NCBI GenBank assembly: GCA_937904325.1
Contig: CALGTK010000268.1
Coordinates: forward strand, 1 to 64,000
DNA: 64,000 nucleotides
DNA from: an uncultured Planctomyces sp.
GTDB lineage: Bacteria; Planctomycetota; Planctomycetia; Planctomycetales; Planctomycetaceae
Direction: 5' to 3'
The translations under genes and the position numbers were made by a program. The notes under the pieces are model-generated. The model was not told the DNA's origin and searched no databases. It saw only the letters and a program-made list of their open reading frames with translations. Below, piece by piece: positions 1 through 64,000 of this stretch. Numbering within the stretch: the first letter of the stretch is position 1; each line of letters begins with the position of its first letter.

Positions 1-492
1 AGCAGCAAGCCCCTTCAAACTTAGTCCACGAAGCAAATACAGAAACGAATAACCAAGGCCAATCTGGCAAAGCACGTTCGTAAATGTGAAGGATATGATT
101 TCGTTGTCGATCTTCGACGAAAGCGCAACTCCCAGTCCGACCAGAATAAGAGATCGCCACACAGCATGCAGGAAACTCCGCCAGCCAGCGGTGCCTTCAG
201 CATCCCGGCGAGCCATCGAAAACGGAAGCGACACACCGACCATGAACATGAAACTCGGCTGAATCAGATCCCAGGCCGAACAGCCCGTCCATGCGACGTG
301 CGAAAGCTGATAGTCAAGTGTGTCCCAAAGAGTTCTCCAGGTACCGGCCCATGCAGTACCGTCAAACTGAGTCATGACTCGGTCGTCACCAGAGATTCTC
401 GTCAAAGCCAACCCGCTGGACGCCATCAGCAACATGACGAAACCGCGGTACGCGTCGAGCGACATTAGTCGGACTGATTTTTCGGTGGACAT
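1..492 (-). CDS. Heparan-alpha-glucosaminide N-acetyltransferase-like membrane protein (DUF5009 type), partial
   Basis: The reading frame starts at the ATG at 492 and stays open leftward to base 1, giving 164 residues with the C-terminus outside the window. The N-terminus reads LMSLDAYRGFVMLLMASSG, followed by WDLIQPSFMFMVG. Both are hallmark segments of the DUF5009/HGSNAT-like acyltransferases common in planctomycetes. At least four hydrophobic segments can be seen (about residues 14-28, 76-95, 107-124 and 133-155), so this is a polytopic inner-membrane protein. Family members are thought to move acyl groups onto sugars across the membrane, but the substrate here is unknown. It is divergent from pdxA across a 374-bp gap. 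Confidence 0.8.
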   Translation of the reverse strand, partial: MSTEKSVRLMSLDAYRGFVMLLMASSGLALTRISGDDRVMTQFDGTAWAGTWRTLWDTLDYQLSHVAWTGCSAWDLIQPSFMFMVGVSLPFSMARRDAEGTAGWRSFLHAVWRSLILVGLGVALSSKIDNEIISFTFTNVLCQIGLGYSFLYLLRGLSLKGLAA

Positions 493-866
493 GCGGGATC
501 ACTTTTTCGAAAACGGAAGCCTCTGGCCGCCTGACTCTGCCATCACTTAAATGTAGCCCACAATTCGTCGGGATGTCTGCATCGATTATCCCAAACCCAC
601 GGAAGGATTGGGATTGGTCGTCCACGACTTCTCATTCAGAATCGCGGCGATTTTACCGCCGACACTTCAACACGTTTGTTAGCTTGCTTGGTTTCGTAGA
701 TTCTTCCCTCATCACGCAAGTTCTTTATGGCCACACGGATGTACAAGCGGGACACACAAGAAGAGTTTTGTGACGCCTGTGCTGTTTTGCGGCCATCATT
801 TTCGTTGCGGCTTTGTGTCTGACCAGTCACGAATTCAGCTCATCACTACGTAGGTGAACTTCCAAA
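493..866. other. Divergent intergenic region
   Basis: This 374-bp gap separates the leftward membrane acyltransferase from rightward pdxA and must carry both promoters. Short open frames on both strands show no recognisable protein. I could not assign a confident -35/-10 pair. The only clear signal is an AGGTGA sequence about nine bases before the pdxA ATG. Confidence 0.5.
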
Positions 867-1970
867 ATGCAGAATCCTGCGACATCAAACAATTCGGACG
901 CTGAGTGCTCGACATTGCCGATCATCGCCCTGACGATGGGCGATGTGGCTGGCATCGGTCCGGAAGTCGTCGTCCGAGCAGCAGCTCACACGCAACTTCG
1001 ATCAATCTGTCACCCGGTGGCGGTCGGCCATCCCGATGTTCTTCACCGAGCGGCTCGGCTCACAAGCACTCCGCTTCGTATTGAAGAAATTTCCGATTTC
1101 GACGCTTTGACCGACTGGCAACCATCGCCCAGCAGCGACACCGAGACCCAGACATTGCCATGCGTCAAAGCGTGTGTCGATGACGTAGCCGACATTCCGA
1201 TTGGGGGCATCGATGCACGAGCTGGCCAGGCGGCCTACGACTGTCTCGTCGCCGCAACGCAAGCTGCGCTTGCTGGAAAGATTGCCGGCATCACGACCGC
1301 ACCACTTAATAAGGCAGCATTTCGGGCGGCAGGGTTGGACTACCCGGGCCACACTGAAATCCTGGGCGACGTCTGCGGTGTCGACGAGTTCGCCATGATG
1401 CTCTACCTGCCGCCGGGAGACATCGTTAAATCGCCGAAAGGCTTAGGAGTCGTCCACACGACACTGCACACGTCCATCGCCAGCGTTCCGAAACTCCTTT
1501 CCACCAAACTCATCGCCAGTAACATCCGGCTGATGGATTCATTCATGCGGCGAGTCGGTTGCGATGTGCCGCGGGTCGGCGTTTGCGCACTGAATCCTCA
1601 CGCCGGAGAGGAAGGATTGTTCGGTGACGAGGAATCTCGTCTGATCGCGCCCGCCGTCGAGCGATGCCAACAGAGCGGGATCAGCACCGCTGGGCCAATT
1701 CCCGCCGACGCGTTGCTGCGTCGAGCGGTCGGTGGCGAATTCGACGGCGTCGTCGCGATGTACCACGATCAGGGACACATCGCACTGAAGCTGATCGGCT
1801 TCGACCGAGCTGTAAATATCACGCTCGGACTGCCAATCGTTCGCACAAGCCCCAGCCACGGCACGGCTTTCGACATTGCAGGGCAGGGCGTCGCCTCGCC
1901 CAGGGGAATGATCGAGGCTGCGAAGATAGCGGCCCAGTTGTCGCTATCTGTTGACTGTTCAACGCTTTAA
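867..1970 (+). CDS. pdxA: 4-hydroxythreonine-4-phosphate dehydrogenase PdxA
   Basis: PdxA oxidises 4-phosphohydroxy-L-threonine with NAD(P) in the DXP-dependent pathway to pyridoxal phosphate, in the cytoplasm. The protein has 367 residues, slightly longer than the usual 330 or so. Family motifs appear in order: [15 protein letters not shown] near the N-terminus, TAPLNKAAF and GHTEILGD around residues 145-170, a metal-binding VVHTTLHT segment, [19 protein letters not shown], and [15 protein letters not shown] at the C-terminus. The histidines of VVHTT and YHDQGH fit the divalent-metal ligands. The start is supported by AGGTGA upstream. The next gene, a ParA ATPase on the same strand, follows after 158 bp and is functionally unrelated. 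Confidence 0.95.
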
Positions 1971-2128
1971 AGCGATCTTCCGGCGATTCGCGGAGGGCAG
2001 TTATACTCCCCGCCATACCACAGACGGAGTTTCTCCGTTGCGCCCATTTTCGTTTGAATACAGACCGGGCCATGGCCGGATTCGGTCCCGGAATGGACGG
2101 GGACCAGCGACGTCAGGAAAGGATTCCG

Positions 2129-2953
2129 ATGCGTACTATCGCGATTATGAACCAGAAGGGTGGAGTCGGAAAAACCACCAGCAGCGTGAATCTTGCCGCC
2201 GGGCTGGCTCGGCAAGGCAAGCGAGTTCTGCTGATCGACCTCGACCCTCAGGGCCACGCTTCGCTGCACCTTGGCTATGAAGCCGTCGGCAATACTCCGA
2301 CCATTTACGATGTATTCTCCGGCGTGAAAACGATCGGCGAAGTCCGACACATGGTCAGCGACAATCTGTGGATCGCTGCGTCAAATGTCGATCTCGCTGC
2401 CGCCGAACTGGAACTGGTCGACGCTCCAAACCGAGAAACCGTGCTTCGAGACGCGTTGAATCTGATCGCCGAATCCAAAGCATTTGAATACGTGATCATG
2501 GACTGTCCACCGTCACTGGGCGTTCTGACTGTAAACGCTCTGACCGCCGCATCCGAAGTATTCATCCCACTTCAGCCGCACTTCTTCGCGCTGCAGGGCC
2601 TGTCGAAACTTCTGTCAACGACGGCATTGGTCGCGCGACGTCTCAACCGAAACCTTAAAGTCACCGGCATCATGTTGTGCCTTTACGAAACCGGCACACG
2701 TCTGGCCGCTGACGTCTGTGACGACCTGAACGACTTCCTGACCCGCAGCGAAGGCGACACGCCCTGGTCCGGAGCAAAGATCTTTGAGAGCCGCATTCGC
2801 CGAAACATCAAACTGGCCGAAGCTCCCAGTTATGGTCAATCGGTTTTTGACTACGACTCAAAATGCAACGGCGCCGAAGACTACGGCAACATGGTCAACG
2901 AAGTCCTGGCAATGGCCGTACCCGCTCAAACGCCAATCAGCATCGCCGCGTAG
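2129..2953 (+). CDS. ParA/Soj-family partition ATPase, no adjacent parB
   Basis: This is a 274-residue cytoplasmic P-loop ATPase of the ParA/MinD superfamily. The deviant Walker A box [10 protein letters not shown] sits at residues 8-17, with [12 protein letters not shown] (Walker A') and [17 protein letters not shown] (Walker B/switch) following. The C-terminal [17 protein letters not shown] segment is typical of Soj/ParA. I chose the ATG at 2129, preceded by CAGGAAAGG, over an in-frame ATG at 2054, because the family starts immediately before the KGGVGKT box. Such proteins segregate DNA or position protein cargo with a ParB-like partner. No parB or parS-like cluster is evident in the window, so its partner is unknown. 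Confidence 0.9.
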
Positions 2954-3184
2954 GTCAGGCCTGGCCTGGCGAAGTTCAAAGATTGTCAGATCATGATCCA
3001 TGACTTCGAACCACAGATGACGAGGATTGAGACGGATGGTTCAGGATGCGTTTTGAAGGGCTCGCCGCCCGTTTTCTTCCAGATTAGGAACCTGATTATC
3101 GAAAACCGGCAACGATTGCTCCACAATACATTCCTGGAAATATTTTTCCATCCGAGTAATCCGTGGTCACTTCTGCACACGACG

Positions 3185-4600
3185 TCACTTTGGCAGTGGA
3201 GCTGGCATCTCATCCAGCACGGCCTGCAACGTCTCTCGGGCGGCCGCTGATTCTTTCCAGTCGTACTGCGCCGGAAGCGGGCGTTGTTCGGTCAAATCGC
3301 GCGGGATGTGATACAGCTTACCGTTTCCGTACAGCTTGAACTGCTTGTCGCGAGCGAACCGTTGCATGCGGAACTTATCCTTGTCCCAGCCGGGCCGAGG
3401 ATCGTAATGGCAGAACACCCACTCGCGAGGCGTTCCGGATTTCCCGATGAGTTGCGGATAGAAGCTCCGACCGTCCAGCTTCGCGGCATTGGGAACGGGC
3501 TTGTGGGCGGCGTCCAGAATCGTCGGCAGAAAATCCGTAGAATCTACCAGGTTGCCGTTTATCCCTGCCTTGATCCGTCCTGGCCAGCGAGCGATCAAAG
3601 GAACGTGTGTTCCAGCGTTTGTCGTCGCTCCTTTACCACCAACGACTTCGCCAAACGTCGTTTGTGAAACGACTCTGCGATCCGTTCCGTTGTCGCCGTA
3701 GTAAAGAATGAGCGTGTTTTCTGTCAGGCCAAGTTCGTCGACCGAATCGATCACTCGCCCAACGACTTCGTCCATGTAAGCGACCATGTCCGGGAAGTAT
3801 TTCGTGTCTCCGCCAGTGGTGCCTAACGGTGGATGCATCTTCTCTTCGATGCCCCAGTCTTCGCTGCGAGGCGTCGGCACGAACGGCCAGTGAGGTAGCG
3901 TCATCGGGTAGTAAACAAAGAACGGCTCGTCATCGTTGCAGTGCCTCTTCATGTAGTCGTGAATAAATTCGACCCAGATGTCCTCGCCGTATTTCCCCTT
4001 GGTATCTGTGCGAAACTTTCCATTCTGAAAGATCACTGGATCGGCATACCTTGGGCCCTTGTCTTCCGTGTGGGCCGTATGCCACAGCGAGTACTCATCG
4101 AAACCCGCGTCCCAGACCTTCATCCCTTTGTCGCGGCGCAACTCTGAACCGGGATAGTCGGGCGGGTCGTAACTTTGAAGCTGCCACTTACCGGCGATGC
4201 ACGTGTTGTAGCCAGCGGCTTTCATCCAATGCCCAAACGTCTTCGCTTTGGGATCCAGACACCCGAAGTACAGCCAGTTCCGATTGTTGTAGAGTCCCGT
4301 CATCAACTGGATGCGAGTGTTCGTGCATAGCGGCTGAGCGTACGCATGAGTAAACCGCAGCCCTTCCGCCGCCATCTGATCCAGCCGCGGAGTCCGATAA
4401 CTGGTCCCCCCATAACAGTTCAGCCCGTCCACTCCGATATCGTCCGCCATTATCAACACAATGTTGGGACGCTGGCCCGTCGATTTGACGGAAGTCGATT
4501 CTTGCTCGTCGGTTAGACCTGGGCGACATGGCAATAACACGCACGTCGTCGACATAATCACTATGGCCATCTGCCATGGTCTACAGCGTCCACGTATCAT
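3185..4600 (-). CDS. Exported sulfatase with variant CTNTR active site
   Basis: The 471-residue protein belongs to the type I sulfatase/alkaline phosphatase superfamily, which hydrolyses sulfate esters, typically from algal polysaccharides in planctomycetes. An N-terminal hydrophobic segment (about residues 10-28) suggests export. Metal-binding NIVLIMADDIG is at 46-56. The catalytic region reads LCTNTRIQLMTG with Cys92 as the presumed formylglycine precursor. The canonical C-x-P-S-R signature is altered: Asn replaces Pro and Thr replaces Ser. Further conserved segments include ACIAGKWQL-like, YYGDNGTD and THVPLIARWPG. It diverges from the PSD1/DUF1501 pair across 441 bp. The exact start among three nearby ATGs is uncertain. 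Confidence 0.88.
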   Translation of the reverse strand: MIRGRCRPWQMAIVIMSTTCVLLPCRPGLTDEQESTSVKSTGQRPNIVLIMADDIGVDGLNCYGGTSYRTPRLDQMAAEGLRFTHAYAQPLCTNTRIQLMTGLYNNRNWLYFGCLDPKAKTFGHWMKAAGYNTCIAGKWQLQSYDPPDYPGSELRRDKGMKVWDAGFDEYSLWHTAHTEDKGPRYADPVIFQNGKFRTDTKGKYGEDIWVEFIHDYMKRHCNDDEPFFVYYPMTLPHWPFVPTPRSEDWGIEEKMHPPLGTTGGDTKYFPDMVAYMDEVVGRVIDSVDELGLTENTLILYYGDNGTDRRVVSQTTFGEVVGGKGATTNAGTHVPLIARWPGRIKAGINGNLVDSTDFLPTILDAAHKPVPNAAKLDGRSFYPQLIGKSGTPREWVFCHYDPRPGWDKDKFRMQRFARDKQFKLYGNGKLYHIPRDLTEQRPLPAQYDWKESAAARETLQAVLDEMPAPLPK

Positions 4601-5041
4601 CGGATTCTCATTTGGTTGAGGAATTCTGAAATCCAGCAGACAACTTGTCCGCTCAAGGGGGGGACGGTCAAAGCTCCTGCAGTCACGTTTCCGAATCGAC
4701 CGTCATCGTGGCCTGTTCATCCGGTAGATGACCGCCGAGTATACTATGCGGCCGGTGAGTCTGAGAGTTACACTTTATTACGATCCTCTGCGCCCGGGCC
4801 GGCTTCAACCCCAGAACGGCATTTCCGTCGATCGAACGCCGAGCACAGAATCAAATTGCCAAACGGTTTCCGGTGTTGCAACGGTAAACGTCGATGATCT
4901 GTCCAACGTCAACAATCATCATTTTTCCGCAACCGGTCAACTCGTCAGCGGGCGTCGGCAGACGCCGCTTTCAAGCGATTATACAAAGACACAGCCGCGG
5001 GTTGAACTGCATATGTTCGTGAGGCGTACCGGCGGGAGCCT
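4601..5041. other. Divergent intergenic region between sulfatase and PSD1 gene
   Basis: These 441 bp lie between divergent degradative genes and should contain two promoters. Open frames here (for example around 4616-5081) encode no recognisable protein. A run of seven G at 4660-4666 and a GGGAG ribosome-binding site just before 5042 are the only features I can point to. Confidence 0.45.
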
Positions 5042-8000
5042 ATGTGGATTAAATCTCAAACAATTGTCTGGGCCATTTTGATCAGCCCGTTCATGGTGCT
5101 GAACCTGTTGGCCGAAGATACGAATAACGCGTCAGGGCAACCCGCCCTGAAATTCGCTCGGGACGTGCTACCGATTCTTTCGGATCACTGCTTCAGCTGC
5201 CACGGGCCTGACGAAGCCAGTCGGGAGGCCGGACTGCGGCTGGATCTACGCGAACATGCGTTGAAGTCGAACGACGGTGTCGCAGCGATCGCTCCTGGTC
5301 AACCGACACGAAGCGAATTGGTCCACCGCATCAAGGCGATTGACGACGACACCATGATGCCGCCGCCGGATGCGCTCAAACCTTTGTCGGCTACTCAGAA
5401 GGAAATACTGGAACGCTGGATTGCCGACGGTGCCCGGTATGCGGTCCACTGGGCTTTCAGTCCACCGAAACGAATGGATCCACCGACGGCTTCCAAATCT
5501 GCGTGGTCTCGGAACAGCATCGATCGATTCGTTTTCAAGCAGCTCGAAGCTGCTGGCCTGGCACCATCTCCAGAAGCGAAACGCCACACATGGCTGCGTC
5601 GCGTCACGCTGGATCTCACTGGCCTGCCGCCGACGATAGAAGAGCTGGATGCATATGTGGCAGATGATTCACCGCATGCGGAAAGTAAAATTGTCGATCG
5701 GTTGTTGATGTCCGAAGAGCACGCCGAACGGATGGCGATGCACTGGCTGGACGCGGCGCGGTATGCCGACACAAACGGTTACAACAATGACGAACTCCGC
5801 ACGATGTGGCCGTGGCGGGACTGGGTGATCAACGCGTTTCACTCCGGCATGCCCTACGACCGGTTTCTGACTGAGCAGCTCGCCGGCGACCTGCTCTCCA
5901 GTCCCACTATCAGTCAGCGAGTCGCGACCGGCTTCAATCGCAACCATGTGCTCACGACCGAAGGTGGGATTATTCCGGAAGAGTATCAGGCTGAGTACGT
6001 CGCCGATCGAGTCCACACGACGGCAACTGTGTTTATGGGTATCTCACTTCAGTGTGCGCGGTGTCATGACCACAAGTTTGACCCGTTCACACAACGCGAT
6101 TTTTACCGATTCGCGGCGTACTTCAACAACATTCCCGACAAAATCGTGTCGTACCGTTCCGCGAAGATGGCTGATCCGGTGCTGAAAGCTCCATCGCTCG
6201 GCCAGCAGCGGGAACTCGCCCAGCTAAACGCGCAACAGGAAAAAATGACGGCTGACCTCAAGACGCGAACCGACAGCATCGACGCCAGCGTCGCCGTGTG
6301 GGAAGCAGAGCTGACGCCGAAAACAATTGCCAGCCTGGGATCGCTGGGGCTCACCGCTCATTTCACCTTCAACGAAAAGGACGGCAAAGCGACTGTGAAT
6401 GCCGTCGATCCGAACAGCAGCGGACTGATTCACGGCCCGGTTTCACGTGAAGAAGGTCGGGCCGGGCATGCGTTGAAATTCGATGGGTCAACATGGGTCG
6501 ACGCCGGACAGATCGGCATTTTCAACAGCGATGATCAATTTTCCATCGCGGCGCAGTTTCGACCGACTGCCCACTCCGCAGGTGCAGTCCTTTCGAAGAT
6601 GGACGAACGGAATGCGTTTCGTGGCTACGACTTGAACTACGTCAACGGCAAATTGGAATGCCATTTGATCAATCACTGGCCGGACAAGGCATTCAAAGTT
6701 GTCACGAAACAGTCCGTGTCGCTGAACGAGTGGCATCACGTTGTCATTTGCTACGACGGCACGCGTCAGGCCAGTGGTGTGCAGTTGTTTGTCGATGGCA
6801 ACCTTCAGGAACTGGACGTTCCTACAAACAACCGTCTCGTCGGACCGATCACAACGGGCAAACCGTTTCACATTGGAAAGCGTAATGCGTCCATACCGTT
6901 TCATGGCCTGATCGACGACGTACAGCTGTACTCCATACGACTATCCGCAGCCGAAGTAGAACAGCTGGCCAGGGGCCAGGCTCTGGATCGTCTTGGCGGC
7001 ATTCTTGCCGTTCGGCCGGCCGATCGCAGCGAACATCAAAAAGAACAACTGAAGCAGTTCTACGTGGATCGAATTGACGTGCTTTCACGGCGGATGCGTG
7101 AACAACTGAAACAGATTCCTGGTCGCATCGAAGCGATCAACAAAGCGATCCCTGTGACGATGGTCATGCAGGAAATGACTGTGCGCCGAAAGACTCACCT
7201 GCTCGTCCGAGGCCAGTATGACCAGCTCGGCGACGAAGTGTTTCCCGGGCTACCTGCGTCTTTGGTCGGCGAAACGCCGACACCCGAAGCGACTCGGCTG
7301 GACATGACGCGATGGCTCACCGATCCCGCCCACCCGTTAACGGCTCGGGTGGCCGTGAATCGATGGTGGGAAATGCTGTTTGGCACGGGCCTGGTGGAAA
7401 CGGCTGAAGACTTTGGAGTCCAGGGGGCTCGTCCGAGTCATCCCGAGTTATTGGATTGGCTGGCCACCGAGTTGATTCGGCAGAAATGGGATCAACGTGG
7501 CATCCTGAAGCTGATCGTACTGTCCGCCACCTATCGACAGTCGTCCAACGTCACGCCGCAGCTGCTGGATGCTGATCCGCGAAACCGCCTGCTTTCGCGG
7601 GGTCCACGATGGCGGCTGCCAGCAGAGATGATTCGTGACAACGCGCTCGCGGTCAGTGGGTTGCTGCATCGTCAGGTCGGCGGACCGAGCGTGCGACCGT
7701 ACCAACCGGCCGGGTTGTGGAAGGATGTCTCGGTGGAGCGTCGGGACAAATACGTCGCCGACTCCGGTCCGGGACTCTATCGACGCAGCATGTACACATT
7801 CTGGAAACGCACCTGTCCACCGCCTGGCATGTCGGCGTTCGACGCACCCGACCGCGAGACTTGCGTCATTCGTCGAGCGCGCACGAATACCCCGCTGCAG
7901 GCACTCGTCCTGCTGAACGACACGACGTATGTCGAAGCGGCACGAGCCTTCGCCGAACGGATCATTCACCACAATGCCGACGACACTGAGCGTCTGAACT

Positions 8001-8233
8001 TCGCCTTTCGAAGTGCCTTGGCTCGTCTTCCTGCTGACGCGGAACACGCCGTCGTCAACGATCTCCTTGCGGCGGCTCGTAAACGTTTCACGGCTCAGCC
8101 GGATGCGGCGGACAAGCTGTTGACCGTCGGCAACTCAAAGGTAGACACGTCAATTGAACCCGGCGAACTGGCGGCATGGGCGTCTGTGGCGAGCATTCTT
8201 CTGAACCTCGATGAGACGATCTCAAAGCCATGA
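5042..8233 (+). CDS. PSD1/DUF1549/DUF1553 protein with c-type haem motifs and LamG insert
   Basis: This large (1063-residue) exported protein has a signal peptide at residues 1-24. A planctomycete cytochrome-c-like PSD1 domain follows, with CFSCH at 50-54. A DUF1549 domain contains LDLTGLPPT and a second haem-like motif, CARCH, at 338-342. A LamG/concanavalin-like insert spans about 435-640, and a C-terminal DUF1553 domain contains [15 protein letters not shown] and [12 protein letters not shown]. The architecture is almost restricted to planctomycetes and relatives; the enzymatic role is unproven, though redox and carbohydrate binding are implied. Its stop overlaps the DUF1501 start (ATGA at 8230-8233), so the two are translationally coupled. 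A GGGAG site precedes the ATG. Confidence 0.92.
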
Positions 8234-9672
8234 ACCCGATTCCGGAATATCACAACCTTGTTAATCGCCGGCTGTTGCTTCGGGGGGCGGCCAGCAGCAT
8301 CGGTGTGGCTGCGTTGTCTTCGCTCATGTCTCAAAGCGGAGTGGCCGCAACGAACGGCCAGATCTTTGGCGGGACACACTTCGCACCGCGTGCCAAACGG
8401 GTCGTCTACCTGTTTCAATCCGGTGGTCCATCTCATCTGGAATTATTCGACTCAAAGACGAAACTGAGGGATCTCCACGGCACTGAGCTGCCCGATTCGA
8501 TTCGGCGCGGCCAACGATTGACCGGCATGACGTCCGGTCAGAAGAGCTTTCCCGTTATCGCACCAAAGTTCGGCTTCCGGCGATGCGGCGAGGCTGGCAC
8601 GTGGCTCAGTGAACTGCTGCCGCACACGGGACGTGTGATGGACGACATCTGCATGATTCGGTCAATGCACACAGAAGCCATCAATCATGATCCTGCCATT
8701 ACACTGATCCAGACAGGGTCACAACAACCAGGACGCCCTTCGATGGGAGCCTGGATCAGTTATGGACTGGGCAGCGAAGCCGACGACCTGCCGGCGTTCA
8801 CCGTGCTGATTTCACACGGGTCCGGGAAGGATGCGAATCAGGGGTTGCTTGAGCGGCTTTGGGGAGCCGGTTTCCTGCCGTCCAGTCATCAGGGTGTCAA
8901 GCTTCGCAGCAGCGGCGATTCCGTGCTGTACCTGACGGATCCGCCAGGGATCGATCGCAACTTCCGTCGACAAATGCTGGATGGTCTGGCTCAACTCAAC
9001 CAGCAACAACTGGCATCGTCCGGGGATCCCGAAATCGCCGCGCGGATCGCCCAGTACGAGATGGCATTTCGCATGCAGCAATCGGTTCCGGACCTGACCG
9101 ATCTGTCAGCGGAATCCGCCAGCACGTTCGAACTTTACGGTGAAGATTCAAAGAAACCGGGCACGTTTGCGGCCAACTGCCTGTTGACGCGACGAATGCT
9201 GGAACGCGGTGTCCGCTTCGTGCAGCTTTATCACCGAGGCTGGGATCAGCACGGCGGGCTGGTGAGCAACATCCCGAAGCAGTGCCGCGACATTGACCAG
9301 CCACAGGCGGCACTCATTACAGACTTGAAACAGCGGGGCATGCTGGACGACACGCTCATCATCTGGGGTGGAGAATTCGGACGCACGGTCTATGGACAAG
9401 GTGGACTGAAGGACGACTACGGTCGTGATCATCACGGTCGCTGTTATTCCATGTGGCTGGCCGGTGGCGGATTCCGAGGCGGCCATGTGCACGGTGAGAC
9501 TGACGACTACGGCTACAACATTGTTCGCGACCCGGTCCACATTCACGACCTGAACGCAACCGTCCTGCATTGCCTTGGCCTGGACCACCGCCGCCTGACC
9601 TTTCGCCAACAGGGCCGCGACTATCGGCTGACCGACGTCCACGGAAACGTGATTCAATCATTGCTTGTTTGA
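8230..9672 (+). CDS. DUF1501 protein, alkaline-phosphatase-like fold, Tat-like leader
   Basis: The 480-residue protein belongs to the DUF1501 family, distantly related to the sulfatase/alkaline phosphatase superfamily. The N-terminus contains [21 protein letters not shown], a twin-arginine-type leader. Family motifs include [73 protein letters not shown] and the C-terminal [14 protein letters not shown]. These supply conserved acidic and His residues suited to metal binding. It is coupled to the upstream PSD1 gene by a 4-bp overlap, the standard pairing for these families. Its biochemical activity is unknown. A role in breakdown of a sulfated or otherwise decorated polymer is inferred from the flanking sulfatases. 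Confidence 0.92.
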
Positions 9673-9931
9673 CGGCTCAATCACGAAAAGGCGAAACCTT
9701 TGACAAAGTACACAGTCAAAGAGCGTTTCAGTCGGTGGATTCGAAATGCCGTTTTTTGATTCGCTGGCCTCCAGAAGTCGTGCCCAGGTCACATCTACCG
9801 ACACATCGACGCGACAAAGGCGGCCAATGTCAGAAACCGCTTGGCCGCAAGAAATCCAGGTCGAAAATTTGGTAGCAGGAATGCGGCGTCACAAACCACT
9901 AACTGCATATTGAATCGACCTGAATCAAGGA

Positions 9932-11467
9932 CTACCTGGATTTTTTGGGTTTTCTTTTCCGAGGCGGAGCCGGTTTCGGCGGTTCGAGGCCGTCGTCGGG
10001 TTGATTCCATAATCGGTAGGGGTCGTTGAGGCGACGCATCTCGGCCAGCAGCAGAGCTTCCATTTCGGCGAGTTTGTCAGCATGGGTCGGGTTGCTGGCG
10101 AGGTTTGTTTCCATTGGCAATCGGCGATTGTGCTCGGCGAGGAACTCGTGTGGGTTTTCAGCGAGATTGAAAAGTTGCGTCTCACGGACCTTGCCGGCCA
10201 TCACGTCGTATTTGATCAGTTTCCAATCGCCTTTGCGGACGCAACGCATACCCGGCTTGGTGCCGCCGCTGTAGGTTCCAAAAAGCGTGTCTCGAACTGT
10301 TTCTTTCTTGCCTGTCAGAACGGGCTTGAAGCTGATTCCTTCGCTGGATTCTGGTGCGTCGACGCCGGCGAGATCACAAATCGTTGACAGTGAGTCGAGC
10401 AGGTAAACGTTGCCGGTAGAACGTGAGGCGGCTTTGATGCCCGGGCCTTTCACGATGTAAGGTACTCGCCAGGTGTGTTGATAAAGGTTCTGTTTGCCCT
10501 GCAATCCGTGCCGACCGATCGCCATTCCGTGGTCTGCCGTGTAAACGATGTAGGTGTTGTCGAGTTCGCCAGTTTCTTCGAGCCGCTTGAGAACCCGCCC
10601 GATCTGAATGTCGATGTTCTCGTCGCAGGCGAATTCGCGGCCAAGTTCGTTGCGGATAGTTCGCTCGTCTCGTTTTTCCCAGACGCCGCTGACGGACACT
10701 TCGTCTCGCAGGCCGGGGTGACCGTGGTGAAAAGGATGCTTCGACAGATAATTGACAGGCAAGGCCGGCTGCTTCGGATTAGCGAGCGGAAGATTCTGTT
10801 TGTCTTTGTGGTTGACGGCTCCGTATTTCTTGAGCAGCTCGGGTGTGCCGTCTCGCGTGTCGTGAGGGTGCGAAAATCCGAAGTAGATCAGAAACGGCTT
10901 CTCGTCTTTGCTGGTCTGGCGTTCGCTCAGGTAGTTCATGACCTGCTCGCCGTGCCAGACGCTGCCGGTTTCGTCAGTCCCGCCTCGTTTTGTCGCGTCG
11001 TGGCGAACGGTGAATTGCTTGTTGGCGCCCTCGTAGCTGTTGCCCCTCTTGCAGGTTCGCATCGTGGCGTAGCCAGCCTTGTTAAAGACTGCAGCCATTG
11101 AGGATTGCTCAAGATTCGGTGGACACAACCCGGCTTCGATCGCTCCTCTCCAGTTCGGCAGGTGCCAGACTGTACGACCACACATCACCATGTGACGAGA
11201 CGGCGTGCAGACCGCTCCACTGAAAGAACCCATGTGGTAGGCCCCGTCGAGCACCATGCCTTCTGCAGCGAGGCGGTTGATGTTCGGCGTGTCCAGTTTG
11301 GAATCCGGGTTGTAAATCTGCAGATCAAACGGCGACTGATCGTCGACGATGATGAACAGGATGTTTGGTCGTTTGTCCGCTGCGTCAGACCGGTGCGCAA
11401 AAATCCCTGCAAACGACGAAACGGTAACCACGGCAAACGCCGTAAATCTCAAAGCTAAATTGAACAT
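9932..11467 (-). CDS. Exported sulfatase, canonical CTPSR motif
   Basis: The 511-residue type I sulfatase has an N-terminal signal peptide (about residues 1-30, ending near RSDAADKRPN). Metal site NILFIIVDDQSPFD follows, and catalytic motif VCTPSRHMVMCG has Cys87 as the formylglycine precursor. A second metal region reads YIVYTADHGMAIGRHGLQGKQ. The C-terminus is very basic (PPRKRKPKKSR), which is unusual and may bind anionic polymer. Sulfatases of this kind cleave sulfate esters in the periplasm or outside the cell and need a formylglycine-generating enzyme, not seen here. It lies 56 bp downstream of the DUF1080 gene on the same strand, so the two probably form one transcript. Confidence 0.92.
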   Translation of the reverse strand: MFNLALRFTAFAVVTVSSFAGIFAHRSDAADKRPNILFIIVDDQSPFDLQIYNPDSKLDTPNINRLAAEGMVLDGAYHMGSFSGAVCTPSRHMVMCGRTVWHLPNWRGAIEAGLCPPNLEQSSMAAVFNKAGYATMRTCKRGNSYEGANKQFTVRHDATKRGGTDETGSVWHGEQVMNYLSERQTSKDEKPFLIYFGFSHPHDTRDGTPELLKKYGAVNHKDKQNLPLANPKQPALPVNYLSKHPFHHGHPGLRDEVSVSGVWEKRDERTIRNELGREFACDENIDIQIGRVLKRLEETGELDNTYIVYTADHGMAIGRHGLQGKQNLYQHTWRVPYIVKGPGIKAASRSTGNVYLLDSLSTICDLAGVDAPESSEGISFKPVLTGKKETVRDTLFGTYSGGTKPGMRCVRKGDWKLIKYDVMAGKVRETQLFNLAENPHEFLAEHNRRLPMETNLASNPTHADKLAEMEALLLAEMRRLNDPYRLWNQPDDGLEPPKPAPPRKRKPKKSR

Positions 11468-11523
11468 CTTGAATTTCTCTCTGCGAAGGATAAGGTCGTG
11501 CTCCGAAAGCAGTTCAGTCCATG

Positions 11524-12294
11524 CTATTTCCTGCGGCGATTGACGATACCTTCAAGTTTCTTTCGCTCCGCTTCCAGAACGTCATCAGCGATCTTTGCCG
11601 GTGCGACTTCCTTCATATCAAGCTTTTCGCCGGCTGGCAGAGTTCGCAGTTTGATTGCGCGGTACCAGACCGGGTCACCGTGGTCCTGCAGCGAAAGATG
11701 GGCTCCGCGTGCCGGTAGTTTGGCTCCGCGTTTTTCCAGTATGTCGACGTTGAACCCCCACTTCGAATCGGAATAGTCGAAGTGGATGACTTTCTTACCG
11801 TTCAGCCAGTGCTGGATGATCTTGCCTTTGCAGACGACCCGACCTTCGTTCCATTCTCCGACTGGGTTCGTCGCGTCGTGTGACGGAGCCATGCAGAAGT
11901 AGAGCGATGCCGCACTCGTGCGCGGATTCTTTCCGTCGACGTGCACACTGTTGTCGAGAATCTGGTACTCGTACTGCCCCGGTCGATAGTAGACGCCGCT
12001 GTTGCTGCCTTTGGCGACTTTCCACTGGAAGCGCAATTCGAAGTCGTCTGGAATTTTCTTCGCCTTATAAACAAGGCTGCCGCCTTTGCCTTCGCGAGTT
12101 ACTATTCCGTCTTCGACTTTCCAGTTCCCTTTGTGTTCCCAGCCACCGTCGAGGCTCTTGCCATTGAAGAGCGTTTCGAAACCCGCGGCCGACTCTGCTT
12201 CCGTCAGCGCGTTTACGTCTCCGGCCTCGGAGAAATGACCATAAGTGGCGACTGCGGAAAACGCGACAGCAGCTATGACAAGTTGCTTCGTCAT
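11524..12294 (-). CDS. Secreted DUF1080 (3-keto-disaccharide hydrolase) protein
   Basis: The protein has 256 residues with a signal peptide at about 1-24. The DUF1080 domain begins with GFETLFNGKSLDGGWEHKGNWKVEDG and continues through FELRFQWKVAKGSNSGVYYR, YQILDNSVH and NEGRVVCKGKIIQHWLNGKKV. DUF1080 is a concanavalin-like jelly-roll domain linked in the literature to 3-keto-glucoside/disaccharide hydrolysis and found in high copy number in planctomycetes. It would act in the periplasm or at the cell surface. The following gene on the same strand is a sulfatase, suggesting joint processing of a substituted glycan. The C-terminal tail (about 35 residues) is charged and probably not part of the domain. 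Confidence 0.9.
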   Translation of the reverse strand: MTKQLVIAAVAFSAVATYGHFSEAGDVNALTEAESAAGFETLFNGKSLDGGWEHKGNWKVEDGIVTREGKGGSLVYKAKKIPDDFELRFQWKVAKGSNSGVYYRPGQYEYQILDNSVHVDGKNPRTSAASLYFCMAPSHDATNPVGEWNEGRVVCKGKIIQHWLNGKKVIHFDYSDSKWGFNVDILEKRGAKLPARGAHLSLQDHGDPVWYRAIKLRTLPAGEKLDMKEVAPAKIADDVLEAERKKLEGIVNRRRK

Positions 12295-12446
12295 GGTGAA
12301 GAACCTTTCGCAAGATGAGCGATGAGCATGGTCAACGAAGGAGTGCGTGACGGGCCGAATTTCTGCTAATCCGGATACGACAATTATTTACCAGGTCGCC
12401 CTGGCGAGCACGAGAGTCAAAACATTACACGATTCCGAGCTGCAAT

Positions 12447-12932
12447 TCACTTCTTGCCTTCGGCTCGGCGTGCCCGGAAAAATTCCTGCAGAATCGCTCG
12501 GCAATCGTGTTCCATCACGCCGCCGAGGACGGTGCATCGATGATTCAGGCGATCGTCTTCCGTAATGTTGTACAGCGTGTGGCAAGCCCCGCCTTTCGGA
12601 TCCGTTGTGCCGTAAATCACAGTTGGGATCCGGGCCTGCACGATCGCACCGGCACACATCGGGCACGGTTCAAGTGTCACGACCAGCATACAGTCTGTGA
12701 GCCGCCACGAGCCAAGTGACTCAGCCGCCTGAGTGATAGCGATGATTTCCGCATGCGCGGTCGGATCCTGCAGAGTCTCGCGCTGGTTATAGCCAGTTCC
12801 GATGATCGAATCCTCGTGAATGATCACTGCTCCAACGGGAACCTCACCAAGCTCGCAGGCCGTGGCTGCTTCGTCCATCGCGCGGCGCATCCATGCCTCG
12901 TAAGGCTGCAGAGGGTTGTCAGCAAATATCAC
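12447..12932 (-). CDS. tadA: tRNA-specific adenosine deaminase TadA
   Basis: TadA converts adenosine-34 of the tRNA-Arg(ACG) anticodon to inosine, an essential cytoplasmic modification. The 161-residue protein has the zinc-binding cytidine-deaminase signature: HAE at 60-62, with Glu62 as proton shuttle, and PCPMCAGA with Cys90 and Cys93. The conserved N-terminal MRRAMDEAA and EVPVGAVI segments and [21 protein letters not shown] are typical of TadA rather than of free cytidine deaminases. The start codon is GTG at 12932. An in-frame ATG at 12890 would remove residues that align with the family N-terminus. The gene stands alone between the DUF1080 and RTX genes. Confidence 0.93.
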
Positions 12933-13042
12933 GAACGTGGGCTTCCGAGAACGAGCTATCGAGTGAGAATTCTTAAACCGAGGCTGAACTCAAGCGTCCC
13001 GGTGATGCTCCAAAGTGTCGCCTCATCGTAGCAGCCAATGCC

Positions 13043-16000
13043 CTACGGAGCGATAAAGCCCTCAACGTACCAATTGACAAACGTTTCGTCGATAACGTCG
13101 TCCTTTGTGTCTACAAGCGTGTCGACACCGCCACCCGTCGCCAGAGTGTCCTGCTCGCTACCGCCGTCGATTAAGTCGTCGCCGCCGCCACCGACCAGTA
13201 AATCACCGTCAAGTCCACCGACGAGCTGGTCAGCACCGTCGCCAGCGTCCAATGTGTCCGAGCCAGCTTCACCAAACAGGATGTCGTTTCCGGAGTTGCC
13301 AAGCACCACGTCATTGCCCGCGCGGCCGTAAAGAACGTCGCTGCTTCCACCGCCGACAAGCCGGTCGTCACCGTCACCACCATCGAGCGTGTCTTCATCA
13401 GCGTTGCCGTTAAGCAGATCGTTACCGGCGTGTCCTTCAACACTGTCGGCTCCGGCTCCACCTGTCACGGTATCGTCGCCGGCCTGGCCCAACAGTGTGT
13501 CACCCCCGTCAGCTCCAAAGAGACTGTCGTTGCCATCACCACCGTCGATGGTCTCGTCACCAAGGCCACCTGAAATCGTATCGTCACCGCCTCCGCCGAA
13601 TGCTGAGTTGGCATGTATCGACGTGCCTGTACCAGCAACCGGTGCAGCGGGCAATAAAATTAAATCGGCATCCCTGCCTCCGCTGATGGTGAATCCGATG
13701 AAACCGTCAGTCGACATCGACGCATCGATCGTGTCCTGGCCACCGTCGCCGCTGATCGAAAACTCAAAGTTGTTCAGCTCGTAAGTCGGATAATTACTCG
13801 CAAAGCCTGTCAATCCGTCGGTTGTTATCTGGTCGTTTCCATGTCGACCTTCGATCGTAGCTGCCTCGAATCTTGTCGCGTTGAGTAGCGTTGCCCCAAT
13901 TTCGACTTGCAGTGCGTGGTCAATTGCCGACAGATCAATCACATCGTTACCGTCAGAACCGACAATCTGTAGTACGTCGACTCCGATGTCACCGTCAAAA
14001 ACATCGGCACCGTGGCCAGACCGCCACGCAGCGATGTCGTCGCCCAGACCGCCAGACACTTGATCTTCTCCTTCGCGACCGCGCAACACATCATCGCCGG
14101 CTCCGCCTCTCAGCGTGTCGTTTCCAAAGTCGCCAATCAGATGGTCATTGCCAGCGCTGCCGGAGATGACGTCGTCCCCCGATTCGCCATTCAAGTGATC
14201 GTTTCCGGTACCGCCGAAGAGCGTGTCGTTTCCCGGTCCGCCAAAAAGCGAATCAGCTTCTCCGGAAGTCACAATCCGTGCTGATTCTGGAGACGCAGGA
14301 ACAAACACGTATTCCGGCATACCTCCCACATCAGCCGTCGTCTCTACTTTTCGACCGGTTCGGTTAATGATTCCGCTGATGACGCGCGAGTCTCCGACAG
14401 TCCGCGACCAGGGCGTCGCACCGACAGCTGTCAGTACGTGGTTGTAAACCTGGTTGACCGGCAAGACGTTCATCGCCGCCAGAGAATCGATCATCCATTG
14501 TTGCGGAGGTTCGTTGACTTCCGGATCGTAGACGCCGTCAGCCGTCAAACCTCGAATCGAGCCGATACCCGCCTTATAGGAAACATTCCAGTCGTAGGCT
14601 TCTTGATTGTCAAAGTCTACGGGAGTGGTAAACAACGGCGTGGTCCGTCCCTCGTTTGGCTCCATGACCTGATCGGCAGCCTGGAAAAAGTTATCCGCAA
14701 GATAGATTTCCGTACCGACACCGACACCCGGCTGAGCTTCCAGCAACGCGATGTGTCCCTGCGAATTTGGCCCCGGAATTACGAGATTGCCAATGGCCGC
14801 AACTTGAGCGCCATCGCCCACAAGGACCGTCCGACTAAGTGGATTATAGATAACATTGTTGACCATCAGCCCGCCGGTGTGACCGTCCAGAGCTGTGCCA
14901 AATGCAAACTTTGGAGCACGTTTTCGCGGGCTGGTAAACACGGAATTGCTGATTGTAACTTCCGTGGCACCCGCCCCGGCAAGCAAGCCATGCGCGTGGT
15001 TGTCTTTGTCAAGCGGCTCGGCAAACAACACTCGATCGAAAGTTACTCGCCGCGATCCCGCCCAGATATCGGCAAGTTCGTCCTGGGACCAAAAAAGCGA
15101 CACGTTCTGAATAAGTACGTCTTCAGACGCTTGAATCGTCAACGTGTCTCGTTGCCCACGGTTGCTCACACCGACCGTATCATCACCCTGGACCATCGTG
15201 ATGTGCTTGATCGTGACGTTCGACGCGTTCTGAATCAGGATTCGAGCTCCAACGATTGAGATACCAGGCGATGGAGCGGTGCTGCCATCAATCGTGATGT
15301 TGGAATTCGTCAGCAGAATCTCGTAGTCGGGACGTTCAACTGAAGTACTGCGCAGATCAATGATACCTCCAACATCGAACACGACATGACGGTTAACTTG
15401 TGAGATGGCATCTGTCAGCGAACCGGGACCGTCTGGCGACAACGTCGTTACATGAACGACTTTCTGTTCAATGCTCGAGACGCTCTGAATGAGATCATCA
15501 CCATTCCCGCCGTCCAATGAATCGCGATTGCCGCCGCCGATCAGTGTGTCGTCACCAGCGCCGCCCGAAACGGAATCGTCACCGGCGCCGCCATTAATGT
15601 TGTCCGCTCCACCTCCACCCTTGAGTACGTCGCTGCCCAGTCCACCAGTAAGTTGATCGTTGCCGAGACCACCGTCCAACGTATCGCTAGTCCCACTGTG
15701 CCCACTGAGAATATCATCGCCCGCATTTCCGGAGATCAGATCGCTTCCCGTACCGCCAAGCAGCGTGTCGTTACCGGCGCCACCAGTCATAGTGTCGGGT
15801 CCGGGTCCTCCCATTGCTGCGGACGGAATCGCAGTGAGATTCTCGAACTGATCGCGGCCGCCTTTTCCCATAAAAGACACCAGGCTGACTGACGCCAGTG
15901 GGTAAGTTGATGTCTTTGAGTTATGCGTGACTCGAATCTCGGACGCATCAAATGACTCTACGATGACATGATCGCCGTAATTTGTCCCGATGATCGACAA

Positions 16001-16162
16001 GACGCCAGTTGCTGGATCAAGGGTCGCTGCGAGCACTAATCGCGACTCCAGAATCTCTGACCGCAGGTTCCAATTTGCACCAGTTCGCGCAACAAATCGG
16101 TTCCTGTACCGACGCCGCGGTGTACGAAACAAATATCGGAATGGCCCGCAAAAGCAGAACAT
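13043..16162 (-). CDS. Pectate-lyase-like beta-helix protein flanked by RTX calcium-binding repeats
   Basis: This 1039-residue exported protein begins with a basic leader and the planctomycete export-type motif EILESRLVLAA (about residues 35-45). A first block of RTX nonapeptides (GGxGxDxx, e.g. GGAGNDTLLGG) covers about 118-225. A right-handed beta-helix domain related to pectate lyases (about 235-620) follows. It includes GPGSLTDAISQVNRHVVFDVGG, NITIDGSTAPSPGISI, NVTIKHITM and a C-terminal VGGMPEY segment typical of planctomycete polysaccharide lyases. A longer RTX array then runs nearly to the end. Catalytic residues were not assigned. The RTX repeats should bind calcium and fold outside the cell. 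No type I secretion genes are nearby. Pectate or another uronic-acid polymer is the inferred substrate. Confidence 0.82.
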   Translation of the reverse strand: MFCFCGPFRYLFRTPRRRYRNRFVARTGANWNLRSEILESRLVLAATLDPATGVLSIIGTNYGDHVIVESFDASEIRVTHNSKTSTYPLASVSLVSFMGKGGRDQFENLTAIPSAAMGGPGPDTMTGGAGNDTLLGGTGSDLISGNAGDDILSGHSGTSDTLDGGLGNDQLTGGLGSDVLKGGGGADNINGGAGDDSVSGGAGDDTLIGGGNRDSLDGGNGDDLIQSVSSIEQKVVHVTTLSPDGPGSLTDAISQVNRHVVFDVGGIIDLRSTSVERPDYEILLTNSNITIDGSTAPSPGISIVGARILIQNASNVTIKHITMVQGDDTVGVSNRGQRDTLTIQASEDVLIQNVSLFWSQDELADIWAGSRRVTFDRVLFAEPLDKDNHAHGLLAGAGATEVTISNSVFTSPRKRAPKFAFGTALDGHTGGLMVNNVIYNPLSRTVLVGDGAQVAAIGNLVIPGPNSQGHIALLEAQPGVGVGTEIYLADNFFQAADQVMEPNEGRTTPLFTTPVDFDNQEAYDWNVSYKAGIGSIRGLTADGVYDPEVNEPPQQWMIDSLAAMNVLPVNQVYNHVLTAVGATPWSRTVGDSRVISGIINRTGRKVETTADVGGMPEYVFVPASPESARIVTSGEADSLFGGPGNDTLFGGTGNDHLNGESGDDVISGSAGNDHLIGDFGNDTLRGGAGDDVLRGREGEDQVSGGLGDDIAAWRSGHGADVFDGDIGVDVLQIVGSDGNDVIDLSAIDHALQVEIGATLLNATRFEAATIEGRHGNDQITTDGLTGFASNYPTYELNNFEFSISGDGGQDTIDASMSTDGFIGFTISGGRDADLILLPAAPVAGTGTSIHANSAFGGGGDDTISGGLGDETIDGGDGNDSLFGADGGDTLLGQAGDDTVTGGAGADSVEGHAGNDLLNGNADEDTLDGGDGDDRLVGGGSSDVLYGRAGNDVVLGNSGNDILFGEAGSDTLDAGDGADQLVGGLDGDLLVGGGGDDLIDGGSEQDTLATGGGVDTLVDTKDDVIDETFVNWYVEGFIAP

Positions 16163-16780
16163 CTGGATGGTGACCTCTCACGTCACAAGATGTGCATCTG
16201 CAGAAGCAGATGCCAGCGAGCCTCCAGCTCAGCGTGGACAAGGACATGCATCCCCGGCACTTCAATATCTCAGAAAACTAAATAATCAATCGCTGCAGCG
16301 TGACCGCCAGGTTGTTCAAAGGCGATGGACACCGTCGAGGACACAAAGTGGCAGCGTGTCATCAGGCTTCACCGTGACAGTACAGCAGCCGAAACCGTGT
16401 CGCAAGATGCGTCTGATAGCTCGTCAAAAATCATTCGAGCCTGCAAATATAATAATTTCGAGTATCTACTCTTCTAATCACACACGCTACGACCGCATCC
16501 TGCTGTAGCGCGCCGATTTCAAATTTAATCCGGTTTGTCACGTTAAAATGGCCATCGACAATAGCTTCAAAACTTCAGCAAACAGTTTCAGCTTAGATTC
16601 TCTTTTGACAGGCAAGCATGGAAATCCTGCCCGAGCTGACAACGAAACAACTGTCTGTGCGATGAAACTCTCAGAAACGGCACAATCAGGCGTCGCAACG
16701 GGCCAGAATTCAGACCGTTTGTGGCAAAGCCTGCACAAGTTGATCGACAGCGGCCTCGTTCGGCTATCAACGTCAGAAGA
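16163..16780. other. Intergenic region, no supported gene
   Basis: This 618-bp stretch lies between the start of the leftward RTX lyase gene and the end of the leftward seven-gene operon. Frames at 16548-16823 (+) and 16538-16738 (-) are open, but neither encodes a recognisable domain and one overlaps the operon's last gene. The DNA is AT-richer than its neighbours around 16440-16600. The promoter of the lyase gene must lie in its left part. Confidence 0.4.
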
Positions 16781-18502
16781 CTACTTGTTTCGACCGGTTG
16801 AAAGGTCGTACGTCGCCCGCTGAATTCGCAACTGTCGACCCGAAAGCGTTCTGAACTGCTTGCGCAATTCCGGTGCACCTGCCTGGTCGCCTTCAATCAT
16901 TCGCCCCAACTGACGAGTTCGCCGGTTCACTCGTAACTGCAGCGAACGCAGCATTTTCAACTCAGACAATGCATCGACCAGTGGCTTATCCTGCGGTTGT
17001 CCTTGTTGCTGTTGGCTTTGCTTCTGCTCTTCGTCTTTCTTCTTTTCCATTTCTTTCTGCAGCGCATCGACCATTTCTTCAATGGCTTCGATGACTGCCT
17101 GCTCAAGAGTCTGCGTCAACTCACCGGCTTTTCCCTGATCGAGTAACTCAACGATCGAAGCTGCATCTTCGCGGATGGCCTGGACAGCTTCCGGAAACGC
17201 GACAGACGAGCCTTCTTCCCGTAACACAACAAGTGCCTTATCGACTTCCTGAAGAATCTCTTCTTCCTGCGTCGCCAGTTGCCTCCCACGAGCACTCAGA
17301 TTGTCACTCTGATCTTCGGATTCTTTGTCCAAGCGAAGAGTTTCCTGGTAGACCAACAGCTGCATGCTGAGCATTTTGCGGAACCGTGACTCCAGCGACG
17401 CCAATGTCAGGCTCTTCTCTTCTTCGCGAAGTTGTCGCAGAATTTCTTCCAGCTTCTCCTTGGCTTCGAGCAGCTGCCGAATCGCTTCGTCCTGATGCCT
17501 CGATGCCTTCCCGCGATCCTTCTTTTCCTTCAGTTCCTGAATCGCCTTCTCCATCTCCTGTCGAGCTTCTTCCAAATCCTCGCGACCCGGTGTCTGCGGC
17601 TGATTATTTGGCTCGCCCGACTCAGGTTGTCCGTCTTTCGGTTGTCCGTCTTTCGGTTGTCCGTCTTTCGGTTGTCCGTCTTTCGGCTCGCCCTTTGAAG
17701 GTTCACCATCTTTTGGCTTACCGTCCTTTGGTTCGGCTGGTTTGGTCTCTCCGTCCTTCGGATCACCGCTTTTCGGGTCCTTCGGTTCCGCGTCTCCATC
17801 CTTTGGTGAGGAAGGATCCTTAGGTTCAGTGTTCTCGCCTTCTGGCTTTGCAGAATTATTTTCGCTCGGCGGCTTGTTAGATTCCCGCTCGGCCTCCTTC
17901 TTTGCATCGTGCTGTTTGATCTTATTGATCAACTCGTCGGCGTCTTTCACGACACCTTCCTGATCGCTTGCCGATTTACTCGGATCAGAACCTCGCTCTG
18001 TATTTGCCCGAACATCCTTCTCTTTGCCGATTATTTTGTTGACGTTCTTCAGAATCGCTTTCACGCGAGCACGTTCGGCTTCAATTTCACTGATGCGGTT
18101 TTCACTTTGCAGAAGATCGAGCAACGTGACAAGACTTGCCACGAGTCCTTCCTGACGCTGAATCGAATCTCCAAACTGCGGATTTTTATCGGCAAGCAGT
18201 TCGTGGATCATACGCATTTGACCAATAACTCGTTCCTGCTGGCTCTTGCTATGAGTTCGAAAAAGCAATTCCGCTCGTTCCGGATCTGCCCTCCGAAGTT
18301 GCTCGGCCATCTGCACGAGTTCTTTTTCAAATCGATCGAAGCGACTCAGGACAGCCTGCTGGCCGATATCCAGCGGCAATTTTTTGCGAGTTGCTGATGT
18401 GGATTCCGCCTTAGCGTCCTGCGCTGTCACTACCGATTCTGCATCGCACAGGCACGACAGCAGAGCGAGTGACAATAACGTCGTTTTAAAGTTCTGGCTC
18501 AT
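16781..18502 (-). CDS. Exported coiled-coil protein with PKDGQ tandem repeat
   Basis: The 573-residue protein has a signal peptide (about 1-28). A helical region of about 150 residues is rich in charged residues. A low-complexity linker dominated by KDGxP and PKD units (about 205-305) includes four exact PKDGQ copies. Long coiled-coil segments rich in E, K and Q follow (DLEEARQEMEKAIQELKEKK onward). I do not recognise a catalytic domain. It is the last gene of the MoxR-DUF58-BatA operon, 78 bp after the preceding membrane protein. It probably acts as a periplasmic scaffold or stalk with the upstream membrane proteins; that is inference. The linker resembles cell-wall-spanning repeats in other bacteria. 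Confidence 0.75.
   Translation of the reverse strand: MSQNFKTTLLSLALLSCLCDAESVVTAQDAKAESTSATRKKLPLDIGQQAVLSRFDRFEKELVQMAEQLRRADPERAELLFRTHSKSQQERVIGQMRMIHELLADKNPQFGDSIQRQEGLVASLVTLLDLLQSENRISEIEAERARVKAILKNVNKIIGKEKDVRANTERGSDPSKSASDQEGVVKDADELINKIKQHDAKKEAERESNKPPSENNSAKPEGENTEPKDPSSPKDGDAEPKDPKSGDPKDGETKPAEPKDGKPKDGEPSKGEPKDGQPKDGQPKDGQPKDGQPESGEPNNQPQTPGREDLEEARQEMEKAIQELKEKKDRGKASRHQDEAIRQLLEAKEKLEEILRQLREEEKSLTLASLESRFRKMLSMQLLVYQETLRLDKESEDQSDNLSARGRQLATQEEEILQEVDKALVVLREEGSSVAFPEAVQAIREDAASIVELLDQGKAGELTQTLEQAVIEAIEEMVDALQKEMEKKKDEEQKQSQQQQGQPQDKPLVDALSELKMLRSLQLRVNRRTRQLGRMIEGDQAGAPELRKQFRTLSGRQLRIQRATYDLSTGRNK
17626..17685. repeat. Four perfect tandem copies of a 15-bp unit (VNTR)
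   Basis: The unit GTTGTCCGTCTTTCG occurs four times without a mismatch at 17626, 17641, 17656 and 17671. It lies in frame within the coiled-coil protein gene and encodes the pentapeptide PKDGQ on the minus strand. Degenerate KDGxP units flank it on both sides. The unit length is a multiple of three, so copy-number change would leave the frame intact. Confidence 0.95.
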
Positions 18503-18580
18503 AGCTCGACTCCGAAAGGCGGCCGTCGCTGTTGTTAAAGACTCAGCAGCAGGATTTAATCGAAAACTAGAAATCCAAGT

Positions 18581-21046
18581 CTACTGCAACGATTCCAGCA
18601 GAAGCTTTCTTTTTCGTTCTTTCTTCGTTCGCTCAAGTAGTCCTCGCTGCTGTTCGAGGATCAACTTCAGTTCCTCAACCGCCTTTTGGAACTCCTTGAG
18701 CTTCTCCATTTCCGCAAGTACACGCTCCATTCGCGCGATCATGCCTCGCAGCATGTCAACGCTGTGATCGATCGCTTCCGTCGCATCGTTGCGACGTTCG
18801 TTCGTCAGGCGGAAGACTCCCAGAGCTTCATCAACGGCTGGAAAGTCGTTCGCGTTGATCAAACCAAGGGGCTTGACAATACGATCATCGATTCGTTCCA
18901 GAGTCTGGGGAGTATGAAGCCCGTTGTTGACAAGCTCCTCACGGATATCCCGAAACGAAATTTCAACTGACGCCGTCTCATTCGCATTCTTCCGTACCGC
19001 ATGCAGCGACCGTTCGGCGCACGCCGTGACCGCAATTTCGATTTCGCGGATCCGTCTTGCTGTGTCGGCTGTTTCCGATTCTTGCTTGTCGGCAAGTAGG
19101 CGTTTCTTCGCGTCCAACCGTGAACGGTGTAGAAGCAAATCCTGTTGAGTATGTTTTGTCTCCGTAATGATCCGCTCAAACTGTGCTCGCAGATTCAGCT
19201 CACGTTGATAAAGCACAGACTGCAACTCTTCGTTGCTGACAACTTTGAAGGCGTACCTCTCTCCGCGCGACGAATGTGGCCCGTTGAGATCGTCTTCGTC
19301 CGTCGCGACGACACTGAGAACCAACTTCTGCCCCAATGATAGATCGAGTGGCAACACATCGAATCGTTCAAACTCTTCGTCACCGTCGCGATCGAGTGCG
19401 AACTCCCTTGGACCGCTGCCGGCTTTGTCAATTGTCAGCGCATTCTGAAACGGACGGGTATTCGAATCTTCCGTCTCGTCGATTTTGAATTCAAACTGGG
19501 CACTTGCCAGTCCATAGTCATCGACCAGCCGACCGAGTACCGGAATGGAGGCCTTGCGGGTAATCGACGTGCCGATCCCTCGCAGGCTTGTCTCAACAAC
19601 GGGTGATTCATCGACGACACCGCCGATCTGAATCCGAGATGGTTCCGCCGTCAGAATCCCGTCAGCGTCTTCCAGGTAGATCCGCAGATTTGTTTCAGGG
19701 GCCAGGATAAACGGCTTTCCAACGTCTGTTACCAGGGAATCCGCACGGGCCCTGGCCGCCTCCGTTTCATAAGTCGTCAGCACAAACGGCACCGAAATTC
19801 GTGTTCCATCTGCGCTAATCCATCGACTGAAGACATCAGCAGGAATATATCGATTCTCTAAAACTTCGTCTTCGTCGCTACGTTGAACAAGCCGCGACTC
19901 TCCTTGCCTTGAAGCGGCAAAAGTCAATTCGTACTGGCCGAATTGTATTCGAACCTGAGTCAACGGTTTGTTACAGGTTGCGTTGAGTAGAAACTCCGTT
20001 TCATTCGGCAATTCAAGCTGCGTCCCGCGAACAGACACACTATCCCGAAGTGGTTTTTGAACCGTTGACTGCGGATTCTGCATCCGCGTGTACGGCGGGT
20101 AAAAACAAGCGAGTTCGACTTGCTCGAGCTGCGGCGGTTCGACGATCTGGACTCGGTACGGAGTTCGATTCACGAAGTCACCGCCGTAAACATAGAACTC
20201 AACATCGTCCAGCAATGCCGCCAGCGAATGGCGAAACGTGTCATCACCGACGCGTGAGCACAGTACCGTTCCCTGACCTCGGCCATTGGCCAATTGGTAT
20301 TTCAATTGCACGCGCTCGGGAACTTTGCGGCCTTCTTCAACATCAATCTGAATGGTGAGATCAGCTCCGCGAGCGTGTTTGTAAAACTGGTTATCAAACT
20401 CTCGAACAATGTCACCAGGCTGAGCGATGACTCGAATGACTAATCCCGTCTCACGGCGCCAATATTCCGCGTCGAGATCGATGAAGCTGTCTTTCCACGT
20501 TTGCAGGGTCGAATTACTGGCAACGGCTAACCCACCAATTGATGCAACGGCGACTGCGGCGGCGACAAGTGCTCGTTGCAAAGGCCCACGATCAAATACA
20601 CTCGCTAAATCTAACTGTCGCGTCACCTTGACCGCTTCGTCGATCGTTCGACCCCCCATCGCGACAGCCAGCTTGCCTTGGTTTGCTGAGTCTACTTCCG
20701 CCAACTCAACTGCCGTCACAAGTCGGTCATCAAGTTCGGGAAACCGTCGCTCCAGCACGAGGGCCAAAGCCTTCGTTCGGTAACTTCGCAGCAGTCGCAG
20801 CGCAACCCAGGACAGCAGTAGAAACACCACAAGTCCGACCACAACCACATCAAAACTTGCGCGAAACCACCGTGGCAATTCTAATCGGCTAACCTGAAAC
20901 CACGCATGATCAACCGCAAGGCTAAGCCAGAACAAGCCACCCAGCAGCGTCAGGATCAGTGCTGCACCTTCCAGCAGGACGTAACGACGAATCCGGCTGC
21001 GAAGCTGCGACAGTACCGACTGTAATTCTGTACGAAGTTCTGACAT
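18581..21046 (-). CDS. Large membrane protein with C-terminal coiled coil (DUF4175-like)
   Basis: The protein has 821 residues. Two transmembrane helices lie near the N-terminus (about 25-48, with LILTLLGGLFWLSLAV, and 65-90, with VVVVGLVVFLLLSWVAL), and a third follows around 160-180. A long periplasmic part has beta-rich segments and a SIGxxVDDYGLASAQFEFKID-like region. A C-terminal coiled coil (about 630-820) ends in a KERKRKL tail. The arrangement resembles DUF4175-type proteins found with MoxR/BatA operons, but I am not certain of the family. It sits 27 bp after the VWA gene and 78 bp before the exported coiled-coil gene. Function is unknown; assembly of an envelope complex is an inference from the operon. 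Confidence 0.75.
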   Translation of the reverse strand: MSELRTELQSVLSQLRSRIRRYVLLEGAALILTLLGGLFWLSLAVDHAWFQVSRLELPRWFRASFDVVVVGLVVFLLLSWVALRLLRSYRTKALALVLERRFPELDDRLVTAVELAEVDSANQGKLAVAMGGRTIDEAVKVTRQLDLASVFDRGPLQRALVAAAVAVASIGGLAVASNSTLQTWKDSFIDLDAEYWRRETGLVIRVIAQPGDIVREFDNQFYKHARGADLTIQIDVEEGRKVPERVQLKYQLANGRGQGTVLCSRVGDDTFRHSLAALLDDVEFYVYGGDFVNRTPYRVQIVEPPQLEQVELACFYPPYTRMQNPQSTVQKPLRDSVSVRGTQLELPNETEFLLNATCNKPLTQVRIQFGQYELTFAASRQGESRLVQRSDEDEVLENRYIPADVFSRWISADGTRISVPFVLTTYETEAARARADSLVTDVGKPFILAPETNLRIYLEDADGILTAEPSRIQIGGVVDESPVVETSLRGIGTSITRKASIPVLGRLVDDYGLASAQFEFKIDETEDSNTRPFQNALTIDKAGSGPREFALDRDGDEEFERFDVLPLDLSLGQKLVLSVVATDEDDLNGPHSSRGERYAFKVVSNEELQSVLYQRELNLRAQFERIITETKHTQQDLLLHRSRLDAKKRLLADKQESETADTARRIREIEIAVTACAERSLHAVRKNANETASVEISFRDIREELVNNGLHTPQTLERIDDRIVKPLGLINANDFPAVDEALGVFRLTNERRNDATEAIDHSVDMLRGMIARMERVLAEMEKLKEFQKAVEELKLILEQQRGLLERTKKERKRKLLLESLQ

Positions 21047-21073
21047 GAACCTATTTCTATGGCAAATACAACG

Positions 21074-23566
21074 TTACGCCAGCTTCAGCAGTTTCCTCGT
21101 CAGCCACTCGATCGAGAGGAGACCGATCAGCAGATACATTAGCCACTCTCGGTCCCACAAAGTTCTGAGCTGCTGGTCGATTTGAAACTCTTCGCCTCGA
21201 TTAGGTAGTCGCTTCGGGACATTGTCCGCTGCTTCTGCGAGAGAAAAATAGGCCCCGCCGGTATCTTCTGCGATTCTTCGCAACAACTGAGCATTCTGCC
21301 GGGCATTGTCGGTTTCGAGGTTGGGCAACACCACATCAATTTTTTCAGACAACTGGTCGCCGGACTGAGGGATAGGGACGTCAATCCTCCAGACACCGGG
21401 TGAGCTGACTCGAAAACTGCCCACAAACTGTCCCGCACGATTTGTGTCCCGTTGCATTCGGACTTGCGGAATCATAGGTCTTCCGTTGGGATCAAAGACT
21501 TCCGCAATGACCGACTCTGCCATCAGTGGATCGAATTGCGGATCAGTGAGCTGTGCGCGAACTCTCACGGTCTGGCCGAGGACAAACTGGTTTCGCTCCA
21601 ACAGCAACGTTCCGCGATTGTTGCCTCGTTTCAGTCGAGCCTGACCGGCTTCACGAATTGACTTCGTCCAGAAGCGGTCGTAGTAAACTTCGTCGATCGC
21701 ACGCATCCGCCACATTTCAGGGCTACCCAGATAGATGACACGGCCGGCGCCGTAGTACTGCGAAGCAAGTAGTACTGGCAGTCCACTGGCACTCTGCGTT
21801 CGGGGGTCCGAGAAGTAGGCATACACCGTCGCACCAGCTTTGGCACCGCTGGTTGGATAAGCAGAGTAGACGCCCTGAAACTCTTTCCAGACTTCTGCTG
21901 ATGAAACCTGTTCGTCGGTAACCTGCAGAAACCCTGCTTCCTTGCCTTCGCGAGTAAACTCAAAAGGCCACGATTGAATCACAGATTGCGGTCCTCTGCC
22001 GGTAGCATTGACGAAGCGATTCAGAACAACCGGATACAACTCTCGCATTTTTTCGAGTTTTGCATCACTGGCGACACTTGATGAGTAAACATCTCCGGCG
22101 ACAACAACCAGTCCGCCAGCCTGAGCAAACACCCATTCGCTGACTAACTCAAGCTGCTGCGGGCTCAGGCGGTTCCAGTCAGGATCGAATCCGACAATCA
22201 CGTCGTATTCAAACAGCTCATCCTTCGACTCCGGAAACGACGTGAGAATTTTGTTTGCTTCCTGACTAACTGCGCCGGCTGCGTCAGCCGTCTGTAACCA
22301 GACATCTGTCTGAATGGCTGAATGGCGATAAAGCATGTTCCGAACAAACTGATAATCCCGCATCGGACCACCAGCGACTACCAGCACCCGAGTTTTTCGG
22401 TCAACAACGCTGATCGATTTACGTCGCTCATTATCATCATCGCTCAGTTCAACAATCTGCTGATCGGAACGAACTCGTACGAAGTACTCCCAGGCGCTGG
22501 CAACGTTCTCAAGCTGCTCGAACGAAACTCGCACAGGAAGACCATCATCAGCCAGCACGATGTCTTTTGTGTCCAGAGGCTTGGCATCGCCTTCCGAATC
22601 TTCCGGTCGACCCAGTAGTTCGACTTTCACCCCCTGCCCCGCAAGGCCTTGAGCCTGAACGAAAGCTGCGATCTCAAACGCGTCTCCGACGTGCACGTCG
22701 CTCGGAGCCTGAATGCTGGCGATCTGAATGTTGACAGGCTGACGTCTGCTACCAACACCAACCGTAACGATGCGAGCTTTCTGATCTTTCGCAGTATCGA
22801 TTGCCTTGGTGGGATCGATTCCTGAATTCGACGCACCGTCCGTGATCACAACGATGCCCGACAACGAAGTGCCACTGATCGAACGAATGAGTTCCAACAG
22901 AGATTCACCGAGCCGAGTTTCCAGTCCGGTGGGGTCGACAATCTGATCCCAATCAAACTGAGCTTCGGTATCCGCCAGGGCGCTCGCGTTGTCCGTGCCT
23001 GCAAGAGCCGTCTTCGCGACAGCTCTCAAATCTTGTGATCGAAGTGCAGCATGCGGACCGTTCAGGGCGGAGTCAAAACTGTAGATGCTGACCGCATGGT
23101 TCTTTCGCAATTCATCAAGAAGCCCTGAATCACCGAGCAGTTCGGCCACAGCGGCCGAACGAGATCGTGAGTTGTCGCTGCTGGAAGTCGACGGGGCATC
23201 CGATTTCGAAGTGTTCGGATCAGCCTGATGCTCCGGAAACTTCATCGACAATGAACGGTCGATGAGAATTGCGACCTGCGACGGTCGATACGCAAGCTTC
23301 TGTGTTCGTTCCTGCGGATTCAAAGCGACAACGATCAGCCCGCCCAGGGCAGACATGCGCAGCAACATGAGGAAGTATCGCCAGAACCGATTCAGTTCGG
23401 CTGTGTCCTGTAGAAGGATTCTGATGCCGAAAACCAGTATCAACGCCAATCCGCCAAGGCAGACCGTCCACTCAAAGGGCGTCTCCGGAAGATCGTATTC
23501 GATCGCTCGAAATGCACCGGTCGAATCGACGGCCAGAAAGGCGAATTGTGTAAGAGTTTCAGTCAC
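21074..23566 (-). CDS. VWA-domain membrane protein with glutamine-amidotransferase-like region
   Basis: The protein has 830 residues and starts at GTG. Two N-terminal membrane helices (about 33-52 and 60-82) and one near the C-terminus (EWLMYLLIGLLSIEWL) anchor it. A von Willebrand A domain follows the second helix: VAILIDRSLSMKF gives the DxSxS metal (MIDAS) motif near residue 100, and GIVVITDGASNSG supplies a further MIDAS segment. The middle region (TRVLVVAGGPMRDYQFVRNML onward) resembles the class I glutamine-amidotransferase fold seen in such proteins, probably non-catalytic. VWA domains bind protein partners through a metal ion, and MoxR ATPases are thought to remodel such complexes. 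Its neighbours 27 and 53 bp away support one transcript. Confidence 0.82.
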   Translation of the reverse strand: MTETLTQFAFLAVDSTGAFRAIEYDLPETPFEWTVCLGGLALILVFGIRILLQDTAELNRFWRYFLMLLRMSALGGLIVVALNPQERTQKLAYRPSQVAILIDRSLSMKFPEHQADPNTSKSDAPSTSSSDNSRSRSAAVAELLGDSGLLDELRKNHAVSIYSFDSALNGPHAALRSQDLRAVAKTALAGTDNASALADTEAQFDWDQIVDPTGLETRLGESLLELIRSISGTSLSGIVVITDGASNSGIDPTKAIDTAKDQKARIVTVGVGSRRQPVNIQIASIQAPSDVHVGDAFEIAAFVQAQGLAGQGVKVELLGRPEDSEGDAKPLDTKDIVLADDGLPVRVSFEQLENVASAWEYFVRVRSDQQIVELSDDDNERRKSISVVDRKTRVLVVAGGPMRDYQFVRNMLYRHSAIQTDVWLQTADAAGAVSQEANKILTSFPESKDELFEYDVIVGFDPDWNRLSPQQLELVSEWVFAQAGGLVVVAGDVYSSSVASDAKLEKMRELYPVVLNRFVNATGRGPQSVIQSWPFEFTREGKEAGFLQVTDEQVSSAEVWKEFQGVYSAYPTSGAKAGATVYAYFSDPRTQSASGLPVLLASQYYGAGRVIYLGSPEMWRMRAIDEVYYDRFWTKSIREAGQARLKRGNNRGTLLLERNQFVLGQTVRVRAQLTDPQFDPLMAESVIAEVFDPNGRPMIPQVRMQRDTNRAGQFVGSFRVSSPGVWRIDVPIPQSGDQLSEKIDVVLPNLETDNARQNAQLLRRIAEDTGGAYFSLAEAADNVPKRLPNRGEEFQIDQQLRTLWDREWLMYLLIGLLSIEWLTRKLLKLA

Positions 23567-23619
23567 AAGGTATCCATTACAGCCCGAATCAGATCGCTCG
23601 ATCCGTGCTTTGCATTTGT

Positions 23620-25884
23620 CTAATTCTTCGAACCAGCAGTCGTGGCTTTCGGGTGAAAACTGAGTTTGCAGGCAAGCAACTGCTCAGCCAGCAGAATGAC
23701 GAACAGAATGACGAGTAACCAGAAGCGGACTTCCTGACCCGCATCTCGACCGGCGATCCATGAGAATTCGCCGGGCTCGTGAATCTGAATTTCCAGGTTC
23801 TCTCCGAGTTGTTTACGAATCAGCTCCGTCCCCGCCAGCGACAGATCACTTTCTTCAACCGGCACATTGAAGGTAACCCATCGCTCAACGGGCGTTTGAT
23901 TCTGATCGAGCAGTCGCACGCGGTAGATTCCTGGAGTGTCAGTGTCGCGGTACGTTGCCTGAAGCCGGACCGGCTGTGTGGTTGCGGCCGGTTTATCGGA
24001 ATTTTTCGACGCGGTGTTGGCAGGAGCGGCTTTCAACCTCGTTGGGCTGTCCGTGTCGCCAGGATCAAATATTTCCACTTCATCGAGATATTCAGCAGGA
24101 TTCAGTGAAAGTTGGATTGGTTCACCAACCTGGCGAGTTTCCAGAATTCGGTCGCGGCGAGCGATGAATTTTTCGAGGTCCAGCATGGTAGGTACGAAGC
24201 TCGGGTATCGCGCCCAGTTGTTCCACGCTGGTCCGCAGGATGTCAGACACATGAAGACCGTCCCTTTTCCGAACGGTGACGTGAATGCCAACGGCTGTCG
24301 GTTCGTCAATCGAGCGATCGTCTGGACGTTGTCGCCACGTTGCTGATCGTCAAGTTCCCAGTCGGCTGACACTGGGAAGTAATAAATGACGCGAGTCAAT
24401 TCGGTAAACGGATTCTCCTGCCCCTGGAAAACTCCGAAGATTGGATGCTCCGAAAATTCGGTATCCGGTTCTGAATCTCCCGACGATTGAGTCTGGTCCG
24501 CGACAATCCCGATCTTGACGGGGAACAATCCCGTACCGCCGTTGTAGAGTTCCGAGATGTAGTAAGATGGTCGAATTTCATCTCCCAGGAACCAGGCCAG
24601 ACCGCCGCCCGCTTCGACGAATTCTTCCAGCGGTGCCAGCGCGTCCTCTGGAAGAGACGATACATTCAGCATGAAGACACTTTGAAACTCGTCGATCGAA
24701 CGGCGACGCAAATAGTCGACGGTTTCCAGCTGAGCCGAGTAACCCGTTATTCCCGGATCGGCCGCCAGAGCATCGACAAGATACTCGCCGTCGTCGTTTG
24801 CGGGATTGCCTTCGATGATGAGGACTCGATTCACCGGCGAGACTTCGACTGAAACAAACCGAGCATTGTCAGCCATCAGTGAATCCGGTCCGAGCCGCAG
24901 ATCGACTCGGTGTCGACCGGGAGAATCAAATGTAAGATCGAATTCCTGATCGATGGCAACGCCCGCTTCCACACGATCAAAATTGACGGTCAGTGGCAAT
25001 TTCTGGCCGTCCTGAAAAATGTTGACCGGAACTTTCGTCGCGACCTGGTCGCTGAAATTCTGGATCGACAAAGCGAACCGAACAGGCACGCCGACTGACG
25101 CCACCTGGAGATCACCAGACAGGCTGGTGATTCCCAGATTACCGTTTCGTCGTCCGACCGTCTTAACCAGGTTGATCGTTACTCCGGCTGAATCGAGTTC
25201 CTTAACGACTTGCGCCAGCGACTGCTGCTCCTGCCAGTCAGGTTGGCGATAATCCGATATCACGTGCAGATAACGGACGGTCGCGCGGTCTTCCAGCAGA
25301 ACGTTGCTGGCACCTTTGAGACCTTTTACCAGGTCCAGTGTCTGGTGCGTGCATTTTTGATTTCGCAGCTTGCCATCGAGTTCCACCAGAAATGTTTCGT
25401 CAACATCTCGTTGTGTGACCAGCGGCTGGTCGGGATTCGAAAGCGTCAACAGCGTGAACTTCTGTGTTCCCGGTCGGCGTGCGCCTTCGGCGACGAGTTT
25501 GCGAACAATATCAATTGATTCATCCCAGGCAGTCGAATCCCCAACCTGATCCTGCATGGATCCGCTGTCGTCCAGCACGACGACGTGGTGCGACTGTGCG
25601 CCCTGAAAAAGGCTCAATTCGCTTGGGTTGAGTACAAGCCGGGAAATCAACGCAACGATGGTCAGCACGATCAGAATTCGCAGCAACAACAGAAGCAGCT
25701 GCTCAATCAGAATTCGCCGACGGTTGCGACGTTGACTCTGTAGCAGAAACTCCATCGCCGCAAATTGAACTCGGCGATAGCGCATTCGATTTATCAAATG
25801 GATAATGATCGGCGATGCGACAAGAGTCGCTCCGCCGAGCAAGAATGCTGGATTCAAAAAATGTGAAGCGATCCAGGTTTCCAT
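23620..25884 (-). CDS. BatA-like aerotolerance-type protein (BatA N-domain plus VWA)
   Basis: The protein has 754 residues from the chosen ATG at 25884. The N-terminus METWIASHFLNPAFLLGGA... PIIIHLINRMRYRRVQFAAMEFL is the hallmark of the BatA N-terminal domain, with a membrane helix at about 10-30 and another at 53-75 (LLLRILIVLTIVALIS). The VWA domain carries VVVLDDSGSMQD (DxSxS). A central amidotransferase-like region starts with NRVLIIEGNPANDDGEY, and a C-terminal helix reads VRFWLLVILFVILLAEQL. An in-frame ATG at 25950 adds 22 residues that do not fit the family. BatA proteins were named for Bacteroides aerotolerance; their molecular job is unclear. It acts with the MoxR and DUF58 proteins of the same operon. 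Confidence 0.85.
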   Translation of the reverse strand: METWIASHFLNPAFLLGGATLVASPIIIHLINRMRYRRVQFAAMEFLLQSQRRNRRRILIEQLLLLLLRILIVLTIVALISRLVLNPSELSLFQGAQSHHVVVLDDSGSMQDQVGDSTAWDESIDIVRKLVAEGARRPGTQKFTLLTLSNPDQPLVTQRDVDETFLVELDGKLRNQKCTHQTLDLVKGLKGASNVLLEDRATVRYLHVISDYRQPDWQEQQSLAQVVKELDSAGVTINLVKTVGRRNGNLGITSLSGDLQVASVGVPVRFALSIQNFSDQVATKVPVNIFQDGQKLPLTVNFDRVEAGVAIDQEFDLTFDSPGRHRVDLRLGPDSLMADNARFVSVEVSPVNRVLIIEGNPANDDGEYLVDALAADPGITGYSAQLETVDYLRRRSIDEFQSVFMLNVSSLPEDALAPLEEFVEAGGGLAWFLGDEIRPSYYISELYNGGTGLFPVKIGIVADQTQSSGDSEPDTEFSEHPIFGVFQGQENPFTELTRVIYYFPVSADWELDDQQRGDNVQTIARLTNRQPLAFTSPFGKGTVFMCLTSCGPAWNNWARYPSFVPTMLDLEKFIARRDRILETRQVGEPIQLSLNPAEYLDEVEIFDPGDTDSPTRLKAAPANTASKNSDKPAATTQPVRLQATYRDTDTPGIYRVRLLDQNQTPVERWVTFNVPVEESDLSLAGTELIRKQLGENLEIQIHEPGEFSWIAGRDAGQEVRFWLLVILFVILLAEQLLACKLSFHPKATTAGSKN

Positions 25885-25972
25885 TGATTTCTGGTCGAGA
25901 GGTAAAAGATGAGGGTCAGGAGTATCGGGTCCGCAAAACTTACCAGACATCCTGTATCAGCTGCGTGTTTGG

Positions 25973-26218
25973 TTATATCCGGTCGTAGTCAATTCCTGTG
26001 CAGTCATAAATCACGGCTCGAAGCTGCAACGCGACATCACGGTTCACAGCAGCGTCGCACAATTGAGCGAATTCTTCGTCGCTGATGGGCGACTGTATTT
26101 CACTACAGGCATCCCAATGGCGAGCGAAATTCCGTCCATCCACGACCAAAGTCCAGGCGATCCGCGCACCCGCGGCTACAGCGACGCAGGCAAATGTTGT
26201 AACGAAAAGTTCTCCCAT
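25973..26218 (-). CDS. 81-residue membrane-anchored protein inside the MoxR-BatA operon
   Basis: This small frame has an N-terminal hydrophobic helix (about residues 3-25, LFVTTFACVAVAAGARIAWTL) followed by an acidic, soluble-looking segment (SPISDEEFAQLCDAAVNRDVALQ). I recognise no family. Its ATG lies only 7 bp past the DUF58 stop, and the BatA-like gene follows within 90 bp. It therefore belongs to the same transcript and is likely translated. The topology suggests a single-pass protein with a soluble domain of about 50 residues on one side of the membrane. Confidence 0.65.
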   Translation of the reverse strand: MGELFVTTFACVAVAAGARIAWTLVVDGRNFARHWDACSEIQSPISDEEFAQLCDAAVNRDVALQLRAVIYDCTGIDYDRI

Positions 26219-26225
26219 GACTTAA

Positions 26226-27137
26226 CTATTGCCTTCCCGATCGCTGCATGCCGATGCGGTGGTTGAGGTAGTGGGCGAGGACGGCGTCGATATGTTCACT
26301 GGTTCTGATTGTCTGGTAGTCAATGCTGCTGCGGGAACAGAACCGACGGAGTTCTTCGAGGTAGCGGTTCATCGCTTCGAGATAACCTTCGCGGAGTGAT
26401 CGTGGATCGCAGACCAGTTCGCCAGCTTCTTCCAAGCCTTCGAAACGTGTTGAGCCTGAGTAGTCAAATTCAAGTTCCGCGTCGTCGAGCACGTGGAAGA
26501 GCAACACGTCATGCCCTCGGTAACGCAATAGATTGAGTCCTTTGAATAGTCCTTCGCGAGGAACGAACAGGTCCGAGATGAGAACGATCAATCCTCGGCG
26601 AGACTGCTGCTCGGCGACCTTGTGCAGGATTTCGTAGATGTCTGTCTTCTTAGTTGGCTTTTGAGAATCGAGTGAAGCCAGTACGGCGTTGAGGTGTGTC
26701 GTTTTGCTGAGGTGCGGTACCTGGCTGCAGATAGCTTCGTCGAAAGTGACCGCTCCAACAGCGTCCTGTTGCCGAAGGAGTAAGTAAGTAAGTGCCGCGG
26801 CGATCGTGCAGCCGTAGTCGTACTTGGTAATCTCACCCGATCCGAACTGCATGGACTCGCTGAGGTCGACAAGTAAAGTCGTGCGAAGGTTGGTTTCCTC
26901 TTCGTACTGCTTGATGAAGTATTGATCGGTTTTCGACCAGACCTTCCAGTCGATGTGGCGGACGTCGTCTCCCGGCGCGTACTCCCGGTGCTGTACGAAC
27001 TCGATCGACTGGCCGAAGTACGGACTGCGGTGCAGACCGGATAAGAAACCTTCGACGATTCGACGAGCCCGGACCTCCAGACGGGAAATCCGTGAGATTT
27101 CCTCAGGCCGCAAAAATCTTCTGGAGCCTTGGGTCAC
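26226..27137 (-). CDS. DUF58 protein
   Basis: The 303-residue cytoplasmic protein has the DUF58 core: [35 protein letters not shown] (about 35-70) and [26 protein letters not shown]. The latter gives a VWA-like DxSxS motif near residue 94. The YxPGDDxRxIDWxxxAR-type signature is well conserved. The start is a GTG at 27137, inside the end of the MoxR gene (35-bp overlap), which implies coupling. MoxR, DUF58 and BatA-type proteins are repeatedly found together. The current view is that the ATPase acts on VWA-containing partners, but no biochemical reaction is assigned to DUF58. Confidence 0.9.
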
Positions 27138-28149
27138 TGGTCAGCTCGCCTTCCTTTGACGGAGTTTCTTTCACCAGCCGGTCAATCACCTGATCCGGAG
27201 AGATGCCTTCGCTCTCGGCCGAGAAGTTGGTGACGATTCGATGTCGCAGCACAGGCCGAGCCAGCTCGGCAATATCATCCGTTGAAACGTGGCTGCGGCC
27301 CTGAAGCAGCGCTCGAGCTTTTCCACCAAGCAGTAAGAACTGAACAGCTCGCGGACCCGCTCCCCAACTGAGCCACTCGTTAACGAATTCCGGAGCGCCG
27401 GGCTCGCCGATTCGCGTTTGACGAACAAGAGCGAGTGCGTAGTCGACAACGTGGTTGGTGACCGGAACCTGGCGCACCAGATTCTGCAGTTCGATGATTT
27501 CTTCGCCGCTGAGCACCGGCTTGATCTCGTCGGTCTGGATGGCTGTCGTCGCTTTCGCGATCTGGCGTTCTTCGGCAAAACTCGGATACTTCACGAAGAC
27601 CTTGAACATAAACCGGTCCTGCTGCGCTTCCGGCAGTGAATACGTGCCTTCCTGCTCGATCGGATTCTGTGTGGCCAGCACGAAGAACGGATCACTGAGA
27701 GCGTGTCGTGATTGCCCGACGGTGACCTGGCGTTCCTGCATGGCTTCCAGAAGTGCGGCCTGAGTCTTGGGCGGCGTACGGTTGATTTCGTCGGCCAGGA
27801 CAACGTTGTGAAACAGCGGGCCCTGGATGAAGCGAAACTCGCGTTCGCCGGTATCGCGGTTTTCCTGCAGAACGTCGGTGCCGGTGATGTCTGCCGGCAT
27901 CAGGTCCGGCGTGAACTGAATCCGCGCAAACGACATCGACAGGCAACGGGCCAGAGTGCTGATCATCAGAGTCTTGGCAAGTCCCGGCACACCCTCGAGC
28001 AGGCAATGGCCTCGGCTGAAAAGTGAGATTAGCAGGTGGTCGATCACTTCGTCCTGTCCAACGATGACCTGACTCATCTGTTCGCGTAATTGAGTCCAGG
28101 CTTTGTTCAGCCGGTCAATCGATTCCTGTGTGACGCTGGCGTCTGACAT
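27103..28149 (-). CDS. MoxR-family AAA+ ATPase
   Basis: This 348-residue ATPase is the first gene of the leftward operon. Walker A is GVPGLAKT at 53-60. Walker B/sensor segments follow: [30 protein letters not shown], then [22 protein letters not shown], the MoxR hallmark. A C-terminal lid region contains [24 protein letters not shown] chose the ATG at 28149, eight codons into the longest frame, because AAGGAG at 28154-28159 lies four bases upstream of it. MoxR proteins are thought to be chaperones that insert cofactors or remodel VWA-domain complexes, here most likely the downstream BatA/VWA proteins. Confidence 0.93.
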
Positions 28150-28886
28150 GACACTCCTTCGACATTTCAAATCGCAGCTTCACGAATGCTCAAATCATGA
28201 TGAGCGTGTGACCGCTGCCGCCTCGGGCATCCCCAAACAAGTTCGGCGAATGATGTAACGATTCCTTCGTGCGCCAAAGATGCCGGTCACAGAAAGTACG
28301 TGACCTGCAAAATCAGCGAAAGCATGATACTGGCAATCGGGGGCTGTCGAGAAGCGAACAGACCGCAGAACGGAGCAATCCGTTTGGTTTCGGATTTCGC
28401 GCGACGGAATAAGCAACTTGCCGTTCTGTTGTGCTGGAAGTTATGGATTCGCGTGTCCAAAATTCGTTCTGTTGAAAAAGACTGAACACAACCGGCTGCT
28501 TCTCGAAAACAGCGTCGCAAACTGTCTCTAACGACCTTGGACGATCAATATTTGTTGAACTTCAGCCGGTAACTTGAACTTTAGTGGAACTCAGCGGACG
28601 ACCTGAACGTCGCAGACTGATGAAGTACTGAAATTTCGGAAAAGTCAGGGAATTCACGGATCACTTCGCCCCTCACATATGGGTAACTTCTGTGGCGAAG
28701 TTTTTCGAGCAAGGTTGCTCAAGCCTTCGAAATATGCCGGCGATCAGTTCTTTCAAGACGTATTCGCGATTCAATACTTCCGTTTAACGCGGCGATGCAT
28801 ATTCGGTTGTGACTCCGTGTTTGACATAATTCATCGCTTTGCAAATCGTTCAATCGAAACAGTTTAAACGACGACTTCGGGAGCAG
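28150..28886. other. Divergent intergenic region upstream of MoxR operon and RTX metalloprotease
   Basis: This 737-bp gap carries the ribosome-binding site of moxR at its left end. No gene is supported: the short open frames encode nothing recognisable. A GAGCAA/TTGCTC 6-bp inverted repeat lies near 28708-28721, too short to call. The right end holds the likely promoter of the metalloprotease gene. Confidence 0.45.
28821..28849 (+). promoter_or_regulatory. Possible sigma70-type promoter of the metalloprotease gene
   Basis: A perfect TTGACA -35 box lies at 28821-28826. At a 16-18 bp spacing the -10 region (CAAATCGT) is a poor match to TATAAT. Transcription from here would start near 28856, about 30 bases before the ATG at 28887, which supports that start over the upstream TTG at 28839. 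Confidence 0.3.
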
Positions 28887-31800
28887 ATGCGAGTGCTGAT
28901 GAGCAAGTGGGTTAACCTGTTTCGAAGTCGATTGAATCGCCAAATTCAACAGGGACGTCGTGCGCAACTCGACGAGAAGTCTGTCAGCTCTCAGATCGAA
29001 GTTCTGCAGATCCGAATTCTTCCTGCAATCACTTTCCAGTTTGACTACTCGCTGGACGCAACCAACTTCTTTGATCCGATCAACAATCCCGAGCGGCGTG
29101 ACGCGCTTGAGCAGGCCGGGAATGATCTGGGCAGCCACCTTCAGGATACGATCCTCGAAATCATTCCTCACAAGTTCAACGTCGCCGATACGTGGACAGC
29201 AACGTTTGAGGATCCTTCTAACGGCAGCCAGTTTGACGTCGAAGACCTGATCGTCGGCGAAAATCTCATCCGTGTTTACGTTGGCGCACGAAACCTTGGC
29301 GGGTCACTGGGAAGTGGAGGGCCTGGATTTGCCAGCAGCGTTTCAGGCGTTCAGCAGTGGGTCGACACCGTCCTTGGGCGAGGCCAGGCGGGAGCGCTTG
29401 GGCCTGACAATGCGCATACAGACTTCGCTCCCTTTGGAGGGTCGATCGCATTTGACGAAAGTGCGAACTGGCACTTCGGGCTGGACACAACTGGTCTGGA
29501 TTCTGGTGAGTTCGATTTCTTTTCGACCGCCATACACGAGTTGGCTCACGTCATTGGATTCGGTACGGCACCGTCATTCAACAATCTGGTTTCCGGCGGC
29601 GTGTTTATTGGATCTTCGTCAATTCTGGAATTCGACGGCGCCGGTCCGGTGCCTCTCGAAAACCCTGGACATTGGAGACAGGATCTTATGGACAATGGTG
29701 CCGAAGTCGCACTCGATCCAGACCTTGCCGATGGTGTTCGGAAAAATCTGACGGCTCTCGACTACGCCGGCCTGAATGATCTTGGGTGGCAGGTTGACGG
29801 AGGAGACGCTTATCTGCCGACGATTCTTCTAGCGGATAACCTGGCAAACTCGCTCGTCATTCAGGATGACGGAATAGCCGGCAACGGATTATCAGAGTTT
29901 GTACTCAATGGCGATCTACCCGTGAGTTTTACTACTGCAGCCAGTGACCTGTTTCTTGCTGGTGGCAATGGCAACGATTCAATTTCGATCGATTCGCTCG
30001 ACTCTGCTTTCACTGGAGAAATCCTGGTCGATGGTGGCGCCGGCGACGATCTTCTGAACATTGTTCATTCAGTGGCAGACGTTGTTACTTACAACGGACA
30101 GCCAGGAAACGACTCGGTGTCTCTACAGGGCAGTCCAGTCAACAGCGTTACTCACAGCTTCACGAATGCTCGTGACGGTTCTGTTTTGATTGCCGACGCG
30201 TCGAACACGTCTGTTTTTTACACGGGGCTGGAGCCAATTTTCGATTCGATTCTGGCGACAAATCGAGTCTTTGAATTCGGCGGTACGGCCGACGTCATCA
30301 CGCTTGACGACGAAGGCACACCCGGCAACGGGATCATGCGGCTGTCAAGCGTTTCGTCGAGTGAGACCGTTCACTTCGTCGATCCTGCCGGCACCGTGAT
30401 TATCAACGCTGGTGGAGGCGATGATTCGGTCACCGTTCTCGCGATCGATTCGGAATTCACAGCGGGCATTGAAGTCCAAAGCGGATCAGGTAACGACACG
30501 GTCAATGCAGCGGCCACAGCAGCCGCTTTGATACTCAACGGAGATGCTGGAAACGATACGATCATCGGCGGAAGTGGCAACGACACCCTGTCCGGCGGCG
30601 ACGGTGATGACCAACTTCAAGGTGGAGGCGGCAACGACTCACTCGGTGGCGGGGCCGGCACGGACACAGTTCTCGAATCAGGTGATGTCGATTTTTCCAT
30701 TGATGGGTCGACGCTCACAGGAGTCGGCAACGACCAGTTCCTGGAAATTGAACAGGCGTTGCTCACCGGCGGCGACTCAGCCAACACGATTGATGCGAGT
30801 CTGTTCACGGGTTCCGTTACGGTCAACGCCGGAGCCGGCAACGACACGATCACCGGATCCGACAACGATGACCAGCTCTTTGGCAACAGTGACAATGACA
30901 GTCTCGTCGGTGGCCTGGGGAACGATACCGTTAATGGCGGTGCGGATGACGACGAAGTGTTCGGCGGCGATCATGATGATTTCGTGCTCGGCGGAGGCGG
31001 CGACGACACTCTCGAAGGCGAAGCCGGCCACGACGACATCCGAGGACAGTCAGGCGATGACGTTGTCCAGGGTGGGCAGGGTAACGACACCATCGACGGC
31101 GGAGACGGCTCTGACAGTTTCAAAGAATCAGGTGATGTCGACTTCACGTTAACGGACGCTTTCCTGATCGGTATCGGAACGGATCAGCTGGCAAACCTGG
31201 AAACAGTTGAGTTGGCTGGCGGATTCTCGGGCAATTTATTCGACGCGTCCGGATTTTCAGGCAACACCATTCTGCGGGGGCTTGCCGGAGCTGACACGCT
31301 TGTTTCAGGATCGGGCAATGACATCCTGATTGGCTACGCGGGAAGAGATCGACTGTTTGGAAATGACGGAAATGACACGCTCCTTGGTTCGGCCGGCAGA
31401 GACTACCTGGACGGTGGCAATGGCAACGACCGGTTGCGAGGGCAGGGTGGTTCTAGAGACGAACTCTTTGGCGGAGCTGGCAATGATCAACTTGATGGTG
31501 GTGCGGGTAACGACTCACTTAACGGAGACGACGGACAGGACACACTCTCGGGCGAATCGGGTAACGATCTGCTCAACGGTGGAGGCGGCGATGACAACCT
31601 GCTCGGCGGTAACGGTTCAGACGTTCTGAACGGAGGCGACGGCCAGGACACGTTGACCGGTGAATCAGGCGACGATCTGCTCAACGGTGGAACTGGCGAC
31701 GATAGCCTGCTTGGGCAGGACGGAGCGGACACGCTGGACGGTGGACAAGGCAACGACACGCTCGTTGGGGGCAACGACAACGATCAACTGTTTGGACACG

Positions 31801-32093
31801 CAGGCAACGATGGGCTCGACGGCGGAGCCGGGAATGACATCGTGAACGGCGGAGCCGGGAACGACGCAATGTTTGGCGGTTCGGGCAACGACAGCATGTA
31901 CGGTGGATCTGGAAACGATCTCGTCATCGGTATGTCAGGTGACGATATCGTCAAAGGCCAAAGTGGCTTTGATATTCTTGCTGGTGGAAGCGGAACCGGT
32001 GCTGACGCCGGTGATTTTGTCGACGGCAGTCCCGATGAAATCGACGAGATTTTCTCCATCACACTTCCCGTCTGGGTCGAATCTGAACTGTAG
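28887..32093 (+). CDS. Secreted metzincin-like metalloprotease with RTX calcium-binding repeats
   Basis: The protein has 1068 residues. I chose the ATG at 28887, preceded by GGGAG, over a TTG at 28839. The N-terminal segment VLQIRILPAITF resembles the planctomycete LExRxLxA export motif. A protease domain (about 60-310) contains AIHELAHVIGFG: His217, Glu218 and His221 form HExxH, with Gly224. The usual third zinc-ligand position (227) is Thr, not His or Asp. A beta-sandwich-like stretch follows, and then a long array of GGxGxDx repeats (about 540-1050) with two non-repeat spacers that each contain SGDVDF. The repeats predict calcium-dependent folding outside the cell. The C-terminus reads EIFSITLPVWVESEL. 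Substrate unknown. Confidence 0.85.
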   Translation: MRVLMSKWVNLFRSRLNRQIQQGRRAQLDEKSVSSQIEVLQIRILPAITFQFDYSLDATNFFDPINNPERRDALEQAGNDLGSHLQDTILEIIPHKFNVADTWTATFEDPSNGSQFDVEDLIVGENLIRVYVGARNLGGSLGSGGPGFASSVSGVQQWVDTVLGRGQAGALGPDNAHTDFAPFGGSIAFDESANWHFGLDTTGLDSGEFDFFSTAIHELAHVIGFGTAPSFNNLVSGGVFIGSSSILEFDGAGPVPLENPGHWRQDLMDNGAEVALDPDLADGVRKNLTALDYAGLNDLGWQVDGGDAYLPTILLADNLANSLVIQDDGIAGNGLSEFVLNGDLPVSFTTAASDLFLAGGNGNDSISIDSLDSAFTGEILVDGGAGDDLLNIVHSVADVVTYNGQPGNDSVSLQGSPVNSVTHSFTNARDGSVLIADASNTSVFYTGLEPIFDSILATNRVFEFGGTADVITLDDEGTPGNGIMRLSSVSSSETVHFVDPAGTVIINAGGGDDSVTVLAIDSEFTAGIEVQSGSGNDTVNAAATAAALILNGDAGNDTIIGGSGNDTLSGGDGDDQLQGGGGNDSLGGGAGTDTVLESGDVDFSIDGSTLTGVGNDQFLEIEQALLTGGDSANTIDASLFTGSVTVNAGAGNDTITGSDNDDQLFGNSDNDSLVGGLGNDTVNGGADDDEVFGGDHDDFVLGGGGDDTLEGEAGHDDIRGQSGDDVVQGGQGNDTIDGGDGSDSFKESGDVDFTLTDAFLIGIGTDQLANLETVELAGGFSGNLFDASGFSGNTILRGLAGADTLVSGSGNDILIGYAGRDRLFGNDGNDTLLGSAGRDYLDGGNGNDRLRGQGGSRDELFGGAGNDQLDGGAGNDSLNGDDGQDTLSGESGNDLLNGGGGDDNLLGGNGSDVLNGGDGQDTLTGESGDDLLNGGTGDDSLLGQDGADTLDGGQGNDTLVGGNDNDQLFGHAGNDGLDGGAGNDIVNGGAGNDAMFGGSGNDSMYGGSGNDLVIGMSGDDIVKGQSGFDILAGGSGTGADAGDFVDGSPDEIDEIFSITLPVWVESEL

Positions 32094-32145
32094 GCTCCAG
32101 CACTTTTCAAAATGCGTTCCGTCGGCAGCCCTGACGCTCAGGTAT

Positions 32146-34749
32146 TCAGTCGTCCTGACTCAAGAACGGCTCGACTTGCAGAGCTCCGTCGCCGTTTACG
32201 ATCACAGTGACGGCTCCTGATTCCGATGTCATCAGCACGCGTACACTCGGGCCGTAATTTGCGACCAGGTCATCCCGATACGCCGGCGTCGGGGCACTGG
32301 CAATAACCCAATCAGGGTTCGCCCATTCAGCGAGTGCAGATGGGTTGGCACCAGGCTCGCCATGATGCGGTGCAAGCAGTAAGTCGACATCTCTCGGTGG
32401 CTGCTGCAAGAGCTCTTCCAAGCCATCTTCATCTAGATCGCCGGTCAGCAGAATTCGATGGTCTCGATACTCGATTTCCAGAACGATGCTGGAAGCATTG
32501 TCAGATTCGTACGAAGCGCTGGCGACCGGTTGGAGCACTCTGATCGCGACCGAATCATCCAGATGGATGCGGTCGCCCTGCGCAACAATCGTCGATTCGA
32601 CGTCCAACTCTGTGGTCTGTTTAAACATCTGTAGAGTCAAAGGCTGCCGCACGTCCGGAAAATGTCTCGAACAAAGCACGTGTCCAACCGGAACAGATTT
32701 CAGCAGATCAATCGCACCGTTGTAGTGATCAATGTCGGAATGCGAGACGATCAATACGTCAACTTTGGAAATGCCACGAGACCACAGAGCATCCTTGAGA
32801 ACTCTCGCCGAGAACTCGCCCCCGCCACGACTTCCGACATCGTACACCAGAGTTTTCCCGGCAGGAGTTTCAACGATCACGGATAGCCCATGTCCAACCG
32901 AAAGGTAAGTGCACCGCAGGGACGCCTCTTCACGATTCGATGGCAACAGCGTTAGTCCGAAAATGATCCAGATGCCGACGCCACACCAGGCTCGACCCGG
33001 CCGTTGCTGCAACGTCGTCGCCAGCATCGCCGTCGCAACGACCAGATAAAAAATCATCAGCCACCAAACCGGCGGTGCCGGGACGTAGGCATGCCCAAGA
33101 TCAATCGAAGCTGCAAACTCAACGAACGCGACGAGCCCTTTTAGAAACCAACCGAAAGCAAATGCGAATGGCCACGCGATTGTCTGCGAGATCATCCCAA
33201 TCAGGATCGATGCAAAACCGAAGCATAAACCGACACTGACGACGGGAATAAGCAAAACGTTAATGACCAGGCCGGCTGGGGAAACAACGTTGAAAACAGA
33301 CATGACAAGTGGCGCCGAGATCAGCCAGATGCTCCCTGAAACCAGCCAGAGTGCCCCGATAGTTTTCCCCAGGCCCTTGAGCGATCTAATCCATGGTCGT
33401 TGTAATGCAGCGGAAGTCGGTACAGAAGTTTCCGATTCTGCTTCACCCGGGTCCGGCTTCACCGCCACATCCGGCTCGTCACTCGATAGCCGACCTGGCG
33501 ATGTCAGCCAGAAGATGACGGCGACAGCAAGAAATGAGAGTTGAGAACCAACATCGAACAGGCTCGTCGGATTCATCCCAAGAATTACAATTGCCGCTAA
33601 AGCAAGACTGTTGGCGGAGAACGCGGGACGACGAACCAGCCGACCGACACTCCAGATGACAATGATGACAAACGCGCGAATCATCGGCGGACGACAATCA
33701 GCAATCTGCAGGTAGATAAATAGAACCGCAACAGCGAGTAGAATCGAATACCGATTTGATAGGCGAATCGCCCGTCCAAGTGTCAGTAGAAACAACATCA
33801 GAATTCCGATGTGCAGACCGGAAATTGCCAGCAGATGAACCGTCCCACTTTCGACAAATGCCGTACGCATCTCAAGCGGCAGCATGGAACGGTCGCCAAG
33901 AAGCATTGCATCGGCAACAGGCCGCACATCATCTGAAACAGCGGATTCCAGAACTGCGTCAGCGCGTCGTCGAAGTGTGCTACGCGCCCTTTCAAAGGCT
34001 GACGAACTGGCTGCAACGACCTTGACCAGTTCGGCATCTCTGACTCGAACGAGGCCTCTTAAACCTTTACTTCGCGCGTAGTCTGACACGTTGAAACCGC
34101 CGGGATTCATCAGCGGGCGATTTGCCTGACTCCACCCCTGAACGTCGACACGGTCTCCTGCGGTGATCCCTTCCGCATTTCCATCAACAACTAACTGCAG
34201 CTGGCCGGTAACTTTCCGCTGGCCAGTCGCCACATTCAGAGTTTCGACATCGAGTTTAAATCGAGTTGATGATTCGGGTGGCAGATCGACATTGAATGGA
34301 TTCTCACGAGGCGGCAGCACGACTGGTGCGGAGGCAACAACCCCTTCGCACCGAATCAGAACAGGCTCTTGCGACAAAAGTGGGGCAATGTCTTCCGACG
34401 GCAGGCCATGCCAGACGTAGTGATGATAAATTGCGCCGGTGAACGCCGAGATCACAACCACGACCACCGCAGCTTCACGAAAACGCCGCTTCCACTGCGT
34501 GAAACTCCAAACGAAACACGCTATGGAAAAACCAATCACCAGGAGGCTGGGCGACAAGTTTCCGTACCGATCGATCAGAACTCCCGTTGCCAGCCCAAGC
34601 ACAACCGTTGCCGCCGGAAGTCGCCCGAACGAACTCATCGTCGCCGACTGGTCCTCAGCGACCGACCGTTCAGAGGCGAGTAAGATGTGGGTAGCGACGT
34701 CAACATCGACGCTATCGGCGTTTGATCGCGCTGGCGAGGGTTCGTTCAA
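32146..34749 (-). CDS. comEC: ComEC/Rec2-family DNA uptake channel protein
   Basis: The 867-residue protein has an N-terminal DUF4131 region with membrane helices, then a multi-helix competence domain (HLLAISGLHIGILMLFLLTLGR near 300-320). A C-terminal metallo-beta-lactamase domain has VGHGLSVIVETPAGKTLVYDVGSRG and SHSDIDHYNG, then LLTGDLDEDG and LLLAPHHG. This is the complete ComEC/Rec2 architecture: a channel moving single-stranded DNA into the cytoplasm, with a nuclease-like domain at its end. The start codon is TTG with GAGGA six bases upstream. It follows def on the same strand after 63 bp. No pilus or other com genes are seen in the window. Confidence 0.93.
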   Translation of the reverse strand: MNEPSPARSNADSVDVDVATHILLASERSVAEDQSATMSSFGRLPAATVVLGLATGVLIDRYGNLSPSLLVIGFSIACFVWSFTQWKRRFREAAVVVVVISAFTGAIYHHYVWHGLPSEDIAPLLSQEPVLIRCEGVVASAPVVLPPRENPFNVDLPPESSTRFKLDVETLNVATGQRKVTGQLQLVVDGNAEGITAGDRVDVQGWSQANRPLMNPGGFNVSDYARSKGLRGLVRVRDAELVKVVAASSSAFERARSTLRRRADAVLESAVSDDVRPVADAMLLGDRSMLPLEMRTAFVESGTVHLLAISGLHIGILMLFLLTLGRAIRLSNRYSILLAVAVLFIYLQIADCRPPMIRAFVIIVIWSVGRLVRRPAFSANSLALAAIVILGMNPTSLFDVGSQLSFLAVAVIFWLTSPGRLSSDEPDVAVKPDPGEAESETSVPTSAALQRPWIRSLKGLGKTIGALWLVSGSIWLISAPLVMSVFNVVSPAGLVINVLLIPVVSVGLCFGFASILIGMISQTIAWPFAFAFGWFLKGLVAFVEFAASIDLGHAYVPAPPVWWLMIFYLVVATAMLATTLQQRPGRAWCGVGIWIIFGLTLLPSNREEASLRCTYLSVGHGLSVIVETPAGKTLVYDVGSRGGGEFSARVLKDALWSRGISKVDVLIVSHSDIDHYNGAIDLLKSVPVGHVLCSRHFPDVRQPLTLQMFKQTTELDVESTIVAQGDRIHLDDSVAIRVLQPVASASYESDNASSIVLEIEYRDHRILLTGDLDEDGLEELLQQPPRDVDLLLAPHHGEPGANPSALAEWANPDWVIASAPTPAYRDDLVANYGPSVRVLMTSESGAVTVIVNGDGALQVEPFLSQDD

Positions 34750-34755
34750 AAGCTG

Positions 34756-34760
34756 TCCTC
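34756..34760 (-). promoter_or_regulatory. Ribosome-binding site that fixes the comEC TTG start
   Basis: On the minus strand GAGGA lies six bases before the TTG at 34749. No ATG or GTG with comparable support exists nearby, so the rare start codon is the best choice and may keep ComEC expression low. Confidence 0.6.
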
Positions 34761-34812
34761 GCGATCCTTAGTTGGCCCAAACTAATCGCAATGAATCGGG
34801 TCGCCACGACCA

Positions 34813-35451
34813 TTATTCATCATCGCTGTCGGCAGGTTCGCTGCCAGCACTCATCGTCGCTTTAATCGGAAACTCGAATGTCTTCTCCATTTCCGAAAGA
34901 CCCTTTTTCAATCCTTCATCAGAGGCAAGTGTGCCCGCAGCTTGAGCCTGGCGAAATTGAGTTTCCAGGTCATCAAGATTTGCCTGCAGTTCCGCGACAT
35001 TGTCCGGAGTCATGCGATCAATAAACAACACGCCGTCAAGATGATCATTCTCGTGTTGAATGACTCGCGCAAGGATTTCCGAACATTCCATTTCGAAACC
35101 CTGCCCATCGATGTCGTACGCTTCAAGGACGATCTCTTCGGCTCTGGCAACTTCACCGTAAAGTTCTGGCAGACTCAGACAGCCTTCCTCACCTTCGACG
35201 TTGCCTTTCTTCCGAATGATTTCCGGGTTGATGAAGACGAGTTCTTCCTCAGTCTCCTCCGGATCGGCCGTTGTGTTGACGACGAAGAAGCGGTACGGAA
35301 GTCCCACCTGCGTTGCTGCCAGACCGATTCCGCGAGCCTCGTACATCAGGTCAAACATGGCCCTCACCGTCGCCTTGAAATCCGGCGTGAGTTCGGTGAG
35401 TTCTTTGGCTTTCCATCTCAGAGATGGATGTCCGTACTTTACAATCTCCAT
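34813..35451 (-). CDS. def: Peptide deformylase
   Basis: Def removes the formyl group from the N-terminal methionine of nascent proteins. The 212-residue protein has all three motifs: GIGLAATQ at 41-48, EGCLSLP at 89-95 with metal ligand Cys91, and QHENDHLDG at 132-140 with His133, Glu134 and His137. Asn at 135 is a tolerated variation of the commoner HEIDH/HEMDH. The protein is longer than the roughly 170-residue core because of a C-terminal acidic extension of about 40 residues (ending EPADSDDE). It is transcribed leftward, with comEC directly downstream. Confidence 0.95.
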   Translation of the reverse strand: MEIVKYGHPSLRWKAKELTELTPDFKATVRAMFDLMYEARGIGLAATQVGLPYRFFVVNTTADPEETEEELVFINPEIIRKKGNVEGEEGCLSLPELYGEVARAEEIVLEAYDIDGQGFEMECSEILARVIQHENDHLDGVLFIDRMTPDNVAELQANLDDLETQFRQAQAAGTLASDEGLKKGLSEMEKTFEFPIKATMSAGSEPADSDDE

Positions 35452-35704
35452 GAAAGGGCGTCTTTCGATCTGCTGTAATCGCTACTCGTATTCTGGCTAC
35501 AGGACAACGAGGTGATGTTGAATCAAAAATGGGGTGGGCATTGTAGCGTCGCGAAAATGTTGGTCGAGGACGCACGATCTCAAATAATGACGAACGAGCA
35601 TGTACAGCACGAAAATCACGCGACTTTCAGGCACCGATTCTGGTATGCTGGCGCCCCTGTACCCCAATCATCCTACCTCAATTACGTCATTTCAGGCTCC
35701 TGCC

Positions 35705-37012
35705 ATGAAGAATGCCGAAGCACTGCGACGAGACCTTAGCCGCCGCCAGTTTCTGGGGCGAAGCGCTCAAAATGCGGCGGGCGTCGCTGCTGGAATGGTT
35801 GGCCTGTCATCGACAGTTGCCAAAGCGAACAAAAGCAGTCCGGTCCGAGTCGGAATCATCGGCGTTCGTAACCAGGGCCGAAACCTTGCGTCGGCATTCG
35901 CAAAGATGTCAGATGTCAATGTAGTTTCACTGTGCGACGTCGATCCCGGCCTTCAATCAGCAGCGATCAAAAGCGTACTGGATGCTCAGGAAACGTCGCC
36001 GCGATGGGAGTCCGACTTCCGCAACGTTCTGGACGATCCTCAGGTTGACGCCGTCGCAATTGCGACCCCCGATCACTGGCATGCGATCATGGGTATCATG
36101 GCGGCGCAGGCCGGCAAGGATATTTATCTCGAAAAGCCAGTGTCACACACGATTGAAGAAGGTCAGCTACTGATCAGGGCGGCTCGCAAGCATGAACGAG
36201 TCATGCAGACCGGTCTGCAGCAACGCAGCGGCTCGCATTTTCAATCGGCAGTCGAATTGGTTCAAAGCGGTAAGATCGGCGAAGTTCGACTCGCCAAGGC
36301 ATGGGTCGCGCAGTCGCGGAAAGCCTTCGGAAGATGTGCCGACGAGGATCCGCCGGAAGGTGTGAACTACGACCTTTGGCTCGGACCTTCAGCAGAACGG
36401 CCATTTAACGCTCACCGCTTCCACCATCACTGGCAGTGGTTCAACGATTACGGCACAGGAGAACTTGGCAACTGGGGCGTGCATTTGCTCGACGTGGCGA
36501 GGTGGGGACTGAAGCTGGATCTGCCAGAACGCGTCAGCGCTTCCGGCGGCAACTACATGTTCAAGAGCGGTCAGGAAATGCCGGACACGCTGGCGGCAAC
36601 GTTCCATTACCCTGAGCACACGATCTTGTGGGAGCATCGACTGTGGAGTAACCACGGTTTGGAAGGTCGAGGTTCAGGAGTTTCTTTCCACGGCGAAAAT
36701 GGCACGCTCGTCGTCGACCGCAGCGGCTGGAAAGTTTACGACTCGAAGGAACGGCTGAACTCTGACACCAGCGATCAGCTCAACAGTCACCTGAGAAACT
36801 TCATAGACTGTGTCAGAACCCGGCAGCGGCCGAACGCTGACATCGAAATTGGGCACCTTAGCACCACGCTATGCCACCTTGGCAATGTCGCGTGGCAACT
36901 GAATCGCGAAGTTCGATTTGATGAGGCCTCGCAGACTTTTCAAGACGATGCGGAAGCAAACGAGCTACTCTCAAAGACATATCGCGACCCGTGGCAACTT
37001 CCGGAAGTTTGA
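35705..37012 (+). CDS. Exported Gfo/Idh/MocA oxidoreductase with Tat leader
   Basis: The 435-residue protein has a twin-arginine leader (LSRRQFLGRSAQNAAGVAAGM). Its NAD(P)-binding Rossmann fold begins VRVGIIGVRNQGRNLASAF. The family motif YLEKPVSHT follows, then a C-terminal alpha/beta domain with WFNDYGTGELGNWGVHLLDVARWGL. I chose the ATG at 35705 because it places the RR motif 13 residues from the start. Many planctomycetes carry dozens of such Tat-exported oxidoreductases, presumably acting on sugars in the periplasm with a tightly held nicotinamide cofactor. The substrate cannot be named. Its stop codon overlaps the start of the small membrane-protein gene (TGATG), suggesting coupling. 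Confidence 0.9.
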   Translation: MKNAEALRRDLSRRQFLGRSAQNAAGVAAGMVGLSSTVAKANKSSPVRVGIIGVRNQGRNLASAFAKMSDVNVVSLCDVDPGLQSAAIKSVLDAQETSPRWESDFRNVLDDPQVDAVAIATPDHWHAIMGIMAAQAGKDIYLEKPVSHTIEEGQLLIRAARKHERVMQTGLQQRSGSHFQSAVELVQSGKIGEVRLAKAWVAQSRKAFGRCADEDPPEGVNYDLWLGPSAERPFNAHRFHHHWQWFNDYGTGELGNWGVHLLDVARWGLKLDLPERVSASGGNYMFKSGQEMPDTLAATFHYPEHTILWEHRLWSNHGLEGRGSGVSFHGENGTLVVDRSGWKVYDSKERLNSDTSDQLNSHLRNFIDCVRTRQRPNADIEIGHLSTTLCHLGNVAWQLNREVRFDEASQTFQDDAEANELLSKTYRDPWQLPEV

Positions 37013-37413
37013 TGGCTGCTGAGTCCGGAGACGGAGCAGGTTTGATGGGCGACGACTCGAACAATGCCGTTCGTGGCACCGACCGAATTCGCTATCACGA
37101 TCCCGTGACAATACGCCTTTACGGCGTCAAAGAAATCTCGCTGCCTACCTACATCATGTGGTATCTTGCCACGATCATCCTGGTCGTGGCATTGATCGCC
37201 GGTTGCAACGAGATCATGCAGCCTCAAACGAAACACGGAGAAGGCATCCGCCGCTCGATTGAACGAGAAGGCTGGGTTCTTAATGCCGTGGAATGGGCGC
37301 CGACTTGCCTCATCGCAGGGCTTGTGTTTGAAGTGTTTGAAGGCGTCTACGTCATGTACGCCTTCCGCCGTCGATTTCAGCAACTGCGTGACGAACAGAT
37401 TTCACCCGCCTGA
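37012..37413 (+). CDS. Small two-helix membrane protein
   Basis: The 133-residue frame begins at the ATG at 37012, which shares one base with the oxidoreductase stop (TGATG). Two hydrophobic helices are visible, about residues 39-60 (YIMWYLATIILVVALIAGC) and 90-110 (TCLIAGLVFEVFEGVYVMYAF), joined by a charged loop, with a basic C-terminus. I recognise no family. Its position after the Tat-exported oxidoreductase suggests cotranscription, but a functional tie is unproven. A strong hairpin follows it. Confidence 0.65.
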   Translation: MAAESGDGAGLMGDDSNNAVRGTDRIRYHDPVTIRLYGVKEISLPTYIMWYLATIILVVALIAGCNEIMQPQTKHGEGIRRSIEREGWVLNAVEWAPTCLIAGLVFEVFEGVYVMYAFRRRFQQLRDEQISPA

Positions 37414-37464
37414 TCTGAATTCGGCCTATGATGAATTCAATCAATGAATAGTGCGTCAACGCAG

Positions 37465-37500
37465 AAACGCCCTGATAACAACTGTGTTACCAGGGCGTTT
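37465..37500. terminator. Bidirectional terminator hairpin between convergent genes
   Basis: The sequence forms a 16-bp stem (AAACGCCCTG...CAGGGCGTTT plus an inner TAACA/TGTTA part, one A-C mismatch) with a four-base ACTG loop. It lies between the ends of the rightward membrane-protein gene (37413) and the leftward secreted-protein gene (37540). The A-rich and T-rich stem bases fit termination in both directions. Confidence 0.8.
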
Positions 37501-37539
37501 GTCACGCATTAAGAAATGCAGCTTACGTCAAAGCGAGAC

Positions 37540-39297
37540 TTAACGAGGTGGCTGCTGCATCTGCTGCTGAAAGTATGTAACGATCTGAAAGAATCCCTGT
37601 AGAGTCTTCGCTTCAATGCGAGTCTTCATCTGAACTCCCTGCGGAACAGTTCCGGCTGAAAATCCAACGTAGCTTCGGGGAACGGACAGACCTTCGAGTT
37701 GCTCTGCCTTGATCGGAACGGGAATCGGAAACTTCTCCGTCGCGAGGACTGCCCGGGCAAGTACGATCACGACATTCGGAAGGTCAATCTGCCCGACAAT
37801 GTTGGCCTCTGCAAGCAGACCTTCTCGACTCTTCTGATTGTCAGACAGCTTTGTACCCGGCGTCGCATCGTAAGCAGCGAGTGCTTCCTTCATCGTGTCC
37901 TGTGTTCCACCGATGGAATTAATCATGACGTCATCGTTCTTAACGAGAAGTCGTTGAATCATTCCGTCCTTGCCATGCAGCAGTTCCTGAAACAAATTCT
38001 GCATGCCGGCTGCCGGATTGGCTTCTTCGTCATACGTTTGCTTGATAGTGATCAAGTCGGCACTCAACCCATCGTAAGATTCAGCGTCTTTCTCGACAGT
38101 AAATTCCTGCGTGAATCCAGGAAGGTCCATCTTGTAAGCAGAGCCCATCTTCTGAGAAGCTTCCCTCATCTTCGCAGCAGGACTGACGTTGCTGACGGTG
38201 TAGCCTCGGATCAAACCGGCGTCCTTGTTGCCATCATCAAGATGAAATGCCCAGCCCATCTCTCCGAACTTGACTTGCTTCATTTCAGCGACCATCTTCT
38301 CGATATTCTTCACCGATTCAGGATCGCTTTCGATGACCTTCGAGGCAAACTGCATGCCCCATTCCATTAGGCCTTTGAAGTCACCATGCAGCGCCATGTA
38401 GCCGTGCTTGTTCTGCGGCAACTTCGCAAGCACATCCAGTTTCGTGCTCTTCTGAGAACTCAGATATTCGTCTGTCTTTGTACGGGCTTTAACGATCAGC
38501 AGTTCGTCAATCGTGATCGCTGAATTGCCTAAAGAAATACCGAAGGAGAACGCCTGTGAATCTCGTAAAGCCTGGAGTGCTCCGTGTCCCATCTCGCCGT
38601 AGATTTCCAGAATGGCGGCCATGTTGAGGCCAGGCTGTGCTGGAATTTGAGCACCGAGTCCTTCGATCAATCCGTCAAGCTGGTCATCCGCACCTTCAAG
38701 TTCTGCTTGATAGGCTTCCGCCAGGCCCGCGATGTTAACCCACGCTGCCAGATCGGACTCGCCGAACAAGGCCGACGATCGATCATCAATCGCTCCACTG
38801 GCTGCGTCCGCTCCACCACTGATGCACTCTTCGACGAGTTCCATCATCGCTTCATCCTTTGAGTACGCGACCCAGGAATCCTTCGAAGCGAACGTAAACG
38901 AATCATCGACTCCGCCCTGCAAAGCTTTCACATCGGTTGCAGGCACGACAAAAACGACTGCCGGTTCCGCACCTTTGACGGCGAAGACGGCGACATACCA
39001 GTCCTGCTTCAGGTCAACTCCACCCAATGTCGGGTTTGAAATCAACGCTCCCAGGCCAGGAGCCTGGCCCTGAACCATGAAGCCCAGCCCGGGCTGCACG
39101 GCGTTGGCAAAATTGCCAACCTTGCCAATCGTCGCCTCGGGAGACTTCAGCCGGACGACGGCTGTTGCGTCGGCTGGAATCAAATCGAGTGGCCCGGCAG
39201 CCTGAACGGAAAGCTGACTGACCAGCGCCAAGCCGATCGCCAGCGCGGCAACGCCGCTTAGCCGATCGCTCATTCGTGATTTGTGTAGTGACATCAT
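37540..39297 (-). CDS. Secreted planctomycete protein of unknown function
   Basis: The 585-residue protein starts at the first of two tandem ATGs (39297 and 39294). Its signal peptide ends near VSQLSVQAAG. The mature part begins PLDLIPADATAVVRLKSPE and has repeated alpha/beta segments such as QDWYVAVFAVKGAEPAVVFVVP, reminiscent of DUF3352-type periplasmic proteins, though I cannot confirm membership. No enzyme motif is visible. A stretch ending VISYFQQQMQQPPR-like forms the C-terminus. It stands alone, divergent from the twin-CxxC protein gene across about 770 bp. Confidence 0.75.
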   Translation of the reverse strand: MMSLHKSRMSDRLSGVAALAIGLALVSQLSVQAAGPLDLIPADATAVVRLKSPEATIGKVGNFANAVQPGLGFMVQGQAPGLGALISNPTLGGVDLKQDWYVAVFAVKGAEPAVVFVVPATDVKALQGGVDDSFTFASKDSWVAYSKDEAMMELVEECISGGADAASGAIDDRSSALFGESDLAAWVNIAGLAEAYQAELEGADDQLDGLIEGLGAQIPAQPGLNMAAILEIYGEMGHGALQALRDSQAFSFGISLGNSAITIDELLIVKARTKTDEYLSSQKSTKLDVLAKLPQNKHGYMALHGDFKGLMEWGMQFASKVIESDPESVKNIEKMVAEMKQVKFGEMGWAFHLDDGNKDAGLIRGYTVSNVSPAAKMREASQKMGSAYKMDLPGFTQEFTVEKDAESYDGLSADLITIKQTYDEEANPAAGMQNLFQELLHGKDGMIQRLLVKNDDVMINSIGGTQDTMKEALAAYDATPGTKLSDNQKSREGLLAEANIVGQIDLPNVVIVLARAVLATEKFPIPVPIKAEQLEGLSVPRSYVGFSAGTVPQGVQMKTRIEAKTLQGFFQIVTYFQQQMQQPPR

Positions 39298-40066
39298 GTT
39301 ACATGAATTTCCTGGGTAAGGGTTTCTCGCAGAAACACCAGTGCGACGTGCATGGGTATTTCGTCGTAGACCAAGGACAGGTTCCGGCCAGTCAATCTGT
39401 GACGCCGGGCAGAAAACACCTGAAACAGGCGTCCTGAGCAAATGCCTACAAAATCAAACATAACTGACAATTTGCTCGCTCTGACCGTCCTGCAGTATAG
39501 CGGCGACAATAGAAAAAGGATCTCTGACTCTCGTAGTTTGACTCCATTCAAAACCGACCTATGTTTTCGCATCGCCTGCTGGAAACGGCCCGGGTCTCTT
39601 CAACTCGATACGAATCCTGCAGCGAGAGACTGCCTGAAATCAGTCAGCTTTGTGGCGTGACAAGGAGAGCTAGGAGCTTGAGGGGACCTTGTCACGCCTC
39701 TTTCTTTGCGCTGACCTCGGTGGCTGTAGCTTCACAGTAGCGTTCGCTTGCCACCCCGATAGCCTATGGATCTGGCGGATCTTCTGACAGTTCGGCCAAC
39801 GCTGAGCCGGTCAATGTGCGACGAATTCACCCCCGTTCATAGTTGAAACGTGGTTGAGTTTAGACCATTCCAAGGGGGCTCTTGCATCAAACTGTGCCGA
39901 TTATACAAATTCTGGTGATTTTAACGGCCAGCCTGCGTCGATGGTTACATGAGTTCATTCTGCGCGGGAGCCATGCGCTCACTTCGTGCAGACAGATTAG
40001 CGAGCTGTGGAAATCACATTCTCCACAGGTCTCGCGGCGAAGTGTTATCAAACGGAGCGGCATCAA
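39298..40066. other. Long divergent intergenic region
   Basis: About 770 bp separate two divergent genes. A 72-codon open frame at 39442-39660 and several others encode no recognisable protein. The region holds a strong terminator-like hairpin (39654-39698), so a short rightward transcript may end there. The promoters of both flanking genes must also lie here. Confidence 0.45.
39654..39698 (+). terminator. Terminator-like hairpin in a divergent gap
   Basis: A perfect 12-bp stem, GGCGTGACAAGG pairing with CCTTGTCACGCC, encloses 21 bases and is followed by TCTTTCTTT. This looks like a rho-independent terminator reading rightward. No annotated gene ends here: the gene on the left is transcribed away. 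It may therefore end a small RNA or short ORF transcript beginning around 39400-39600. Confidence 0.6.
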
Positions 40067-42343
40067 GTGCAAAAGGGACTCTTCGACACCGCACTTCAAG
40101 TCACTACGATCGCATCAATGATCGTTGTGACTCTCTGTGTCGCAGCTTTCGGACTATTCAAACTCCATAGACCCGAAGGCAGAATCGCTTCCGCCAACCC
40201 AAGCTCGGTATTACACGACGATTCTATCCGAAATACATCGTCGAACTTACCCGGAAGCGGGAGTCGCACTGTTCGACCAGCGGTGCTGAATCCACTTTCA
40301 GAACACCTCGAACGTCTGGGAAATCGCATAGACGAACTAGTAGCCAGTAAGATTACCCGGGAACGTTCGACACAGTCAGAAATTGCTCTGCTGGCTGACT
40401 CAATGCACGCAGTGCAGCATCAGGCAGATCTTTCCGGCACGCGACTTCAGACTGCGGTTGGCAATCTGCGTGTCAGCAGCGAAGTCCAACTTCGGGATCT
40501 GAATCGTCAGGTCAATGGTGTTTCTGAGAACAGCCAGCGACTTGAGCGGGAAATGCTCGAGCATCGAGCTGGAATTCTATCAGCCCTCGAAAGTCAGAAA
40601 AACACCATCACCTCGCAGGTAGCGAGTCTAAAGGGTGGTCTCGACGATGTTCATTCAGAGCTTTCGAAGCTGCGTTCGAAATCGCAGCCAGCTCTGGCTT
40701 CTGTGAACGCAGCACGTCTGGAGCATCCATTGCCGCCGAATCCTCTGGCGCCGGGGCCTGACAGTTACGCCGCTGGCCATCTCCTGCCTTCGGAGCAAGA
40801 CTCAACCTGGCAGAAGCCACGAGTCCTGGGCTCGTCAGTCAGCGTCCAGCATTCGACACCCACGAAGCAACGCGCCGTTGAAACGACCACGTCTACTGGC
40901 TGGAAAGTCAGTCCGATGTCACACTCGTTTCGTCAAGCGAAGCCATCGAACGGAACGACCACTCCAGAACCAGCAGTGGCTCAGACGCCGGCCGCCGAAC
41001 CAATGCCAGCGATAATTCCACCTCTTCCAGAATTTTCGCGACGCGCAGGAATGATTCGGGCGCCGCTGAAATCTACTCTTGCTCCGTCACGGTCAACGCG
41101 CCCCAATCGGGTACCTGAGATTGTCGAGTTGCCACTTCCAGAAGAATCGGTTGTCAGTCAGATCGCCGCATTTGCTCCGGCTATCGACGAAATCACAACT
41201 CGCACTTACGAAGTTCAAACAACGGTTATTCATCTTGCTGCATCGCGTCCGGTCGACGTCGAACCAGCGGGTGTTCGAATGCTTAATCCCGAACTATCAA
41301 CGACATCGCACGGGCAACTCTGGTCACACGACGCGGTCACGCACGAGCTCCTAAGGACGATCTCGCTTCGCACTGAAGCAACCATCGCAGGTCAGCAGCA
41401 AACGTCGATTACTTCTGCGAGAACCGAGCGGCTCAGCATCGGCTCATCCTGTCCGCATTGCAACGAGGTTCACGGCTTCGAGGCTGGAGACCGATTGATC
41501 CTCAACGCTGGCCCGGCAGACGATAAAGTTCAACGATTCCACATCGTCAGCGAAGTAGCTGGCGGTGGGAATGAATTGGATTCAATGCCGCAATTCGATC
41601 TGACTCCGATGGCCAGTCAGACTTACGTGATCTGTGAAGAAGCAGTCGAAGGAACAGCCGAAGAATCGGTAGAACCTGGGGATGAAAAGCTAGTACCGAT
41701 TCATGGAGTACTGACCCCCGTCTCCGGCCCTTCCGAGACGCGAGTCTTCACGCAACTTATGCAAAGAGTCGTCGTCATGACGTTTCGTGACGTAAACGAC
41801 AGATCGGCAGACCGCGCAGTTACTTCTGCCACACGTCCAGCAATCGGTAACATGATTCAGCAACTTGCTTCGATCGCATTGCCGGCTCGTGAATCGACAA
41901 AACAAACCGTGGTCAAAAAACTGACACGTGTAAAACAGCAACCCGTCTTCCTTCCGCCACCTGCCCCTTCGAAACAGCATCCGCTGACAGCTTCGAATGA
42001 CGACTTCGTCGCCACACTTCCGAAAAGCCCCTCTTCGAGAATTCAAAGAGCGAAGTACGGGCTGGACGGCGACTATTGCGAAATCTGCGAGCAAACGCAT
42101 GGACAGGGTGTGCCCCAAACTGCAAATGCCGCTGAACATATACCTGAGGATGAGGACAAATCGTTTCTCGACTGGTTCCGCCGAGTTCGTTCAAAATCGA
42201 CCGACTCAGAGCCAGATAACGTGACGAACGCAGACTTTCAGGTCAACGAGTCGAAACTCGAAACTAAAAAAACTGAGTCGACAGTTCGAAAATCACAGCG
42301 ACGATTCGTCAAGAAGCCAGGTAATCGTCGTCCGGTGAGATAG
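40067..42343 (+). CDS. Membrane-anchored coiled-coil protein with twin CxxCxxxHG motifs
   Basis: The protein has 758 residues from the GTG at 40067, which has GGAG eight bases upstream; a GTG at 40007 would add 20 residues with weaker support. One membrane helix (about 11-32, TTIASMIVVTLCVAAFGLF) is followed by a coiled coil (about 75-220). A long Pro/Ser/Thr-rich linker leads to a beta-rich region. Two short motifs share the pattern C-x2-C-x3-H-G: CPHCNEVHG at 462-470 and CEICEQTHG at 671-679. Each could give half of a zinc site. The C-terminus is very basic (RRFVKKPGNRRPVR). I recognise no family. A TPR lipoprotein gene follows after 71 bp. Confidence 0.75.
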   Translation: MQKGLFDTALQVTTIASMIVVTLCVAAFGLFKLHRPEGRIASANPSSVLHDDSIRNTSSNLPGSGSRTVRPAVLNPLSEHLERLGNRIDELVASKITRERSTQSEIALLADSMHAVQHQADLSGTRLQTAVGNLRVSSEVQLRDLNRQVNGVSENSQRLEREMLEHRAGILSALESQKNTITSQVASLKGGLDDVHSELSKLRSKSQPALASVNAARLEHPLPPNPLAPGPDSYAAGHLLPSEQDSTWQKPRVLGSSVSVQHSTPTKQRAVETTTSTGWKVSPMSHSFRQAKPSNGTTTPEPAVAQTPAAEPMPAIIPPLPEFSRRAGMIRAPLKSTLAPSRSTRPNRVPEIVELPLPEESVVSQIAAFAPAIDEITTRTYEVQTTVIHLAASRPVDVEPAGVRMLNPELSTTSHGQLWSHDAVTHELLRTISLRTEATIAGQQQTSITSARTERLSIGSSCPHCNEVHGFEAGDRLILNAGPADDKVQRFHIVSEVAGGGNELDSMPQFDLTPMASQTYVICEEAVEGTAEESVEPGDEKLVPIHGVLTPVSGPSETRVFTQLMQRVVVMTFRDVNDRSADRAVTSATRPAIGNMIQQLASIALPARESTKQTVVKKLTRVKQQPVFLPPPAPSKQHPLTASNDDFVATLPKSPSSRIQRAKYGLDGDYCEICEQTHGQGVPQTANAAEHIPEDEDKSFLDWFRRVRSKSTDSEPDNVTNADFQVNESKLETKKTESTVRKSQRRFVKKPGNRRPVR

Positions 42344-42414
42344 TCCAATTCGTTTCAGGATGATTTCGTTTGAGAAATTCTGCTGGTCGGAGTACCAGAT
42401 TGGGAGTAACCGGG

Positions 42415-43665
42415 ATGTCTTTCAGCAATCGACATCGGGCTACTGCGAACGTGTCGTCTCTCTTCTGTAGTGCGGTCCTGGGTCTCGCAGTCTGCCAGTT
42501 CATGTGCGGTTGCCAGTCGCCTCTGGCAACTGAAATGGCGACGACGCCGGTGGCCAGTTCTGCAACGTTCCCTCAACTGTTAGCGAACTCGCCGCTGAAC
42601 GCGATTCACGACCAACGGCAGGTCGCCACCGCAGAAAGCCTCATGCACGCAGGTGATCTGGATGCTGCACGAAAACAACTGGTTGGAATCCTTTCTACTC
42701 ATCCAGCCGATACTTCGGCTATTGAACTGCTGGCCGAAGTCAGCCAGAAACTCGGCGACTATCGATTGCAGCAAGCAGCACTGAAACGGTTGATTGTCTT
42801 GCGACCTCGTTCAGCATCCGTGGCCAATCGTTGTGGAAAGAATCTATTGAATTCCGTTCGGCTTCAAACCGCAGCAACAGACACTCGACCGATCGACGGC
42901 CCGGGAATAGCTAGGCATGCTGCAGATACTTCTGTTGAATTAGTCGGTTCTGACCAAACATCGGCCGACAACACCAGAACACTCGCGATTGCATCGCTGC
43001 AGAATGCTGTCGCCCTGGAACCTCGAAACACGTTGTTCGCCCAGAATCTGTTTGCAGTCCTGATCGATCTGGGAATGAACGATCAGGCGGAGCGTGTTCT
43101 GCATGAGTCGCTGCAGAGAAATCCTCGCGACAAAGTTCTTCCAATGACCGCTGCACGATTGTACGAGTCACGAAAAGACTGGTCGTCCGCCGTGTTCTAT
43201 TACGACGTCGCGCTCCGCAATGACCCATCAAATCCAGTCTGGCGACGGCAGCGCGCAGTCTGTCATTTTCGGCAAGGCTCGTTTGAGAAAGCTCAGGCGG
43301 ACTTTTCACGATCGCTGGCGAATTCGCCAGTCAAGCCGCAGCTTTCCGAACACCTCGCCTGGGCTGAAGCCGCGTTTAAAACTGAGGACCACAAAGAGGC
43401 ATCGCGAGTTCTCGATCTCATCGTCACCGAAGGGGAGTTTCGCACAGCCGGACTCGAAGTACTGCGTGGTTCCTGCCTCTTGAAGCAGGGCAATGTCGAA
43501 GCAGCCGCAGAGGTTGTCCTGCAGGCACAACTGAAATGGCCAAAGCATGCAGGCCTGTGGCGACTCGCAAAACAGATCAACGCTGCTGAAATGGGCACAC
43601 ACCCTATCGAAACTGATCGGTCGCTGGACCTCGCAAGCCTGACGATTCAGTCGCCACTTCGATGA
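42415..43665 (+). CDS. TPR-repeat lipoprotein
   Basis: The 416-residue protein begins at the ATG at 42415, with GGGAG upstream. Its lipoprotein-type signal ends in AVCQFMCGCQS, where one of the Cys residues would be lipidated. About seven tetratricopeptide-like helical pairs follow, e.g. AESLMHAGDLDAARKQLVGIL, AVALEPRNTLFAQNLFAVLIDLGMNDQAERVL and AVFYYDVALRNDPSNPVWRRQRAVCHFRQGSFEKAQADF. TPRs mediate protein contacts, so it is probably an envelope scaffold. The preceding membrane protein with coiled coil is 71 bp upstream and a likely partner. Its last 62 bp overlap the end of the Nudix gene on the other strand. Confidence 0.85.
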   Translation: MSFSNRHRATANVSSLFCSAVLGLAVCQFMCGCQSPLATEMATTPVASSATFPQLLANSPLNAIHDQRQVATAESLMHAGDLDAARKQLVGILSTHPADTSAIELLAEVSQKLGDYRLQQAALKRLIVLRPRSASVANRCGKNLLNSVRLQTAATDTRPIDGPGIARHAADTSVELVGSDQTSADNTRTLAIASLQNAVALEPRNTLFAQNLFAVLIDLGMNDQAERVLHESLQRNPRDKVLPMTAARLYESRKDWSSAVFYYDVALRNDPSNPVWRRQRAVCHFRQGSFEKAQADFSRSLANSPVKPQLSEHLAWAEAAFKTEDHKEASRVLDLIVTEGEFRTAGLEVLRGSCLLKQGNVEAAAEVVLQAQLKWPKHAGLWRLAKQINAAEMGTHPIETDRSLDLASLTIQSPLR

Positions 43666-44185
43666 TTTCTGTTGCCCTGAAGCTCGCTGAACGATTCTCA
43701 CAAAACCACCGGAACAATACCCGAAACGGCGGCGTGAACTTCTCTGGCGATTTCTCGATCATCAAGGCGATCGCTTCCAGCGTCAGGAACTCGGCGCCAG
43801 CAATTTCCTCCGGGTCGAGCACGGGTTCCGTATCTGTCACCAACTGATAGAGGGCCGAAAACTCAAACGCCGTGTCCTGTCCGGCAGGAAATTTTGCCAG
43901 GTACTCGATTGGCAAATCGAGAGATAGCTCTTCGCTCAGCTCTCGAACTGCAGCCGTGTCGTAATCTTCACCGGAATCAACGTGCCCCGAAGCTGACGAT
44001 GTGTAGCAACCCGGATACTGGTCTTTTGAGTCGGACCGGAGCTGCAGCAGCATTCTTCCGTCGGGCTTCAATACGAATATGCTGACTGCTCGGTGGAGTA
44101 GATCTTCCGCATGCACGACTGATCGACGTTCCTGCCGCACCACCCGATCAGCATTGTCAACGACGTCAAATATTTCTTCGCTCAT
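43604..44185 (-). CDS. Nudix hydrolase (IPP-isomerase-like subfamily)
   Basis: The 193-residue protein carries the Nudix box GHVDSGEDYDTAAVRELSEELSL, matching Gx5Ex7REUxEExGU except that Ser replaces the late Gly. The upstream segment (NADRVVRQERRSVVHAEDLLHRAVSIFVLKPDGRMLLQLRS) matches the IDI/YfcD-like group, which removes nucleoside-diphosphate-linked or isoprenoid-diphosphate substrates. The exact substrate is unknown. The glutamates of REL-EE bind Mg2+. The gene is convergent with the TPR gene and overlaps it tail to tail by 62 bp. Confidence 0.88.
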   Translation of the reverse strand: MSEEIFDVVDNADRVVRQERRSVVHAEDLLHRAVSIFVLKPDGRMLLQLRSDSKDQYPGCYTSSASGHVDSGEDYDTAAVRELSEELSLDLPIEYLAKFPAGQDTAFEFSALYQLVTDTEPVLDPEEIAGAEFLTLEAIALMIEKSPEKFTPPFRVLFRWFCENRSASFRATEIIEVATESSGLRGPATDQFR

Positions 44186-44363
44186 GATGATAGTGTCTTA
44201 CTTACTAAGGTCAGTGTGACCGAGATTCGGCAAAACCTAATTCCTCTACTGCAGTGCAAGGTGACAACGACTCAACGATGATGCGAGCTGGTCGTCCTTC
44301 CAATTGTCCGCCGTACGGTATATGCAGCACCGTTCCATGTCGTCAGATTTATTCAGAGGAACA

Positions 44364-45167
44364 ATGCCTCACTCCATTTTCGATTCTACTCGACCAATCC
44401 TGATAGGCATGCTGCACGTTCCGCCGCTGCCGGGTAGCCCGCAAGCTACGGAATCATTTCCGGCAAGCCGCGACCATGTCTTGCGAGACGCTGCCGCACT
44501 GATCGAAGGCGGCATTTCGAACCTGATGATCGAGAATTTCGGCGACACGCCATTCTTCCCGGGCACCGTTCCGGCTCACACAGTGACCCATTTAACGACT
44601 ATCGCGAACAACGTCGCATCACGATTTCCAGATGCCGAGATCGGACTGAATGTCTTGCGAAACGATGGCTGCAGCGCACTTGCGATTGCAGCTGCAACAG
44701 ACGCGTCGTTTATCCGCGTCAATGTTCTAAGCGGAGCACGCCTGACTGACCAGGGCATTATTCAGGGCATTGCCCATGATCTATTGCGGCTGAGAAAAGA
44801 ACTCTCGGCGGAAAGCGTCGCAATCCTGGCGGACGTCGACGTCAAACATTCTGCCTCGCTGGCTGAGCGACCTTTCGCACACGAAATTGAAGATGTCATT
44901 CAACGTGGCCACGCCGATGCGATCATCGTTTCCGGAAACGCAACGGGAACTTCGGTCGACAATTCACAACTCGCGGAAGCCGTTGAAGTCGCAGGATCAA
45001 CGCCTGTCTTTATCGGCAGTGGAGCAACCGCCGAGTCAATCAGGAAGTCCGCAAGTCAGGCGTCCGGATTCATTGTAGGCACATCCGTCAAACACGACGG
45101 TATTGTCCACAAGCCCGTTGACAAGGAACGAGTAAAAGAAATCGTTCTGGCTACAAAGCAACGATAA
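44364..45167 (+). CDS. BtpA-family protein
   Basis: The 267-residue protein belongs to the BtpA family (PF03437), a TIM-barrel group named for a cyanobacterial factor needed for photosystem I stability. Signature segments are PILIGMLHVPPLPGSPQ at the N-terminus, GISNLMIENFGDTPFF, GLNVLRNDGCSALAIA, FIRVNVLSGARLTDQG and ADAIIVSGNATGTS, ending with FIVGTSVKHDG. I chose the ATG at 44364, preceded by AGAGGA, over upstream ATGs. Nothing nearby suggests photosynthesis, so here it is more likely a TIM-barrel enzyme of unknown substrate. It stands alone. Confidence 0.9.
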   Translation: MPHSIFDSTRPILIGMLHVPPLPGSPQATESFPASRDHVLRDAAALIEGGISNLMIENFGDTPFFPGTVPAHTVTHLTTIANNVASRFPDAEIGLNVLRNDGCSALAIAAATDASFIRVNVLSGARLTDQGIIQGIAHDLLRLRKELSAESVAILADVDVKHSASLAERPFAHEIEDVIQRGHADAIIVSGNATGTSVDNSQLAEAVEVAGSTPVFIGSGATAESIRKSASQASGFIVGTSVKHDGIVHKPVDKERVKEIVLATKQR

Positions 45168-45462
45168 GTCTCTCGATCAGCATCGGCTGCCATGCTACTT
45201 GCCGCCAATCGGGACGTTGACAGGCTTTAATCATCGCTTTCTGCTTGTTATCGAGGACGTCCGTGTAACCGAGGCACTCCATTGGCTCGCACATTCTACT
45301 TTCCGTCTTGAATTGATGTTTACATCGACAGGCATAATGTACAACGCGGCGCCCATCTTCGATCCGGCATGCGTCGGAAATTTCTACAATGAATCAATCT
45401 CGACGATGGCCTGCGATCAGCTAATAAGAAAACAAATTGCCAAGTCGCTACGGCAACCGCTA

Positions 45463-46449
45463 TTACACAGTTTCGGAAACCTGCGGTCTGCCTGCCGTTA
45501 GTTCATCGATCTGTCTCGCTGCTAGCGAGCTGAAGAATTCGATCAATCGCGAGTCGTAACTATCCAGGTTGGCCTGCCGTGCTCCGTTATGGCGAGCTTT
45601 CTCTACCATCCAAAGCTCAGTTGATTCACCACTGAGAGATTCGTGCAGGTGCTTCGCAATCTCTGGACGAACGTAGTTATCACGATGGCCGGAAATTAGC
45701 AGTACAGGTCGATTTTTAAGCGATGCAAGAGTTTGTTCCAGATGAACGTAGCGGCACTTGCGTTTGAACTGACTGTAAAGTCGGCCGCCTGTCAGGCTGA
45801 GTTCTACGTGCCACGCCGGAATCCAACCGGACATCCACTGAGGAACCAGCAGCGAAATCCAGCGTTGCGAAAACAGACTCATCATCGATCGAGTCGAATA
45901 TGCACTCTCGCACGCTACACATTTTATGCATGCGGATATCGATGCCGCTGCCAGTGCTGCGGAGCCACCACGGCTGACTCCGAAAATACCCAATGGCTGA
46001 TTCTTAAGTTCATCGCGGGATTCGATGAACTGCAAAGCTCCGTGAACGTCAGCCACTTCAAACTCGGTCAGCCAATGCAGAGGTTCGTAGCCTGCCTGCT
46101 TGTCGCTGGAACCGTGATTTCGGAAATCGAACGACAGAATTTCGAACCCTGCGGCAAACAGGCCTTCGCAATACGACATCGCCGACCAGCGGTTTCCACC
46201 AAGTTCATGACAAAAGAGCACCAGCCCACGCGACGACTGCTCCTTCTGCTTGAAATGGCAAGCGTGCAGCGACAGGCCATCTTCAGTTTCGAAGTTTAGT
46301 TCAGTCGCCCGTGAGTCGGCACCAAAATCACCGGCATTCAACGGTGGAGCGTTCTCCAGCATACGCATGACTGCGCGGCTGATCGCGAGCTGAATAACGA
46401 CCATCATAATCGTTATCGCGACAAGACAAGTGGCGATAATCCAAGCCAC
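45463..46449 (-). CDS. Membrane-anchored alpha/beta hydrolase
   Basis: The 328-residue protein starts at GTG 46449, with GGAG upstream. An N-terminal membrane helix (about 3-25, IIATCLVAITIMMVVIQLAI) anchors it. The alpha/beta-hydrolase fold shows FCHELGGNRWSAM near the oxyanion site, then FDFRNHGSSD and the nucleophile elbow GVSRGG with Ser159. An Asp candidate lies in LLISGHRDNYV, and the catalytic His is probably in KARHNGARQ. Homologues include lysophospholipase- and dienelactone-hydrolase-like enzymes. The substrate cannot be deduced. The gene is convergent with btpA across 295 bp that hold no other supported gene. Confidence 0.85.
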   Translation of the reverse strand: MAWIIATCLVAITIMMVVIQLAISRAVMRMLENAPPLNAGDFGADSRATELNFETEDGLSLHACHFKQKEQSSRGLVLFCHELGGNRWSAMSYCEGLFAAGFEILSFDFRNHGSSDKQAGYEPLHWLTEFEVADVHGALQFIESRDELKNQPLGIFGVSRGGSAALAAASISACIKCVACESAYSTRSMMSLFSQRWISLLVPQWMSGWIPAWHVELSLTGGRLYSQFKRKCRYVHLEQTLASLKNRPVLLISGHRDNYVRPEIAKHLHESLSGESTELWMVEKARHNGARQANLDSYDSRLIEFFSSLAARQIDELTAGRPQVSETV

Positions 46450-46507
46450 ATTCCACTCCGGGGGTGTACAGATTCGCTGAAATTACTTCACTGGGAACAG
46501 CCGTAAA

Positions 46508-47794
46508 TCAGGCGGCAAACTCACGGAAGATTAGCGATACGTTCTGTCCGCCAAAACCGAAGCTGTTCGATAGGCAAGTAGTCACTTTGGTCTCGCGAGG
46601 CTGGTTCGCGATGTAGTCCAGATCGCAAACCGGATCCGGAGTTTCGTAATTGATCGTTGGCGGAAGCACACTTCTGTTGATTGCCAACAGGCAAGTGATC
46701 GCTTCGACGCTGCCGGCAGCGGCAATCAGGTGCCCCATCATGCTCTTGATACTGGAAACCGGTGTTCCCAGAGCATACTCACCCAGCGCCTGCTTGCAGG
46801 CCAGAGTCTCAACCTGGTCGTTGACCTTTGTACTGGTACCGTGAGCGTTGATGTAGTCAATGCTGTCGGTGTTGACGCCGGCATCGTTCAGGGCCATGCG
46901 GATGCAGGCTGTCGCTCCGCGGCCTTCCGGATGAATGTCGGTCACTCGGTAAGCATCGGCCGTTGAGCCGTAACCTGCGAGTTCGCCATAAATCTTCGCT
47001 CCGCGTGCCTGGGCATGTTCGAGTTCTTCGAGGATTAGAATTCCCGCTCCTTCGCCAAGGACGAATCCGTCGCGATTTTTGTCGAACGGTCGCGAGGCTT
47101 CCTGCGGGTTTTCGTTGTGCGTCGAAAGTGCGGTCAGCAAGTTAAAGCCTGTCAGACCGAACGGATGAATCATGCTGTGCGCACCGCCGGAGATCATGAC
47201 ATTCGCGTCGCCACGACGGATCATCTCGGTGGCTTCGCCGATCGCCTGACTCGATGCCGCACAGGCTGTCAGGCAGTTCATGTTTGGACCTTGAGCGTTG
47301 AACAAACTCGCCAGATGCCCGGCGGTCATGTTCGGTTCCTGCTCGAGTTCTGACTCTGCGTGAAGCTGCTCCATGCCGAGGCGAGCGAACGCTTCGAGAT
47401 CCACTTCGTCGTCCACGCGTGCCTGAGCGATCAGGCCCATGAACAGGTTGAAGTCCTGAGCACCTTCGCCGGCTCCGAGATAGACGCCAAACGTCGATGG
47501 GTCGAGATTCTTCATATCCTGAAGGCCTGAGTCGTTCATCGCCTCAGTTGCCGCACCGATGGCGAAGTGGATATTCCGGCCGGCGTATTTGAAGCGTTCG
47601 GCATTGTCGATGTAGTTCGTCAGGTCGAAATCCTTGACCTGCGATGCAAACTTCGTCGGAAACTTCGAAGCATCGAAATATGAAATCCAGTCGATTCCGC
47701 TGCGGCACTCCATCATGGAATCCCACATCGTATCGAGCGTCTTCCCGACGGGTGTCATGCAGCCCATGCCTGTAACAACGACTCGGCGTCTCAT
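46508..47794 (-). CDS. fabF: Beta-ketoacyl-ACP synthase (FabF-like)
   Basis: This 428-residue condensing enzyme elongates an acyl chain with malonyl-ACP. The start at 47794 (MRRRVVVTGMGCMTPVG) fits the family; a longer frame adds 20 unrelated residues. The catalytic triad is present: Cys178 in CLTACAASS, His318 in NAHGTST and His355 in KSMMGHLIAAAG. It is the last gene of a leftward cluster with two dehydratases, a ketoreductase and an ACP, all within 4 kb. No malonyl transacylase or enoyl reductase is present, so the cluster must borrow them or make an unsaturated or otherwise modified chain. The intergenic gap upstream carries a repeat. Confidence 0.92.
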   Translation of the reverse strand: MRRRVVVTGMGCMTPVGKTLDTMWDSMMECRSGIDWISYFDASKFPTKFASQVKDFDLTNYIDNAERFKYAGRNIHFAIGAATEAMNDSGLQDMKNLDPSTFGVYLGAGEGAQDFNLFMGLIAQARVDDEVDLEAFARLGMEQLHAESELEQEPNMTAGHLASLFNAQGPNMNCLTACAASSQAIGEATEMIRRGDANVMISGGAHSMIHPFGLTGFNLLTALSTHNENPQEASRPFDKNRDGFVLGEGAGILILEELEHAQARGAKIYGELAGYGSTADAYRVTDIHPEGRGATACIRMALNDAGVNTDSIDYINAHGTSTKVNDQVETLACKQALGEYALGTPVSSIKSMMGHLIAAAGSVEAITCLLAINRSVLPPTINYETPDPVCDLDYIANQPRETKVTTCLSNSFGFGGQNVSLIFREFAA

Positions 47795-47834
47795 TGCTCG
47801 GTCCTCGAGAATCGTAAACCTGTACGAGGAAATT

Positions 47835-47899
47835 GTAGGGTGGGCACCGCCCACCGTAATATCAGAAAGTCAGCAATTGGTGGGCAATGCCCACCCTAC
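47835..47899. repeat. Intergenic palindromic repeat (GTAGGGTGGGCA type)
   Basis: Two 21-bp arms, GTAGGGTGGGCACCGCCCACC and its near-complement ending GCCCACCCTAC, differ at two positions and are separated by 23 bases. Each arm is itself hairpin-prone (TGGGC...GCCCA). It lies between the second dehydratase gene and fabF of the same cluster. It resembles REP-like dispersed elements. Confidence 0.85.
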
Positions 47900-47918
47900 G
47901 GTCATAATTTGAGACGAA

Positions 47919-48398
47919 TTAAGTTCCGTCTCCGGCCTGTCCGACATCCAAGATGCCCAACAGATTCATCGAGAACACAAAGTTCTTCTGATCAATCGCT
48001 CCGAACTGCGAATTCTTCTGGTCGAGATGCACGAACATGATCTCGGCCTCAGCCACCAATCGGTCACCGACATACGCGGTCACATCGACACCACCGCCTT
48101 CGTCACGAGCGTCCGTTAACGTCGCCGTGTAAACCAGCGAATCGCCAGGCACTGCCCACGAGTGGAACGTGACCTTGGGGACTTTCGCCAGAATGACGAT
48201 GTGTTCAAAGTCATTGACTTCACCGAGCAGAATGCCGCCCGTTTGAGCCATCCCTTCGATCATCAACGAACCCGGCATAATCGCAAAACCGGGGAAGTGA
48301 TCGTGCAGGTGCTCTTCGGCCAGGCTGACATTCTTGACAGCTTTGGCAAACTTGCCGCTTTCGAATTCGACGAATCGATCGATCCAGAACCAGCGCAT
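47919..48398 (-). CDS. Second 3-hydroxyacyl-ACP dehydratase (FabZ-like)
   Basis: This 159-residue hotdog-fold protein has the FabZ-type catalytic motif DHFPGFAIMPGSLMIEGMAQTGG with His34 and Glu48. It removes water from 3-hydroxyacyl-ACP to give trans-2-enoyl-ACP. It is paralogous to the gene at 50066-50545: the two share KNxSLAEExLxDHFPGFA and place the catalytic residues at identical positions. The substitution MIEGMAQ against MVEACVQ may shift chain-length preference. The C-terminal tail (about 30 residues, ending ILDVGQAGDGT) is longer than usual and not conserved in its paralogue. It lies between the ACP and fabF genes. Confidence 0.87.
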   Translation of the reverse strand: MRWFWIDRFVEFESGKFAKAVKNVSLAEEHLHDHFPGFAIMPGSLMIEGMAQTGGILLGEVNDFEHIVILAKVPKVTFHSWAVPGDSLVYTATLTDARDEGGGVDVTAYVGDRLVAEAEIMFVHLDQKNSQFGAIDQKNFVFSMNLLGILDVGQAGDGT

Positions 48399-48549
48399 GT
48401 GACTTACCTTGAACCGTGACCCGTTGGTTCATCAGGAGAAACTACGACGAACTGACGCTGAGTCGCAAAGACTCGCCAGGTGAAATGCTCACCGGCGAAA
48501 GGAATATCTTTGCGAAACTCTGCGTCTTCGTGACTTAGCATCCGAAGAA

Positions 48550-48939
48550 CTAGCCAGCGTTCAGCTTGTTCTCGACGAAGTTCGTGATCATGTTGACCGT
48601 AAACAGACTCTGAATATTTTCGACTTTCGGATCGTTCGCGAAAGAATCGATGTCGGCGTGCGGCATCTTCTCTTTCAGAGTGGCAATACCTTCTGCGGTC
48701 ACTTTGCCGTCGTCGACGAACGATGCGTCGGCAGCGAGGTTTTCCGGGAACAGTTCACCTCGTGGAATTTTGATTCCGAAGTTCTTTTCAAGACGGAAGA
48801 CAATGTCCAGAAAATCGATGGACTCAGCTCCGAGGTCATCGACCAGCGTTGCTTCTTCCGTTACTTCGTCGTCGTCGACCCCCAGCGCGTCAACCAGAGT
48901 TTCCTGAACTTTTTCAAAGATTTCGTCGCGTGATGCCAT
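48550..48939 (-). CDS. Acyl carrier protein, unusually long (129 residues)
   Basis: The ACP domain spans about residues 1-60: DEIFEKVQETLVDALGVDDDEV is followed by LVDDLGAESIDFLDIVFRLEKNFGIKIPRGELFPE. Ser40 in GAESID is the expected 4'-phosphopantetheine site, in place of the DSLD of housekeeping ACPs. A normal ACP has about 80 residues; here an extra segment of about 45 residues (VDDGKVTAEGIATLKEKMPHADIDSF onward) lies between the first half and the C-terminal ITNFVENKLNAG. It carries the growing chain of the surrounding cluster. The GAESID form and extension suggest a specialised carrier rather than AcpP of primary lipid synthesis. Confidence 0.9.
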   Translation of the reverse strand: MASRDEIFEKVQETLVDALGVDDDEVTEEATLVDDLGAESIDFLDIVFRLEKNFGIKIPRGELFPENLAADASFVDDGKVTAEGIATLKEKMPHADIDSFANDPKVENIQSLFTVNMITNFVENKLNAG

Positions 48940-49147
48940 CTGGCCATCTCCTCAGAGTTGGGGCTGTTGGACCCCGTTTGTTTCGCCGCAGACCCAGCTT
49001 GTTCTGTCATCAGTCCGGCGAAACAACTGCTGACTCGAACCAGAAATATCAATTTCAGATTGCCTGACCGGGCTCTCTGAAAACCTGCCACAAGTGCAGG
49101 AGACCCACAAAACTATTCTCTATTCTTACTACTTCCAAACCGCGAAC

Positions 49148-49903
49148 TTACATTCCGCTGCCGAGCGTCAGTCCGCCATCAACCGTCAAAACCTGGCCGG
49201 TGATGTATGACGCGTCGTCGCTTGCAAGAAACAACGTGGCGTTGGCAATATCTTCAGGCTCTCCGAGACGTCGGACAGCAATCTGTTTTTTGATTTCTTT
49301 TCCGGCCGCGTTTCGAATCGCTTCGGTCATGTCCGTAGCGATAAAGCCCGGAGCGATCGAGTTGACCGTGATCTTTCGCTTGCCCATTTCGTAGGCGAGA
49401 CAACGACTGAATCCGTCGATGCCACCCTTGGTCGCGGCGTAGTTTGTCTGTCCAGGATTTCCGTATCGACCGGCAACGCTGGAGATATTGACAATTCGAC
49501 CATACCGAGCTGACATCATGTGCTGCACTGCCGCTTTGCAGTAGTGGTACATGCTGTTGAGGTTTGTATTGATAACGTCCATCCACTCGTCTTCGCCCAT
49601 GCGGACAAGCAGGTTGTCGCGAATGATGCCAGCGTTGTTGACGAGAATGTCGATCTTTTCCCATTTCTCGACGACTTCGTTGACGACTTCGACAGCTCGT
49701 TCACCGTTGGCGGCGTCGGCCTGAAAAGCAAGCCCTTCGCGCTGGTCAAGTTCTAACTCTTTGGTCAGAGCATCGGCAGCTTCTTTGTTCGAATTATAAG
49801 TGAAGGCGACTTTCGCACCCTCTTTGGCCAGAGCGTGAACAACGGCTCGACCGATTCCGCGGCTACCACCCGTCACGAGCGCTGTCTTGCCTGCCAGTTT
49901 CAT
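49148..49903 (-). CDS. fabG: 3-oxoacyl-ACP reductase
   Basis: FabG reduces 3-oxoacyl-ACP with NADPH. The 251-residue short-chain dehydrogenase has the nucleotide-binding TGGSRGIGRA at 11-20 and NNAG at 89-92. The catalytic residues are Ser142, Tyr155 and Lys159 (NISSVAGRYGN and YAATKGG). C-terminal VDGGLTLGSGM closes the fold. It sits between the first dehydratase gene (162 bp upstream) and the ACP gene (208 bp downstream), all leftward. Length and motifs match housekeeping FabG. Confidence 0.93.
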   Translation of the reverse strand: MKLAGKTALVTGGSRGIGRAVVHALAKEGAKVAFTYNSNKEAADALTKELELDQREGLAFQADAANGERAVEVVNEVVEKWEKIDILVNNAGIIRDNLLVRMGEDEWMDVINTNLNSMYHYCKAAVQHMMSARYGRIVNISSVAGRYGNPGQTNYAATKGGIDGFSRCLAYEMGKRKITVNSIAPGFIATDMTEAIRNAAGKEIKKQIAVRRLGEPEDIANATLFLASDDASYITGQVLTVDGGLTLGSGM

Positions 49904-50065
49904 AGTTGTCTCCTCAAGGCCGCCGCTTCGCGATCAGCGGAGCGTATCCGTTTTCCTGAAAGCTCGATATGTGATACCGAACTGCGAAGTCTCTTTATTA
50001 AACTGCGAAGTGGTTTTTCAATTCAACTCGGACGATTTCGCCAGTGTACTTCTTCGTGTTTGTAA

Positions 50066-50545
50066 TTACTCAGCTGGCGGTTGCCAGACCTGAGCGTACA
50101 GCTCTTTCATCTTGCCGATGAGGTATTCGTCGATATTCGCCTGCGACTCGTTCCGGTCCCGCAGGTTGAGCTGCGACAGGGTGATCCGAGCGGAAACTGC
50201 CGACTCACCATCGACCGTGCTCGAAGCCTTGAAAGTACACTCTTCATCGCCCCACTTGTGAGTCTTGATTTTGACCACAAGTTGCTTACCAGGTGTCACG
50301 AAACTATTGAATTTGATCGCTTTCGCCTGTTTGAGCAACACAGTCGAATACTTGAAGTCTTCGGTCGCCCGCATCAGCCAGGCACCCGACTGAACGCAGG
50401 CCTCGACCATCAGTACCCCTGGCATCACGGCGAAGCCCGGAAAGTGATCCTGCAAATACTCTTCAGCGAGTGAAAGATTCTTTACCGTCGTGATCGACTG
50501 ACCTTTGTCAAGCTCATCGATTCTGTCAACAAGTGAAAAACGCAT
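50066..50545 (-). CDS. fabZ: 3-hydroxyacyl-ACP dehydratase (FabZ-like), first gene of the cluster
   Basis: The 159-residue hotdog-fold protein starts at the ATG at 50545 (MRFSLVDRIDEL), which aligns with FabZ N-termini; an upstream ATG adds 12 unrelated basic residues. Catalytic motif DHFPGFAVMPGVLMVEACVQSG places His34 and Glu48 as in its paralogue. It dehydrates 3-hydroxyacyl-ACP. Being first in the leftward cluster it probably follows the promoter in the gap at 50546-51161. Confidence 0.88.
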   Translation of the reverse strand: MRFSLVDRIDELDKGQSITTVKNLSLAEEYLQDHFPGFAVMPGVLMVEACVQSGAWLMRATEDFKYSTVLLKQAKAIKFNSFVTPGKQLVVKIKTHKWGDEECTFKASSTVDGESAVSARITLSQLNLRDRNESQANIDEYLIGKMKELYAQVWQPPAE

Positions 50546-51161
50546 CCGGAACGCCCTGAAAACGAAACGGTTTCTTCGCAAAACCGCCTGTCAGACATCG
50601 ACAAAGACAACCTGAAGATTCTGGAGGCTCCGCTGAAACATCGACCAGGCTGGCGATGAGAAAACAGACTCTCCGGCGTCTTCGTTTGTCGGGAAAAGTT
50701 CACACTCGAGTATTTACTGCGAGGATCTCGATCAACTTGCGTACCCAGCGTGTCCGATCGAAAATTGCAGAAAACAATGGCGAAAGTGACTCGCATTGTC
50801 TGAAAGGAGCACGAAAAGGCATGACCCAGCTATGCCTCGCCGCGCAGCGACTCCGCGGTAGGATGGAAAGGACACCACTTTACCCACGGCAGAATGCCGT
50901 TTCAAGGCCACGGAATGCCTGAAACTGCTGCCCATTCCTTGCGACCTGACATCCTGCCACGCCTGCCGGTTGTGCCGTTTATGAAACGATCGAAACCGTC
51001 ACGCTCTCCGTGATTGGAACCACGAATGGACACCAATAAACACAAATTCCTTAAACGTCGCCCCAGAAATCATTCGTGTCCATTCGTGGTTCGTTTAAAG
51101 TCTGCAAAACTCGGAAACATAAGCCAGATTCTGTAATCGCGAGTTTGCACCGGAGACCTCG
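50546..51161. other. Intergenic region holding a dispersed-type repeat
   Basis: About 616 bp separate the fatty-acid cluster from the DUF6817 gene. Apart from the inverted repeat at 51017-51092 and a GGAG ribosome-binding site before 51162 I see no gene or RNA. The cluster promoter should lie near 50550-50700. Confidence 0.45.
51017..51092. repeat. Inverted repeat of the GAACCACGAATGGACAC type
   Basis: Arms GAACCACGAATGGACACCAAT (51017-51037) and ATTCGTGTCCATTCGTGGTTC (51072-51092) pair at 20 of 21 positions around a 34-base loop. Within each arm the CGAATGGACAC unit is partly repeated. The element lies at the left boundary of the accessory region. Confidence 0.85.
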
Positions 51162-51698
51162 ATGGCCACCTTCAAAGAACTAACCGACTTCTTCCAACAG
51201 GTCGGAGCGGCCGACGTCAGACACACGACGAAGTCGTACCTCGCTCACGCAATCGCCGTTCACGGTGACCTGAAACAATGGGGCTGCAACGAGGAGTTGC
51301 AGAGCGTCGGCCTGTTCCACTCAATCTACGGAACCGAACGTTTCCAACGATTTACACTCCCACTGGAACGGCGCGACGAGGTCAAGACTCTGATCGGCAA
51401 GCGGGCCGAATGGCTCTCCTACTTGAACTGCGCGATGGACCGGAAGCACTTTGACAACGAAGCCTTAAAAGACAGAGGCCCGGAAGGATTCCTTGACCGC
51501 TACACCGGCGAAGTCATCCAGCTTTCGCCACGGGACGAGACCGATCTGAACACAATTCATTTGTGCGACTGGCTGGAACAAGTCGGCCGCTCGAAAGACT
51601 GGAACTACCGCCGCCCGGTCTATCGCAAACTCGCCGAACAGCTCGGCGGCATCGCCCTGGATTCCTACAACGCCGCGTACGCCGACGAGTCCGCCTGA
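51162..51698 (+). CDS. DUF6817 (HD-like) protein
   Basis: The 178-residue protein has YLAHAIAVHGDLKQWGCNEELQSVGLFHSIYGTERFQ (about 27-62), the core of DUF6817, whose spaced histidines recall HD-type hydrolases. The function is unknown. GGAG lies seven bases before the ATG. The last 24 codons (LAEQLGGIALDSYNAAYADESA) recur in diverged form at 59221-59292, indicating a second, ruined copy on the other side of the adjacent operon. A truncated phosphoesterase remnant follows directly. Confidence 0.8.
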   Translation: MATFKELTDFFQQVGAADVRHTTKSYLAHAIAVHGDLKQWGCNEELQSVGLFHSIYGTERFQRFTLPLERRDEVKTLIGKRAEWLSYLNCAMDRKHFDNEALKDRGPEGFLDRYTGEVIQLSPRDETDLNTIHLCDWLEQVGRSKDWNYRRPVYRKLAEQLGGIALDSYNAAYADESA

Positions 51699-51712
51699 TC
51701 GATCTCAACATT

Positions 51713-52132
51713 CAATGTGATAAGACGGTCCACAGCTTTTCAGGTGTAGCGGAAGTCGTGAGGCTTCCGGATCAACGTGCCTGCATTCTCACGAATCCAG
51801 CTACTAATGAAAGATTCGAAAGTCGCCCGATCCATCTCGTTGCTCAGCAGAAGTGGCTTAAGCAGCAACTCCGCGATGCGAAAGCTGCAAAGGCCAGGCA
51901 TATCCTGCTGTTTCAGCATCACCCATTGTTTCTGACAAAAGAGAATGAGCCAGATCAATACTTCAACATCCCACTTGTGCGAAGAACACCTTTGCCTGAA
52001 CAATTGAAACAGGCGGACGTCCGAACCGTCTTCGCAGGCCACTATCATCGCAATGCCTGCGGTCGAGCAGGAGCCATGGAAATGATCACCGCCGGACCGG
52101 TGGGCAGGCATCCCGCCGCGGAAGCTGGTTGA
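51713..52132 (+). pseudogene. Truncated metallophosphoesterase (CPPED1-like) remnant
   Basis: The frame encodes AQQKWLKQQLRDAKAAKARHILLFQHHPLF, EPDQYFNIPLVRR and VRTVFAGHYHRNACGRAGAMEMITAGPVG. These match the C-terminal half of calcineurin-like phosphoesterases of the CPPED1 group, including the GHYHRN metal-binding histidines. The N-terminal half with the D-x-H and GD/GNH metal sites is missing, no start codon fits, and the C-terminus is cut at HPAAEAG. It is therefore a fragment, not an active enzyme. It lies between the DUF6817 gene and a transposase-like remnant. Confidence 0.75.
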
Positions 52133-52158
52133 GTTTCTCGTGAACGATCGAGTTGCCA

Positions 52159-52314
52159 ATGCTGTTAATGCTCCAGCCCTGCCACATTCTGCTTGCCGCC
52201 CTCATTGGCCAGACCAACGAACGCCAGCGGCGGATCATCAAGTTCCAGAATGACCAGATCGAAGCGTTGCTGAAAGCTCACGGCATCGAACCGGCAGCGG
52301 TCACAGTCATATGA
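52159..52314 (+). pseudogene. Probable transposase/integrase-core N-terminal remnant
   Basis: A 51-codon frame contains GQTNERQRRIIKFQNDQIEALLKAHG. This resembles the N-terminal helix (IxxQxxxIExLxxxLG) of integrase-core transposases frequent in planctomycetes. The expected continuation into the helix-turn-helix and DDE domains is absent: the frame ends after EPAAVTVI. It marks decayed mobile DNA immediately before the GntR promoter. The identification rests on a short match and should be treated with caution. Confidence 0.5.
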
Positions 52315-52337
52315 GCACATTTCTCAAAGCTCACTAA

Positions 52338-52365
52338 TTGACAAGTAATCCCGGTATTGGATAAC
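52338..52365 (+). promoter_or_regulatory. Promoter of the GntR-PSD1-DUF1501-enolase operon
   Basis: A perfect TTGACA -35 box (52338-52343), a 16-bp spacer and GATAAC (-10, four of six matches to TATAAT, 52360-52365) precede the regulator ATG at 52419. Transcription would start near 52372, inside the palindrome described next. Confidence 0.55.
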
Positions 52366-52381
52366 TTTCACCTATCCAATA
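52355..52381. promoter_or_regulatory. Operator palindrome for the GntR-family regulator
   Basis: TATTGGATA and TATCCAATA are perfect 9-bp inverted arms separated by nine bases (ACTTTCACC). The element overlaps the -10 box and the predicted transcription start of the regulator's own operon, a classic place for a repressor. Dimeric GntR/FCD regulators bind such dyads. Binding by this protein is inference. Confidence 0.65.
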
Positions 52382-52418
52382 CATATCCACAACTTGTTTC
52401 CGGCAGTGAAGTTTCATC

Positions 52419-53045
52419 ATGTCCCAACCAGTCATGCTGTTTGAGAAGCTTCGTGATGACATTGTCGCGGGCAACCTCTCACCCGGTACGCGGCTACCTC
52501 AGCAACGAATTGCGAAGAAGTATGAGGTTAGCAAGGTACTCACGGTTGCTGCCTTTGCCAGACTGGAGGCTGCCGGACTTGTGGAAAGCGCGCTTGGTGA
52601 GGGTGTTCGGGTCCGCACGATCGATCGCGAGATGCTTGAGGAATCATACATCTTTCGTGAGGCGATCGAGGCACAGGCCATTCGAGAGGCGTGCGATCAC
52701 GCCAGCGATCGAGAGGTCGCGGAACTGAGGGGCCTGTCGGCACTGATGGAAGCGGCTGAGGAGCAGAAAGCGATCCGCATGGATCAGGAATTTCATCTGA
52801 AGATCGCGAAGATGAGCCGTTGCCAGCGACTTGTGAAAGAACTCAAACAACTCCATCTGCTGCAGATGTTCGTCAGCCAGGTGACGGTCGGTGCTCGTGT
52901 TGGAGTTTGGCCTTTCTCACACATGCATCTTGTCGAGCCGATCGAAAAGCGAGATCCGCTCGCAGCCGAAGAGCAAATGCGTTCTCACATACAGACGGCC
53001 CGCAAGAATGGCATTCAGGCTTTTCTGGAGAGTCGGTCAGCATGA
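52419..53045 (+). CDS. GntR-family regulator with FCD ligand-binding domain
   Basis: The 208-residue protein has an N-terminal winged helix (about 8-70: LFEKLRDDIVAGNLSPGTRLPQQRIAKKYEVSK... ARLEAAGLVES) and a C-terminal all-helical FCD domain (about 75-200). The FCD metal/effector residues are suggested by DQEFHLKIA and HMHLVEPIEKRDPLAAEEQMRSHI. FCD regulators usually sense small organic acids or sugar acids. It is the first gene of the operon, sharing four bases (ATGA) with the PSD1 gene. It probably represses its own operon through the palindrome at 52355-52381, releasing on binding a substrate or product of the downstream enolase-superfamily enzyme. Confidence 0.9.
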   Translation: MSQPVMLFEKLRDDIVAGNLSPGTRLPQQRIAKKYEVSKVLTVAAFARLEAAGLVESALGEGVRVRTIDREMLEESYIFREAIEAQAIREACDHASDREVAELRGLSALMEAAEEQKAIRMDQEFHLKIAKMSRCQRLVKELKQLHLLQMFVSQVTVGARVGVWPFSHMHLVEPIEKRDPLAAEEQMRSHIQTARKNGIQAFLESRSA

Positions 53046-56000
53046 AAAATGTGATTGGTGCCTTTGTAAGCCCAATGAGACATGCTCAGCAGCGTGTTTC
53101 AATGTGGCGCTGCGTTTTGGCAGGTGCAACGACATGGTTTCTGTTAATCGCGCCCATTTGTCGCGCGGAAAGCAACGAAGACTTCTTCGAAGCCCGCGTG
53201 CGGCCGCTGCTGGTCAAGCATTGTCTGGAGTGTCATGGAGCGAAGAAGCAGGAGGGTGGGTTGCGGCTCGATTCGCGCGACGCCTGGATACGGGGTGGAG
53301 ATCGCGGGGCAGCCATCAATGCGGGCCAGCCTGATCAGAGCTTGCTGATTGAAGCTGTGCGATATGACAATCCCGAATTAAAAATGCCGCCCGCAAAAAA
53401 GCTGACAGCAAAGGAGATCGCGGATCTCGAAGCCTGGATAAAACGCGGTGCGTTTGATCCCCGACGTGAATCAGCAGCACAGACCACGGCAAGAATGAGC
53501 CTGGAACAGGCACGCTCGTTTTGGTCGTTTCAACCTTTGAAAGCTCACGTTGTACCGCAAGACACCGGGGATCGCTGGTCGCGGGGTCCCATCGATGCCT
53601 TCGTTATTACTCAGTTGAAAAAACGCGGGTTGTCGCCCGTGGCCGATGCAGACCGCCGCACGTTGATCCGTCGAGCGACGTTTGATCTTACCGGACTTCC
53701 GCCCACACCGAGCGAGATTGACACGTTTCTGCGCGATGAATCTGCGAACGCATTCGAGTCATTGGTAGATCGCCTGCTTGAGTCAAAAGCCTATGGAGAA
53801 CGCTGGGGACGGCACTGGCTCGACGTGGCCCGGTATTCAGATACGGCGGGCGATGGAGCCGACTATCCAGTGCGTGAGGCTTGGAAGTATCGCGATTGGG
53901 TGATCGACGCCTTCAACAAGGACAAACCGTTTGACGAATTCGTCCGCGAGCAGATAGCCGGAGACATTCTCGCCCGTAATGGCTCGGCGGAGGAGTATGC
54001 CAGTCGTGTGACCGCAACAGGGTTTCTGGCGATCGGCAAACGCTACGGATACAAGGCGTCACCCGACTATCAGCATCTGGACTTCGCGGATGTGATCGAC
54101 ACGCTCGGTCGTTCGCTGCTGGGACTCTCGGTGGGTTGTGCTCGATGTCATGATCACAAGTACGACCCGGTATCGGCCGCTGACTACTATGCGCTGTACG
54201 GGATTATGGAAAGCACACAGTGGGCGTTTCCCGGTGGCGAAGAGCAAAAACGGCCGGCACACTTTCCGCCTCTCCTGCCGCCGAATGAGGTCGCGCGACT
54301 GGATAAGGAGAAAAGTGAAAACCTCGCCCGCATGGCCGCCGAAATCGCCGAACTGAAACGCGAGCGAGCACAATTCAGCCCGAACTTGCTGGCCGGTGGA
54401 GTAGACCTGGGATTCGAGGCTCAAGACGCCGGCAAACCACCCGGCAAACCCTGGTTCAGCGCCGGACCAATCGAAGTCACTGCCGATGCGCAAAGTCCCT
54501 TCGATCATGTCCATCCGAAAGGGAAACTGGGAGTGCGAATCGGCAGCGGCCAACCAACCGATGGGCTGCGATACGTTTTCGAAAACGGCTTGCGGGCCAC
54601 GCCTGAGAAGCAAATGCACTTCACGGTCGATTTCCGACCAGTCGCGACGTCCAGGGACCAAGGTGCATTTCGATTACTTCTAGGCCGAGGTGTCGCGCAG
54701 TCGCTGGCGGTTGAATGCAGCGCGACAGCTACGGAGTTTGCGATCCGCAACGGCGCGAAGTGGGAGACCATTCGAAAGATCACACCCGGTACGTGGTACA
54801 CGCTACAGCTGACGATTGACCCGGCCACGAAGACGTACTCCGGCATCGTTGGCACGCTCGATGACCTGACCGTCTTTCAAGATAAACAGACGAGTCCGAA
54901 CTGGGACGGCGTTGCCGACTGCTTCATCTGTGACGCGTTTGGGCATGTCGCTGGAGCGGCGTGTGCCCGAGATCTCGACAACGTCGGACTTCAGGAGACA
55001 GCTTTCGGCGCACCTGGCACTGGGCCAGTCACACCTCGAACCGTGAACCCGGCCGCGAAACAGCAGTTTGCAAAACTCGATGCCAAGATCAAGATCCTGA
55101 CTGCACGCCGTCAATCAGTTTCAACCCAGGCTGCTTACCCGGTCGCATACGGAGTTGCCGAAGGTTCGGCCATCAATGCGCGTCTGCAACAGCGTGGGGA
55201 GCCACACCGCCTCGGCGACGAAGTCCCGCGTCGGAATCTGGAAATACTCGGCGGCGATGTCGTTCCTGATGGCTCTGGCAGTGGTCGACTTGAACTGGCA
55301 AACTGGATCACTCGGTCCACGAATCCACTGACCGCTCGCGTTTTCGTGAATCGCGTCTGGCAATGGCATTTCGGCCAGGGGCTCGTCGCAACACCCAGCG
55401 ACTTTGGCTCGCGCGGCGAGCGACCGACACATCCGGAATTGCTCGACTGGCTGGCCGCTGAGTTCATCGCTTCGGAGTGGTCTGTAAAATTTATGCATCG
55501 TCTGATCATGAATTCGCGAACGTATCAACTGGCCAGCGTCGACAACGAAGCGAACCTCGCGGCTGACCCTGGCAATCGATGGCACTGGCGGTACTCACGA
55601 CGGTCGCTGAATGCCGAGTCAATCCGTGACGCAATGCTCGCAGTCAGTGGTCGACTTGATCGGAACGTTCCGCAATCGCACCCGTTTCCAGATGTGAATA
55701 CCTGGGGGTTCACCATCCATAAGCCGTTTCATGCGGTCTACGAATCGAATCATCGCAGTGTCTATTTGATGGTGCAGCGGAATCGACGGCATCCGTACAT
55801 GGCTTTGTTCGATGCCGCCGATCCCAATCAGAGCGTCGCAGCACGTCAGCCGACGACGACTCCCACACAAACTCTGTTTCTTATGAATTCGCCCTTTGTC
55901 CACGCACAGGCGGAGGGCTTCGCGCGGCGAATCGCTGCCGTATCGGGAGACGATCTCGCCAAAACATTGTGGGCATTTGAAACTGCGCACGGTCGAGTTC

Positions 56001-56152
56001 CAGCGGATGCCGTCGTCCAGGATGCCGTCGCGTTCGTGGCCGCGTATCGAGAGAAACTCGCGGATAAAGACAACAAGGAGCAGGACATCGCGCCGTGGTC
56101 AGCGCTCGCGCGAGTCTTGTTGACGAGTAATGCGTTTCTCTATGTCGACTAA
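53042..56152 (+). CDS. PSD1/DUF1549/DUF1553 protein with c-type haem motifs
   Basis: The 1036-residue exported protein starts at the ATG at 53042, overlapping the regulator's stop (ATGA). Its signal segment ends near LLIAPICRAES. The PSD1 domain has CLECH at 61-65. DUF1549 contains FDLTGLPPT and [11 protein letters not shown] with the second CxxCH at 366-370. The middle insert (about 440-640, VDLGFEAQDAG... LRYVFENGL... WYTLQLTID) is concanavalin-like but distinct from the LamG insert of the protein at 5042. DUF1553 at the C-terminus has [36 protein letters not shown]. It pairs with the DUF1501 gene that follows. Confidence 0.92.
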   Translation: MKNVIGAFVSPMRHAQQRVSMWRCVLAGATTWFLLIAPICRAESNEDFFEARVRPLLVKHCLECHGAKKQEGGLRLDSRDAWIRGGDRGAAINAGQPDQSLLIEAVRYDNPELKMPPAKKLTAKEIADLEAWIKRGAFDPRRESAAQTTARMSLEQARSFWSFQPLKAHVVPQDTGDRWSRGPIDAFVITQLKKRGLSPVADADRRTLIRRATFDLTGLPPTPSEIDTFLRDESANAFESLVDRLLESKAYGERWGRHWLDVARYSDTAGDGADYPVREAWKYRDWVIDAFNKDKPFDEFVREQIAGDILARNGSAEEYASRVTATGFLAIGKRYGYKASPDYQHLDFADVIDTLGRSLLGLSVGCARCHDHKYDPVSAADYYALYGIMESTQWAFPGGEEQKRPAHFPPLLPPNEVARLDKEKSENLARMAAEIAELKRERAQFSPNLLAGGVDLGFEAQDAGKPPGKPWFSAGPIEVTADAQSPFDHVHPKGKLGVRIGSGQPTDGLRYVFENGLRATPEKQMHFTVDFRPVATSRDQGAFRLLLGRGVAQSLAVECSATATEFAIRNGAKWETIRKITPGTWYTLQLTIDPATKTYSGIVGTLDDLTVFQDKQTSPNWDGVADCFICDAFGHVAGAACARDLDNVGLQETAFGAPGTGPVTPRTVNPAAKQQFAKLDAKIKILTARRQSVSTQAAYPVAYGVAEGSAINARLQQRGEPHRLGDEVPRRNLEILGGDVVPDGSGSGRLELANWITRSTNPLTARVFVNRVWQWHFGQGLVATPSDFGSRGERPTHPELLDWLAAEFIASEWSVKFMHRLIMNSRTYQLASVDNEANLAADPGNRWHWRYSRRSLNAESIRDAMLAVSGRLDRNVPQSHPFPDVNTWGFTIHKPFHAVYESNHRSVYLMVQRNRRHPYMALFDAADPNQSVAARQPTTTPTQTLFLMNSPFVHAQAEGFARRIAAVSGDDLAKTLWAFETAHGRVPADAVVQDAVAFVAAYREKLADKDNKEQDIAPWSALARVLLTSNAFLYVD

Positions 56153-56168
56153 GAATGAGCTGGAATTA

Positions 56169-57563
56169 ATGAATACATTTCCGACAACTCGCCGTGAGTT
56201 TCTGAGTCGCGCTTCGGGGGGCTTTGGCACACTCGCGTTGGCCGGCCTGTGCAGCGACCTGGAAGCGACTCCTGACAATCCACTGTCGCCGCGAATCGGT
56301 CACCACGAGGCGAAAGCCGACCGCGTGATCTTCCTCTATTCGACCGGAGGCACTTCGCACGTTGACACCTTCAATCATCGGCCGCAGTTAACGGCGGATC
56401 ACGGCAAATCCATTACGGCCTCGCGGTGGCTCAACAAATCCGGCGATTTCAAGCGGTTCCTGATCAAGCCGCGGTGGGCGTTCAAGCAGTACGGTCAAAG
56501 CGGTACGTGGGTGAGCGACCTGTTCCCGCATCTTGGTTCGGTCATCGACGACGTCTGTGTGCTCAATGCCATGCACTGTGAGAGTGATGGGCACGATAAA
56601 GCGACGCTTGCAGCCCATACGGGGTCGGCGCAGTTCGCACGCCCGAGCGCCGGTTCCTGGGTGAGCTACGGACTGGGAACCGTCAATCAGAACCTCCCCT
56701 CGTTCATGGTGCTGGCCCCCGCCGCACCGTACGCTGGAGCACAGACATGGGGCAGCGATTTTCTACCTGGGTGTCATCAGGGAACTCACGTAATCCCCAG
56801 CAAAGAACCGTTGCCGAATATTCGCCCACGCGTTCCAAACCCCGAACTGCAGCAGATGGAACTCACGCTGCTCGGTCGAATGAACAAGGCACATCTCAAA
56901 CGCCGTGCCGCAGATCAATCGCTCGAAGCCCGAATTCGATCATTCGAAACCGCATTCGGAATGCAGCGTGAAGCGCCCGAGGCTTTCGATCTCTCCGAAG
57001 AAACAGAAGACACCCTGCGTCTATACGGACTGCCGCGCGGCGCGACAAGCGGCTTCGGCTGGCAATGTCTCGTCGCCCGAAGACTGGCCGAGCGTGGCGT
57101 ACGGTTTCTTGAGCTGATTGATGTCGGCTCCAGCGGGAACTGGGATTCGCACGGAAACATGGGTGATCACGAGCGGCTTGCCAAAGCAATCGACAAGCCG
57201 ATTGCCGGCCTGCTCACCGATCTCAAGCAACGAGGCATGCTCGACAGGACGCTCGTCGTCTGGACGACCGAATTTGGTCGCACTCCATTCAACGCGAAGG
57301 CGAATCACGCAGGGCGCGAACACCACAACCTCTGCTTCTCGTCATGGATGGCCGGAGGTGGTGTGGAAGGCGGCATCGTCCACGGCCAATCTGATGAATA
57401 CGGCATTCTGACAGCCGAAGACGCCGTTCATACTCATGATCTGCACGCCACAATGCTGCATCTCATGGGACTCGATCATGAGAGGTTAACCTACCGCTAT
57501 GCGGGGCGCGATTTCCGTTTGACGGACGTGCATGGACGCGTCGTGCAGGAGCTTCTGAACTAA
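56169..57563 (+). CDS. DUF1501 protein with Tat leader
   Basis: The 464-residue protein begins MNTFPTTRREFLSRASGGFGTLALAG, a clear twin-arginine leader. I chose the ATG at 56169 because it puts RR eight residues from the start; ATGs at 56142 and 56130 would overlap the upstream gene's end. Conserved DUF1501 segments include FLYSTGGTSHVDTFNH, AMHCESDGHDKATLAAHTGSAQF, VVWTTEFGRTPF, GREHHNLCFSSWMAGGGVEGG and LHATMLHLMGLDHERLTYRY. It is 16 bp downstream of its PSD1 partner and 89 bp before the enolase-family gene. As in the first pair, the reaction is unknown. Confidence 0.92.
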   Translation: MNTFPTTRREFLSRASGGFGTLALAGLCSDLEATPDNPLSPRIGHHEAKADRVIFLYSTGGTSHVDTFNHRPQLTADHGKSITASRWLNKSGDFKRFLIKPRWAFKQYGQSGTWVSDLFPHLGSVIDDVCVLNAMHCESDGHDKATLAAHTGSAQFARPSAGSWVSYGLGTVNQNLPSFMVLAPAAPYAGAQTWGSDFLPGCHQGTHVIPSKEPLPNIRPRVPNPELQQMELTLLGRMNKAHLKRRAADQSLEARIRSFETAFGMQREAPEAFDLSEETEDTLRLYGLPRGATSGFGWQCLVARRLAERGVRFLELIDVGSSGNWDSHGNMGDHERLAKAIDKPIAGLLTDLKQRGMLDRTLVVWTTEFGRTPFNAKANHAGREHHNLCFSSWMAGGGVEGGIVHGQSDEYGILTAEDAVHTHDLHATMLHLMGLDHERLTYRYAGRDFRLTDVHGRVVQELLN

Positions 57564-57652
57564 CGCAGCTTTGTTCGATGCCGTGCAGCTTTTCAGCCTC
57601 GGCGAAGATTTTTCTCTTCAAAAAAACAATGAACTCAAAGAACTGAAGCCGT

Positions 57653-58771
57653 ATGAAGATTGATCAGATCGTTTGCCAGGTATTGCGTTCCAAGTCGGTG
57701 ACGAACAAAACAGCCAGTTGCCAGGATCTGGTACTGGTTCGAGTACGGACAGATGACGGGCTCGAAGGGATCGGCGAAGCGGATTCATCCCCGGAGGTCG
57801 TGAAAGCCATCATTGATGCCCCCTTCTCTCATAACATCGCTTGTGGCCTGCGAGAGATCCTGATTGGCGAGAACCCTCTCGAAACGGGAAGGCTCTGGGA
57901 AAAGATGCTTCGGCAAACGATGTACTTTGGCCGAAGCAGTGTGACAATCACCGCGATGAGTGCCATCGACATGGCTCTCTGGGATCTGAAGGGGAAACAT
58001 TTTGGCGAGCCGATTCATCGATTGCTTGGTGGCAAACGACACGATCGTTTTCGAGCCTATGCTTCCATTCTGTTCGGGAAGGATAAAACGGAAACCAGGG
58101 ACATTGGAGCACGATGGATTGATAATGGCTATTCGGCGGTCAAGTTCGGCTGGGAACCGATGGGCGAGTCAGAGCGCGTCGATCTGGACCTTGTCGCCGG
58201 AGCTCGTGAAGGAATCTCCGATGCCACCTTGCTGGTTGATGCTGGCTGCGTCTGGGATGCTCGAACGGCATTGCGTCGAGCGCACGCTTTCTCTGAATTC
58301 AACGTGGAATGGCTGGAAGAACCGCTGCGCCCGGACGATGTGGCGGGGTACGCATGGCTGCGGGATCGTTCGCCAATACCGATCGCTGCCGGTGAAGAAG
58401 AATGTGGCCGGAACGCATTCCGGTCGTTGATTGATGCCAACGCGCTGGATGTTTACCAGATTGACATCGCTCGAAACGGATTCACCGACGCCAGCTATCT
58501 CTCGCAACGCATCGAAGAAATCGGCGCGCGGCCCTGCAACCATTGTTACACCAGCCCGCTCACTGAAGCGGCAAGTCTGCATTGGTTAAGCACTTGCCGT
58601 GACGCATTCCTATTTGAGGATTGTGTGGAAGATGAACCAATGCGGCATGAGTTAGCGATCGAAAAGATTCAGGCTGAGGATGGATGGATCGACGTACCGG
58701 ACCGACCTGGACTCGGAGTGACTCTTAACGAAGATTTTGTAGCCGCGCATGTCGTGGCACAATCAGAGTAA
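57653..58771 (+). CDS. Mandelate racemase/muconate-lactonizing-type enzyme (enolase superfamily)
   Basis: The 372-residue protein has the enolase-superfamily capping domain (1-120) and barrel. Metal ligands are Asp196 (LLVDAGCVWD), Glu222 (EWLEEPLRP) and Glu248 (AAGEEECG). Catalytic candidates are Lys164 in AVKFGW, Asp271 in YQIDIARNG and His297 in NHCYTSPL. This Lys plus His/Asp set fits acid-sugar dehydratases or racemases that abstract a proton next to a carboxylate. It closes the GntR operon, so the likely effector is a sugar acid. The exact substrate cannot be read from the sequence. The frame and length are intact. Confidence 0.9.
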   Translation: MKIDQIVCQVLRSKSVTNKTASCQDLVLVRVRTDDGLEGIGEADSSPEVVKAIIDAPFSHNIACGLREILIGENPLETGRLWEKMLRQTMYFGRSSVTITAMSAIDMALWDLKGKHFGEPIHRLLGGKRHDRFRAYASILFGKDKTETRDIGARWIDNGYSAVKFGWEPMGESERVDLDLVAGAREGISDATLLVDAGCVWDARTALRRAHAFSEFNVEWLEEPLRPDDVAGYAWLRDRSPIPIAAGEEECGRNAFRSLIDANALDVYQIDIARNGFTDASYLSQRIEEIGARPCNHCYTSPLTEAASLHWLSTCRDAFLFEDCVEDEPMRHELAIEKIQAEDGWIDVPDRPGLGVTLNEDFVAAHVVAQSE

Positions 58772-58853
58772 CGTTGCGCCCAAGTGTCACTCCAAATAAC
58801 ACCCAGTCATGGTAAACCGGCCCTCGTCTACTATGCCACCTGACAGGCAAAAC

Positions 58854-58919
58854 GTACGAAAGAATCTAAACAACACCTCGAACCATCACGAAATCCGAGT
58901 TAATTCGTTTCTTTCGTAC
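58854..58919. repeat. Inverted repeat GTACGAAAGAA / TTCTTTCGTAC
   Basis: Two perfect 11-bp arms are separated by 44 bases, 83 bp downstream of the enolase-family gene. The element could be a terminator-like structure of the operon or terminal repeats of a tiny decayed element. There is no U-rich tail, so a terminator is not the first choice. Confidence 0.6.
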
Positions 58920-59029
58920 AAATGCGACGCGGCCAGAAGCCGCGTTTGGCCTCGCTGGCGTCCGCTCGCTGAGTATGGGCGGGAACATGTATTCAAGACA
59001 CCAAGCGCACAAGCTGGACTAACACGCCG

Positions 59030-59220
59030 GTGACATTTGAAACGATCGATGCAGTGATTGAGCGGGCCGGAGAACGATTGTCCGAAAATGCCAACCTCGT
59101 TGACGAACTGGAGCGGCGGGGCAAGGAACGGCAGCTGATTTTCAAGACGATGCTGATGACCGGACTCCGAAAGAAAGAGCTGTCATCCGTCAGACTGCGG
59201 AACCTTGATTTCGAAATAAG
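59030..59220 (+). pseudogene. Tyrosine-recombinase (integrase) remnant
   Basis: The frame encodes VERAGERLSENANLVDELERRGKERQLIFKTMLMTGLRKKELSSVRLRNLDFE-like sequence in short segments. The part RQLIFKTMLMTGLRKKELSSV matches the first catalytic-arginine region (TGLRxxEL) of tyrosine recombinases of the type common in planctomycetes. The rest of the catalytic domain (HxxR, Tyr) is missing and the frame runs directly into a DUF6817 remnant. It is evidence of former mobile DNA at the right side of the GntR operon. Confidence 0.6.
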
Positions 59221-59292
59221 ATTCTCGCCGAACAACTCGAAAGCATCGCCGTGGAATTCCGTGTCGCCGCATACGCCAACGAGTCCGCCTGA
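59221..59292 (+). pseudogene. DUF6817 C-terminal remnant (second copy)
   Basis: In frame, ILAEQLESIAVEFRVAAYANESA followed by a stop matches the C-terminus LAEQLGGIALDSYNAAYADESA of the intact gene at 51162-51698. The DNA match over 59225-59296 is 58 of 72 bases (about 80 percent), including the stop codon and the following GATCGA-type bases' start. The junction with the integrase remnant is abrupt, so a deletion or insertion joined them. Confidence 0.75.
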
Positions 59293-59406
59293 TCGAACTG
59301 TCCATACTTCAGTCAACTCGACACTGCGACGAGACTACCGGCAGCTTGCACATCTCCCCGTACACTCGCATCATGTCGGGGTTTGTCCGGCCCCGTGAAT
59401 AAGGTA

Positions 59407-59477
59407 ACCCGACGCCTCAGCCTGGGACATGAATTCCCGGATCCTGCTGGAATCCGTCCCAGGCTGACGCATCGGGT
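59407..59477. repeat. Inverted repeat ACCCGACGCCTCAGCCTGGGAC
   Basis: Two 22-bp arms match at 20 positions (ACCCGACGCCTCAGCCTGGGAC against GTCCCAGGCTGACGCATCGGGT) around a 27-base centre. It lies between the DUF6817 remnant and the histidine-kinase pseudogene. The form resembles dispersed REP-like elements, and other genomic copies are expected. Confidence 0.8.
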
Positions 59478-59556
59478 GATCACAGGATGCGAGTGCAAAA
59501 AGCTATTTAGATTAGACACAAAAGTTGTCCGGCTGCCGCTCACCGTGGAATTAGAC

Positions 59557-60546
59557 ATGAAGGTACGCACAAAATATGCCAGCCTCGATTCAGCTGAGCT
59601 GGCTCAAGCGGCGTTCCGAGAAAGCGACGACCGATTTCGTCAACTTGCCGAGCACGTTCGCGACGTCTTCTGACTGTTGGATGTGGCAACTGGCCGCGTG
59701 CTGTACCTCAACGACGCGTTCAAAGCGACCTTCAGCCGCCCACCAATTCGGTTGACGATCATCGCGAGAAGTGGCTCGGAGCAGCCCGCTCCGATGACCG
59801 TTCCAGAATCAAGGCCCTTCAATCATCTGTCGCAGAAGGAGCGGACCGTTGGGACGTTGAATATCGAATCATCCGGCCTGACGGCGACGTTCGCTGGCTT
59901 CACAAACGGACCTTTCCGGTTGCCACACTACGTGGAGCCACGTTTCGCATCGCTGGAATCGCCGAGGCTATCACCACTCTCAAGAAATCGCTCGAAGAAA
60001 ACACTCACTACGAGGCCCAGCTTCAGAAACTGACGCGCGAACTCGACCAGGCTCGCGAAAAAGAACAGCACCGCATCGTGGAAAGTCTGCACCACGACGT
60101 TGGACAGAATCTTGCCGTCATTCGAATCCGTCCAGGGCAGCTCGGGAAAGAGCTTCCGGCCGAGCAGAAGGAATTCCTCAAATCGACGGCCGAATTTATT
60201 CAACAAACGATCGTCTCAACTCGCAACCTGATGGTCAAGTTGAGCCCTGCACCGCTTTACGAACGCGGCTTCTGGCCGGCAGTCGACCGACTGGCGAGTC
60301 AGGTGACCGCCCAGTCCGGCATCGAAGTCGGCTGCGAAGATCTCTGTCCGGAAACTAAAGTCAATCTCGACACAGCCATCGCACTGTTCCAAATCGTCCG
60401 AGAGCTGCTGCATAGCGACGTCAAACATTCCGGCATGAAGGCAGGCCGTCGTTCGACAGTTCGTCGAATATGACTAACTCGTCATTCGGGTCAAAGACAA
60501 CGGGTTCGGCTTCGAACCGCTGGCAACCTGCGAACCGATATCCTGA
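59557..60546 (+). pseudogene. PAS-domain histidine kinase pseudogene
   Basis: Starting at ATG 59557 the frame gives ESDDRFRQLAEHVRDVF, then a TGA stop (59671-59673) where PAS domains have Trp, followed by LLDVATGRVLYLNDAFKAT. A frameshift at about 59736-59751 leads to VDDHREKWLGAARSDDR... YRIIRPDGDVRWLHKRTFPV (PAS end). A dimerisation/H-box segment follows (EKEQHRIVESLHHDVGQNLAV, histidine near 60090). The kinase N-box is damaged (IVRELLHSDVKHSG). Another shift (about 60430-60460) and a TAA (60475-60477) precede VIRVKDNGFGFEP, the ATP-binding G-box. At least four lesions make this clearly non-functional. Confidence 0.85.
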
Positions 60547-60653
60547 ATCTCACCCTCTCGCTTGCGGGAGGGGCGGCCTCTCAGGGCCGGGGAGGGTTTC
60601 GTTCGCATCCCTCTCCGCGGCTGAGACCGCGACTCTCCCAAAGGGAGAGTGAT
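60547..60653. repeat. Long imperfect inverted repeat rich in CCCTCTC/GGGAGAG
   Basis: The stretch runs from ATCTCACCCTCTCGCTTGCGGGAGG to CTCTCCCAAAGGGAGAGTGAT. The outer arms pair, and an inner pair (GGCGGCCTCTCAGGGCC with GCGGCTGAGACCGC) extends the fold. It lies directly after the kinase pseudogene and about 140 bp before rnr. It looks like a dispersed non-coding repeat, not a terminator with a U-tail. Confidence 0.75.
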
Positions 60654-60783
60654 TCAACTTAAAACTGCACCGCGCGAACCCGTACTTCACTTCCCGGGTC
60701 TTTCGGCGCAACTGTCAGATTTCCAGCCGGCCAGATTAGACCGGCACTGCAACAGGAGACTTCTCATACCCAACCATATCGAA

Positions 60784-60787
60784 GAGG
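60784..60787 (+). promoter_or_regulatory. Ribosome-binding site deciding the rnr GTG start
   Basis: GAGG lies six bases before the GTG at 60794. The in-frame ATG six codons downstream lacks a comparable site. Confidence 0.55.
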
Positions 60788-60793
60788 ACCAGC

Positions 60794-63199
60794 GTGACGT
60801 ACAGTGGCCACATGGCATCACTAAAACAACAGATTATTGAAGTTCTGAAGAAGACCGGCAGTCGGCCGGTTAAGCCCCGCAAGATTGCCCGACGGCTCGA
60901 CCTTCCCAAAGGCGAAAAAGACCGCTTCGAAGCCGCAATCGCCAGCCTCGTTAAGCGAGGCAAGCTCCAGCAAAACCGAGAAGGCCGAGTGTTTCTTCCC
61001 GAAATCGCCAGCGCCTCGGACGGTCTGATCGCAGGAATCCTGAAGAAAACCGCCAGCGGAAGTGCCTGGCTGATCCCGAATCGCGAGATTACTCCCGAGG
61101 GCGCGGACCCAAACTCACCGGACGATCAACCGCCCGTCCCGGCAAGCAAGATCCCTGACGTTCACATTTACGCCGAAAATCTGGGCGACGCTCAGAACGG
61201 CGACGAAGTCCTGGTACGACTCATCAGCCGACGACGGTCCGGCGGAAAACGCTGCGGCCAGGTTGAGCAAATCGTCGAACGAGCAACTCACACCTTCGTC
61301 GGCTCGTACTTTGAAGAGTGGAACGTTGGCAAAGTCCGCATCGACGGCGGCGTCTTCTCCGATCCTGTTTCCGTCGGAGACCCCGGAGCCAAAGGCGTTC
61401 AGCCTGGCGATAAAGTCGTCATTGAAATCGTTCGCTTCCCGACTCACACCCATCCCGGCGAGGCCGTCCTCACGAAAATTCTCGGAGCACGCGGCGAACC
61501 GGGCGTCGACCTCCAGGCGATCATTCACGAGTACGGATTACCGGACGAGTTCCCTGAAGAAGTCCTCACCGCTGCCCGCGACCAGGCCGACGCGTTTGAT
61601 CCCGAGAACCTGGGAGACCGCCTCGACCTGACCGGCGAAACGATCGTCACCATCGACCCGGCCGACGCTCGCGATTTCGACGATGCGATTTCGCTGTCGA
61701 AATCGGAAGACGGCAACTGGCACCTGTCCGTTCACATTGCCGATGTCGCTCACTTCGTCCAGGAAGGCGGCACGCTCGATCAGGAAGCAAAACAGCGAGG
61801 AACCAGCGTTTATCTTCCGGGCCGAGTCGTACCGATGCTGCCCGAAACAATTTCCAACAGCCTCGCCAGCCTGCAGCAGGATCAGGTTCGGTTTACCAAG
61901 ACGGTAAAGATTGAGTTCTCACCAGACGGCACGCCGCTCTACACTGAATTCCACAACTCAGCGATCAAAGTCAAAAAACGATTCTGCTACGAAGAGGTCA
62001 TGCCGATCCTCGACGCTCCGGAGAAATTCAAGACCGAGGTTTCCATCGATGTCCTGAAACTTCTAGCCGACATGTACGAACTGGCCATGATCCTCCGCGG
62101 ACGCCGCTTCGAAGACGGCTCGCTCGAGCTGCACCTTCCCGAAGTGAAAATCGAACTCGACAAAGACGGAGTGGTCTGCGGGGCTCATGAAACGTCTCAC
62201 GACGAAAGTCACCAGATCATCGAAGAGTTCATGCTGGCAGCCAACACGGCCGTCGCCACGAAACTCATGGATGCCGACATTACATTCATCCGCCGAGTCC
62301 ACGGCAGTCCTGACCCGATCAAACTCAAAGCGTTTTCCGAATTCGCCGACAGCCTTGGCCTGGAAGTCAGTCCGAATCCCAGCCGATTCGAACTTCAGAA
62401 ACTTCTGTCAGAAGTCCGAGGCAAACCATTCGAGCAGGCTCTCAGCTTCGCGCTTCTCCGCAGCATGAAATCAGCTGAGTACACCGGTCTGGTCAACGGC
62501 CACTTTGCCCTGGCCATCGAAAACTACTGCCACTTCACGAGTCCGATTCGGCGATATCCCGATCTCACCGTTCATCGACTCTTCGAAAAAGTCATCGAAG
62601 GAAAAACGAAGAAGATCGGTCTGAGCCAGATCGAAACGATCAAACTCGGAGCCCACTGCTCGGGCATGGAACGTCGAGCGGCTCAGGCAGAACGTGAACT
62701 CACCCGAGTCAAACTGTTGATGCTACTTGCGACGAAAACCGAGGAAACATTTCGGGCGGTAATCACCGGCGTCGAGAAGTTCGGCATCTTCTGCCGCTGC
62801 GAGAAATACCCGGTGGATGGCTTTGTCCATGTCAGCAATCTGGCCCACGGCGAACGCCTCGACTACGACCGAGCGACGTACACGATGACTGCTCGACAAA
62901 GCGGCCGAGCCTTCCGCATGGGAGACCGCGTCCAAGTACGCATCGCCCTGATCGATCCCGACGAACGAACACTTCATTGGGAACTGGTCGAAAGCGGAAA
63001 GCCAGGCAGCACCAGCACGAAAAAGAAGTCACAAAAGCGAAAATCTCGCAAGCCCAGTCCCGTCAAGAACACTTCAACAAAGACCCGCACCGGCCGAAAG
63101 AAGAAGAAGGCCGACGCTGCTCCAAAAGTTCGACACAAGAAGAAGTCAGCTCGTCGATCAAAACCAAAATCGAAGAGACAACCACGCGGCGAAACTTAA
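60794..63199 (+). CDS. rnr: Ribonuclease R
   Basis: RNase R is a 3'-to-5' exoribonuclease that degrades structured RNA. The 801-residue protein has an N-terminal winged-helix region (about 8-60), cold-shock-type OB domains and the RNB catalytic domain. The last carries IDPADARDFDDAIS (metal-binding Asp cluster, about 285-300), then HIADVAHFV, and later YCHFTSPIRRYPDLTVHR. A C-terminal S1 domain (TGVEKFGIFCRCEKYPVDGFVHVS) follows, then a long Lys/Arg-rich tail. The start is GTG at 60794, with GAGG six bases upstream; an ATG at 60812 has no such site. It is intact, unlike its flanking neighbours. Confidence 0.95.
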   Translation: MTYSGHMASLKQQIIEVLKKTGSRPVKPRKIARRLDLPKGEKDRFEAAIASLVKRGKLQQNREGRVFLPEIASASDGLIAGILKKTASGSAWLIPNREITPEGADPNSPDDQPPVPASKIPDVHIYAENLGDAQNGDEVLVRLISRRRSGGKRCGQVEQIVERATHTFVGSYFEEWNVGKVRIDGGVFSDPVSVGDPGAKGVQPGDKVVIEIVRFPTHTHPGEAVLTKILGARGEPGVDLQAIIHEYGLPDEFPEEVLTAARDQADAFDPENLGDRLDLTGETIVTIDPADARDFDDAISLSKSEDGNWHLSVHIADVAHFVQEGGTLDQEAKQRGTSVYLPGRVVPMLPETISNSLASLQQDQVRFTKTVKIEFSPDGTPLYTEFHNSAIKVKKRFCYEEVMPILDAPEKFKTEVSIDVLKLLADMYELAMILRGRRFEDGSLELHLPEVKIELDKDGVVCGAHETSHDESHQIIEEFMLAANTAVATKLMDADITFIRRVHGSPDPIKLKAFSEFADSLGLEVSPNPSRFELQKLLSEVRGKPFEQALSFALLRSMKSAEYTGLVNGHFALAIENYCHFTSPIRRYPDLTVHRLFEKVIEGKTKKIGLSQIETIKLGAHCSGMERRAAQAERELTRVKLLMLLATKTEETFRAVITGVEKFGIFCRCEKYPVDGFVHVSNLAHGERLDYDRATYTMTARQSGRAFRMGDRVQVRIALIDPDERTLHWELVESGKPGSTSTKKKSQKRKSRKPSPVKNTSTKTRTGRKKKKADAAPKVRHKKKSARRSKPKSKRQPRGET

Positions 63200-63277
63200 T
63201 TTGAGTTTTTTATCCCGCGCAGCACAGGTTGCTCGCAACCTTTGTCTCGAAGCGACAAGAGAAAAGTCGAAGTTGGT

Positions 63278-64000
63278 TTAGCGAACAGCTTCGGCGACCG
63301 CGGTACAGGCCAATTTGCCGATGGCCGACCTGTCGTACGCTTCTTCTGCCAACTGGCTACCGCGTTCTGCGAATTCGGTTGCCAGTTCTGGAGCCTCAAT
63401 TGCTTCGAGCAGCCCTTCCGCAAACTGATCACGTTCGGTCACCCAAAGATGCTCACCATGCCGACAGTCGATTCCTTCGCAACCGACCACCGTGCTGACA
63501 ACTGGAAGTCCTGCGGCAAAAGCTTCAAGAATCTTCAATCGAGTACCGCCACCAGAATCCAGCGGCACCGCCAGCATCGATGCCTGTTCGAGATAGACTC
63601 CAACATCAGGCACGTTGGCATGTACTTCGACATGCGGCAGTTCCGTAAGAGCGCTGACCCCGGGGCCTGGATTCCGACCAACAATCTGAAATCGCACGTC
63701 GGGACGTTCTTTCACAATTCGAGGCATCACATCACGAGCCATGAACTCGGCAGCTTTTGCGTGCGGTTGCCAGGAGAGTACTCACAGATGGAGCAGCATT
63801 GGCGGTTCGTGATTTCGGCCGACGGTGTTATGCCTGAAGGCGGCGCAGTCCACTCCGTTTGGCACTAGACGAACCGCTCGGCCACCGAGTTTCTGCAGGT
63901 GGCCCTGTTCCATATCTGGGACGGTCGTGATGATATTCACGACGCCGCAACCTGCTTCTCCATATAGCCAAGCAGCCGAGCTTCGTTGTGCAGATACAGA
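63278..64000 (-). pseudogene. Group 1 glycosyltransferase, broken and partial
   Basis: Read leftward from the edge, one frame gives YLHNEARLLGYMEKQVAAS and hits TGA at 63937-63939. The next frame continues VNIITTVPDMEQGHLQKLGG and VRLVPNGVDCAAFR, then hits an in-frame TGA at 63782-63784 in the LLHL-stop-VLSWQP segment, where homologues have Gly. After that the donor-binding domain is intact: VRFQIVGRNPGP, LDSGGGTRLKILEAFAAGLPVVST and GCEGI. The pieces match GT4-type glycosyltransferases of cell-surface glycan synthesis. A frameshift plus a nonsense codon means it is a pseudogene or carries sequencing errors. The N-terminus lies outside the window. Confidence 0.75.

Follow-up and report, generated by a model that had tools for sequence, protein, structure and literature searches.

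A tandem 11-bp dyad array as the probable self-operator of a planctomycete GntR/FCD regulator

Described operators of GntR/FCD regulators

VanR is a GntR/FCD regulator, and the direct GGTATA repeats of NanR follow one another at steps of 8–9 bp. In E. coli, three FCD dimers of NanR bind cooperatively to (GGTATA)3, and binding is weakened by wider spacing, which provides a solved precedent for adjacent FCD dimers; the cooperativity requires a 32-residue N-terminal extension (PMC8012715). Suvorova et al. (2015) described extra half-sites 7–12 nt from the palindromes of GntR-family regulators and left their role open (PMC4494728). The canonical GntR/FadR operator is NyGTM-N0-1-KACNy, and Arg45 of FadR reads a G (PMC4494728, Table 1). 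The VanR operator, VanO, has the sequence ATTGGATCCAAT (quoted in PMC7970624). Atu1419 of Agrobacterium fabrum is an FCD repressor that acts on its own region through 10-bp palindromes, one of them between its own −35 and −10 elements (PMC7797058).

We analyzed a 64,000-nucleotide stretch of DNA from an uncultured Planctomyces sp. (contig CALGTK010000268.1), referred to here as the window. A promoter in this window carries what is very probably, judging from comparison of sequences, the self-operator of the GntR/FCD regulator downstream: a tandem array of dyads at 11-bp steps, on which stacked dimers would repress their own operon. As with NanR, the protein is a GntR/FCD repressor by type and closely spaced repeats cover the promoter, three in the window and four in the orthologous locus L033. 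However, the NanR repeats are direct GGTATA hexamers, whereas those found here and in related clades are dyads (GGATATCC, GATATATC, TGTTCGAACA) spaced by exactly 11 bp, and the window protein lacks the extension of about 32 residues, its GntR domain being preceded by 6 residues and starting at residue 7 of 208. Its match to the NCBIfam NanR model reached 48 bits against a cut-off of 260. The system thus differs from NanR in the spacing of its sites and in the absence of the N-terminal extension.

The arrangement described by Suvorova et al. is similar in that a main palindrome is accompanied by additional boxes, at distances that include 11 nt, but there a single main site is flanked by a weaker box, on one side or on both (PMC4494728), whereas in these planctomycete clades two to four similarly strong sites keep a strict 11-bp register. 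The VanO half-site ATTGGA/TCCAAT equals the arms in the window; however, the VanO half-sites abut, giving a core of GGATCC, while here GGATATCC forms the core, and the orthologues do not conserve the ATT/AAT flank. The resemblance beyond GGAT is therefore probably a coincidence. In the case of Atu1419, a tetramer loops together sites separated by 190 bp (PMC7797058), whereas the sites described here are adjacent, and the Arg45 with which both Atu1419 and FadR read a G is replaced by Lys39 in the clade of the window protein. The best sequence match in the PDB, 7XP0/7XP1, is distant (E = 1.4e-14); it has the GntR/FCD architecture in common with the window protein, but its recognition helix, SRGPLREA, keeps the usual Arg, while the corresponding helix here is SKVLTVAA. 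Our searches for publications on planctomycete GntR/FCD regulators returned none.

The regulator, its operon and its promoter

The regulator gene (52419–53045, + strand) encodes a protein of 208 amino acids, the presumed ligand of the array. Both domains scored above the Pfam cut-offs (FCD, E = 3.6e-18, 66.6 bits against 24.3; GntR, E = 1.2e-11, 44.5 bits against 27), in agreement with an earlier, sequence-only reading of the locus, which had placed such a regulator downstream of a dyad. Residues D122, H126, H168 and H190 in the predicted FCD metal site align with Asp and His residues of 7XP0; in FCD proteins, such residues are the metal ligands. The three histidines are invariant in A3, while D122 is replaced by His in clade B. 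Since the metal-site residues are kept, a small acid ligand for the FCD domain is plausible. An AlphaFold model (three sequences) had a mean pLDDT of 62 and a pTM of 0.35 and was set aside. Close homologues of the regulator were found in three other genomes, with 88% identity in G088 (locus L032), 76% in G080 (L004) and 77% in a Rubripirellula sp. (L033); among the relatives that have a name, the closest bear the labels Planctomycetaceae and Rubripirellula. At this level of identity (76–88%) the regulator occurs in only 3 of 170 family genomes, each belonging to another genus, and the patchy distribution (G000, G080, G088 and L033) suggests horizontal spread.

The start of the next gene (53042–56152, +), for a PSCyt1/PSCyt2/PSD1 (DUF1549/DUF1553) protein, overlaps the regulator stop codon (ATGA, 53042–53045). 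A PSCyt/PSD1 gene also follows the regulator in G080, and in G088 as far as the contig reaches. It is followed by a gene for a DUF1501 protein (56130–57563, +), presumably a member of the operon, with a similar frame in G080. The third gene after the regulator (57653–58771, +), a possible operon member, encodes an enolase-superfamily (Pfam MR_MLE) protein resembling acid-sugar dehydratases. Its best NCBIfam match was gluconate/galactonate dehydratase (3.2e-44, 151 bits, with the cut-off at 750), and it fell below every curated cut-off. In L033 (8624–13009), the same regulator and array precede a gene for a DMFA2_C and DUF7133 fusion of >1460 amino acids, not PSCyt/PSD1; there, the cargo of the regulator cassette has been exchanged. 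The genes downstream vary from one relative to another, so that what is conserved as a target is the promoter of the regulator itself; the operator persists there in spite of the exchange in L033, as in an autoregulated operon. A sugar-acid inducer, suggested by the dehydratase-like MR_MLE gene in the neighborhood, is a guess, because this enolase neighbor scored far below its cut-off and the cargo in L033 is different.

On the − strand, 46508–50581 holds a fatty-acid-synthase-like cluster (ketoacyl synthase, FabA-like dehydratases, acyl-carrier-like protein and FabG-type reductase) of the kind found in specialized lipid or polyene clusters. The interval that separates the DUF6817 gene from the promoter (51700–52312) contains apparent gene remnants, with a phosphoesterase-like HHPLF...GHYHRN and a possible IS-like tail; the open frame there had no Pfam match. 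On the far side of the operon, 59030–60473 contains short frames that include a tyrosine recombinase-like fragment (Phage_integrase, E = 0.004, below the cut-off) and perhaps parts of a sensor kinase. Such debris lies on both sides of the operon, as if the latter had been inserted as a cassette.

The −35 element TTGACA, noted previously, was read directly at 52338–52343 (+) and is invariant in all four orthologous promoters. GATAAC, which had been assigned as the −10 element at a spacing of 16 bp, is probably misplaced, since the same register gives 15 bp in the three orthologues. TANNNT-like hexamers are found 2 bases further on: TAACTT in the window (52362–52367, +), 18 bp after TTGACA, and TACCCT, TATGCA and TATCTT in the orthologues, at 17 bp each. 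The true −10 element thus probably lies 2 bp downstream of the GATAAC register, with TAACTT as the likely hexamer in the window and a predicted transcription start at about 52374. A sigma-70 scan did not list this promoter, and both −10 registers fell below the scan threshold.

Dyads at 11-bp steps

The sequence-only reading had described the operator as a perfect 9+9 bp palindrome. This dyad, TATTGGATA-N9-TATCCAATA, is present with zero mismatches at 52355–52381, and its arms extend to 10+10 bp, GTATTGGATA-N9-TATCCAATAC (52354–52363 and 52373–52382; 52354–52382 overall, without strand), combining the left half of site 1 with the right half of site 2 of the array described below. Compared to random sequence with the same dinucleotide make-up, however, such repeats are unremarkable: the window contains 6 centers of perfect 9+9 inverted repeats with a gap of ≤20, against an expectation of 5.7 ± 1.6, and 3 perfect 10+10 repeats against 1.6. 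The 9+9 palindrome alone is at chance level and not significant, and the case must therefore come from comparison. A genome search for the motif, proposed in the same reading, returned one occurrence at ≤3 mismatches in the 8-Mb assembly (a draft of 488 contigs and 8.0 Mb), which is the known copy; the expectation of zero for the dyad applies to one particular motif, picked after the fact. This whole-genome search at ≤3 mismatches gave no sign of a regulon beyond the operon itself.

Upstream of the ATG, the four orthologous promoters (all that were present in the collections reached, from homologues that are not independent samples) could hardly be aligned except for TTGACA and GGATA-N9-TATCC-N6-TATCC, of which one half is degenerate (TACTC) in L033. 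The promoter of a further locus, L061 in G607, is the same as that of L033. The conserved block spans 52359–52388, past the end of the reported feature, and the ATT/AAT flanks of the reported arms are not conserved among the orthologues. All 15 bases of the block are found exactly in each of G000, G080 and G088, solely at this promoter. When ≤2 mismatches were allowed in the three genomes, the extra matches were few and scattered, and were taken as chance in view of the 1–3 matches per genome given by a reversed-pattern control.

The block corresponds to an array of dyads with the consensus GGATATCC (extended form TGGATATCCA) and centers exactly 11 bp apart, which starts at the −10 element of the TTGACA promoter and ends about 30 bp before the ATG. 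There are three sites, or four in L033, and none is assigned a strand. Site 1 (GGATAACT, 52359–52366) lies on the −10 element and matches the consensus in 6 of 8 positions; its left half, GGATA, is invariant in all four promoters. Site 2 (ACCTATCC, 52370–52377; 5 of 8), 11 bp from site 1, lies around the predicted start and has an intact right half, which is TATCC in three of the four orthologues and TACTC in L033, while L032 carries the full GGATATCC. Site 3 (ACATATCC, 52381–52388; 6 of 8) follows 11 bp from site 2, beyond the reported dyad; its TATCC is invariant in all four, and L033 has the full GGATATCC there. The site scores, out of 8, are 6, 5 and 6 in the window; 7, 8 and 7 in L032; 7, 6, 8 and 7 in L033; and 7, 6 and 7 in L004. 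The window's own sites, with one good half each, are therefore the weakest of the four promoters, and two of the orthologue sites form perfect palindromes. For steps of 11 bp, the core match totalled 17, 22, 21 and 20 of 24 in the four promoters, compared to 10–15 at steps of 8–10 and 12–15 bp, and was reached by 1, 0, 0 and 0 of 2000 shuffles, respectively. In the site table, the left halves (GGA) from site 2 onward, which are the less conserved ones, matched at 17 of 27 positions, where a quarter would be expected; the sites are thus dyads and more than half-sites.

In other clades, 30–37% identical to clade A, the site sequences differ (GATATATC; TGTTCGAACA) and the 11-bp period is the same. 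Clade B sites read GATATATC-gcc-GATATATC in L005 and GATATATCATC/AGTATCACTCC/GGTATATCATC in L007, and clade B members repeatedly read near G(A/G)TATATC-N3-G(A/G)TA(T/G)ATC. The clade C sites of L049 are TGTTATGACAG/TGCTCGAACAG/TGCAAG, with L006, L008 and L044 alike. A direct-repeat test on ten promoters from the three clades, using shuffles that preserved dinucleotides, gave z = 6.7 at lag 11 and z = 4.3 at lag 22, with no other lag raised between 6 and 30. Lag 11 was then predicted in advance for seven new close homologues (eight found by profile, minus L061, a duplicate of L033), and scored 8.0 against 5.87 ± 0.38 (z = 5.7; 0 of 2000 shuffles, which in this case preserved base composition only). 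Lag 22 was not raised in this held-out set, as expected if most members carry two sites. The shuffle statistics ignore kinship among the homologues, and a better argument than the shuffle z is that three clades agree in spite of their different site letters. A dyad-based lag test was noisier, with several other lags high, mostly via the strong clade C palindromes, and the conclusion on the period is consequently drawn from the direct-repeat test together with the explicit site tables. Among 21 more distant homologues there was nothing at lag 11 (z = 1.4); the 11-bp array is not general to the FCD regulators here. In L050–L055 (41–48% identical to clade C), the regulator mostly lies close behind another gene, without a separate promoter. 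Strong dyads with different spacing were seen at the FCD-homologue promoters of L012/L013, L030 and L045, for example ATCATCGATGAT and CTATAATTTA-N5-TAAATTATAG.

It is unlikely that a single dimer uses the long dyad TATTGGATA-N9-TATCCAATA as its only operator, even though the 10+10 symmetry is perfect in the window genome and, within the window, site 1 is intact on its left and site 2 on its right. The arms outside GGATA/TATCC are not conserved, and in L033 the N9 pair is without its TATCC partner, although a full GGATATCC lies one turn further on. A single dyad also leaves the invariant third TATCC unexplained, and perfect 9+9 repeats are no commoner than chance. In the related clades, compact dyads of 8–10 bp occur at 11-bp steps and N9-spaced arms do not, and known FCD operators are likewise compact, such as the 10-bp palindrome of Atu1419 (PMC7797058).

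Binding of the array by some other regulator, either a nucleoid protein or another transcription factor, is quite improbable. The variation of the downstream genes among relatives would be compatible with such a factor, but the exact array is found solely beside the GntR/FCD regulator in each genome, and the half-site varies from one regulator clade to the next against a constant 11-bp period, as expected of a co-evolving self-operator. In the four orthologues, the GGATATCC sites have the form GA...TC, and the canonical GT...AC inner pair does not occur. At the position of FadR Arg45, the window clade has Lys39 and the related clades have Tyr/Phe or Ile/Met. Changes in the recognition helix go along with changes in site sequence, which argues that the regulator, and not another factor, reads the array.

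An RNA hairpin formed by the inverted repeat (an attenuator or mRNA leader structure), which the arms could form if both were transcribed (−12.3 kcal/mol) and which the strong fold of the L033 leader (z = −3.2) might suggest, was rejected as highly improbable on the fold z-scores and the position of the left arm, which lies on the −10 element upstream of the predicted start, and would hence fall outside the transcript: from 52374 onward folding is unremarkable (z = +0.4), the orthologue structures differ, those other than L033 having a z near −1, and dyad arrays give some pairing for free.

Proposed stacking of dimers and autorepression

The proposal that the regulator represses its own promoter and is cotranscribed with its targets is well supported by the footprint shared across relatives and the single genomic copy; its form, however, had to be revised from a 9+9 palindrome to an 11-bp array. 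Autorepression is thus supported as a prediction by the comparative evidence, and we infer that the regulator binds cooperatively, with one dimer on each site, that it represses the promoter and that it responds to a ligand. Site 1 would cover the −10 element, site 2 the predicted start and site 3 a position about 10 bp into the transcript, so that occupancy of the array should block RNA polymerase. Being one turn apart, the sites would all point to one side of the helix, with the dimers placed next to one another. Two to four regulator dimers on neighboring sites could in this way jointly exclude RNA polymerase from one face of the DNA, and the regulator and the co-transcribed PSCyt/PSD1, DUF1501 and enolase genes would be kept at a low level until the FCD domain takes up a small acid ligand. 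Since the 32-residue extension of NanR is absent, either the contacts between dimers must differ or the gain comes from multiplicity alone.

The extra sites at this promoter appear to be full partners in a strict register, with a phase that is conserved while the sequence changes. The array yields motif models for planctomycete GntR/FCD regulators and poses a testable question, namely whether stacking of FCD dimers without the NanR extension sets the strength of repression. On a wider view, to which we give even weight for and against, a planctomycete branch of GntR/FCD regulators without the base-reading Arg may have moved from a single palindrome to 11-bp arrays of two to four sites, in which repression would come from lateral stacking of dimers, and the period would be conserved while the sequence drifts with the recognition helix.
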